Positions 1 through 64,000 of a DNA stretch of 64,000 nt are shown in pieces. The notes below the pieces were generated by a model. That model worked only from the letters and a program-made list of their open reading frames with translations. It was not told the origin of the DNA and made no database searches. Made by a program: the position numbers and the translations under genes. The stretch comes from Paratrimastix pyriformis (lineage: Eukaryota > Preaxostyla > Paratrimastigidae). The number at the start of each line of letters is the position of its first letter. Within the stretch, counting starts at the first letter, position 1. The DNA is taken from the NCBI GenBank assembly GCA_027972325.1, contig JAPMOS010000002.1, positions 117,501 through 181,500 on the forward strand. Direction: 5' to 3'.

Positions 1-216
1 CATTCTCGCATCCAGGTGCGAGAATTGGGATGCTTGCCACGATCGTGGTGAGATGAGATGCTGAGAGTGTCACATGCTGAGAGTGTCACATTCGAATCCA
101 CGAGGAATTTTTCGTTAGCCTCCACGACGGCCGCACTAACAACACGAAGCACCTTGGTTTGAGAGGACTGCCGGCCGGCGGATCGATCCCTAAGCTCAAC
201 ATCGATTCTCTCTTGG

Positions 217-2367
217 ATGTTGCTGCAAAAGCGGAAACTCCGCATCGAAGCGTCATCGCAGGTGGGTATCCGCGTTTCTAGCCTGCTAACTATATCTGAC
301 CCTTGGTTTTCCAGACTCCTGTGGCACTCGGCGATCTCTTCGCCATCCTTCCACGCGATCTCCTCCCGGGCATCGTGGCAGCATCAGACCACCCGGTAAT
401 TCCCTATGTGCAGCTACTGAGCCTCTCCCATGGGATTCGCTCGATTTTTCGGGGCACGCCCCGCGAACTATTTTTTGATCTGGATGAAGTTGAACCCCCG
501 ACCGCCGATGTCCTTGCTGCCCTCATTGGCCCGTGCAAGGGCCTCCTCAAGCTGTCCTTCCGCTCTGTTGATATTGGACCTGACAATCCACCGGACCGCG
601 CAACGTACGGTTGCTGCACCGAGGCCGCCTGTGCCGGCTGGGTGGATGAGGCCTTTGGCGGACACGACCGGCTGGCGGTGCTGGAGTACCTGCCGACATT
701 CGATGAACCTGTCGTTGAGCGCATCCTGCACCACCTGCCCGGCCTGGTGGAACTCCACCTGGGCACGGAGATTCACTTGTCGGCCTCCTTGCTGGCCTCC
801 ATCGTCCACTCCTGTCCCCGCCTGCAGTCCCTTCGTCGCCAGTGTGCCGACGGCTGCGACGAATTGGACCTCAAGGCGCTGGCACCTCTGGCCGACCTCC
901 GAACACTGCGCGCTCCATCCATCCTCGACGAGCGGGGCCTGCCCGCCTCGAGCAACCTGACGGCCATTGGGCGGCTCGAGCTCAGCGTCTTCGAAACGGT
1001 CGTCCTCAAGCCGCTCGCCTCCCACCTGACCAGGGTCAGGATGACCCTGCTCGATGATGATGACTGGGACCCGGAAAACCTGCCAGGCGCATGGCTTTCC
1101 CGACTGGAACGCCTCGCCATGGACAGCATCCCATTTTCGCCCCGCCTGGCCGAGCTGCTGGATGCGAATCGGGACACCCTGCAGCGTCTCATGAGCTGGC
1201 GGCTGCCGACCTCGCGGTTCTTCACGCGTCCTTGGAGGCCATGCCCCGGCTGACCCACCTCGAGCTCACGGGGTACGTTCCGCCAGGCACGGACATCACG
1301 GCCCTCCTGCCCGCCGGAATCTATGGCCGATTGGAGCGCCTCACCCTCCCCAAAGGCGTAGTCCTGCCCTCCGGGCCGCCCCTGCCCATCGCCAGCCACC
1401 GGCTGAAACGCTTGGACCTCCAGCTACTGGGCCGTGTGGCGGCTCTCACGCTCGACTGCCCCGCCCTGGTCGAGTTGAGCCTGCCTGCCGAGGTGACCAC
1501 CCTGGCCCTGAAGTGCCCTCGGCTTCGTGAGCTCGATATCTCGGCGGTGAGCAATTGGTTCTCAGGATTGCTGCCTGATCTGGAGAGCCTGCGGGCCCAG
1601 GCCTGGGACCCGGCCTGGCTGCCGGGGCTGCTTGTCCGACGCGGCTGCGAAACCTGCCCGTGATCAGGCTGACCCGCCCTGACCTGCTGTCCGTGCTGTG
1701 CGCCTGTGATTCGCTGGTCGATCTGGCTCTCGAGCTGGACGTGGCCCAACTGCCCAACCCGCTCGTCCTGCGGCTGCCGGGGCGTCTCGAGACCCTGCGG
1801 CTGGGGCTGAACAATGCCGGAACACCGCTCGACCTGACGGTGGAGGCCCCGGGGCTTCGCCGTCTGCAGATTCCCTTGGGCTCCACTGTCGATCTTCTTC
1901 GGTTGCGGTTGCGATGCCCCGTCCTCGCGGCTTTCCTCTGTGCGAATCCCGAGTATGATACGTCCAAGACCAACACGAAGTCCCGGTGCCGGATCGCCGC
2001 GCTGGAACTGGACGAACGGGCCCGGCTTCGCAGGCTGGCCATCGAGGGTCACTGCCAGACTGCCAGCCTGCTGGATTTGCTGGGCCGGCACGGAGCCCGC
2101 CTGCACCGTGTCTTGCTGTACGCCCCAGAGGCGCCGAGTGACTGGCCCCAGCTGGCAGCTGCCCTGGGCGGGTTGCCCCGGCTGGCCAACCTCCAGCTCA
2201 ACATCAGCAACGCGCCGTCACCCCTCTCGCTGGCCTGCCCCCAGCTGCGCATTCTGAAACTGGACGGGGCGGGCAAGGACCAAGAGGTGGTGCTGGCCTG
2301 CCCCCTGCTGGAGTGGGAACAGGGCTGCTATGGTCATGTGCGGTCCGTGCCTGCCCCCAACCTGTGA
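217..2367 (+). pseudogene. FL1: F-box-like/LRR family protein, frame-disrupted
   Basis: This is a member of the FL family. Exon 1 (217-261) encodes 15 residues ending LRIEASSQ; a 53-nt GT-AG intron (262-314) with a ctaac branch-like motif follows, and exon 2 starts at 315 in phase 0. The N-terminus (DLFAILPRDLLPGIV) resembles an F-box; the family signature CAGWVDEAFGGHDRLAVL comes next, then degenerate leucine-rich repeats ending in VPAPNL. The frame shifts near 1195 (several codons of the repeat are also missing) and near 1650, so the protein is read in three frames. It is either a decaying copy or a real gene with assembly indels. A LINE-A 3' fragment lies 43 nt after the stop. An F-box/LRR substrate-adaptor role is inferred only. 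Confidence 0.8.
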
Positions 2368-2410
2368 CCCCCAGCTTCCAATGGGTCATGAGCTGAGTGT
2401 GACTGATCAC

Positions 2411-2685
2411 GGCGCAGCTGCCGCGGCGGGCCCCGCGCCCTGGCCACGCCGTAGCGGCCGCCCGGGGCCCACGACCCGCCCCACCCGCCCCTGAGCACCC
2501 CTCCCCAACACCCACACCCATCACCGGGCGGCCATGCCACCAGGTGGGCCCCCGGCCGGGAGGAGCCATCGTACGGGTCATTTGGCCCGGCCCCCCCCGG
2601 AGTGTAACGCATGGCGCGAAGGCGCGAGTAAGCTTTCTTCTTGAACTTGTCGCCTGCGCCCTCGCAAATACACAGCATGTTCTCT
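2411..2685 (+). mobile_element. LINE-A, 5'-truncated 3'-end copy
   Basis: This 275-bp segment is nearly identical to the last part of the full LINE-A copy (end of the ORF, the 3' UTR and the terminal cagcatgttctct). It is flanked by a perfect 8-bp target-site duplication, ctgatcac, at 2403-2410 and 2686-2693. That defines the 3' end of LINE-A exactly and shows retrotransposition with 5' truncation. It lies just 3' of FL1. Confidence 0.93.
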
Positions 2686-2693
2686 CTGATCAC

Positions 2694-2850
2694 TGGCCCT
2701 TCTCCTCCTCCTCCCCCTCCCCCCTCCCCCTCCCCCCCTCCCCCCCTCCCCCTCCCCCCCACCCCGGAGTGTTACGCATGACGAAGACGCGACGCATCTT
2801 TTTTTCATGAAGCCGTCGCCTGTGTCCTTGCAAGTCCTGCAAGTCTTAAG
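2694..2850 (+). repeat. C/T-rich tract followed by a decayed LINE-A-like tail
   Basis: A pyrimidine tract (about 2697-2764) leads into ggagtgttacgcatgacg and then gtcgcctgtgtccttgcaag. These match, imperfectly, the 3' tail module of LINE-A (gtgtaacgcatggcgcgaag, then gtcgcctgcgccctcgcaaa). No coding capacity is seen. Confidence 0.55.
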
Positions 2851-3315
2851 GGGGGGAGGAGGGGGGGGATCGTTTCAGCCATTGTACGGCGGCAGGTTGG
2901 GGGCAGGCACGACCAGCTCCGCATGGTCGGAACAGTGGGCACATGAGCAGCACCTTCTGCTCCTTGCCCAACCCGCAGCTGGGGGCAGGCCAGAGAAAGG
3001 CGGGGCTTTGCTGATGTTCAGTTTGAGGTGGGCCAGCCGGAACTGACCCACCGACAAACGCCATGGGCTACCCCCCCGAGACCGTATTCATCCTTCCCAA
3101 CAGCATGCCCATGGCCCAGCTCACCCTTGCCGATGGCCGCCCCTTTCGCCACTAAGTCGGGGACCACCGACAAGTCGGGTCCGGTGCCTGGTCCCCCCGC
3201 CCCCGCCACCACCCTGGAGCCAGCCACCCCCTCCCAGTGCGCGGCCGCCACCAGCTGCCTCCACCTCTCCCGCCAAGCACCCAACACCCCGACCGGGCCA
3301 CCCCGCCACACGAGC

Positions 3316-3560
3316 ATGGAGGGCAAGGTACCCACCCTGTACCTGCTCTCCGACCGAAGACGCCATGTGTATGTCGGAACGACTGTCAACCTCACCCACC
3401 GGGTCCTCCAGCACAACGGCCTGCTCGCCGGGGGCGCACAGCAGACCCAGGGCCACCGGTGGCACCTCCTGGCCGCGTGCTGGGGCCCCCCGCTGGAGCA
3501 GATCAGGCAGCTGGAGGACCTCCTGCACCGCCCGGACTCTGGCTGCGGCTTCCGCAAACC
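3316..3560 (+). CDS. LINE-A GIY-YIG endonuclease domain
   Basis: The translation begins MEGKVPTLYLLSD and continues HVYVGTTVNLTHRVLQHN, then GGAQQTQGHRW and a later QLEDLLHR. This follows the SLX1/UvrC-type GIY-YIG fold: tyrosine in YLL, YVG, the arginine of HRV, QHN, a GGA-x-x-T-x5-W block and a downstream glutamate. GIY-YIG enzymes nick DNA using one metal ion. Because the domain lies within the target-site duplications it belongs to the element and is not a neighbouring host SLX1 gene. The open frame runs 3028-3675, after which the coding potential moves to another frame. Confidence 0.85.
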
Positions 3561-4369
3561 CGTCACCGTCAAACAGACTGTAGGGGCCTCTGCTCCCTCC
3601 TCGCTCGCCTCAAGCTCCACCGTGCGCACCTGCATCTTGTCGCCCCGATCCGCACCGACCTCGCCACGGCCGTAACCGGCTGCACGGTGACACATGGACC
3701 CCTTCTCCACACCTTCCCACCCGAGGCCCCAACCGCCGGCCGAGGCTCCTCATCGACAACCTCAGCAGGGACCCCCCTCCGGCAGCGTCGCCCTCCCAGG
3801 CCCGAGGCAGCCGCGCTCTCCGACCAGGAGCGCACCTCGCTCCGGGCCGCTGCCACCCTGACCGACCCGGAGGCCATCCTCGAGGCAGTCATCCCCGTCC
3901 TGGCCCAGCGGACTCCGGCCAGGCGCCCCCACCCCACCAGGCCCCCGCGCCCGCAGGCACCTCGGGGCCACTGCGGGCCGCCCGCGAGCGGGTGCGCCGC
4001 CTCCAGATCCGACTGCGCGCACTGGGCCACGCGACGCGCCGTCCCCAGCACGCACCCCTCGCCTCCTTCTCCTGGCGCAAGGCCCGGGCGAACCTGGCCA
4101 CGGCCCGAGTCCGGACACGGACCGCAGCTGCCCGCACGGCCGCGCGCCAACAGTTGTCTTTGTTCTTCAAGAACAGGCGCAGATTCTTTGCCACCTTGGC
4201 CGGCGACACCCAGCGGCCGCCCTGCCCCATCTCCTGGCAACAGCTCAACGAGCACCACAGCCGTGAGGCCGCCTCTGGTGGCCCCGAGCCTCCACCCCGG
4301 CATCCCGTGGGCGACCCTGGCAGCGACAACCCCGCCCCTCACCCCGGCCGAGGCGGCGGCCCTCGAGGC

Positions 4370-5640
4370 CGACATTTCCGAGCAAGAAGTGGTCGACCAG
4401 GTCGGCAAGGCCGCACCCACACCGCGCCTGGCAGCGACGGGGCCGGCATCGACGCCCTCAAGCACCTAGTCAAGGACCCGGCCCTCCTCGGCGCGCTGGT
4501 GGCTCTCCTCCGTGCCTGCTGGCAGACCAAGTCCACCCCTGCCCGCTGGCGCGCGAGCACGGCCGTGCTACTCCTGAAGCGAGGCAAGGACCCCACGGCC
4601 GTCTCGAGTTGGCGCCACGTGGCCCTGTGCGACGTCCTGGCCAAACTGTACAGCGGCATCCTGGCGCACCGCCTCACGGACTTCCTCGGCCATCCGGGCC
4701 GACTCGCCCCTCTCAGCACGGCTTCGCGCCGGCGCTCGGCCCGTTGCTCCACGTCAGCACCCTGCTGGCCACCATGGAGAGCCGGCGGGTGGCCGGGGAC
4801 CCTCTGCGCCTACTTTTCTGGATTTGACGAATGCCTTCGGGTCGGTGGAAGCGTATGTCATCCGGAAAGGCCTGAGATTGGCCGGCATCCCCGGCCACCT
4901 GCAGGCGGCCATCCTCGAGCTCTACCAGGGGCTCTCCATGACCTGGCGGGACTGCTACGACCGGGGCCGCCCCGACGAGCCCCTCCCCCCAATCGCTCTT
5001 GAAAGGGGGTCGACGCACTGCGCCCGGTGGTGTTCCTCCCTCGCCCTTGATCCGCTCCTCCGCTGGCTCGAGCTGCCCGACCCGACCCTGGGCCCGCTGG
5101 GTGCCGGCCTGGCCGGGACCCCACCACCGCCGCCAGCTGCCAGGCCTTTGCCGACGATCTCGTGGTGACCGCCGCCAGCGACGCGGCCCTGCGGGTGCTC
5201 TGCGACAGGCTGGAGGCCTTCCTGGCCTGGGCCCGGCTGCGCCTGAATGCGAAGAAATGCGCCATCCTGGCCGCCGACAAGGGCCACGCCCAGCCGGGCT
5301 TCCTCCTGCAGCTCAAGGTCAGCCCATCCCGGCCATGGGCGACACCACCACCTACACCTACCTGGGATACACCGTGCGCTTCGACGGCTCCTGGGACGAC
5401 CACCTCCAGCGCATCACGGCCTCCTGGAACGACCGGCTGGCCCGCATCCATGCCTGCGCTCTGCCGCCCCTGGCGAAAATCGAGTGCGTCAGGGAATGGG
5501 CCTTCCCGACGCTACTCTATGGCATGACGGCGATTTGTCCATCGACGGAGCAGTGCCGCGCCCTCGAGGACGACCTGGCCCGGTACGCCTCCGCATGGCT
5601 CACGGGTCGCCCACTGAGGACCGACAAACGCTTCTTCCCG
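4370..5640 (+). CDS. LINE-A reverse transcriptase domain (frame-shifted)
   Basis: RT blocks appear in order across several frames: LEADISEQEVVDQVGKA, APGSDGAGIDALKHL, WRASTAVLLLKRGKDP with SWRHVALCDVLAKL, HGFAPALGPLL, DLTNAFGSVEAY, ALERGVDALRPVVF, AFADDLVVTA (catalytic FADD), LRLNAKKCAILAAD and TYTYLGYTVRFDGSWDDHL. These are the fingers, palm and thumb of a LINE reverse transcriptase that would prime cDNA synthesis at the nicked target. The order is unbroken; the frame changes at least five times over the domain. Confidence 0.88.
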
Positions 5641-6061
5641 GGTGTCCCGCGCGACTCTCTTCCTGGCCGGCCAAGGCCCTGGGCCTCTGAGGATCGAGGC
5701 CTCCCTGCGCCAAGCCCACCTCTGCCTGATCGCCCGGCTCCTCACCCCGCCCCCCAACGGCCAGTTCATCGCCCAGTGGGAGCGCCCCAACGCCATGGCC
5801 CGGGCCCTGGCGGCCGCCGCCCGACCCACGATATCCCCGCAACCCGCCCGCCGCCGCCCCCCACCAAAGGGGCTCGTGGCCCCCACCCCCACGCAGCCTC
5901 TGGCAGTGGCTGGCCGAGGCGCAGACACGCCACTCGTTCACTCTGGCGCGGGGGCCGGGGCGGGTGGCTGCTGACCAGCCACCTGATCCGGGGTGGCCGA
6001 CTGTTCCCCGCTGCCGGGGCAGTGACCCCGAGCCCGCGCGCCGCAAGGAGCTGCGCCTGAT

Positions 6062-6512
6062 GAAAGTTGTCGATGTCCTCCGCGCCATGCCCGCCGATGC
6101 CATCCAGGTCTACACCGACGGGTCCTTCGAGTGCGGCCCTGAGGGCCAGCTCCGCGGGGCGCCGCCGCGGTCCTGATCCACCCCGACGGCCGCGCACTGT
6201 CGTTGCGCCGCACCCTCCAGTGGCCCACAAGCAACGCCCAGGCCGAGATCGAGGCCATCCGGCTGGCCATCGACCTCCTCGGCCGGGAGCGGGTCGGCCG
6301 AGACCGGTGCGTGCTGCTGCTGTCGGACAGCGAGTACGCCCTCGGTGCCCTGTGCCGCGCCACCTGCCTGACCCAGTCGCAGCAGGAGGTCCTCCGACTC
6401 CGGGACGAGCTGGTCTCCCGGTGGCCGCGCCTCCTCTGCCATCACGTGCCCTCCCACGTGGACGCGGTGGCCCCCGGCTGCCCCCACCTGTGGGGCAATT
6501 TGCAGGCCGACC
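6062..6512 (+). CDS. LINE-A RNase H domain
   Basis: The sequence encodes IQVYTDGSFECGPEGQL, then AQAEIEAIRLAIDLL, LLLSDSEYALGAL and CHHVPSHVDAVAPG. These are the four RNase H blocks: D of TDGS, E of the AEIEAI helix, D of SDSEYAL and the H-x-x-S-H block with its downstream segment. RNase H degrades the RNA strand of the cDNA hybrid. The frame changes once near 6170, between the first and second blocks. Confidence 0.85.
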
Positions 6513-6934
6513 GGCGAGGCCGCGGCAGCCCCGCCCCCCACCGACAAGGCCGGCCCGCCACCCCCCATCCAACAGGGCTTGGCCTGCCCGCCGGAGATGC
6601 CCTTCCGCCCCTCGGGCCCCAAGGACGCCCGTTGCCGTACCCCACCCGACCCTTCACGCTCGCGGTGGCCCGGGGATTCTGCCAGGCCCTCCAGTGCGAG
6701 GAGGAGGCCCGCGGCTGGGCCCCCCGGCGCAGCCGATTCTCCTCGGGGGTCACCCTGGACGGCCTCGAGCAAAGCTGGCCGCGCCCGCCTGGCGCCAGCA
6801 GGCCGCCCCCGACTGGAAGGTGCGCCGGCTCGTCTGGCTGCTGTTCGGCACCTTCCCCACCCTGCAAACCATTCGGTGCCGATACGCGCGGAAGGCCTCA
6901 GCATCTGCCGGCGACGCCCCCCCGGTGGGGGTCA

Positions 6935-7596
6935 CCTGCCCACTCTGCCACGGCGGCCCCGAGACCATGTCCCACCTGCTGTCCGGCTGCGGCAGGTACC
7001 ACGACTTCTACACGGCCCGCCACGACCGTGTGGTCCGCCGACTCTGGGCCTGGTTCGGCGGGCAACGCGACTGGGTCACGCGGCATTATATGGGCGTGTC
7101 GGCAACCAACTGTGCGCCCGCCTTCCCACCCACCCTGCTGGCCAAGCTCCCCGCCGCCCTCCGCGACGTGCACCCCGACCTGGTGTTGCAGTCCCGTGGC
7201 TCTGACGGCACCTGGTGGCTGCTCGACGTGGCCATCACTGGCCAGACCCACGACTGGCCGGCGCGGGCGGCGGCCAAGGCGGCCCACTACGTCGCCCTCT
7301 GCCAGGCCGTCACGGAGGCCACCGGGCAGCCCTGCCGCGCGGTGCCGGTGATCTTGTCGGCCCGAGGGACCGTGCCCCGGGCCACATGCCAGGCCCTGTC
7401 GCGGCTGACACCGGCCGACCCCCCTGCCGCGCGAACCGACCTCCAGCGGGCCCTCTCCTCCGTCTCGACCCTTCTGGTTCGGGACGCCCTCGCGCTCATG
7501 ACCATGCGCAACGGCGCAGCTGCCGCGGCGGGCCCCGCGCCCTGGCCACGCCGTAGCGGCCGCCCAGGGCCCACGACCCGCCCCACCCGCCCCTGA
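6935..7596 (+). CDS. LINE-A CCHC finger and restriction-like endonuclease
   Basis: CPLCHGGPETMSHLLSGC is a C-x2-C-x9-H-x4-C finger, the kind found between RT and endonuclease in R2/NeSL-type LINEs. It is followed by HPDLVLQSRG and WWLLDVAITGQ, then AAKAAHYVALC and VPVILSARGTVPRATC. The PD...LDVAI...K-x-x-HY layout with the terminal hydrophobic strand is the PD-(D/E)xK restriction-like endonuclease of those LINEs. This stretch is open to the stop at 7594-7596 and the protein is identical in the copy at 41822-42745. Confidence 0.87.
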
Positions 7597-8049
7597 GCAC
7601 CCCTCCCCAACACCCACACCCATCACCGGGCGGCCATGCCACCAGGTGGGCCCCCGGCCGGGAGGAGCCATCGTACGGGTCATTTGGCCCGGCCCCCCCC
7701 GGAGTGTAACGCATGGCGCGAAGGCGCGAGTAACCTTTCTTCTTGAACTTGTCGCCTGCGCCCTCGCAAATACACAGCATGTTCTCTGACCCAGGGCGGC
7801 AGCCACCTGGGGCCATGCCTCCGGCGCCACTACAGCCGGCCGAACCACAACGAGTGCCACCTCGGAGGAGGCGAACGAGAAAGTCTCAAAAGAGAAGAGC
7901 TCACAAAAGGTTAACTCCCATTTCTCAGTGAGGCGAATTTGACTTTCATGAAGTGCTCGACTCACACAAATTCTCACTTTTCGAAAGAACTCGGAGATGA
8001 CAAAATGCGTTCTCGATTCGGAGAGTTGACCCCAAAAAAAGATGTCCGT

Positions 8050-8395
8050 GTTCAGGCGGTAGGCGGTGGTGATACGGGAACTGAGATCGGGGCGGCGGTC
8101 TGCGGAGGGGCGCTCTGACGGGTTGACGCCTCAGTCCCGTCAGGGTGCGCGCGGCTGGTTGCCGACGTGCCGCGTGACCCAGTCGGATTGGCCGCGGAAC
8201 CACGCCAAAAGTCAGCGAAGACACAGCATTCTCTCAGCGGACCACCCGGTGTGTCCGAGTCGTGGTAACTGCCGCAGCCCGACAGCAGGTGGGACATGGT
8301 CTCTGGGCCGTGGCAGAGTCATGAGGTCATTTGCCCCCCCCCCCCCCCCCCCCCCCCGGTGTAACGCATGGTGCGAAGGCGCAATTAATCTAATC
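8050..8395 (-). mobile_element. Decayed LINE-A relative
   Basis: The minus strand from 8297 encodes MSHLLSGCGSYHD, matching the LINE-A finger region, followed by diverged sequence to about 8050. Immediately beyond on the plus strand is a poly-C run (about 8335-8357) and ggtgtaacgcatggtgcgaag, which matches the LINE-A tail in plus orientation. The two halves point in opposite directions, so this is a scrambled or composite remnant. Confidence 0.6.
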
Positions 8396-8399
8396 TACC

Positions 8400-10390
8400 T
8401 CGAGACGGTGAGGCTCGGGGTCCCCGGGGATCATCCACACTGGGGTACCATCCACGCTGGGGTACCATCCCTGGGGCCGGATCATCCACTCACCCAAAGG
8501 GATGTGAAAGTGGGATGGGCCCATCGGTGGAGTTGGCACGCGCCTTGCGACGCCGGGGCAGGTGACGCACATGCACGAGAATCCGGGGTTCGGAGGGACA
8601 TGATGATGCGAATTTTGGGATTGGTGGTGTTAGGAGGGGAACCTTTTGGTCCAGAACGCAAAGAGGATGAGCCATTAGGAACCAGAAAAACAAATCAGAT
8701 GAACCAATGGGGTTCCTCGAATCATTTTTTTGAGGAGTTGTGAGTGGGATGATAAATCCTATACGGCTCCTCACACGAGGCTGCATTAACACGAGACTGG
8801 CTCTGGGACGAGATGACCGTGATTGTTCTGTTCTGATCGAAGGAAAACAGGCTCTTTCTCATTTTCAAGTCGAACTGAACCCGAGTCTTTTGTGTGCCAC
8901 ACACGACTGACGAGGCTGCATTCAGTCACTTTTCAGCTCTTTGCAAAAGGGGTCGTATGACGGGCAGAACGGGGAATATGAGTGGCTTCCAAAGGTCTGC
9001 ACGGCGACTGTCCCCAGTCATTTTTCCCTCCTCTGGGTTTTGCCCTTGACAGAAGGAAATGAACACGATGTTAGAAATTTGAATTTGACCTTGGGGTGAA
9101 ACACGCTGTTTTGGCCTTATGGAGCTCACGTCGCGTCAGCTCCGGGCATTTTTCATGACGCTCTAATGGTGGGGTCCTTTGATACTGCGGAGGCTACAGT
9201 TTAAATTCTGAGAATCAAATCATAGCACTTGTGGTGATTCTGAGTTTCGCAATCCTTCCACTCCCCCAACGTTTCTCCCCCTTCCTCACCCATTGAAAGG
9301 ATTTGATAGGGAGGTCTGATTTCAGCGAAAAATGTCAACAAGGGGATCCATTGTGGAGGAGAGAATCATGCGAGTTCAAGAATCCAGGGGTTTTCCCGCG
9401 ACACGGACCGAAGGATGATTGGTGAGAGAGCACACAAACATCATAAAAAGCTGGAATATTATCATACGGAATGTTTTTCTGGAGTTTTCCAAAAAGGTTG
9501 TGAACATCTTCCGTGCATTGACCTCACGGCGACCATCTCATTCGGATTGATGACATTCTATGACATAATTGCGTGAAAAAGCCTTTCGGCCATTCATTGA
9601 GAGGAGAAGACCGCACAACAGTCTCATTGCACGTTTTTTCGAGCCAAAAACAGTCGCTTGTACCCAAAGCGAGAGACGAACCGTCCCTTTCAACTTCTGT
9701 TACCTGATCCACGCCTGAGAACCCGCGAATGGGGTGGTTATTTCGATATTTTCGGGTCTCTGCGATGATTTTCTTGCGGCACTACCATTTTGGGGCGATT
9801 CCGAGCACAATTTTTTTTCACCCCGCCAAAACTCGAATAACTTCGAATCAAGACTCCCTGGGTCGATTCTGCGCGCATTCACTTCATCACTGGGACCAAA
9901 CAAAAAAAAGTACGCGGACGAATTTTTGTTTGCTGTTTTCGTTCCCGAGCAGAGTCACCCACATCATGGGACCCATCACCTCCAGCCATCCACGGAAACG
10001 ATCGGCCCACCAATTTGATGGCGTTTGCGACAACACCAAAGGTCTTGTGTATGGCCCTGGTCACCTGGCGCGCCACAGGTTTCGCTTTTACGGACACCTC
10101 TCTTCTATACAGGGTCGCCTTGCGCGTTGAATAACTTTTTTTTGGGTCTCGATCGGCGTGTTTTCACAACATACTTTGGAACTTGACTCACTTTGTAAAA
10201 AAAGTACGCGGACGATTTTTTGATTTTTTGCCTCTTCGTCGAGCATCGTCTCCCCCAATCGCAAAGATCGTGCTGGGCCGCACACAGCCCTCCCGGGACG
10301 AGAGTGCCCCCCGATTGCTCGTCATATTCTGATACTCCGAGGAGTCTTGCGGGGGTTGCGCGTGTCAAAACAGCCCCCGAATCGCGTGCC
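8400..10390. other. Gene-poor stretch with short repeats
   Basis: No gene is recognised. The region is less GC-rich than its surroundings. It holds a near-duplicate tggggtaccatcc around 8440-8475, one copy of the dispersed element cgaggctgcattaacacgag (about 8763), and two copies of aaagtacgcggacga near 9907 and 10201. The open frames seen here resemble nothing known and lack family support. Confidence 0.5.
8755..8795 (+). repeat. Dispersed element copy (cgaggctgcattaacacgag)
   Basis: The sequence cctcacacgaggctgcatta followed by acacgagact recurs near 40135, 59600 and, inverted, 59940-59965. The core catgcagcctcgtg, read on the other strand, equals the first codons of FL8 and FL9. Confidence 0.7.
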
Positions 10391-10439
10391 GGCTTGTGGT
10401 GCCGGCATCCGCATTTTGCGGCGGGTTGGTGCGACGTGT

Positions 10440-12564
10440 GGAGGCTCGGAAATCTTCCCGTCTCGGCTCATTATCGCAGGTGTGTATCCTTGTCAAAATA
10501 AGTGCACTCATTTTCGATGATCTGCCGTTCCTGCTTCTCCAGCCGGAATCTCCATCTCTTGGTGATCTTTTCGCCCGCCTGGGATTCGCATGACATTTCG
10601 GGGAACTCCAAGAGTCCTCTCCTTTGACGACAAGCTTGAGGATTCGACTCTGATCCCCACCGCCGATGCCCTGGCTGCGCTCATCGGCCCGTGCAAAGAC
10701 CTCATCAAACTGTCGTTCCGCCCCCCGGGTGATTCCCCCGATCGACCCTCCGCGTACGGCTGTGGGTTCGACGAGGCCTCCTGTGCCGGCTGGGTGGATG
10801 AGGCCTTTGGCGGACACAACCGACTGGCGGTCCTGGAGTACCTGCCGACATTTTATGAACCCGTCATCGAGCACATCCTGCGCCACCTGCCCGGCCTGTG
10901 CGAGCTGAACACGGGGGAGGTCCCCATCACCGCTGCCCTGACGACCACCATCGTTCGCTCCTGTCCCCGGCTGCAGGACCTCCGCACCGACGCGATTGGC
11001 TATGAAGATGATGACGTTGTTCCCCTTTTGGCACCCCTGGTCGACCTGAGGCGGTTCCACACCCTGTCCCGGATTTTCGTGCCCGATGGCATGAACAAAC
11101 TGAGTCACAGCGTCACGGCCGTGGGGGTAGTTTTTCTCGGGACCTTCCCTGGCGATGCCTTCAAGCCGCTTGCCGCCCACCTGACCCGCCTCAGCCTGGA
11201 CGTGGACGATTGCGAGAGCGACAACCCTGAGGCCAACATCCCCGGGCGTTTCTGTGTCATCTGGAGCGGATCAAGTTTCAGGAGAACTGCAGCATGCTCT
11301 TCACGCCCCGCCTGCCCCAGCTCCTGGCCGCCAACCGGGCCACCCTGCAGCGCATCAAGCTGGACTTCAAAGATCTCGATGCTGCGGGGCTGGCGGCCAT
11401 GGTGGGGGCACTGAACGACCTGCCCCGACTGACCCACTTGCAGATCGATTGGGGTGCACTCCCGCCCGGGTCGGACAGCAACGTGGCCCTTCTGCCGGGA
11501 CTCCACAGCCAGCTGGAGCGCATGGCCCTCTCGTTCGAGTGTGACCCCGAGGAGAAGACCCCCAGGCCCCCGCTCCACATCATTAGCGACCGACTGAGGC
11601 GGCTTGACCTCGGGGATATCGACCCTGCCGTGTCGGGGCTCACGGTTGACTGCCCCGCCCTGGTCGAGCTTCGCCTGCCCGCGGTGGACACCGGTGGCCA
11701 AGTGACCCTGAAGTGCCCTCGGCTTCGCACGCTCAGAGACGGCCCGTTTTGGCTCAACTGCTTCGCGCCACCCATGCCCGATCTGGAGACGGTGAGCGCC
11801 CGGGTGTGGGACCCCATCTGGTTGCTCGACCTCTGGGCCGTGTCCCCGCGGTTGCGCTCCCTCGAGGTGCATCTTGCCGCGGTTGGCCGGAAGATGCTGC
11901 CCATGCTGGCGGCAGGCGCGGCCTCGTTGGTCGAGCTAGCTCTCGAGCTGGACCTGGCCCAAATGCCCAACCCGCTCGTCCTGCGGCTGCCCGGGCGTCT
12001 TGAGTCCCTGCGGCTGTCCCTCAGGAATGTCGGAGCACCGCTCGATCTGCAGGTGGAGGCCCCGCGGCTCCGCCGGTCGGTCATCCGAAGCGTCTTCCAG
12101 GAGATCAAATTGAAGTGCCGTCTGCTCTGCCCCGAACTGACCGCCCTCGAGATTGAGGCAAGAGGGGGACACTCCCAGATCACCATGCTCGAGGTGGACG
12201 ACCGGGCCCAGCTTCGCAGCCTGAAAATGACACCATCTGTGAGCCAGCCAGCCTGCTGGGCCTGCTGCGGGGCCGGCACGGAGCCCGCCTGAACCATCTC
12301 GAGTTGTCGCCCGCAGTGGCGCCAGAGGCATGGCCCCAGGTGGCTGCTGCCCTGTGGCAGTTACCCCGGCTGGCCCACCTCATGCTGCAAATCAGCAACG
12401 CCCCGTCGCCACTGTCGCTGGCCTGCCCCCAGCTGCGGATTCTCAGACTGGGCTGGGTGGGCACGGAGCAGAAGGTGCTGCTGGCCTGCCCGCTCCTGGA
12501 GTACTGTTCCAACCCCGTGGAGCTGGCCGTGTCTGCCCCCAACCTGCCACCACTCAGACGATGA
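10440..12564 (+). pseudogene. FL3: FL-family protein, disrupted
   Basis: Exon 1 ends at 10479 (ttatcgcag), a 63-nt GT-AG intron covers 10480-10542 and exon 2 begins PESPSLGDLFARL. About 30 codons of the F-box-like segment are missing at about 10580, joining GDLFARL to the frame that reads TFRGTPRVLSFDD. The signature CAGWVDEAFGGHNRLAVL is present. Further frame changes occur near 11250 and 12240, after which SPAVAPEAWPQVAAAL runs to the stop (ending LPPLRR). With one deletion and two shifts it is probably inactive. The start codon of exon 1 is not clear. A poly-C tract and an old LINE tail follow directly. Confidence 0.78.
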
Positions 12565-12568
12565 GACG

Positions 12569-12602
<34 letters not shown>
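12569..12602 (+). repeat. Poly-C tract after FL3
   Basis: An uninterrupted run of about 34 C begins 5 nt after the FL3 stop codon. Similar runs follow FL4 (about 15629-15650) and FL6 (about 27393-27418). Confidence 0.9.
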
Positions 12603-12604
12603 AC

Positions 12605-12782
12605 CCATGGGGCGCCCCACCACCCACCCATGGGGCTCCGCACGCCGCGGCTGCCCCGGCCGAAGAGGGCCAACACGAGGTCATTCGGCCCAGGGCCCCC
12701 ATCGGAACGTGTAACGCGCGACAAGAAGGCGGGAGTAACATTTCTCTTCGCCTGCGTCCGAGCAAAGACACAGAATGTCTCT
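12605..12782 (+). mobile_element. Old LINE-A-type 3' tail
   Basis: From ggtcattcggcccagggccc through gtgtaacgcgcgacaagaag, cgcctgcgtccgagcaaaga and cacagaatgtctct the sequence aligns with the LINE-A 3' UTR with many substitutions. It is a decayed insertion directly downstream of FL3; no target duplication can be seen. Confidence 0.65.
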
Positions 12783-13207
12783 GGGCCGACGACAGGGAAA
12801 AAGACCTCGCCTCCTTCGCGCCGAGCAGCACTTTCGGGGTGTGAATAACATCATCATTCCCAACCACCCCATCGTTGCTGCGTGCCGTGAACGCGATGGT
12901 GATGATGCTATTCTGGCGGCTCTATTCCGAGGGGTTGACAATGCTGTTGGGTCTGGTCCATCTGAGAGGTGATGCGAATGAGGCGATTGGGATGGATGGG
13001 AACATTTTTGGCCCACGAATGAGCACCAGTAAAAGAACCAGATGAGGAATGGTTTTTTTACTCTCGAGCTGCTTTGAAGGCTTATCTTTCTCTCCACTCA
13101 ACCCGCAACTCACAGCACGCCGAAAGAATGCTGGAAACAATGCCTTCGTCTTGAGCGGCATTGCGAGTTCCCTTCGCTCAATCGAATCAAATTTGAATAG
13201 TGCGCGC
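12783..13207. other. Intergenic, nothing recognised
   Basis: This sequence lies between the LINE tail and the solo LTR. Short open frames exist on both strands but none resembles a known family. Confidence 0.5.
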
Positions 13208-13383
13208 TGTAGCGTCAATCGCCGGCAAAACCAAGACTAAGACGAGGAGACGAGGATAACGAGCTCTGTATTGGCGGACTAAGGACCGTACCTTATATAG
13301 GGCATCGGGGATTAACGGGCCGAAGGTCGGGCCGAAGGCTGTCACGGAGATGTCACGGGGATGTCAAGGCGATAGCCGCAACA
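13208..13383 (-). mobile_element. Solo LTR of the 19-21 kb LTR element
   Basis: This 176-bp sequence is the reverse complement of the LTRs at 19115-19291 and 20789-20965, differing by about one base. It begins and ends with the complement of TG...CA and is flanked by a 4-bp duplication, gcgc. A solo LTR arises by recombination between the two ends of a full copy. It lies 40 nt upstream of the FL4 start and carries a TATA-like ctatataagg on the minus strand. Confidence 0.9.
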
Positions 13384-13422
13384 GCGCACATCTCTTTGGG
13401 TGAAACACGCTGTCTTCGGAAG

Positions 13423-15620
13423 ATGAATAAATGTCTCCGCATCGAATCAGCATCTCATCAGGTGAGTCCCGCTTCGTTTCTGTTTGGGCTTACTTTTTTT
13501 TTTGTCCTTCGCTTCCCCAGATGATGGAATCTCCTGTGACACCAGTTGATCTTTTCGCCCTTCTTCCTCCTGATCTCCTCCCATGCATTGTTGAAAGATC
13601 AAATCGCCCGCTCCAAACCTACATGCAGTTGCTGGGCCTTTCTCGTGCCATTCGTCAGGCTGTTCGAGGTTTTCCACGCGAAATGTCTTTTGATGAGACC
13701 TTTGGCTATGAGCCCCTGATCCCCCCCGCCGATGCCGTGGCCGCCCTCATTGGCCCTTGCAAGGGCCTCACCAAGCTGAAATTCCGCTCGGTGGGAGCCC
13801 CATACTGTTCAACTTATGGTTGCGGACGCACCGAGGCCGCCTGTGCCGGCTGGGTGGATGAGGCCTTTGGCGGACACGACCGGCTGGCGGTGCTGGAGTA
13901 CCTGCCAACCTTCGAAGAACCCGTCATTGCGCGCATCCTCCTCCGCCTGCCCGGCCTGCTGGAACTCCACTTTGGCCATGTCGATCTCAGTTGGGGCCTG
14001 GCCGAGATCGTTGCCCGCTCGTGCCCCCACCTCGAGTCCCTTCGCGGTGACTCGATCAATGATGATCTCTACATTCCCAACCTGGCACCCCTGGCGGGGT
14101 CCCTGCGGTGCTTGAAGTCTCCCCAGTATTTGTTTTCGCCGCAGGGCGTGGAGACCATGAGCCGTCTGACGGCCCTCGGGACGGTCTATCTGACCTGCTT
14201 TGAGGCGACTGCCCTCATGCCCATTGCCGCCCACCTAACCCGTCTCAACGTGGCCCTGAACGAGGACGAATGGGACGACGCGATGCTGCCGGGCCCCTGG
14301 CTCTCTCATCTGGAGCGTTTCAAGTTGCGGGAGGACAGCATCCGTTTCACGCCCCGCCTGGCCGGGTTCCTGGCTGCCAATCGGGCCACCCTGCAGCGTC
14401 TCCGGCTCTGGCTCAAGGAGCTCGACGCTGCCGGGCTGGCGGCTCTGGTGGCCACGCTGAATGACCTGCCCCGGCTGACCCATCTGCAGCTGTTGACGGA
14501 CACGCTTCCGGCCGAAGTGGACATCAACACGGCCCTGATCCCCGGGCTCCCCAGTGGGCTGGAGCACCTCAACCTCTCATTCTGCTGCGAAGGCGAACCC
14601 ACACCGCCTCTGTACATCACCAGCCACCAGCTCAAGTGCCTGCATTTACATGGCATCATGCACGCTCTGGGTGAGGTCTCGCTTGACTGTCCCGCCCTGG
14701 TCGAGCTTCGCCTGCCGACCGTGGTCGACGCCCTGACCCTGAAGTGCCCTCGGCTTCGGGAGCTCCACGACCCGCCCGTCTGGTTCGACTGCTTCAGCGT
14801 GCCCATGCCCGATCTGGAGACGGTGGTCGCCTGGGTGCACGACCCCGTCTGGTGGCCCCACCTGCTGACGCTGTCCCCGCACCTGCGCCGCCTATCCTTG
14901 GTGGGCGTTCGTCCCTGCCTGTTGCCCATGCTGTGCGCAGGGACGGCGCTGGTCGATCTATCCCTCAGCCTGGCCAGGTTCCTCCAGCCCCTGCCCAACC
15001 CGCTCGTCCTGCGGCTGCCGGGGCGTCTCGAGACCCTTCTTCTTCTGGACTTGGGCAACGGTAGCAGCCCACTCGACTTGACGGTGGAGGCTCCGGGACT
15101 CCGTCGCATGCAGATCATCACGCGGTCTTCAGATTTCGAGTGCCGGTTGCGGTGCCCGTGCCTGGCCTCGTTCATCTGCGCGGACCTGACGGACGCCTCC
15201 CTGACCAACAAGGCGTCCCGGTGTCAGATCACCGCACTGGAACTGGACGATCGGGCCCGGCTTCGCAGGCTGGCCATCGAGGGCCACTGCAAGACCAACA
15301 CCCTGCTGGATTTGCTGGAGCAGCACCAGGGCCTGCGCCATGTTTTGCTGTACGCCCCAGAGGCGGCGAGTGACTGGCCCCGACTGGCAGCTGCCCTGGG
15401 CGGGTTGCCCCGGCTGGCCAACCTCCAGCTTAACATCCGCAACGCGCCGTCACCCATCTCGCTGGCCTGCCCCCAACTGCGGATTCTGAGACTCGATGGA
15501 GCGGACGGCGACCAAAAGGTGGTGCTGACGAGCCCCCTGTTGGAGTTGATTTGGGACGGTCGAAGCCACGTGGAGCTGGCCGTGCCTGCCCCCCACCTGT
15601 GGCAGCCCAAATGGAGCTGA
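13423..15620 (+). CDS. FL4: intact F-box-like/LRR family protein
   Basis: Exon 1 (13423-13461) encodes MNKCLRIESASHQ; a 59-nt GT-AG intron (13462-13520) with a poly-T/C acceptor follows, and exon 2 (13521-15620) stays open for 699 residues, giving 712 in all. The start is chosen because the LRIE-x-x-S-x-Q peptide is conserved in FL1. Residues 20-60 (DLFALLPPDLLPCIVE, then YMQLLGLSRAIR) resemble an F-box; CAGWVDEAFGGHDRLAVL follows, then about 20 irregular leucine-rich repeats with landmarks LDCPALVELRLP, LKCPRLREL, NPLVLRLPGRLETL, VEAPGLRRM and SLACPQLRILRL, ending VPAPHLWQPKWS. There is no acidic tail. If the F-box-like segment is real, a ubiquitin-ligase adaptor role follows, but this is inference. 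A poly-C run starts shortly after the stop. Confidence 0.85.
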
Positions 15621-15628
15621 GACTAACC

Positions 15629-15650
15629 CGCCCCCCCCCCCCCCCCCCCC
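15629..15650 (+). repeat. Poly-C tract after FL4
   Basis: A run of about 21 C lies roughly 10 nt downstream of the FL4 stop, as at other FL loci. Confidence 0.85.
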
Positions 15651-15879
15651 AAACCACCTGTTTCTCTATTTTGTTTTGCTGACAAAAGCCGAAAAAAAAC
15701 GTGGATGCGGTACTTTCGCAGGGCGGGGATGAGTTCTGTTGGGGCTGATCCTGCCAGCGGTGAGACAGGCAGGGTGGTCATGGATTTTTCGTTGAGACTT
15801 CATCGTCTGGTTATCAATTTTCACATCACAGCCACTCCAAACTCACAGGGAAAGTGAAGATCTGACGGCAACCCTGTCG

Positions 15880-16350
<471 letters not shown>

Positions 16351-16465
16351 CATCCCCCCTATCGGTCTCGTGAGTCAGAGGTGCCGTGTCTTTTTGGAAG
16401 AAAAGGGTAAACTGTTACTCGCCGACCTCAGCGGATCATCCTCATCCGTGTCTCAGGCTGCGGTG

Positions 16466-18895
16466 TCACACATCATCACCATCATCACCATCATCTTCAC
16501 CATCACCATCACCATCACCATCGCCATCACCATCTGCCTCCTCTCCCTCCTCTCCCTCCTCCTCCTCCTCCTCCTCTTCTTCTTCTTCATCATCATCTCC
16601 ATCTTCCTCCTCGTCATCATCCAGGGCATCCAGCGGCGGCAGGTTGGGGGCAGGCGTCATCAGCAACAACTGTTCGCTTGGATCCGGGATGCCATGGAGC
16701 GACTCCAGCAGCGGGCAGGTCAGCACCACCCGGCGTCCCTCCACACCCATCAGTTCGAGCATCCGCAGCTGGAGGCAGGAGAGCGACAGGATCGACGGGG
16801 CTTTGTTGACGGTCATCGCGAGGCGGGCGAGCCGGGGCAACCTGCTCAGGGCCTCGGCCAATTGGGGCCAGGCATCCTCCGCCACGGGGGCCAAGTAAAT
16901 CGCATGAAGATGATCACCATGCCGGTCCAGCAGACCCAGCAGGCTGGCGGGATCACAAAAGGTGCTGATCAGCAGGTTGCGAAGCTGGGTCCGGGCATCG
17001 GCCAGCTCGACATGTGTGGATATGTCCATCTGCTCCCAGAGTTTCAGAGCGAGGCTAGTCAGAGCCGGGCAGTTCAACCGAATCCGAAGGGCAGGATCGG
17101 AGTGGACAAGTTCGAAGCTGCGGAGCCCCGGGGCCTCCACTTTCAGGTCGAGCGGCGGGCCGGGTGGTGGTGGTGTCGGGTCATCGTCTTCCGATTCGGA
17201 TTCGGGTGTATAGAGGATGTGCTGACGGCCAATCGACAGACAAAGCGACTCCAACCGCGGCGGAAGCCGCAGGACGAGCGGGTTGGGCAGCTGACGCGCC
17301 TTATCCAGAACAAGAACCAGGTTGACCAACGTGTCACAGGCACAGAGGCGAGACAGCAAGTCGGGCCGGATCACAACCACCCCATACAGATTGTGCAGCC
17401 GCGGTGACCCCGCCAACAGGTCGGGCAGGCAGGCAGGGTCGCTGCCCTTTGAAGCGAAGAAAACCGTCTCCAGATCGGACATGGGGCCGGAGAATCCCGG
17501 GAACCAGGCGGGCAAATTCTGGGCCACACGAAGTCGGGGGCACTTCAGGCTCAGTGGGCCACCCGTGGGCACATCGGGCAGGCGGAGTTCAACCAGGGCC
17601 GGGCAGTCAATCGTGAGCCCCGACACCCGGCCCAGATCCTTCAGGTCGAGACACTTCAGCCGCCCGCTGGCGAAGCTCAGAGGACGCAGGGTCATCAAAC
17701 GCACTTCATCTTCATCAACTTCTGGGTCGTTGTCCAGTTGGAGACAGAGCTCCTCCAGCCGCCCAAGCAGCCTGGCCGGCAGGGCGGTGATGTCAACGCC
17801 CGGCGGAACCGCGCGACGGGTTCTGAGGCACAGGTGGGTCAACCGGGGCAGGGCATCCAGCGCGGACATCAGGGCGGCCATCCCGCCGGCAGTCGGCTTG
17901 ACGAGGACCAGTGTGAGGCGTTGCATGGTAGCCGGATGAGCGGCCAGCAGCTTGGCCAGGCCCGCGGTCGAGAGGGCCTCCGGCATGCCATCGACCAGAC
18001 CCACACCGAGGTTGGTCAAGTGGGCGGCAATGGGCTCGAGGGCGGCATGAGTGCAGTGCGCGATGTGAAGCGTCCCCACGGCTGAGAGGCTGCCTACGAA
18101 GGCGTCCAGGTCCGACGAGGGACAGAGACAGGGCATATCGAACTCCTGCAGTGAGCCAGCCAGGGGCGCCAGGCCAGTGAGAAACATTGAGTGTTTGGCG
18201 ACGTGCTTGGAGCCGGTTCGCAGCACCTGGAGGTGCGGGCATGAGGCGGCGATGACAGCCAGCAAGTGGGCGCTGATTTTGGGACGGGTGCCGAGGCGGA
18301 GCTCCAACAGGCCGGGCAGCCGGAGCAGGATGCGCGCAAGGACGGGCTCGCTGGCCGGCGGGGACTCGAGAACGACCAGCCGGTCGTGTCCGCCAAAGGC
18401 CTCATCCACCCATCCCGCACAGGCGGCCTCGGTGCGGCCGCAACCATAAACGTTTGGTGTCCCCTCAGAGCGGAAGGTCAGCTTGGTGAGGCCTTTACAG
18501 GGGCCAATCAGGGCGGCCACGGCATCGGCGGTGGGGAACGGCATCTCGCCGCGGGACTTCGGATTGTCATCAAAGGAGAGCTCGCGTGGAGTGCCACGAA
18601 CCGCCAAGCGAATGCCGTGGGAAAGACTCAGCAGCTTGGCGTAGGTCTGGAGCGCGTGATCAGATGCCTCCACCATGCACGGTATGAGGTCGGGTGGAAG
18701 AAGGGCGAAAAAAGAACACATCTCTGTATGTCCTTCCAACTGAATATGTAAAGGGAAATCAATCCGGGGAAAACGGAGCGATGGTTTACACACCCTTGAT
18801 GATGTGCTGGATTGGTCCGCATCGCGCGACACGTCTGGTTGCTGAGAATCGTGATGGGAAGGCTTCCTTCTTTTGTCTCTCTTACGAGGCGGCAT
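16466..18895 (-). CDS. FL5: intact FL protein with basic N-terminus and acidic tail
   Basis: On the minus strand exon 1 (18895-18794) encodes MPPRKRDKRRKPSHH and 34 residues in all; a 54-nt GT-AG intron (18793-18740) follows, and exon 2 (18739-16466) encodes 757 residues, 791 in total. The intron length is a multiple of three and it has no stop, so it can be mistaken for coding sequence; the boundary is set by comparison with FL7 and FL8, where exon 2 begins MDASAEISSFFALLPPDL (here LEGHTEMCSFFALLPPDL). The KRDKRRK stretch looks like a nuclear localisation signal. The signature CAGWVDEAFGGHDRLVVL and LRR landmarks are intact. The C-terminus is about 50 residues, almost all Asp, Glu and Gly. 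A nuclear or nucleic-acid-associated role is possible but inferred. Confidence 0.85.
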   Translation of the reverse strand: MPPRKRDKRRKPSHHDSQQPDVSRDADQSSTSSRVCKPSLRFPRIDFPLHIQLEGHTEMCSFFALLPPDLIPCMVEASDHALQTYAKLLSLSHGIRLAVRGTPRELSFDDNPKSRGEMPFPTADAVAALIGPCKGLTKLTFRSEGTPNVYGCGRTEAACAGWVDEAFGGHDRLVVLESPPASEPVLARILLRLPGLLELRLGTRPKISAHLLAVIAASCPHLQVLRTGSKHVAKHSMFLTGLAPLAGSLQEFDMPCLCPSSDLDAFVGSLSAVGTLHIAHCTHAALEPIAAHLTNLGVGLVDGMPEALSTAGLAKLLAAHPATMQRLTLVLVKPTAGGMAALMSALDALPRLTHLCLRTRRAVPPGVDITALPARLLGRLEELCLQLDNDPEVDEDEVRLMTLRPLSFASGRLKCLDLKDLGRVSGLTIDCPALVELRLPDVPTGGPLSLKCPRLRVAQNLPAWFPGFSGPMSDLETVFFASKGSDPACLPDLLAGSPRLHNLYGVVVIRPDLLSRLCACDTLVNLVLVLDKARQLPNPLVLRLPPRLESLCLSIGRQHILYTPESESEDDDPTPPPPGPPLDLKVEAPGLRSFELVHSDPALRIRLNCPALTSLALKLWEQMDISTHVELADARTQLRNLLISTFCDPASLLGLLDRHGDHLHAIYLAPVAEDAWPQLAEALSRLPRLARLAMTVNKAPSILSLSCLQLRMLELMGVEGRRVVLTCPLLESLHGIPDPSEQLLLMTPAPNLPPLDALDDDEEEDGDDDEEEEEEEEEEEGEEGEEADGDGDGDGDGDGEDDGDDGDDV

Positions 18896-19019
18896 GCTCG
18901 TTGAACGAGAATTTCGGGGAGGAGAATCTTTTTGGCCCGGGGTACCGTAAACAAAACTCAAAAACGGAAATTTACGGGCTGTGGCGGTTTCACACGTTGG
19001 GGTCCTGCTCGCTCAGGTG
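18896..19019. other. Upstream region of FL5
   Basis: This short spacer lies between the FL5 start and the LINE-B relative and should hold the FL5 promoter. No clear TATA element is seen. Confidence 0.4.
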
Positions 19020-19114
19020 TTGGTCCTGCTGGTTGTTGATCGGCGACAGCTGCGTTGAGCTGTGATCGTTGGTGACCCGCTTGGCCCAGACTTGTTCCAT
19101 CTGATGGTTCCAGC

Positions 19115-20965
19115 TGTTGCGGCTATCGCCTTGACATCCCCGTTGACATCTCCGTGACAGCCTTCGGCCCGACCTTCGGCCCGTTAATCCCCGATGCCCT
19201 ATATAAGGTACGGTCCTTAGTCCGCCAATACAGAGCTCGTTATCCTCGTCTCCTCGTCTTAGTCTTGGTTTTGCCGGCGATTGACGCTACAGTGAATTCA
19301 CTGTCTAATGTCGTCAGTTTTTACCGTCACCTCGCAACAACCTCCTCCAATGTCCACTGAGGCTCAGTCCAGCGACCCGCCTTCGAAAGCAGCGACCACC
19401 CCTTCTCCGATCATCATCCAAGCTCCTCCAGCGGTTCAGTTCCCGACCCTCCGCTACCCCACCCCAGAGGACCTGTTCAACTTCGAGACCAGTTGCAAGT
19501 TGCTCCAGACCCAATACCCAGCTGCAAGCGCTTCCAAGAACCTCATCGAAATGTGCTCCCCGACGGTGATCGCTTTCCTTCGTGCCACCACCCGCACCAT
19601 TCCAGCCAACAATGATGAACTCCTTCGTGCCCTCCGTGAGGCCGTCCGCCCACAGTCGGCCCGCGAGTCATTGCAATTGCTTGATGCTTTCCGCCTCGAC
19701 TCACGCTTGTCCACGTCCGAACGTCTCTGCACCCGCCTCGCCACGCATACCGAGAACTTCGAGCGCTACTGTGAGATCCTCGGCGTCGCCGATCCCTGCA
19801 AAGCAGAGCGTTTCCTCTCGTCCATCGAAGGCCCCCTCGGCACGGAACTCGACTCGATGGTGTCTCTAGGCCGCCTCTCAGATTCGGATTTTTCCGCTCT
19901 TGCTGCCGCCGCCTTCAAAGTGGCCCAGCAACTCGATTCGGCCTTCAACATCCTCCACGAGCACGAGACTGGCCGCCGACTCGGTCGCCTTTCTGGTGAG
20001 ACTGCACGTACCACCTCGTCTTCGCCTTCGCCTTCGTCTTCGTCTTCGTCTACCACAGCTTCGTCTTCGAGCCTCGTCCCCGTTCGCCCCTCCAAGCTCA
20101 CACCTGAGGAACATGACCGCTGCCTCAAGGAACGGCTGTGTCTGCGCTGTCGCCAACCAGGCCACTTTGCAGCCCAGTGCCCCACGTTCTCTTCCAGCGG
20201 CCCCCGCGTTCCCGACTCGAAACCCCAGCCCCCAGCGTGTTCAGTGCCCCTCGACAACTCCGACACGAAGTCCTCGACCCGTCACTCTGCGCGCACCACC
20301 GCAGGCGTCCCACCATCCCGGTTCGGCTTCTCCAGCGCCCTCTCGGACGCCGAAGGATACGACCACCGTCCCCGGGCAGAGCTTCGGGCCCTGCTTGAGG
20401 GCGGCCGATGGGTGGACATCGACCCGATCATCGACACTGGCGCCTCCATCAGCACCTGCTCGCGTGAAACCCTCGAAGAACTCGACGTCCCTTGTGAGCC
20501 TGTGCCCCCGTCCAAGCGCATCTCCGTCGCCACCCCGGACGGCAACGTGTTCTCTCCTGACTACTTCGCCAACATCGCTGTCGAGATCCCGGGAGGAAAA
20601 GAAAAGGCCATCACCAGAACCGTGAAGTTCTACGTCGTGACCCCTGTCGACGAGTCCCCTGGTCCCCCAATGAGCCTGGGGCTCGATGCCCTTTCTCGGT
20701 GCCACATCTCCCTCGTCAACCCCTCAAAAGTCATGGTCCACCTCGACGACAAGGTTCCCTACTAGGCCTCCAAGTGGAAAGAAACCAGTGTTGCGGCTAT
20801 CGCCTTGACATCCCCGTTGACATCTCCGTGACAGCCTTCGGCCCGACCTTCGGCCCGTTAATCCCCGATGCCCTATATAAGGTACGGTCCTTAGTCCGCC
20901 AATACAGAGCTCGTTATCCTCGTCTCCTCGTCTTAGTCTTGGTTTTGCCGGCGATTGACGCTACA
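19115..20965 (+). mobile_element. Small LTR retrotransposon (gag-protease only)
   Basis: Two 177-bp direct repeats, 19115-19291 and 20789-20965, appear identical, begin TGTTGCGG and end GCTACA, and each carries a TATA-like ctatataagg. A 4-bp duplication, cagc (19111-19114 and 20966-20969), flanks the element. The interior holds one gag-protease frame and no reverse transcriptase or integrase, so it is a non-autonomous LTR element that would depend on a partner. Identical LTRs indicate a recent insertion; it looks whole for its type. It lies inside the minus-strand LINE-B relative. Confidence 0.92.
19308..20765 (+). CDS. Gag-aspartic protease polyprotein of the LTR element
   Basis: One open frame of 485 codons. 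The N-terminal two thirds form a gag-like region of helical character; a CCHC zinc knuckle, CLRCRQPGHFAAQC, lies near residue 280; the retropepsin-type active site IIDTGASIST is near residue 378, followed by a GLDALSRC block. These parts are typical of the gag and protease of an LTR retrotransposon. A serine-rich tract (TSSSPSPSSSSSS) separates gag from the knuckle. Confidence 0.85.
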   Translation: MSSVFTVTSQQPPPMSTEAQSSDPPSKAATTPSPIIIQAPPAVQFPTLRYPTPEDLFNFETSCKLLQTQYPAASASKNLIEMCSPTVIAFLRATTRTIPANNDELLRALREAVRPQSARESLQLLDAFRLDSRLSTSERLCTRLATHTENFERYCEILGVADPCKAERFLSSIEGPLGTELDSMVSLGRLSDSDFSALAAAAFKVAQQLDSAFNILHEHETGRRLGRLSGETARTTSSSPSPSSSSSSTTASSSSLVPVRPSKLTPEEHDRCLKERLCLRCRQPGHFAAQCPTFSSSGPRVPDSKPQPPACSVPLDNSDTKSSTRHSARTTAGVPPSRFGFSSALSDAEGYDHRPRAELRALLEGGRWVDIDPIIDTGASISTCSRETLEELDVPCEPVPPSKRISVATPDGNVFSPDYFANIAVEIPGGKEKAITRTVKFYVVTPVDESPGPPMSLGLDALSRCHISLVNPSKVMVHLDDKVPY

Positions 20966-21539
20966 CAGCGGGCAAGAGAGTGAGCAATGCGAGCAAGCCA
21001 GAATCGACGCGAGAACGGCTTGTCGGCTTCTTGGTGGGCCCGTTCCACCAGGCCCAGGAACTCGAGGGCCTTGGGCCCGAGTTGACCCACAGATGTGATC
21101 CCGATTGGCCAGAAGGTTCCCTTGTTGGATCGGCACCAGGTAGCATAGGCGGCCACCTTGCGCTTCTCCGCCTCCTGGGCCACCTCCCCCGTTGTGCCGG
21201 GCCCGCCAGTGACGCCGCCAGCGGCTCAGACACCGTCAAATCCAAGAAGTGGGGGAAGGGGTCGTGCATCAAGGCCAGAGAGATGTCTGGCCGGCGCACC
21301 CTCTGCTTGAGGTCGGGCTCCCCGTCCAGAGGAAGCCAAGGTGGCGACGACTTGCCGCCGTAGGCGAGGGCCTGCTCGGCACGAGCGATCGCCCCCGGCG
21401 TGTGGTGAAGCATGGCCACCAGGAGGGAGCGAAGCGCGAGAATTTCCCGAGAGAGCGAGCCGGCTTACCCAGGGGGTTATATACGTTGACACGGGGGTGG
21501 TCACGAGCTATTTTTCCGGCTGACTTGGCCACTGCCACC

Positions 21540-22329
21540 GAAGCTGACCACGACAACCATCAAAAATCAAGATGGGATGCTCTTCTTCCTATGGCGCGGA
21601 ATTGGGCGATTCGCCCGAGCCGTTCTCTGTGGGGAGCATCAATAATGCTGTGCGTTCATCGAGTTGACAACCAACCTTCTGACATTGATTCCGCCCTTCG
21701 CAAGGCTCTTTTAAAACAGCTTATCAATGAAATTTGGGTTAAAAACGCTGATCTGGTGCCGAGTAGCCTCATGGATCATCTTGCCCACTTTGACGATCAG
21801 CCCGTTATCGACTCTCGAAAATGGGATCCACCTTCACGTTTCAGTCTGTCCCACCAAGCTGGATGGTTTTCTCGCGCTTTTCCAGGATGGCGGTAAATTC
21901 GGGCGCCGCACGGGCGAGGAATCAGTTTGAATGCTGTTTTTCTGTGAGGGGTATGTGAGTATTGTGTTGGCGAATAGAGAATTGCGATTTGATGCCCGCA
22001 TCGGATTTTGACATCAGTCGATCATTTTTTCCATCAAACATGGTTCGCCACCTGGTAGAACCTTTTTCGACCCTTCGGCGGATTTCTTTTTGGAAGAGGT
22101 ATCGTCCGCACTGCGGGGCGTTTGGGTACAACCATATAGCCGAGGCTGCACCGGATATGGCACCCATCGTCGGGCCCCCACGGTGACCCCGCGTTGCACC
22201 AAAAGGCAAAACGCCACTACAAGCCCCCAGGCCCAGGTGACTCCTGGGGTCAGAAAAAGGCCCGGGGGCCCCGGGCGGGAGAACTACTGGGTACGGTATG
22301 TTTCAAACTTCTCGGCCGCTTTTTGAACC
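21540..22329. other. Intergenic, nothing recognised
   Basis: This stretch separates the two divergently placed LINE-B-type elements. No known protein, RNA or repeat is recognised. Confidence 0.45.
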
Positions 22330-25080
22330 CGTGACCACCCCCGTGATAACGTATATTACCCCCTTTTCTTGTGCCCTCCCCGCGAACCGGGGGGAAGCCC
22401 CGTCCGATCAGCCTGCCGTCGCACCGTCCGCTCAGCCTGCCGTCGACACTGCGCCTGCACCACCCCCTGCCGCCCCGGAGATCCCCGCTCTCACCCTGAC
22501 GTCAGAGCAGGTCAAGGCCTGCATCCTCAAGGTGGGGGGACGTGGGACAGCCGGGGGACCGAGTGGCCTCGCCCCCGACCACCTGCGCAAGGTGGTTTTG
22601 AAGGACGAAGCCATCGTGGACCTCCTCACCACAGCTTTCAACTACTTTCTGGCAGCCGGGTGGCTGCCGCGTTGCCTTTGCGCGTCCCGCCTCGTCGCCG
22701 TTCCCAAGAAGAACCCTCGCCTGCTCCGTCCGATCGCCATCCCCGAGACGCTCACCAGAGTCCTGACCCGCCTCCTCGCCCAGCACCTCCTCGCCCACAC
22801 CCTGCCCAGCCTGTGCCCCACCCAGTTCGGCCTCCACTCCAACGACGGGGCCACAGCCCTTGCCACCACCATCTCAGCCATCATCGACTCCAACCTCTCC
22901 CCGACACCACCATCATTCAGCTCGATCTCCGCAACGCTTTCGGGCACTTCCACCGGGAGTGCCTCGGACCAGCCATGGCTTGCGCCCACTGGCCCGATCC
23001 CGTCCAGTCGTTCGTCCGCTCGCTCTATGAGTCCGAATCGCTCTCCTTCAGGGGAGCCCCATCAAGGCCACGATGGGTACGCAACAGGGATCTCCTCTGT
23101 CACCCCTGTTGTTCTCGATGACCCTTGACCCCTGTCTTCGAGCTGCCCTCTCCTCGCCGGGCCCGCGGCTGGAGGTGGGCGGGCATCCGATCCCACCGGT
23201 CATGGCGTTCTTCGACGATGTCTTCATCCTGGGACCCTCACCTGCCGCAGCCCAGGCCACCCTCGACGCCTTCCAACAGGCAGCAGCAACCCTCGGCTTC
23301 GTCATCGAGCCGAGCAAGTCGCATGCCTTCGTCCGAGATCCGTCCGCCGTCGCTTGCCTGACCATCGCCCAGCAACCCGCCAGGGTCCTGCCGTTTTCCG
23401 AGGGCCTGACCGTCGTCGGAGTCCCGGTGGGGCCCCGAGTTCGTCGAGTCCCACCTACGTCGCCGTTGCCAAGACGCCCTCGATGTCGCCCAAGTGCTCA
23501 GCCCGCTGCCAGCCCAGTCGTTCCTCCTCGCCGCCCGCCTCTGTGTGCCAACCAAGCTCGTCTTCTCGCTCCGCTCCGCTCCGCCCACGCCCAGCACGCC
23601 CCAGATCCTGGCCGAGTTCGACGCCGAGCTCGCCTTCATCGTCGCCGGGAGACTGAGGGTGCCCCGACCCACCCACTGTTGGGCCTTCCGGTCCGGCTGG
23701 GGGCTGGGGATCGCCGCCACCAACTCGATTCGGCCCTGTGCCATCGTCGGATCCGCCATCGCCACCCTCTCGTCCACCTCCAACTGCCCCCTCTGCACAA
23801 GCCTCTGAGTGCCCTGTTTCTGCGTGCTGCCTGCCCCCATCTGATCTGTCTGCCCCCACCCCGTGCCTGCCGCTGCCGTTGTGCCTGCCACCGCCGCCGC
23901 TGTCGCCGCCGCCTCCGCTGTCGCCGCCGCCTCCGCTGTCGATTCCGTCCGACCCCGTTCAAGGCTGTTCGCCGCTGCTGCTGACGAAATGCGTCGGTTC
24001 CACATCAGCTGGAGCCTCACCTCTTCAGACGTTCTTTCGTTCTCCCGCTCTGGCGCCGACCTCGATGGGGCCCGTGTCCAGCACCGCCTGTGGACCGAAA
24101 CTTGCTCGGCCGCTCGTGATGCCTTCGTTGCCTCGCTCTTGCCCGGTTCCACCATGCAGATCCTGATCCTCTCCGCCGCCAACGAACCCGTTCACGCGCT
24201 CCTGCGCGCCCTCCCTCATGGCCTCCTCCGCCTTGCCGACCCTCCCTTCATCGAGAACCTTCGCCTGCACCTTGGCCTCACTGCCCAGCCAGCCGTCCCC
24301 ATCAACGTCCGCCCGCCCAACTGGCCCCACCAACTCGTCCCCTGCCCCGCATGCCGCAACAAGCTCATCGACGACGCCCACGAACGACTCTGCCCAGCAG
24401 CGACGCGTATGAGGGCGCCCCGTCATGACCAGATCCGCGATCTTCTGTTCCGCCAGCTCGCAGCGATCCCCGGGTGCCTCGCCCGCCGAGAGCCCGAGGT
24501 CGCCCCCCTGGAGGAGGACGAGGACTCGTGCCCGTCCGGCCCCCAGTCCGCAGCCCGCTACGACATCTCCTTCTCCCTGTCGGGAGATCCGCTCCCCAGC
24601 AAGATTGACGTGACCGTAGCGGAGCCCCTCGCTCCCATGTACGCCTCTCGTGCCATCAAGGGCGAAGCCGCCCAGCAGCTCGAGGAGCGGAAGTACCAGA
24701 AGTATGGGCGGGACCCGCTCTTCTTCCCCTTCTCGCTCACCTCGACAGGACAGCTCGCGCCCCGTGCCAAGGAGCTCATGGACGTCATCGACAAGGCCTA
24801 CAAGAACGCCCACCTCAAGTGGCCCCGCCAGTTCTTCCTGGCCTGCCTGGGTGCCTGCCTCTGGGCGGGCAACCACGAGATGATGCACGCCTCCTGGGTT
24901 TCGGTCACTACCTGCAACCATCCTTCCACCACGCTCGACTCGTTGCCTGTTCCCGTGGCCAGCTTCCTGGCTGACCCACCGGCGCAGGCCAGGAGGGCTC
25001 CTTGCGGTTAGCGACCTTATCCTTTTTGATTTTCCATTCTTTTGTTCTTTTCGTGTTGATTCGTTATCCCCTTCCCCCCG
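22330..25080 (+). mobile_element. LINE-B: RLE-type non-LTR retrotransposon, frame-shifted
   Basis: The reading frames encode LTLTSEQVKACILKVGG, GGPSGLAPDHLRKV, AGWLPRCLCASRLVAVPKK, LRPIAIPETLTRVL, CPTQFGLHSNDGATAL, TTIIQLDLRNAFGHF, GTQQGSPLSPLLFSM, MAFFDDVFILG (catalytic FDD), then a finger-like CPACRNKLIDDAHERLC and a restriction-like endonuclease (RYDISFSLSGD, KIDVTVAEPLA). The order RT, CCHC finger, endonuclease is that of R2/NeSL/CRE-grade LINEs. Frame changes occur near 22900, 23050, 23440 and 23820; the last part (23863-25011) is open. No RNase H is seen. The terminal 97 bp form one arm of a large inverted repeat. Confidence 0.88.
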
Positions 25081-25202
25081 GTTCGCGGGGAGGGCACAAG
25101 AAAAGGGGGAAGGGGATAACGAATCAACACGAAAAGAACAAAAGAATGGAAAATCAAAAAGGATAAGGTCGCTAACCGCAAGGAGCCCTCCTGGCCTGCG
25201 CC
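24981..25202. repeat. Near-perfect 97-bp inverted repeat at the LINE-B 3' end
   Basis: Left arm 24981 to about 25077 and right arm about 25106-25202 are exact reverse complements, starting ggcgcaggccaggagggctc. The roughly 28-nt spacer with its edges (ccggttcgcggggagggcac) is the reverse complement of the LINE-B 5' region at about 22347-22382. The structure thus joins a LINE-B 3' end to an inverted piece of its own 5' and 3' ends. It may be a real fold-back insertion or an assembly artefact. Confidence 0.88.
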
Positions 25203-25229
25203 CCCTGCGGCTTACCCTGAGGGGTTATA

Positions 25230-27386
25230 ATGGACACGCTGGAAATAGCATCAAGGAAGGTCGCTCTCTTCTTCTCAACCTCTGATGCTCATTTTCCTGC
25301 CAGAATGCAAATGAGACACTAACTAATGAGGATCTTTTGGAGCGCCTCCCGCCTGAACTGCAGCGGGCCATCGTTGAGCGATCTCCATCTCCCCTCCGGA
25401 CCTACATCCACTTGTTGAGCCTTTCGCATGGCATTCGTACGAGCGTTCGGGGTGTTCTCCGCGAACTGTCTTTTGATGAATCCGACCAGGTCCTGACCAG
25501 TATCACGCCCACCATCACCACCGATACCCTGGCCGCCCTTGTCGGGCCCTGCAAATCCCTCCTCAAGCTCGCGTTCCCCATCCCCGAGGGAGCAAGGAAA
25601 ATTACCGTGACGGAGGCCGCCTCTGTCGGTGGCAGCTGGGTGGATGAGGCTTTTGGGGGACATACCCGGCTGGCCGTTATCGAGCAATTCCCCACGCTCT
25701 CCGAATCTGCCGTCGAACGTATCCTGAGCCACCTGCCCGGGCTGGCGGAGCTCACGGCCAGCCGACACCTCACCATGAGCACCCGCCTGCTGGCTGCCCT
25801 GGCCCGCTCCTGCCCCGTTCTCCAGCTGCTGCGCTGCTCCGTCTCTGAAACCGCCCCCCCGGACTTCGCTGCGCTGGCGCCCCTCTCGGGTGTCCTCAAA
25901 AAACTCGTTCTCTTTGGCGTCACAAGCTCCGAGGAGAGCCTGGCAGCGCTCGTGCGCAGCCTCTCGGCCGTGACCAGCCTGAAACTCCCCCGCTCCCACT
26001 GCCCGCCTGCAGCCCTCGAGCCCATCGCCTCGCACCTGACCACGCTTCAGCTGGGCAATTTCGACAAGGAGACGGACCTGCCTGGTCCGTGGCTCTGCCG
26101 GCTGAAGGCGCTCTCCTTGAGCCTGAAGCCGGGCGCTTCCTTGGTGGCTCCGCTGACCCGGCTGCTGATCGCAAACCAGGCCACCTTAGAGCGACTCAAT
26201 TTGATGGCAACCAGCCCAGATGTTGTCCGCATGGCGTCCCTGATGGCCTCGCTCTGCGCCTTGCCCCACCTGACTCATCTCAAAGTGTGTGGCTGCCCCC
26301 TCTCGGCCCTGCCGCCCGATCTTTTCGACCGGTTGGAGGACCTCCAGATCTGGCTGGTCCCCACCGGTGTTCCGCATCGTCCCGGCGGCCATCCCGTGGC
26401 CATCGCCAGCCGCCGCCTCCAGCGACTTCGCGTGATGAACGGCCACGGGTTCCGGCTGGCACTGGACTGCCCCACTCTGATGGAGCTTGTCCTGAGTCTC
26501 TGCCACCCGACCTCCCTGCACCTGCACTGTCCTCGGCTTCGTCTCCTCCGAGGACGCCCCGTGCCTGGACAAGTCGGTCCTCCTTCCCGATCTGAGAGTG
26601 GCCGCCTTCAATGGGGAGCACCTGGCAGAAGACCCCGAGTGGCTGCTGACCGGGTCGTCGCCACAGCTGCGAGTGCTCTCATCCGTCCGTCTGACCCGGT
26701 CCGACCTGCTGGCCAGACTGTGCGCCTCCTCGTCCTTGGTCCGCCTGAAGGCGTTGCACCTGGATGTGACCTGGCTCTCCAACCCGCTCGACCTGCGGCT
26801 GCCGGGGCAGCTGGAGCAGCTCGACCTGCACATCGAGCGGGCAGGTCGCTGCGGAGAAGAAGAAGGAACTCCGTTGCCACCATTTGACCTGCAGCTGGAG
26901 GCCCCGGGGCTCCTCGACCTCTCCTTGGCCATCTTGATCCCGTACCTTCCCGCCGTACGGGTGCGACTGCGCAACTGCGCGTCCCTGGTTTGCCTCGGTG
27001 CCACATCGCCCCCCTCCGTCTTGCTCGCAATCCAGGTGGATGACGAGGATGTGGCGCTGCAGCCCAGGAGCCTCAACCTCGATGGCCGAATCCAGATGGC
27101 CAGCCTGCTGGGCTTACTGACCCGACACGGGGCCCGGCTGCAGAATTTCTTCTCGCGGAGACTCCGCGCGGTGGCGCCTGAAGACTGGCCCCAGCTGACG
27201 GGGGCCCTCTCCGGGCTGCCCCAACTGGCCCGCCTCACCATGAACGTCTCCGGCACGCCTTCTCCTTTGTCGCTTGCCTGCCCCCAGCTGCGGACGCTCA
27301 ACTTGGAGGGGTTGCCCGACGAGGTCAAGGTGGTTCTGGCCTGCCCGCTGCTGTTGCAGATCTCGGGCATCAAGCCGGAGTCCTGA
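25230..27386 (+). pseudogene. FL6: FL-family protein with one frame break
   Basis: Exon 1 (25230-25259) encodes MDTLEIASRK, a 44-nt GT-AG intron (25260-25303) follows and exon 2 begins NANETLTNEDLLERLPPELQ. The N-terminus LTNEDLLERLPPELQRAIVE is the most F-box-like of the family. The signature is modified to GGSWVDEAFGGHTRLAVI. LRR landmarks continue to about 26550, where the frame changes and the protein resumes as APCLDKSVLLPDLRVAAF to the end ISGIKPES. With a single break it may be a working gene with an assembly indel. Exon 1 begins 27 nt after the LINE-B inverted repeat, so its promoter would lie in mobile-element DNA. Poly-C follows the stop. Confidence 0.75.
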
Positions 27387-27392
27387 AGCTTG

Positions 27393-28281
27393 CCCCCCCC
27401 CCCCCCCCCCCCCCCCCCAACCTGCGCCTTTGACCTGCTCGATGAGCTTGGGGGCACCTGGCGTTGTGGTCTGCACTTTGATCAGTACCCTTGCGTTTCT
27501 CATTGAGCACCTCTTCGCAAATATGTTCTCTGCTCTCTCTTGCGTTTCACAGGTTGTCTGTCGGACGGTTTGCGCGTGCCTGTGTGGCCGCGTGCCCCTC
27601 GGATGGAAGGGAAGAAGGATCTCTTCATCGGCGGCAGAGAACGACATCTTTGCACACGATCAATACTCTACTGGGGGGGGGGGGGGGGGGGGCAGAGTGA
27701 AAACGTAACCGCCTTCGCGTTGTGCATTACACGATCGCAAATCCACAGCATGTTCTCTCTCAATCCGATGGGGCTGAGGCGAGGCATCAAACTTTTAGGG
27801 AGGAGGTTGTTGCCTGCGCCCTCGCAGATTCGCAGCAGCAGATTCTCTCTGTTGTCAGCCTGCGTGGTCCCCTGTAACAATGCCCTGGCGGGCGTCGCTG
27901 ATCGCATGATTGGGGTTGTTGGATTCGGGACCGCCAGTTGGCTCGTCCGCCTCCTTGTTGTTGTTGTTGTCGTCGTCCTCGTTGTTGTTGTTGTTGTTGC
28001 CGTGGTGGCTCCGCGAGCGCTCACTCTCCGGAGGCTGGGGTGCCGGGTTGTGGGGCAGGAGGGCGGGGCGGGCGGTGACGGAAAGGGAAAGTGGATGAGA
28101 AATGAGGCGAGGCGGGAGAGGTCGTTCCCCCGGGGGGCAAACAGAGAGAACATGCTGTTATTCCCCCCCCCCCCCCCCCACCCCCCCACCCCCCCCCCCC
28201 ACCCCACCCCACCCCAGACGCCTCATCACCCGCCACCACCGCACGTTCACCCTGCGGGACCCCCGGTCGGTCGGAAACTTG

Positions 28282-28328
<47 letters not shown>

Positions 28329-28700
28329 TGTCTTTTTTAGAGTTGCACGAAAAAATCTGCTGGTTTCTTCCTGCTTTCTCTCTTTCTTTCTCCGCTTTCG
28401 TTCTTCTTCTTCTTATTTCTCCGCCCAATTCGGGTCCGAACCCACACAAACGCAACGACAAAACAAAACAAAACAAAACAAAACAAAACAAAACAAAACA
28501 AAACAAAACAAAACAAAACAAAACAAAACAAAACAAAACAAAACAAAAAGTGGGTGTGGGTGTGGGGTTTTGGGTGGATGATGGGTTTTTTCTGATTCCG
28601 TCAATGTTTTTTCCCCATCCAATTTTCCTCCTTTTCTGAGTGGGTTTGGTCAAACATGAGGTCCCACCCACCCGGGTCAAAAAAACAAAAAAAAAGTCGA
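27393..28700. repeat. Low-complexity block with poly-C/G, LINE-tail remnant and (AAAAC)n
   Basis: This gene-free block contains poly-C (27393-27418), poly-G (27674-27692), a scrambled LINE-A tail ending cgcaaatccacagcatgttctctc (about 27693-27757), a gttgttgtcg tract (27955-28000), poly-C (28165-28205), (AC)n near 28300-28324 and a pure (AAAAC)n array (about 28459-28547). No gene is recognised. Confidence 0.8.
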
Positions 28701-28708
28701 TGGGTTTT

Positions 28709-33531
<4,823 letters not shown>

Positions 33532-33685
33532 GAAAACCACGAAATTATTCGAATTGCAATGGTGAAAGCAACAGACTTCACGGCAACGGACACCGATTTG
33601 AAAAACACAAAAACACAAAAACCGGCCGACTCGACTGTTCCTCTTGAGTCTTGAAATTCGAATCGATTCGTTCTGATCAACAATC

Positions 33686-36066
33686 ATGCCTCGTGAGAAA
33701 AACAAAAGAAGGAAGTCTGCTTGCCACGCGGAGCAAGTCGACTCTACTTCGCGCGATCCGGACCAATCCAGCGCATCCACGATGGTGTGTAATCCGCCGC
33801 ACCGTTTCCCCCCGGTATTCAACAACGCTTTTCCATTTGCTCGCTCATTCAGATGGATGCATCTGCGGAGATCAGTTCTTTTTTCGCCCTTCTTCCCCCT
33901 GACCTCCTGCCGTGCATGGTGGAGGCATCTGATCACGCGCTCCTGACCTACGTCAAGCTGCTGAGTCTTTCCCACGGCATTCGTTTGGCGGTTCGTGGCA
34001 CTCCACGCGAGCTCTCCTTTGATGACAATCTGAGGTACCGCGAGATTCCATTCCCCACCGCCGATGCCGTAGCCGCCCTCGTTGGCCCCTGTAAAGGCCT
34101 CGTCAAGCTTTCCTTCCGCTCCTCGGTGACAGCAAGCGTTTACGGGTGTGGCCACACCGATGCTGCATGTGCGGGATGGGTGGATGAGGCCTTTGGCGGA
34201 CATGACCGGCTGGCCGTTCTCGACGACCTGCCGACGTTTAATGAGACCGTCAATGCGCGCATCCTGCTCCGGCTGCCCGGCCTGCTGGAGCTCCACCTTG
34301 GCATCCGTACCAAAATCAGCGCCCACTTGCTGGCTGTCATCGCCGCCTCATGCCCGCACCTCCGGGTCCTGCAAAGCAACCAACAACATACCACTCAACC
34401 CTCAATGGATCTCACTGGCCTGGTGCCCCTGGCGGGCTCACTGCAGGAGTTCGGCATGACCTGCCTCTGTCCCTCGCCAAACCTGGACGCCTTCGTGGGC
34501 AGCCTCTCGGCCTTGGGGACGCTTAACATCACGCACTGCTCCTCTGCCGCCCTCCGCCCACTTGACCAACCTCAGTGTGGGTCTGGTCGATGCGAGCCTG
34601 CTCCCGGGGTCACTCTCGACCGCAGGCCTGGCCAAGATCCTGGCCGCTCATCCGGCGACCCTGCAACGCCTCGCACTGGTCCTCGTTTCACCGAATGCCG
34701 GCGGGATGGCCGCCCTGATGTCCACGCTGGATGCCCTGCCCCGGCTGACCCAGCTGTACATCAAAACCGGGCGCGCGCTTCCACCAGGCATTGACATCAC
34801 CGCCCTGCCAGCCAGTCTGCTTGGCCTGCTGGAGGAGCTCTGTCTCCAACTGGACAACGACCCAGAAGATGATGAAGCAGTGCGTTTGACGGCCCTGCGT
34901 CCCCTGAGCTTTACCAGCGGGCGGCTGAAGTGTCTCGACCTCAAGGGCCTGGGCCGGGTGTCGGGGCTCACGGTTGACTGCCCGGCCCTGGTTGAACTCC
35001 GCCTGCCTGAAGTGCCCACGGGCGGCCCACTGAGTCTGAAGTGCCCCCGGCTTCGTGTGGCCCAGAATCTGCCCGCCTGGTTCCCGGGATTCTCCGGCCC
35101 CATGCCCGATCTGGAGACGGTTTTCTTCGTCGAGTCAAAGGGTCGCGACCCTGCCTGCCTGCCCGACCTGTTGGCTGGGGGGTCACCGCTGCGCGATCTG
35201 TTCGGGGTGGTTCTGCACCGGCCCGACTTGCTGTCTCGCCTCTGTGCCTGTGACACATTGGTCGACCTGAGTCTCGTTCTGGATCAGGCGCGGCAGCTGC
35301 CCAACCCGCTCGTCCTGCAGTTCCCGTCGCGGTTGCAGTCGCTTTGCTTGTCGATTGGCCGTCAGCCACCCGAATCCGAATCCGAAGAGTGGACACCGTC
35401 GCTCGACCTGCGGGTGGAGGCCCCGGGGCTGCGCAGCTTCGAAGTTTCCCACTCCGACCTCGCCCTTCGGATTCGGCTGAACTGCCCGGCCCTGATCACC
35501 CTCTCGCTGAAGCTCTGGGACCAGGCGGAGAGCATCGAATTGTTCGATGCCCGCACGCAGCCTCAGACCCTGCTGTTTTGCGGTGACTGTCAGAGTGCCA
35601 GCCTGCTGGGTCTGCTGGACCGGCATGGGGATCGTCTTCGCACGATTTTCTTGGCGCCTGGGGCGGCGGACTGGCCCCTCTTGGCCGAGGCCCTGGGCCC
35701 CGGCTTGCCCGCCTAGCGGTGACCATCAACAAAGCCCCGGCGACCCTGTCGCTGTCCTGTCCCCAGCTGCGGATGCTCGAACTGATGAGCGTGGAGGAAC
35801 GCCGGGTGGAGGGACGCCGGGTGGAGCTGACCTGCCCGCTGCTGGAGTCGCTCCACGGCCTCCAGGACCCAAGCAGTCAGCTGGTGCTGATGGCGCCTGC
35901 CCCCAACCTGCCGCCGCTGGATACCCTGGATGATGACAAAATCGAGGAGGAGCATGAGGAGGAGGAGCAGGAGGAGGAAGAGGAAGAAGCAGAAGCAGAA
36001 GAAGAAGAGGAGGAAGAGGATGGTGGCGATGGCGATGGCCATGACGCCCAAGGCGATGATGTGTGA
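33686..36066 (+). pseudogene. FL7: FL protein with basic N-terminus and acidic tail, two frame breaks
   Basis: Exon 1 (33686-33784) encodes MPREKNKRRKSACH and 33 residues in all; a 68-nt GT-AG intron (33785-33852) follows, and exon 2 starts MDASAEISSFFALLPPDLLP at 33853. The signature reads CAGWVDEAFGGHDRLAVL. The frame changes near 34550 (after CSSAALRP) and near 35705 (in the segment corresponding to LPRLARLA), after which the C-terminus ends in a long Glu-rich tail to the stop at 36064-36066. Over 85 percent of the protein is readable and it is closest to FL8. It is either newly broken or affected by indel errors. It is divergent from the importin-alpha-like gene, with about 150 bp between the two starts. 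Confidence 0.8.
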
Positions 36067-37117
36067 CACCAGAGTGGCTCGAAAGCCGCTTCTTCTGCCG
36101 TTTTCATCTTTCGTGGCTGGTCAGAAGAAGCAAAAGAAAGGAAACGCGCGTTTCTGGCCCTTCGCATCAAGAGGAAAAGGGAAGGGAAAGAAGAAGGATG
36201 AAAAAGAAGAAAAGAAAGAAGAAGTCCGCTTGAGGCACGCGCCAACGCTCGCGTCACTTCCGAGCAACAAGGACACGGGTGTGGGTGAGGAGGGGACGCG
36301 AAGAACAGCGAAGAAGCAGCGAAGAAGCAGCGAAGAAGCAGCCCTCCGTCAAACAAATCTCGTTTTTCCACCCGGTGTCTGTGACGAGCCAGAATACATC
36401 ACCGATCTCCACCCTCAAGGCTTGGCTTCGCTGTTCTTCGCTGTTCTTCTGTGTCTGCGGGTAGAGCCAGAATACATCGACCGAGGGGGGGGGGGGGGGG
36501 CACTGTGGATGTTCCCGGCGGGGATGTGACCAAAAAATGTTGTTGATGGCGGGGGAATGGTGGCGGTCACTGGCACTTACAGAGCGACAGGCCGAAGCAG
36601 CATGCTAGATTTCAAGAGGGACTTTGTTCGCGCCTGTCATGCCATCCCAGCAGAACTGATGTGATCGTCTCACACTGCGCTTGGCAGGCATTCTCTCGAG
36701 ATGAACTGAACAACCCGAACAAGGACGGCTTGTGAATCACGGAAAGGCAACGTTGCAAAGAGAAAAGGTACATTCATCATTCCTGGCTGCTGCTGCTGCT
36801 GCAAATTGCGGCGGTAAATGTGCGGTGTCAATTTCGCCGGAAAAAAAAAACACGCAAAACTCGTCCTTCGGGAGATAATTCTCTTCGGCAGCCGGAGACT
36901 GTTGGAGAGTGAAATTTTGAAAAAAGTGCATGCAGCAGTTCATTCATCCTCACACTTGGTGGATAAGGCGCCGAACGCGCAATATCCCCTTGGTAATTCA
37001 TTTCCGCCAGACTACTTGGAGATCGCAAGGCGGGCTGAGCCATTTAAAATGTGTTTCCGTCTGCATCCCCAAAGAGGTGGAACACCCTCTCCCTCTCCTC
37101 AATTTTCGTTGATCATC
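36067..37117. other. Intergenic with simple repeats
   Basis: Contains gaagaagcagc repeats (about 36300-36345), poly-G (36486-36500), a gctgctgctgct run (36787) and otherwise unrecognised sequence. It includes the FL8 promoter region; no TATA element is obvious. Confidence 0.45.
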
Positions 37118-39569
37118 ATGCAGCCTCGTGAGAGAGATAAAAGAAGGAAGTCTTCTCGCAACATGGATGACTCGACTTCGCGCGATCCAGACCAAGCCAG
37201 CGCATCCACGATGGTGTGTAATCCGCCGCTCCGTTTTCCCCCTTGTGTTCAACAGCTTTTCCGTTTTGCTTTTTCAGATGGATGCATCTGCGGAGATCAG
37301 TTCTTTTTTCGCCCTTCTTCCCCCTGACCTCATACCGTGCATGGTGGAGGCATCTGATCACGCGCTCCTAACCTACGCCAAGCTGCTGGGTCTTTCCCAC
37401 GGCATTCGCTTGGCGGTTCGTGGCACTCCACGCGAGCTCTCCTTCGATGACAGTCTAAAGTTCCGCGAGATGCCATTCCCCACCGCCGATGCCGTGGCCG
37501 CCCTCATTGGCCCCTGCAAGGGCCTCGTCAAGCTTACGTTCCGCTCCGATGTCATTGCAAGCATTTACGAGTGTGGCCGCACCGAGGACGCCTGTGCGGG
37601 ATGGGTGGATGAGGCCTTTGGCGGACATGACCGGTTAACCGTTCTCGACGACCTGCCGACGTTTAATGAGGCCGTCATTGCGCGCATCCTGCTCCGGCTG
37701 CCCGGCCTGTTGGAGCTCCGCCTCGGCAACCGTCCCAAAATCAGCGCCCACTTGCTGGCTGTCATCGCCAGCTCCTGCCCGCACCTCCGGGTCCTGCGAT
37801 CCGGCCCCAATCTCGCCGATCCCTCGATGGATCTCACTGGCCTGGCGCCCCTGGCGGGCTCACTGCAGGAGTTCGGCTTGACCTGCCTCTGTCCCTCGCC
37901 AGACCTGGACGCCTTCGTGGGCAGCCTCTCAGCCGTGGGGACGCTTCACATCACGCACTGCACCTCTGCCGCCCTCGAGCCCATTGCCGCCCACTTGACC
38001 AACCTCGGTGTGGGTCTGGTCGACGCTGGCCGGCCGGAGTCCCTCTCGACCGCGGGCCTGGCCAAGATCCTGGCCGCTCATCCGGCGACCCTGCAACACC
38101 TCGCACTGGTCTTCTTCACGCCGACTGCCGGCGGGATGGCCGCCCTGATGTCCACGCTGGATGCCCTGCCCCGGCTGACCCACCTGAACTTCAGGACCCG
38201 TCGCGCGCTTCTGCCGGGCATTGACATCACCGCCCTGCCGGCCGGGCTGCTTGGCCGGCTGGAGGAGCTCTGTCTCCAACTGGACAACGACCCAGAAGAT
38301 GATGATGAAGTGCGCTTGACGGCCCTGCGTCCCCTGAGCTTCGCCAGTGGGCGGCTGAAGTGTCTCGACCTCAAGTCCCTGGGTCGGGTGTCGGGGCTCG
38401 CGATTGACTGCCCAGCCCTGGTTGAACTCCGCCTGCCCGAGGTGCCCCCGGGCGGCCCACTGAGTCTGAAGTGCCCCCGACTTTGTATGGCCCAGAATCT
38501 GCCCGCCTGGTTCCCGGGATTCTGCACACCCATGCCCGATCTGGAGTCTGTCTTTTTCGTCGATTCAAAGGGCAAGGGCAGCGACCCTGCCTGTCTGGCC
38601 GACCTGCTGACTGGGGGGTCACCGCGGCTGCGCGATCTGCACGGGGTGGTTTTGGTCCGGCCCGACTTGCTGTCTCGCCTCTGTGCCTGTGACACATTGG
38701 TCGACCTGAGTCTCGTTCTGGATGAGGCACGTCAGCTGCCCAACCCGCTCGTCCTGCGGCTTCCGCCGCGGTTGGAGTCGCTTTGCCTGTCGGTCCGTCA
38801 GCAGAAGATCGAGTGTGACGATGACCCGACACCACCACCACCCGGGCCGCCGCTCGACCTGCAAGTGGAGGCCCCGGGGTTGCGCAGCTTCGAAGTTCGC
38901 CACTCCGACCTGGCCCTCCGGGTTCGGCTGAACTGCCCGGACCTGACCAGCCTCTCGCTGAATTTCCGGGAGCCAGTGGCCATGTCCACATCATCCGTCG
39001 AGCTGGCCGATGCCCGCACGCAGCCTCAGATCCTGTTGTATCGCGGCGACTGTCAAAGTGCCAGCCTGCTGGGTCTGCTGGACCGGCATGGGGATCGCCT
39101 TTGCACGATTTTATTGTATGCCTGGCCCCATTGCGCCGAGGCCCTGAGCAAGTTGCCTCGGCTCGCCCGCCTCGCGGTGACCGTCAGCAACGCCCCGTCG
39201 ACCCTGTCGCTCTCCTGCCCCCAGCTGCGGATGCTCGAACTGAGGGGCGTGGAGGAACGCCGGGTGGAGCTGACCTGCCCGCTGCTAGAGTCGCTTCATG
39301 GCATCCCGGATCCAAGCAGCCAGCTGGTGCTGATGGCGCCTGCCCCCAACCTGCCGCCGCTGGATGCCCTGGATGATGACAAAATCGACGACGACGAGGA
39401 GGAGGAGGAGCAAGAGGAGGAGCAGGAGGAGGAGCAGGAGGAGGAAGGGCAGGAGGAGGAGCAGGAGGAGGAGCAGGAGGAGGGGGAGGGGGAGGAGGAG
39501 GGGGAGGAGGAAGAAGAGGATGGCGATGGTCATGACGTCCAAGGCGGTGCCCCCGCTGCGGCCGATTGA
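37118..39569 (+). CDS. FL8: intact FL protein with basic N-terminus and acidic tail
   Basis: Exon 1 (37118-37213) encodes MQPRERDKRRKSSRN and 32 residues in all; a 64-nt GT-AG intron (37214-37277) follows, and exon 2 (37278-39569) encodes 763 residues, giving 795. RERDKRRK resembles a nuclear localisation signal. Exon 2 starts MDASAEISSFFALLPPDLIP (F-box-like), continues with the signature CAGWVDEAFGGHDRLTVL and LRR landmarks (LSLKCPRLCMA, NPLVLRLPPRLESL, VEAPGLRSFEV, LSCPQLRMLEL, VLMAPAPNLPPLD), and ends in about 60 residues dominated by Glu and Gln. It is the best full-length reference for this subtype. The start is supported by the near-identical first exon of FL9. Confidence 0.87.
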
Positions 39570-40257
39570 GGCGAGTTTTTTGTCTTCTTCGAAAAACATG
39601 GCGTCATCTGTCTGATCGTTACCGAGCAAGGGCAAAGCGAACAGCGAAAAACAGTGAAGCCAAGGAGTTCGGCGTATCCTCTCCCCAGACACCGGGGAGG
39701 GGGGGGGGGGGGGGGGGGGGGGGGGCGGGGGGGGGGGGGGGGATGAGATTGTTCCTCGGCCACGCCTTTGCGGGTGCCAGAGGGAAAGCGCTGACCAGGA
39801 TCAAAACGACCCAGAGGGTAGGTAATGGGGGGGGGGGGGGGGGAGGAGGAGGGGATGTTCCTGGCGGGGGGTTAAAGGAGGGAATGGTGGTAGTCACTGG
39901 CATTTCCGGAGCTACAGGCCATAGCATGTCATGCCATTTCCGATGAACTGATGTGATCGTTTCAGCCACTGCCGCTTGGCTGACAGTTTCTTCGATATGA
40001 ACTGAACAGCCTGAACCTGGACGCCTGTGAATCGCGTATTCGGATTCAAGGCCCTGAACGCGCAAAATGCCCTCGCGGGAATTGATCTCCTTGGATTTGT
40101 GGCGATTTCTTTCTCATGGTTCCTTAGTTAGCTCACACGAGGCTGCATTAACACGAGATGACTGACTGACTGACTTGGAATTTAAAATGTATTACTGTCT
40201 GCATACCCAAAGAGGTGGAACGCACTATCTCTCTCCTCCATTGAAAATTCATCATCG
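39570..40257. other. Intergenic: poly-G tracts and a dispersed element
   Basis: Poly-G at about 39700-39742 and 39828-39842. At about 40085-40180 the sequence tttctttctcatggttcctt, then acgaggctgcattaacacga and repeated gact, matches the inverted repeats at 59563-59640 and 59930-60000. It immediately precedes FL9. Confidence 0.7.
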
Positions 40258-41821
40258 ATGCAGCCTCGTGAGAGAGACAAAAGAAGGAAGTCTTCTCACC
40301 ACATTTCTCAACAAGTCGGTGCAAGTTCACGCGATCCGGACCAATCCAGAACATCAATAAGGGTATGCTCTCCCTTTTCCCTAGATTGTTCACACAATTC
40401 TTGTTTATTTGTTGATCTAGATGGAGGCGCCTATTGCACTTGGCGAGCCTTTCGTCTTTCCTCCCCCAGACCTCATGCCGAACTTCGTGGCGACATCAGC
40501 TGATCCGCTCCGGACCTACGTGCAGCTTCTGGGCCTTTCGCATGCCATTCGGTTGGCTGTTCGTGGCACTCCACGCAAGCTCTCCTTCGACGAAGATCCG
40601 AGATTCCGCAGCGAGATGCCGACCCCCACCGCCGATGCCGTCGCCGCCCTCGTTGGCCCCTGCAAGGGCCTCACCACGCTGGCATTCCGCTTCGATGGTA
40701 AAACACCCGTTTATGGCTGCGGTCTCACTGAGGCCGCCTATGCCGGCTGGGTTGATGAGGCCTTTGGCGGCCACGACCGGCTGGCCGTTCTCGACTACCT
40801 GCCGACATTTTATGAGCCGGCCATCGAGCGCATCCTGGGCCACCTGCCCGGCCTGGTCGAGCTCCGGCTCGGCACCCGTCCCAAAACCATCAGCGCCCAC
40901 TTGCTGGCTGCCCTCGTCCGCTCGTGTCCCCACCTCAAAGTGCTGCAGGGCGCCAGCAAACAGTTAGCCCAACTGGACACGGCCCTTGCACCCCTGGCCG
41001 GATCCCTGCAGGAATTCAGGCTGCCCTGTCTTCGCCCCTCGGCGAACCTGGATGCCTTCGTACCCTTACTCTCGGCCCTTGAAACGCTGGTCATCGGACA
41101 CTGCCGCCCTGCCTCGCTCGAGCCCATCGTTGCCCACCTGACCCACTTCGGGATGGCCTTGCCTGACTACGAGTTCCTTGGTTGTATCACGCCCGCTGGC
41201 CTGGCCCGGCTCCTGGCCGCTCACCCGGCCATGATGCAGCGCCTCCAGTTGGTGCTCAAAGCACCGAATGCTGACGGGCTGGCGGACCTGAAGGCCGCGC
41301 TCGATGGCCTGCCCCGGCTGACCCACCTGGATCTCACGTATCACTTTGTGCAACACAGGGCTGCTGATCCCTTGGACCTGCCACACGGCCTGCTTGGCAG
41401 GCTGGAGGACCTCACCCTCCGTGCGCATGACAGCCTGGTACCTGAAGTGGCCCCCCGGCCCCTGCTGAGTATCACCAGCAGCCGACTCGCCCATCTCAAC
41501 CTGCAGGTGAACTCCGTTGTGACGGCGCTGGTGCTTGACTGCCCAGCCTTGGTTGAACTCCGTCTGCCCAAAATGGCAGCTGACGGTCAACTGACCCTGA
41601 ACTGCCCTCGCCTGCGTGAACTCGAGAATGTGCCCTTGTGGTACGCGGGCAGCCGTTCCACTCCCCCCATGCCCTCGCTGGAATCGGTCGGGTTTGCTGG
41701 CGGTAATCCGGTTTGGCTGCCTGACTTGCTGGCCAGCTCGCCGCGCCTTCAGTGCCTCGGTGTGGTGTTGGCCCGGCAGGATCTGCTGTCCTGCCTGTGC
41801 TCGTGCGACACCTTGGTGCAG

Positions 41822-42745
41822 AGAGAACATGCTGTGTATTTGCGAGGGCGCAGGCGACAAGTTCAAGAAGAAAGGTTACTCGCGCCTTCGCGCCATGCGT
41901 TACACTCCGGGGGGGGCCGGGCCAAATGACCCGTATGGTGGCTCCTCCCGGCCGGGGGCCCGCCTGGTGGCGGGGCCGCCCAGTGATGGGTGTGGGTGAT
42001 GGGGAGGGGTGCTCAGGGCGGGTGGGGCGGGTCGTGGGCCCTGGGCGGCCGCTACGGCGTGGCCAGGGCGCGGGGCCCGCCGCGGCAGCTGCGCCGTTGC
42101 GCATGGTCATGAGCGCGAGGGCGTCCCGAACCAGAAGGGTCGAGACGGAGGAGAGGGCCCGCTGGAGGTCGGTTCGCGCGGCAGGGGGGTCGGCCGGTGT
42201 CAGCCGCGACAGGGCCTGGCATGTGGCCCGGGGCACGGTCCCTCGGGCCGACAAGATCACCGGCACCGCGCGGCAGGGCTGCCCGGTGGCCTCCGTGACG
42301 GCCTGGCAGAGGGCGACGTAGTGGGCCGCCTTGGCCGCCGCCCGCGCCGGCCAGTCGTGGGTCTGGCCAGTGATGGCCACGTCGAGCAGCCACCAGGTGC
42401 CGTCAGAGCCACGGGACTGCAACACCAGGTCGGGGTGCACGTCGCGGAGGGCGGCGGGGAGCTTGGCCAGCAGGGTGGGTGGGAAGGCGGGCGCACAGTT
42501 GGTTGCCGACACGCCCATATAATGCCGCGTGACCCAGTCGCGTTGCCCGCCGAACCAGGCCCAGAGTCGGCGGACCACACGGTCGTGGCGGGCCGTGTAG
42601 AAGTCGTGGTACCTGCCGCAGCCGGACAGCAGGTGGGACATGGTCTCGGGGCCGCCGTGGCAGAGTGGGCAGGTGACCCCCACCGGGGGGGCGTCGCCGG
42701 CAGATGCTGAGGCCTTCCGCGCGTATCGGCACCGAATGGTTTGCA
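41822..42745 (-). mobile_element. LINE-A 3' fragment inside FL9
   Basis: On the minus strand, 42745 to 41822 is nearly identical to LINE-A from about 6862 to 7787, including the finger, the restriction-like endonuclease, the stop and the terminal cagcatgttctct. The 5' junction (tgcaaaccattcgg) abuts unrelated SINE-like DNA rather than host sequence. Confidence 0.93.
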
Positions 42746-43130
42746 CGAAAGTAAGCCCAGGTCGCCCTCCTGGCGCCTGAGCTTTGGGAACTTTCGGTGA
42801 AACCTTAAGCCGGGGGTGGGGGAACCCCGACCGACAGCCGCTCTCATCTCTCACGCCGCCATTTCTGGCGCGTCGGCCCATCCTCGGATGAGGACTTCCC
42901 GATATTTGAGCTGTCTTGCCGGCTTGCAAGGCCGACTAACCGAGCCAGAGCGCGGCTCTCCGGTGTCCTGTCCCCGCGAGTGCAGGGTCGGATGGTTTTT
43001 ATCCTCCATATTCCGGAATGTGGAGCCCAGGTACGACGTGTGGGTCCGACCGGGATTGAACCCGGGACCTCGGGTGCTCCAAGTGTTGCGCTCTAACCAC
43101 TGAGCCACGTCGCTCCACTCTGCGTCTTTA
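42746..43130 (-). mobile_element. SINE-like sequence with a tRNA-derived head
   Basis: On the minus strand from about 43118, tggctcagtggttagagc matches a pol III A box and gggttcaatccc matches a B box with one base missing in the T loop. The acceptor and anticodon stems do not pair, so it is not a working tRNA. About 300 bp of unique body follow and join the LINE-A fragment directly. The arrangement (tRNA head, body, LINE 3' end) is that of a tRNA-derived SINE or a template-switch chimera. Confidence 0.65.
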
Positions 43131-44336
43131 CCTGGGTGTGTTGGCCCATCCGACTCTGTTTCCTGACCCGCGCATCGTTTTGCGCTTCCCGGAGCGGTTG
43201 GAGACTCTTTGGCTGACGTTTGTCGCGCCCTCATCATCGGAATCGGGAGAGGGGGGCGTCGGGCCGCTTGATCTGCGAGTGGAGGCCCCGGGGTTGCGTC
43301 GCTTCGAGATCGTGCACTCCGACCACTTGGATCTGCGGATCAGACTGGACTGTCCGGCTCTCACCGCGCTCTCCCTTGAAATCCGACCCTCGCAGATCAC
43401 ATCCCTCAAGCTGGTCAATAGCCGAACGCAGCTTCAGACTCTGACGATTAACGGCCGCTGCAAGAGCGCCAGTCTGCTGGATTTGTTGGATCGGCATCAT
43501 CACCTCCGTGCCGTCCGCTTGGCTTCCGTATCTGCGCATGTCTGGGCCCGGCTGGTCACGGCCCTGGGGAAGCTGCCTCGGCTTGTCCGCCTCGCGATGG
43601 ACGTCAGTAACGCACCATCGCCCATCTTGCTGACCTGCCCCCAGCTGCGGGCGCTCGAACTGATGGAAACGGAGGACCGCGACGTGGTGCTGGCCTGCCC
43701 TCTGATCGAGATGATCAAGGGCATCCCGGATCCAAGCGGCCACTTGGAGTTGACGGTGCCTGCCCCCAACCTGCCCCTGGGTGCCATGGATGATGATGGT
43801 GACGATGATGGAGATGATGATGACGACGACGACGGCAATGTTGGCGAGGAGGAGGAGGAAGAAGAAGAAGAGAAGGAGGAGGGCGATGGTGATGACGGCG
43901 ATGACGGCGGAGGCGACGGCGACGGCGACGATCATGGGGGTGAGGGTGAGGGTGAGGATGTTGGTCATGGTGACGGTGATGACAACGGCGATCCTGGTGG
44001 TGATGGTGAGGATGACGGTCATGATGGTGACGGTCAAGGTGATGGTGGTGATGCTGCGTGCCCCGCCGAACGCGGGTAAAATTTCACTTTTCGTCTTGCG
44101 TCAAAAGACAAAAGACGCGCCCTCTCGCCGAATCGACGCAGTGACCACAGCCGGTGGGTGGCTTCTGGGGAGAGCGCGTAGCGGCTGCTCCCTCGCATCT
44201 CTGTCTGTCTCTTCCCTCGGGCTCACAGAAATCGACAGATTGGAACTCAGCATGCCTTCTCTCTGGAATTCTCCCCAAAGAAGTCGGGTTGTCAAAAAAG
44301 AGTGATCGCACACACGACAATTCCATCGAGCACGGA

Positions 44337-45045
44337 TTATGCGATTCCCGGATGCTGGGCGAACTTTTCCCGCTCCTCCAAGGCCTTGACGTCGTCTTCG
44401 TTGCTGAGGCCAGTGGTTCCGCCCATCTCGGAGGTCTGCCGGGCACCCCCTGGTGAAGTCGACATTTTTTTTTTTTTGGTGGTGAGACCCTTGAAGCATG
44501 TACGGACCGGTGATATCCGGAAGGCCCCGCATACAGCCCTTCTTTTCGTCAGGACCGAGAACGGGCATATCTGGAGATTGGGCAGGCACGGGCGGGGGTG
44601 CCTTCTCACGTGGCTGCTCAACGTCATCTTCCCCCATAGTGGTCGCGGACCGGAGTGACCGGAGAACAAAAGTCATTCGGCTTTGATGGGAAGGGTGTGC
44701 TAAAGCAAGCATTGCTGGAAAAGAGTGGGCAGCGGAGGTCGACAGACCAGCATCAGGGGGAAGATCGATCACGTATTTCGGGGGCGGCACAACTGTGTAT
44801 GCCGAACTCCCAATCGAAAAGGTAACAATTTCACCGGTTTCGTGACCAACTTCAAAGCGGAAATTCGCTTCAATTCCTGGCGGGGGTCGAACAATTCAAT
44901 CGCCAAAAAGCATCTGATGGCACTGACCTTGGCCCTCGTCCTGAATGATTGCAACTTTCACGGTACTTGCTGGGGGAACTTGTTCACGCGTTGTGCTGAC
45001 GAACTTTCCCCTAAAGAACATCGGGTCGGATGATGTTGGCACCAT
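44337..45045 (-). CDS. Unidentified four-exon protein
   Basis: Inferred minus-strand exons: 45045-44928, 44876-44748, 44714-44489 and 44449-44337, with GT-AG introns of 51, 33 and 39 nt. The first two junctions agree in phase; the third is off by one next to a G run. Exon 1 starts MVPTSSDPMFFRGKF and continues TVKVAIIQDEGQG; exon 2 reads FRFEVGHETGEIVTFSIG and VVPPPKYVIDLPPDA; exon 4 ends EEREKFAQHPGIA. No family is recognised. The evenly spaced introns and lack of repeats suggest a genuine small host gene of about 195 residues. Confidence 0.42.
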
Positions 45046-45452
45046 GGGCCAGGACAACAAACCTCAAACAGCGAAAATCTGGATGCACCAAAGATTGGGT
45101 AGTTCGATTCTCAATGAAAACATGGGCCATTTCGTCGAAGAAGAAGCTCAAACAATTTTTACCTGCGAGTCTATAGAGCGTCGGTGGTTGAAACCTAAGG
45201 CGGCGGTGCGCACGCTTTTTGGTTCGCTGCGCTGCAAGTGGCCTTTGTTTCGCTGCCAAACTGATTCCACGACATACAAAACAATTGAGCATCAAAAATA
45301 AGAAGCCAGCCTCAGAAGGGGATAATTCTGATTCTTATTATTAGGCGGGATTCTCCTCGTCTTGGATGGCACCCTCGATGTCGCGCCGCACTCTGTGGGC
45401 GGACAGTCGATGAGAAGAGAAAGGATTAATGAGTATGTCGTCCCCAGGTCGA
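45046..45452. other. Intergenic
   Basis: Lies between the unidentified gene and the alpha-SNAP 3' end. Nothing else is recognised. Confidence 0.4.
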
Positions 45453-48082
<2,630 letters not shown>

Positions 48083-48640
48083 TGAACAAGCCGATAAGCT
48101 TTACAAGATGTCGAGGACAAACCCTTCTTGTTCGCGCTTCGTTCAAGCTCTTCGGCTTCACCGATTTCACACATGAGCGAAATTCCGAAGACAGACGATA
48201 ACCCCCTCGGCGGATAATGACTCGCTTCATCTCTTCAAATTTGCTCACAGCAGACACAGTTGTGGTTCCGTTTCTGAAGCGCAATTCATCCCATTAGTCG
48301 TATTCTAAGTTCAACGGAGATCGCTTTGAATTTTCGTTCATAAATGCAGTTGATGCAAAAGTTTCCCTTCCGCTTTGAAAGCCTTGATCTTGACCACCCA
48401 AAAAAGCAGCTGCCCTTTTTTTATTGGGACCTCTTTCGTTTTATCAATTGGGCAAAATCTGCTGCTTCCGGATATACCTTCCTTCAAAACCAACTGCACC
48501 ACCCGACTCGTCTTCTTTGCATTGGATTTCTTTCAAAATTCACGATTCAATGATGCTCTTTGGAGACTGAAAACTGGAGACTGTGCTGACCATGCGTCTA
48601 TTCCCCCTGGTATGGTAATTGTCGTCACCGCGTCTTCGTG
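48083..48640. other. Divergent promoter region between alpha-SNAP and the GHMP gene
   Basis: 558 bp separating the two divergent start codons; less GC-rich than the genes. No known gene or repeat is recognised, and no TATA element is obvious. Confidence 0.45.
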
Positions 48641-50060
48641 ATGCAAAAGCCAATCGAAATCGGAGCTTGCCTCAACACTCTTGGTATTCAATGTCGACGA
48701 CCTGTGGCTGTGCAGTCAGGTCGCATGTGCCACGCCAAAGCGCCCGGCCGCATTGGATGGTCGGTTCTCGACATGACAACCTTCGCCCCCGGCCAGCCTG
48801 GTCCGACAGTGCTCTCTTTTTCCCCCAATTTTTGTTTGATCATTCATTTCCAGGCGGTGGCGGTGTTGGTATGGCTATTTCAATTTTTTCGGAAGCCGAT
48901 GTCCATGTTCTCGACCACGGCACAACTGATCTGATCGAGTCCTCCCGGAATTCACTCCTCCGGCACCACTTGGCACTTTATCGCGAGATTGTGCCCTGCT
49001 CGTGTTTTTTCCAAATTCGTGCCACAAACGCAATGCCTAAACATAACGGCTGTGGCTCCACCGCCAGCCTTGTTTATGCCGTGCTCATGGGCGTCAATGC
49101 CCTGTTGGGCGAGCCCCTGGATTGGGAAGGTCTGTCGAACGCACACCACACCAACCACTTCACTCACAGTTTCGTTTTTACAAAAATCCATCGGACCAGA
49201 TCTGCGTCGCCTCGTGGGTTATAACTACGTCGAGGAGATCGAGGGTGACACGGACCGGGTCGCCTTCGGCTACGAGACGGGCATGGCCGGAATGGGCGTC
49301 GATGGTGGCGGGATCTTCGTTCTGTCGAGAGATCTGCTCATGGTCTCCCGATGCGCGCCCTTCCTGCCCGGGTGGCAGGTTACGCTCCTGGCGATGCAGC
49401 GACCCTGGCCGCGGCCCCGGCCAACATGGAGGAAGAGAAGAAGGAACTTGATGCGGGCGCCGATCAGGATGCCGGCGATGTGGGTCTGCCCCTCCCAGGG
49501 AGCATCACCCCACCCCTCCCCTTCTTTTGTCGCGTTCTCCATCTTTTCGCTCCCCTCGATCCTTTCTCCATCTCACCACTTTTTACCCCGCCAGCCTCCC
49601 CTTCGTTCTTCTGCGGCAATTGCCCCTCCTCCACTTTGGTGTGATTTCTCTTTTCCTCACGTCCCCCCTTCCGTGTGGTGTGTTCCCCACAGCTACCAAG
49701 AAATCCTACATCCTCATGATGCGCCTGCTTCCTGCGCTGGACTCCCTCCAACGGGCCGCGCCCTTGCCCACCGACGCATCCGTGGCCGCTGTGGGCGATG
49801 CCCTTTGGGCACTGCAGACCATCGGTTCCAAGCGGACCGAAGTGGACGGTTCGGGGCGCATACCTACACACTGATGGAGAAACTCCGAGAAGTGACCCCA
49901 ATTGTGGGCATGAGCAGCGTTGGCCCTGCGATCTGCTGCATCAGCAGGCCGGGTGGCGAGGGGCCGCTGGGTGAGGTGGCCGAGCATTACGGGTGGCGGG
50001 TGTTGTGTTGCACGGAAAAAGAAGCAAACGGATTGCGTGCAGATGACCTCTTGCTCTTCG
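48641..50060 (+). CDS. GHMP-family protein resembling archaeal beta-RFAP synthase
   Basis: Exons 48641-48800, 48854-49129 and 49200 to about 49480, then from about 49693; the first two introns (53 and 70 nt) are GT-AG with matching phases. Landmarks: [15 protein letters not shown] and [11 protein letters not shown] (substrate-binding N-terminus), [20 protein letters not shown] (glycine-rich GHMP motif), [28 protein letters not shown] and [13 protein letters not shown]. This order matches beta-ribofuranosylaminobenzene 5'-phosphate synthase, which in archaea and methylotrophic bacteria makes the first intermediate of methanopterin. Frame breaks near 49395 and 49850 are needed to read the whole, and the last exon end is uncertain. 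Host introns show it is resident in the eukaryotic genome. The substrate here is unknown. Confidence 0.7.
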
Positions 50061-50170
50061 TAAAGTGTTTCTTTTTTTATTTCCGCATCAACTTGTCATT
50101 TGACATGGATCTGCGTAGTGCCCCCTCTGGGATCTCTCGACTGAGCCGGCGGGGACAACGAAAGAACGCG

Positions 50171-56478
<6,308 letters not shown>

Positions 56479-56599
56479 GCGAGCACGTGTGATAGTTTTT
56501 TTTCTTCAGTACGCGAATCGGAGATGATATGTTCGTCTTTCAACCTCGCGAGCTTGGAGAAGGGAAGTGTGTTTTGGAAATTTTCCGCTCGAAGGAGCA

Positions 56600-58861
56600 A
56601 GCAGGAAAAAATGTCTCAACTCCCCGGGCCAACAGGTGATCACCAACCAACCCCTCGGGGCAGCGTTGATATTGCAGCAAAATGAAGAAGGTCCGCTCGA
56701 TTCCCGCCCTCCTTCATTTCATTCTTTTGATTTTCAGATTCAAAAGACGGACTTTGTGGGATTGCTGCCGTCTTTGTTCGAATGCTTCCCTCCCGAACCC
56801 CTCCTGGAGGCTTCAAGTTTCCCGCTTCAAACATACATTCAACTATTGAGTCTCTCGCATCTTATCCGCACACGCGTTCGGGGCACGCTGCGTGAACTCT
56901 CATTTGAAGATCCCGATCATCTTGCCGCCACGCCAACCACGGATGCCCTGGCAGCGCTCGTTGGTCCTTGCAAAGGACTTGTCAAGCTATCTCTCCCTGA
57001 CTGTGATCTTTTTCGAGACGCCGGCATCGACGGGTGGTGTGGGAATTCCCCCGAAGCCACTTACGCCGGCTGGGTCGACGAGGCCTTTTGTGGACACAAC
57101 CAGCTGGCCGTCCTTGAGCACCTTCCCATGACACGGGGTTATGAACCCGCCGTCGAGCGTATCCTTGGCCACCTGCCCGGCCTGGGGGAACTCCACATCG
57201 GTCGCTGGGCCACACATGTCAGCGCCCGCTCGCTGGCTGCCCTGGCCCGCTGCTGCCCCGGCCTCCAGGTGCTGCGCGCAGACCAGACGTCTTTCGAAGA
57301 GTCAGACTTCACGGCACTGGCGCCACTGGCGGGCTCGCTCAGGCAGTTCTGCTCACACGAGGCCAAACCCCCGGCGAACCGCGATGCCTTCCTGTCCAGC
57401 CTCACCTCCGTCTCGAGGCTCCGCCTCTGCTGCTGCAACTCCCCCGCGTTCCTCAGGCCCATTGCGGCACATCTGACCCGGCTCAGGCTGATCTGCTCCG
57501 GGGACATTGAACCTGCGCATCTGCCCGGCGCCCGGCTGGAGCGCCTGTCGTTGATCTTCCACAACAAGAACTTTTCCGCCTCGCTGGCCGCGCTGCTGGC
57601 CGCCAACCAGGCCACCCTGCGCTGTCTCACTTTGGTGGTTGACGAGGCCTCCTCGCCTCTGTTGATCGGCGCCCTGCAGGCCCTGCCCCATTTGACCCGC
57701 CTGAGGCTGCAGGTGATTTATCCTGATGCGGACGGCCTCCTCTCGGCCCTGCCACCTGACCTCCTCTCCCGGCTGGAGCGCCTCATTGTCACCATCTCTG
57801 GCCGCCCCGAGTCGCATCCCGTGCGAATCACCAGCGCCACCCTGCGATGCCTTCGCCTCCACGCGGCGCTGGGCCCCGCTTCTGCGCTGACCCTGGACTG
57901 TCCCGCCCTGGTGGACCTGACGCTCCCCCATCTGGCGACGGGCCGCCAACCGGTCGCCATCCGGTGTCCTCGGCTCCGCGTCATTCGCGGGCTGACTGAA
58001 AAGCACAACCTGGACAACGCCATGCCAATGCCTGATCTGGAAGTGGTCGCGGGAGATCCTGAGGAAGGCGAAGACCCAAACCCGCCCTGGCTTGCCAAGA
58101 TCCTGGCCGGGTCGCCCCGCCTGCGGGAGCTGTCGGCTGTCCGCCTGTCCCAGCCCGACCTGCTGGCCAAAGTGTGCGCCTCCAAGTCGCTGGTCAGGAT
58201 CGACCTCGCCCTGTTCGTCACCGACCTGCCCAACCCGATCGGCCTGCGGTTCTTGCGGCAGCTGGAGCACCTGGAGCTGCTGACCTGCCGTGATGAGGAC
58301 CGCGACGAGCCCATCCACCTGCGGGTGGAGGCCCCGGGGTTGAAGTCGCTCAGCCTGCTTGAGGACCCGGACACGGACCCCGTGCGCGTCCACCTGAAGC
58401 TGCGCGGCTGCCCGTCGCTGGGCGTCCTCTCCTTCGGCGAGGAGGTTCACTTGCGGTCCTTCGACATGGACGCGGCCCCCGTCCTGCGCAGCCTCTGCCT
58501 CGGACAGACCAACAAGGCCGCCAGCCTGCTGGACTGCCTGGCCCGCCACGGGACCCAGCTGCGCCACGTGACGGTGGGGCGGTTTGAGGTGTCCGCGCCG
58601 GGGTGGCGCCAGCTGGTCGCTGCCCTGAGCCGGCTGCCTCGGCTGGCCAGCCTCGATCTATGCAGTGACTATTCCCCGTTTGACCTGCCGCTGGCCTGCC
58701 CCAAGCTGCGCGCGCTTCATCTCTCTGGCGAGGAACCGCGAAAGATGGTGCTGACCTGCCCCCTGCTGGAGGTGCTCACGGGGCGGTTCTCCCTGCCCGG
58801 GGAGCCGGCGGTGTTTGCTGTGCCTGCCCCCAACCTGCGTCGCTTTGAAGGCGAGCCATGA
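56600..58861 (+). CDS. FL10: intact FL protein without an acidic tail
   Basis: Exon 2 (56738-58861) encodes 707 residues beginning IQKTDFVGLLPSLFECFPPE, with a divergent F-box-like segment, a modified signature YAGWVDEAFCGHNQLAVL and LRR landmarks LDCPALVDLTLP, NPIGLRFLRQLEHL, VEAPGLKSLSL and LACPKLRALHL, ending VPAPNLRRFEGEP. A 102-nt GT-AG intron (56636-56737) precedes it. Exon 1 ends KKCLNSPGQQ, like the NKCLRIESASHQ peptide of FL4, but an in-frame ATG is not clear, so the exact start is open. It lies about 120 bp downstream of the SAMHD1 stop. It is the most diverged intact copy together with FL6. Confidence 0.82.
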   Translation, partial: SRKKCLNSPGQQVITNQPLGAALILQQNEEGPLDSRPPSFHSFDFQIQKTDFVGLLPSLFECFPPEPLLEASSFPLQTYIQLLSLSHLIRTRVRGTLRELSFEDPDHLAATPTTDALAALVGPCKGLVKLSLPDCDLFRDAGIDGWCGNSPEATYAGWVDEAFCGHNQLAVLEHLPMTRGYEPAVERILGHLPGLGELHIGRWATHVSARSLAALARCCPGLQVLRADQTSFEESDFTALAPLAGSLRQFCSHEAKPPANRDAFLSSLTSVSRLRLCCCNSPAFLRPIAAHLTRLRLICSGDIEPAHLPGARLERLSLIFHNKNFSASLAALLAANQATLRCLTLVVDEASSPLLIGALQALPHLTRLRLQVIYPDADGLLSALPPDLLSRLERLIVTISGRPESHPVRITSATLRCLRLHAALGPASALTLDCPALVDLTLPHLATGRQPVAIRCPRLRVIRGLTEKHNLDNAMPMPDLEVVAGDPEEGEDPNPPWLAKILAGSPRLRELSAVRLSQPDLLAKVCASKSLVRIDLALFVTDLPNPIGLRFLRQLEHLELLTCRDEDRDEPIHLRVEAPGLKSLSLLEDPDTDPVRVHLKLRGCPSLGVLSFGEEVHLRSFDMDAAPVLRSLCLGQTNKAASLLDCLARHGTQLRHVTVGRFEVSAPGWRQLVAALSRLPRLASLDLCSDYSPFDLPLACPKLRALHLSGEEPRKMVLTCPLLEVLTGRFSLPGEPAVFAVPAPNLRRFEGEP

Positions 58862-59560
58862 TCCCACCGATCCCTTTCCTTTGTGTGTCTTCTCCTCCCC
58901 GAAACCCTTTTTTTTGGTCGCTCATCTTGTTTCGATGCCAGGATTCGTGTTCAAGCTGGCGACCCATTTTTTCCTCTTTTTATTCTTCGTTCGGATGTTG
59001 GAACAGTTCATGAGTTCAAAGCGCAGTCTTTATCTGTTCTGGATGTTGATGACGACAGTCTAGTTATTCGTCGATGTATCAAGAAAAAGAAAAAAAAAAG
59101 GAGAAAACGAAAGCCGACCTTATCATCCTTGTTGATCGTAGTTGTGGGCTCCCGAGACACCTGCTCGGTCTCTTCACGCGGAACCACCTGGGAGAGAACC
59201 AAGTGAGTTCCCTTTCACATTCAGATGTTGACAGACCTCCTGGCCTGGGTCCGTCTGGCCCTTCTCGCTCGTGTCGGCTGGGTTCTGGCTTTCCATCGAG
59301 TTGATCTTCGATTCCGGCAGGTGTATATTCCCCACCACGGGCTCTCGATCCGCTACAGTTTTGTCTGTGGGCGGCCCTCGCCTGGGGCGCTCTGAATCTC
59401 GCAAGAAGGCTTCATTCATGTTCCCCGTCCTCGCCTCATCGAGTTCTCAACGCGCAGCGACAATCTGTCCGCTGCTTGTTCTGATTTCCACGTGGGAGGC
59501 CGAGGCTGACCAGCCGGCCCAGCGCCGAAGGAAGTGGGGGTGATTGAGTGGGAAATTTGG
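58862..59560. other. Downstream of FL10, nothing firmly recognised
   Basis: A plus-strand frame (58883-59206) reads SLSVLDVDDDSLVIRRC, and a minus-strand frame (59419-59174) is hydrophilic, but neither has a known relative. GT and AG motifs at 59202 and 59260 might mark an intron; support is too weak for a gene. Confidence 0.35.
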
Positions 59561-59562
59561 GG

Positions 59563-60005
59563 AAATAACCTTTTGTGGCAATTTCTTTCTCATGGTTCCT
59601 CACATGAGGCTGCATTAACACGAGACAGACTGACTGGTGACGGAGCTGATAAATACGGCCACTGCCTTGGTGCTAGAGGCTCCCGCTTCCCTGCCAGAGG
59701 AGGCGGCGCCCTTCGGGTCGAATATCTGGATCGTCTCTTTCTTCGCCTGGGCCTGATAATAATGGTCTAGGATGGGACACACTACCAAAAAGCACCGATG
59801 TCTGAATGCTCTGGAGTTGATGGGTGCGGCAAGAAAGAACCCGCACAAACGCCACAAACCCGCACAAAAAAAAAGTCACACAGGTGCTATTTCCCGGGCC
59901 ACAGAGCCGTGCTGCCGTCGCAGTCAGTCAGTCAGTCTCGTGTTAATGCAGCCTCGTGTGAGGCTAACTAAGGAGCCATGAGAAAGAAATCACAAAAGGT
60001 TTTAT
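59563..60005. mobile_element. Inverted-repeat element, MITE-like
   Basis: About 80-bp terminal repeats face each other: the left (59563-59640) contains accttttgtggcaatttctt, catggttcctcacatgaggc and tgcattaacacgagac; the right (about 59925-60005) is its imperfect reverse complement ending gaaatcacaaaaggtttt. The roughly 290-bp interior has no coding potential. No target duplication is evident. The ends recur at 8755 and 40085. Confidence 0.65.
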
Positions 60006-60189
60006 CCCCCAATTCCCCCGTCACCTCATCACCTCCGATAGGCTTCGGCTCAAAGTGCATCGCATCTCATCACCTTCACTGGTGAGCCTCGGCCTCGTGG
60101 TTGCGCTTGGTCGGTATGCCACCATCCTAGGTCGCCCCGAAAGCAAGCCAGGGAGAGAAATGGATGGAAGAGCGACGACCTAAGACTTC

Positions 60190-63100
60190 CCCCCTCCCCG
60201 CAGGTTTTGAGGACGAGCCCACCCGGCGAGCCTGACGCTGCCGTCGTCCACCCGCAAAGGAGAGGGGTTCGGTCGATTGCTATGTAGTGGAGGCCTCGTT
60301 TCGGTGGCCGCTAGTCTGCTGGATGGGCACAGCAGGTAGCCTTCCTTGGCTCAGCCCCGGTGGTGTCGTCTCCCGCCGGGCCCTCCGATCGCCGGCCGTC
60401 CGCGGTGGCTCGGCTCGTCGCACCTTGAGCAGTTGCAGCCGGCGCGCATGGGCCTGGGCCAAGAAGTCTCCCGCAATCCGGTTGACGGCCTCACGAGTCG
60501 GGCGCCCCAACCAGCGGCCGGCCTCCCGATCATGACCTGCCACTTGTCCGCGCCCAGGGCCTCGAGATGGGCCCAGTCCGGGGCCCCCAGGACCGCATGG
60601 AGGCGGTCCCAGGCCTTCTTGCGGAGCTCCTCGTAGGCGGGGCACTGCTGGATGATGTGTTGGGCGTCCTCGAGTGGTCCCGCGTCGTTGCAGCAGATGC
60701 AGGCTCCCCGCGCTTCGCCTCAGGCCTGTTCTTCCAGGTGCGCATGAACTCACCGTTCAGGTACATCCCTGCGCGCAGTTGGGCTGCTATGCGGCGCCCC
60801 GCCGGGCTCATGTCGTCCAGGTAGGCCTCGCTGTGGCCAAAGTCCTGCTTGACCTGCCGCAGGAGTGCCAGCCTTGGGTGCGAGTGGGCGTCCTCCATCT
60901 TCGCGCGCCACTTGGCCTCCACATGTGTGCGCACTCGCTTCCGGACCAAGTCCTTCCAGGCCCCGATGCCGATGGTCCGGATGGCCTCGTCCACCGGGCG
61001 CACCCCGTGCCAAGGCCATAGTCCGCCATGACCGCCTCAGCAGCCCCGGCCCATTCGCCGATGCACTGGTGTCCTGTCCTCACCTCTGGGAGCTTCTCAC
61101 CCAGCTCCACCAGTTCGCGGACCAGGCGGCCCTGCGGCAGCAGCTTGATGCGGCCCCATTCGAACATAATCTCCTGGGCCCGCAAGGCCGCCACCGGTAT
61201 CAGGCCCAGATCGGCCTCGACCGCTGCGGATGATGCTTGCCCCATACACTGGAGGGCATAGCAGGCGAAGACGCGTTGAACCGAGTCCATTGCTCGCTCG
61301 GCCTTTTGGTCGCGCAGGTCAGGGAAGGCCGCCGCCGCCCAGAGCAACTTCGGCAGGGCAAAGGTGCGCCACAATGCACAGAGCAGCCTCGGAGGGACGG
61401 CCCCAACACGGCCTAGCAGCCGGCTGATGGAGCCCCTCATCGCACAGGCCGCCCGGATCCGTCCGCTCGTGTGGGCCTTTGTACGTGCATCGCATTCGAG
61501 TTCCGCGCCCAGGAAGCGGAAGACTCTGGTCTGTTCCAACGTCTTGCCGCTGAGACGGACTGACCATGGTTCCGGCTTCGGCTTCACAGCAGTGGGCTCC
61601 TTCTTGCGCTTCTCCTCGCGCTGGGCCGCCCAGTTTTCAAAGGCCATCGACCGACATTTGTCAGGCGCCCACTCGAAGCGCCTTTCTCGTGCCACCACGT
61701 CGCATTCGTCGAGAGCTTGCTGCAGGGCTTCGGGGTCTCGCCAAGGACAGAGACGTCGTCCGCGAATAGCAGACCCGGGATGCGCTCCTCCTGCCGGGCA
61801 CCAGAACGCCGTGGCCTCGCGCCCGCAGCCTCCGCACGAGGCCGTCAATGAAGAACAGATACAGGCCCGGGGATGCCGGGCACCCCTGTCGCAGGCCACG
61901 GTGAATCTCAAAGATGGGCCCCGTTCGCCTCGTACGACAACCGCCGCCTCGGTCTTCGCGTACATGGCCATCAGCAGGAGCAGGAGGCAGCCCCGGCAGC
62001 CACGCGCCTGCAGGATGGCCCACAAGATGTGTCGGTCGACGGTATCGTAGGCGGCACGGATGTCCAAGAAGGCTGCGTACGTGCTCAGCCTGGCCTTGCG
62101 GCGGAGGGCCACGATCTCCTGCAGGGCGATGACCTGCTGGACCGCCGAGTGCTCCCGGCGGAAGCCTCCTGCTCCTCCGCCAGGCCCGGCTCCAGGGAGG
62201 ACCGCAGCCTCCGGTCCAGGGCCAGGGCCAGCACCTTGGAGGCCACTGGGGCCAGGGCAATCGGGCGGTATGCGGTCGGGCTCTGGCCTCCCTTGCTCTT
62301 GTGGACCGGTACCAAGTGGGAGAGGCGCCACTGTTCCGGCCACAGGCCCCACCGCCAGGTGAGCTCAAAGAAGAGGCGGAGGGCTTCGGTGAACGTTGAC
62401 CCTGCCCGCTTCAGGAACAGCGGGGGGATGCCGTCCGGTCCCGGCGCTCCGCCACTCCGCAGATCCCCCAGGGCCAGCTCCACCTCCTCCCGAGTGAGTG
62501 GCCTGTCCATGGTGGCTGCCATCCGGCCTGCTGACGGCGGCTCAAACTCGAGGCTGGGTAGCGGCGGCGGTGGCCCGGGCAGCATCTCTCCAACCTTGCG
62601 GAAATGGGCCGTGAACTCCTCGAGGCCCACCCCAGCTCCTGGTCGGCCTCTTCAGGGTGCTCCTCCCCAAGAGCCGTGTGAGGGACCACCAGGATCGCTC
62701 CCCGAGAGGCGGAACTCGGCCATCATGCCGCTCTTCGCCGCTCGGGCCTCCCGCCGAAAGGCGCTGCGGGCTGCCTTCACACCAGGGCCTCTCCTCTGGG
62801 CCATCTTGGCCCGCCACAGATCGGCGAGCCGAGGGGTCCACCATGCTCGGGAGGCCGCGGTGACCCGCTTCCTTCCAACCGCTTCCCTGCCAGCGCGGCG
62901 GAGAAGAGCCAGCAATTGGTCCCATCTCAACTTCAGCAGCTCTGGGAGGCCAGACTCTTGGTGTCCGCCTCCAGGCGGGGAGGAGGTCGGCAGCCCCGAG
63001 GGATGCCTCCTCCTCGAAGTGGGCCCAGTTGGCCTTGTCCAAGCACCAGGCCCACCGCGGCTTGGTGCGACCCTTGCGCCTGGGCGGGGGCGGGGCGACG

Positions 63101-63520
63101 CGGACTGTGCCTGAGAGGTGGACAGCGCGGTGCTCGCACGCTGAATCCGGGACCTCCTGGCCCATCGGGTCCAGCAGATTGCGGCTGGCCGCCCGCGGTG
63201 CCACCACTTCCCGCGGTTGCTGGAGGCCATCCAGCAGATAATAATCCACCTTGGTGGATACATGCCTTAAGCCCCCAGGGTCATAGCTTGGGAGCGGGGC
63301 GTCCCCATCCTGGGCCGCGATGGTGAGCCCGGCTTGCTCAGCCAGCAGCTGCAGGAGTTCCCCCTGCTCATTGCCGTTGTCCGAGGGGGAGGGGACATGC
63401 ACATTAAAATCGCCGGCGATCACCACAGGGGCTGCAGGGGGGCGCAGGGTGCGGATGCACTCGAAGAGTTCCCCAGCCGTATAGGCGCCGAAGCTCCGTG
63501 GCTTAAAGTAGCATGCCCCA
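60190..63520 (-). mobile_element. LINE-C: APE-type non-LTR retrotransposon, 5'-truncated and frame-shifted
   Basis: On the minus strand: the end of an apurinic-type endonuclease (APVVIAGDFNVHVPSP, STKVDYYLLDG, CEHRAVHLSG), then reverse transcriptase (LTREEVELALGDLRSG, GAPGPDGIPPLFLKRA, LSHLVPVHKSKG, TAYRPIALAPVASKVL, STYAAFLDIRAAYDTVD, LLFADDVSVLG near 61755) and a C-terminal finger region (GPLEDAQHIIQQCPAYEELR). This is the L1/I/R1-type layout; no RNase H is seen. The element starts inside the endonuclease domain at about 63520, so it is 5'-truncated. It needs at least four frame changes (for example near 62620, 62140, 61790 and 60690). The 3' end near 60190 is approximate. Confidence 0.85.
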
Positions 63521-64000
63521 ATGTTTTTGGAAAGCGTGAACAGGGAACGAAGGGAACGAACAAATGCGACTACCCCCCTGGTCAACCACGAACCGGTTTT
63601 CGTGTGCGTGCGTGCGTACGTGCAAGGGGGGAGGCTCACTTTTTTTTTTTTTTTTAATCAAACCCAACCCAGAAACCGAGATTACTGGGCAGGTGCAGGC
63701 TCCCATTGGCGGCCCAGGGCCTAGGCCCCTGACCACCCGACGCTGGCCCGCCCTTTGGCGGGTACAGCGCCCTCAGCCCACACCCCTCCCCTTTTCGGGG
63801 GAGGGTGGGCTCTGACCCCCCCTCAGGGGAGATCGGTCTCAGCTCACGCGCAATCCGGAAAGTTTCTCCCCACTTTTTCGTGCTTATTTTTGCCTTCTTC
63901 CATTCTCTCTCTGTCCAAACATCCAAAATTCCCATTTCCGCCGCCAGCTCGCACTCTCCTTTGTAATAGGCTTTCGGATTACAAAGACACTCGAGCCTCC
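63521..64000. other. Flank of LINE-C, no gene recognised
   Basis: A run of 15 T (about 63641-63655) reads as poly-A on the minus strand and may mark the end of another insertion. The rest shows no known feature. Confidence 0.4.

Follow-up and report, generated by a model that had tools for sequence, protein, structure and literature searches.

Comparison among the copies of a high-copy LINE in its host, the free-living microbe Paratrimastix pyriformis, supports the placement of an SLX1-type GIY-YIG nuclease domain and a restriction-like endonuclease (RLE) within one LINE protein. The sequence-only reading had listed a GIY-YIG domain, a reverse transcriptase (RT), RNase H, a CCHC finger and an RLE, and all five were found, in that order, in the element that lies in the window (the whole stretch of 64,000 nucleotides analysed; Table 1). 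Because the frame shifts several times within the window copy, the single-protein architecture rests on other copies. Unbroken frames with all five domains were found in C179 (1519 amino acids, with no methionine ahead of the GIY-YIG domain) and C484 (1744 amino acids), which are 33% identical. The GIY-YIG and RT matches, compared by hand, share strand and open-frame length at 13 loci (C476, C179, C172, C132, C307, C455, C484, C222, C266, C1, C311, C458, and C19), and the frames were read at six of these (C476, C179, C172, C484, C1, and C458). Broken copies make up most of those seen, and the majority of the matched loci have differing GIY-YIG and RT frames. The assembly is nanopore-based and contains many homopolymer indels, and the frame breaks of the window copy look like nanopore errors for the most part.

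Table 1. Positions of the LINE copy, its domains and its flanking duplications in the window.
Feature	Position	Strand	Remark
Second copy of the window LINE, 3' end only	2411..2685	+	Duplication CTGATCAC at 2403-2410 and 2686-2693
Target-site duplication CTGACCCA, left	3043..3050	.	Identical to 7786-7793
GIY-YIG/RLE LINE copy, 5'-truncated	3051..7785	+	First 3590 nt of C212 absent
SLX1-type GIY-YIG nuclease domain	3316..3585	+	Single open frame in window copy
LINE-type reverse transcriptase	4371..5523	+	Pfam RVT_1; three frames in window copy
RT motifs	NAFGSV within 4818-4847; FADDLVV 5147-5167; YLGYTVRFDG 5359-5388	+	
RNase H domain	6102..6511	+	Two frames in window copy; YTDGS, AEIEAI, SDSEYAL, HVPSH, GNLQAD
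CCHC zinc finger C-x2-C-x8-H-x4-C, upstream of RLE	6937..6990	+	Three of four ligands invariant in nine rows
Restriction-like (PD-(D/E)xK) endonuclease region	6991..7596	+	Stop 7594-7596 closes frame
RLE motifs	HPD 7171-7179; D in LLDVAIT 7219-7239; K in 7267-7290	+	
3' untranslated region and 3' end	7597..7785	+	(CT)n tail variable in other copies
Target-site duplication CTGACCCA, right	7786..7793	.	Identical to 3043-3050

The window copy and its insertion site

The element in the window is a single copy of this LINE, shortened at its 5' end. The boundaries had been called solid from the sequence alone, and as the limits of this insertion they stand, while as the limits of the family they do not: the window copy is 3590 nt shorter at the 5' end than the C212 copy of 8301 nt, a truncation that had been overlooked together with ~3.6 kb more of element sequence. 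Sequence extends further upstream in 22 of the 23 copies that match the entire 650-nt 5' query. The 6-bp target duplication reported earlier is a fair estimate, since 8 bp are seen and the CT among them is indistinguishable from the CT tail of the element. The empty site had been described as reading in frame, and indeed, once position 3050 is linked to 7794, the minus strand again carries an open frame, one matching the LRR-like paralogue nearby.

The 3' end of the LINE was found again in 40 scored copies (from 649 candidates), among them the small second copy in the window (L002), where positions 2409-2685 are 99% identical to 7511-7787. The element would have spread by target-primed reverse transcription, which is supported by marks of target priming, namely ragged 5' truncation, a variable CT tail at the 3' end, and some target duplications. 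Such duplications were visible by eye in two of the 17 copies with the left junction seen (L002 and L010); the cases of L011 and L020 are uncertain, inspection of the full-length C212 copy revealed none, and internal rearrangements may account for some of the left junctions. The window copy differs from 20 of the 22 other whole-length copies (L038 and L051 were left out) by 4-39 substitutions per ~2.1 kb; the copies are thus young, and the system may still be active. None of the 24 pattern matches in viral contigs was a relative of the element, and the search for relatives in plasmids gave 0 matches. A Cys-box and a HETA-box are suggested by eye in the first 3.6 kb. A ubiquitin-specific protease, which the two boxes resemble, was considered for this region but was rejected, as neither Pfam nor the PDB (E up to 10) gave such a match.

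The five domains and the GIY-YIG junction

The RT is of LINE type by its matches. The RVT_1 score, 28.8 bits in the window copy (cut-off 29.6), was 47.2 in C476, 74.2 in C179, and 96.4 in C484, and the RT matched R2 chains (1.2e-16 for C476, 1.6e-27 for C179) and L1 (6e-11 and 6.2e-13), with no match to telomerase chains (E up to 0.1 and 0.001). For RNase H (PF00075, cut-off 25.8), the window copy scored 23.8 bits, C484 25.6, and C441 40.6. A C-terminal CCHC finger and PD-(D/E)xK endonuclease are predicted in the element from a finger-plus-RLE HMM of eight other LINEs (no Paratrimastix rows, P0008 left out), which scored the window at 56.0, P0011 at 54.9, and P0012 at 21.9 bits and matched 0 of 150 shuffles and 0 of 5 other LINE proteins (P0018-P0022). 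For the RLE, AlphaFold pLDDT values were 84-97 (residues 61-200).

The GIY-YIG domain scored above the Pfam cut-off (PF01541, 22.6 bits) in C484 (42.8), C1 (37.0), C458 (32.7), and C476 (28.4) and below it in C179 (21.4) and the window copy (20.8). Its resemblance to SLX1, noted earlier from the letters, was borne out by a profile search of the PDB, which matched SLX1 at 2.5e-18; seven of the eight matches were SLX1 or UPF0213, the eighth being unrelated (E 9.9), which puts the sequence closer to SLX1 than to UvrC or homing nucleases. Y9, R29, QHNG, and E67 are invariant in alignment A2. The dN/dS of the domain was 0.125 (bootstrap 0.05-0.24) for the window copy vs C476 and 0.107 (0.00-0.29) for C179 vs C172, with values of at least 1 in 0 of 300 bootstraps for each pair, which indicates purifying selection between subfamilies and close copies. 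Between distant families (window or C476 vs C179 or C172) it was 0.25-0.38, next to 0.30 for RT, 0.24 for RNase H, and 0.24 for RLE, so that at this distance the constraint on the GIY-YIG domain does not exceed that on the other domains.

The GIY-YIG part could in principle be a host gene fragment, a neighbouring repeat or an assembly chimera joined to the LINE by chance. In favour of this stand the homopolymer indels of the nanopore-based assembly, copy C207, which ends shortly after the GIY-YIG domain, and the identity between subfamilies, which drops through the end of the domain (from 93-99% to 89, 81, and 77%) and suggests a partly separate history for that part. The junction is, however, the same at 27 of the 30 fetched loci, where the alignment continues unbroken from the GIY-YIG part into the RT; of the remaining three, L056 begins at 371 and extends into the RT, L038 ends at 777, and L060 is a fragment of 158 nt. 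A query taken from upstream of the domain gave 24 matches and no copy that skips the domain: 22 lie directly next to a GIY-YIG copy, and the remaining two, a match at a contig edge and a 319-nt piece, stop before the junction. Among the 40 RT copies scored (from 84 candidates), the GIY-YIG part is present in 26, truncated in 5, and absent from 9; none of these nine was matched by the upstream query, which is what 5' truncation would produce. Neither of two arrangements that the sequence-only reading had named as speaking against it was therefore seen: the GIY-YIG part was not met as a separate repeat among the 30 fetched loci, and full-length copies lacking it are not among the upstream matches. 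These junctions, the upstream query, and the unbroken frames of two divergent families led us to reject a separate repeat or assembly chimera, and with the domain under selection we give a chance join almost no credence.

A proposed integration cycle with two nucleases

To our knowledge, second-strand cleavage in LINEs is still poorly settled. We lean towards reading the element as an RLE-type LINE carrying an SLX1-type GIY-YIG domain, in which the RLE makes the first nick and the GIY-YIG nuclease cuts a branched intermediate. The RLE would nick the first strand, and the RT would prime from this nick at the CU-repeat 3' end of the element RNA. RNase H would then clear the RNA, and the GIY-YIG nuclease would cut the branched DNA intermediate, a substrate like that of cellular SLX1, thereby freeing the second strand. 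Two nickases for the two strand cleavages, as proposed from the sequence alone, are plausible. With two unrelated nucleases in one protein, one belonging to a family of structure-specific repair nucleases, the second-strand question becomes testable for each active site.

The roles may instead be reversed: the GIY-YIG nuclease would nick the target for priming, which has been proposed for Penelope-like elements, and the RLE would cut the second strand or mainly bind DNA. The stronger constraint on GIY-YIG between close copies (0.125 vs 0.279 for RLE) and the RLE of C484, which has E in place of the D of the others, would fit this arrangement. We nevertheless consider it unlikely, as three Paratrimastix rows and six other LINEs retain the PD, D/E, and K residues of the RLE, and across the distant families this endonuclease is under no weaker constraint than GIY-YIG. 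Moreover, finger and RLE are present, with no GIY-YIG match, in P0016 and P0017, which are close relatives by RT, so that of the two nicking domains the RLE probably came first.

We also doubt, somewhat more strongly, that the GIY-YIG nuclease works outside integration, on repair or replication structures of the host. SLX1 is described in the available part of one source as a structure-specific nuclease acting on stalled-fork and repair structures (PMC1564403), and the domain of the element is of SLX1 type. Its place and frame with RT and RLE are, however, constant in families that are 33% identical, an arrangement in keeping with a function in the cycle of the element itself. No SLX1 gene of the host was identified in the genome search; SLX1_C gave 0 matches in the host, and the control was likewise silent (0 of 14 genomes). 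Compared with cellular SLX1, the domain shares the GIY-YIG core with HNG, GGA, T, and W motifs but is fused to an RT, and no RING finger was seen.

Comparison with known elements

As a rule of thumb, GIY-YIG marks Penelope-like elements and RLE or APE marks LINEs, and the element described here breaks this rule. In the literature searched we found no described element with the GIY-YIG and RLE pair, in agreement with the earlier statement that no family with both was known. Penelope-like elements of the Naiad/Chlamys groups carry GIY-YIG at the N terminus. In the available part of one source, Penelope-like elements have GIY-YIG and a telomerase-like RT in one ORF (PMC11167929), and the retroelements with GIY-YIG in the parts of the literature available to us are Penelope-like. 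A Penelope-like element that gained an RLE is nonetheless very improbable: the combination of GIY-YIG and RT is shared, but here the GIY-YIG is of SLX1 type, the RT matches R2 and L1 with no telomerase chain, and RNase H and RLE are present. On the same grounds, membership among Penelope-like elements was rejected, and the shift in lineage between the two element classes that the sequence-only reading had raised is not upheld. At gathering score, no Rfam family (hammerhead included) matched the 10036 bases searched at three loci, a sample that spans much, though only part, of the element.

The nearest outside RT matches among the best 8000 candidates by shared words, which the protein searches scored, were P0016 and P0017, whose finger and RLE are C-terminal. 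We take these, with their NAFGS motif, to be members of the NeSL/Utopia/R2-type group. In the RT tree, which held no Penelope, telomerase or Dualen rows, the neighbours of the element were NeSL-like rows with weak support (82/84); C484 and C458 are 97% identical, so the five element rows represent four families. Topology tests gave a p-AU of 0.046 for placement with R2, while placement with two APE/RNase H rows (0.16) or all six non-RLE rows (0.26) was not rejected.

With LINEs of the NeSL/Utopia/R2 type, the element shares a LINE RT, a CCHC finger and a C-terminal RLE. Utopia is described, in the available part of the source, with N-terminal zinc fingers, an Ulp1-like protease in one nematode family, and RNase H before the RT in oomycetes (PMC4640811). 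GIY-YIG is unmentioned for Utopia in that part (PMC4640811), whereas here it stands before the RT, with RNase H placed after the RT and ahead of the RLE.

APE-bearing matches (P0018-P0020) raised a possible link to Dualen/RandI. The second nuclease of Dualen/RandI is of APE type, and these elements carry a cysteine protease, for which the element described here offers the Cys-box and HETA-box seen by eye upstream, with no Pfam or PDB support. P0011 and P0012 gave no match to Exo_endo_phos (APE type; E up to 1), and the element is set apart from Dualen/RandI by GIY-YIG as its second nuclease. Both are dual-endonuclease LINEs with an RLE, and RNase H, reported for Dualen/RandI in the available part of the source (PMC4640811), accompanies the RLE in one element as it does here. 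A LINE lineage could have captured a cellular junction nuclease for second-strand cleavage. In this scenario, which we put forward tentatively, dual-endonuclease LINEs would have arisen a second time, GIY-YIG taking the place of Dualen's APE.

Boundaries, copies and the 5' end

The assembly that holds the window comprises 56.06 Mb in 495 contigs; the published P. pyriformis assembly is described as 56.6 Mb with 60.94% GC in 633 scaffolds, from nanopore and Illumina data, in a paper whose main text contains neither "transpos" nor "reverse transcriptase" (PMC10703272). The window copy of the element (3051-7785) is flanked on both sides by CTGACCCA (3043-3050 and 7786-7793), and an LRR-like gene reads on through the reconstructed empty site. 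The element's 3' end is found again in 40 scored copies, from 649 first-look candidates. Searching with the 5' part of the window copy (3051-3700) retrieved 23 copies that align along the entire query at 96-100%, one of them the window's own, and five members of a second subfamily that align at 78-82% starting at query position 144 or 153.

Sequence upstream of 3051 is common to 22 of the 23 whole-length copies, with ragged starts, and 14 of those copies (query copy L035 counted) extend to 34 or fewer bases from the fetched edge. Copies on contigs C212 and C207 begin at a common 5' end, which starts with an ATG, and since the C212 copy is 8301 nt long, the window copy lacks 3590 nt. The 3.6 kb absent from the window copy includes a repeat rich in CAG (C212 copy, 725-1228) and coding-looking sequence for which Pfam and PDB searches matched no family. 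By eye, the N-terminus of the C212 copy is SAP-like, without Pfam support. The full-length copy L061 (C212:127014 onward) begins at the first base of the ATG and, as assembled, has no 5' UTR. Another copy (L041, on C6) seems to be shorter than C212 by about 1 kb in the 5' region, either through an internal deletion or, possibly, because an intron was spliced out.

The GIY-YIG domain within one predicted protein

The sequence-only reading placed the GIY-YIG domain inside the LINE and not in a separate repeat, and a single alignment does run from GIY-YIG into RT in 27 of the 30 fetched GIY-region loci. These loci were themselves retrieved by the GIY-YIG part; the independent query was 1201 nt from upstream of it. 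Among its 24 matches, 22 lie next to a GIY-YIG copy and the other two end before the junction; none skips the domain, so full-length copies without GIY-YIG, the other outcome which that reading had set against itself, did not appear. The GIY-YIG part was present in 26, truncated in five and absent in nine of the 40 scored RT copies (from 84 candidates). None of these nine was found among the 24 upstream-query matches, which fits 5' truncation and not an alternative form.

A seven-row GIY-YIG profile matched SLX1 chains in PDB (2.5e-18 to 1.9e-12) and UPF0213 chains too; UvrC and I-TevI chains gave no match up to E 10. The AlphaFold model of this domain has a beta-beta-alpha-beta-alpha order (mean pLDDT 73), and that of the RLE has a mean pLDDT of 77.2, with 84-97 across residues 61-200. 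An HMM built from the finger-plus-RLE regions of eight other LINEs scored the window copy at 56.0, P0011 at 54.9 and P0012 at 21.9 bits (the latter two being the C179 and C484 frame proteins), and scored none of 150 shuffles and none of five other LINE proteins. Separately, an AT-rich GIY-YIG ORF on C410 (L075, 150800-152300; 254 aa, 41.3 bits) does not look like the GIY-YIG type of the LINE; some 30 further places score near it, and L075 alone was read.

The domains of the window copy are spread over different frames. Comparison of about 2.1 kb with 20 other copies gave 330 indel events (214 at homopolymers) and 265 substitutions. This looks like nanopore error in a repeat of young age, with true decay possible for individual copies. 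The predicted one-protein architecture is settled by the frames of other copies, not by the window copy. Strand and frame length agree between the GIY-YIG and RT matches at 13 loci (hand comparison; frames were actually read at six of the 13), and frames differ at the remaining loci. The C172 frame slips inside the RT and then enters a stretch reading N.

Frames of element copies and their Pfam scores in bits (cut-offs: RVT_1 29.6, GIY-YIG 22.6, RNase_H 25.8)
Frame	Length (aa)	Domains	RVT_1	GIY-YIG	RNase_H
C476	983	GIY-YIG + RT			
C441	583	RNase H + CCHC + RLE			
C179 (P0011)	1519	all five	74.2	21.4 (below cut-off)	27.4
C484 (P0012)	1744	all five	96.4	42.8	25.6 (below cut-off)
C1			80.5	37.0	
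C458			94.3	32.7	31.4 (next frame)

Kinship and selection

An RT tree of 23 rows, none of them from Dualen, Penelope or telomerase, unites the five Paratrimastix rows (two near-identical) in a single clade (100/99). This clade falls on the RLE side of a branch supported at 94/91, adjoined by rows with the NAFGS motif (82/84). For rows lacking a name, the clade names are provisional. Constraining the Paratrimastix rows with R2 gave a p-AU of 0.046. The apparent RLE-side placement is not firm because p-AU was 0.16 for a grouping with two APE/RNase H rows and 0.26 with all six non-RLE-group rows. Finger and RLE are present in both of the nearest RT hits from outside (30% and 29% identical), and neither has a GIY-YIG match.

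The window copy and C476 are 93-99% identical from about position 600 on (88% in a single block of 150 nt close to the 3' end), and going backwards through GIY-YIG identity falls to 89, 81, 77 and 68%. The N-terminal part may have been exchanged between elements; alternatively, gene conversion of the 3' part would account for the same drop.

For GIY-YIG, dN/dS was 0.125 (window vs C476) and 0.107 (C179 vs C172), with 0 of 300 bootstraps at or above 1 in each; RLE between the two subfamilies (window vs C476) gave 0.279 at low dS. Comparing the window copy or C476 with C179 or C172 gave 0.25-0.38 for GIY-YIG, 0.30 for RT, 0.24 for RNase H and 0.24 for RLE. Pairs with C484 (0.37-0.81) are near saturation and hence little informative. 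Judged from these ratios, GIY-YIG is retained under constraint about equal to that on the other domains.

Insertion and comparison with known elements

The element has a high copy number, with ragged 5' truncation, a CT tail of varying length, and a target duplication at the window copy and two other copies. The RLE would make the first nick, priming would occur at the CU-rich 3' end of the element RNA, RNase H would clear the RNA, and the SLX1-type GIY-YIG, by its predicted activity, would cut the branched intermediate. SLX1 is described as nicking at stalled-fork junctions (PMC1564403).

Among the 30 3' junctions of L001-L030, 16 (counted by eye) have G as the first flanking base after the (CT)n tail, which would fit a preference for CTG targets. 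Elsewhere in the window, 8147-8310 resembles 6954-7117 in inverted orientation and adjoins a plus-strand piece resembling the 3' end (8325-8391); 8147-8391 is a LINE relic, laid out as 5' inversion (twin priming) or nested insertion would leave it. Two copies (L023 on C103, L028 on C8) have the same internal junction and an identical 25-nt left flank there, pointing to a transposing deletion derivative or segmental duplication.

No description of GIY-YIG and RLE in one element was found in the literature searched, with Repbase and most subscription journals outside its scope, and priority for the pairing is not assured. In that literature, GIY-YIG carriers are the Penelope-like elements, rotifer Terminons have GIY-YIG as accessory ORFs, R2-like LINEs carry an RLE, and Dualen combines RLE with APE. 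The element described here is a LINE of the RLE kind whose second nuclease is of SLX1 type.
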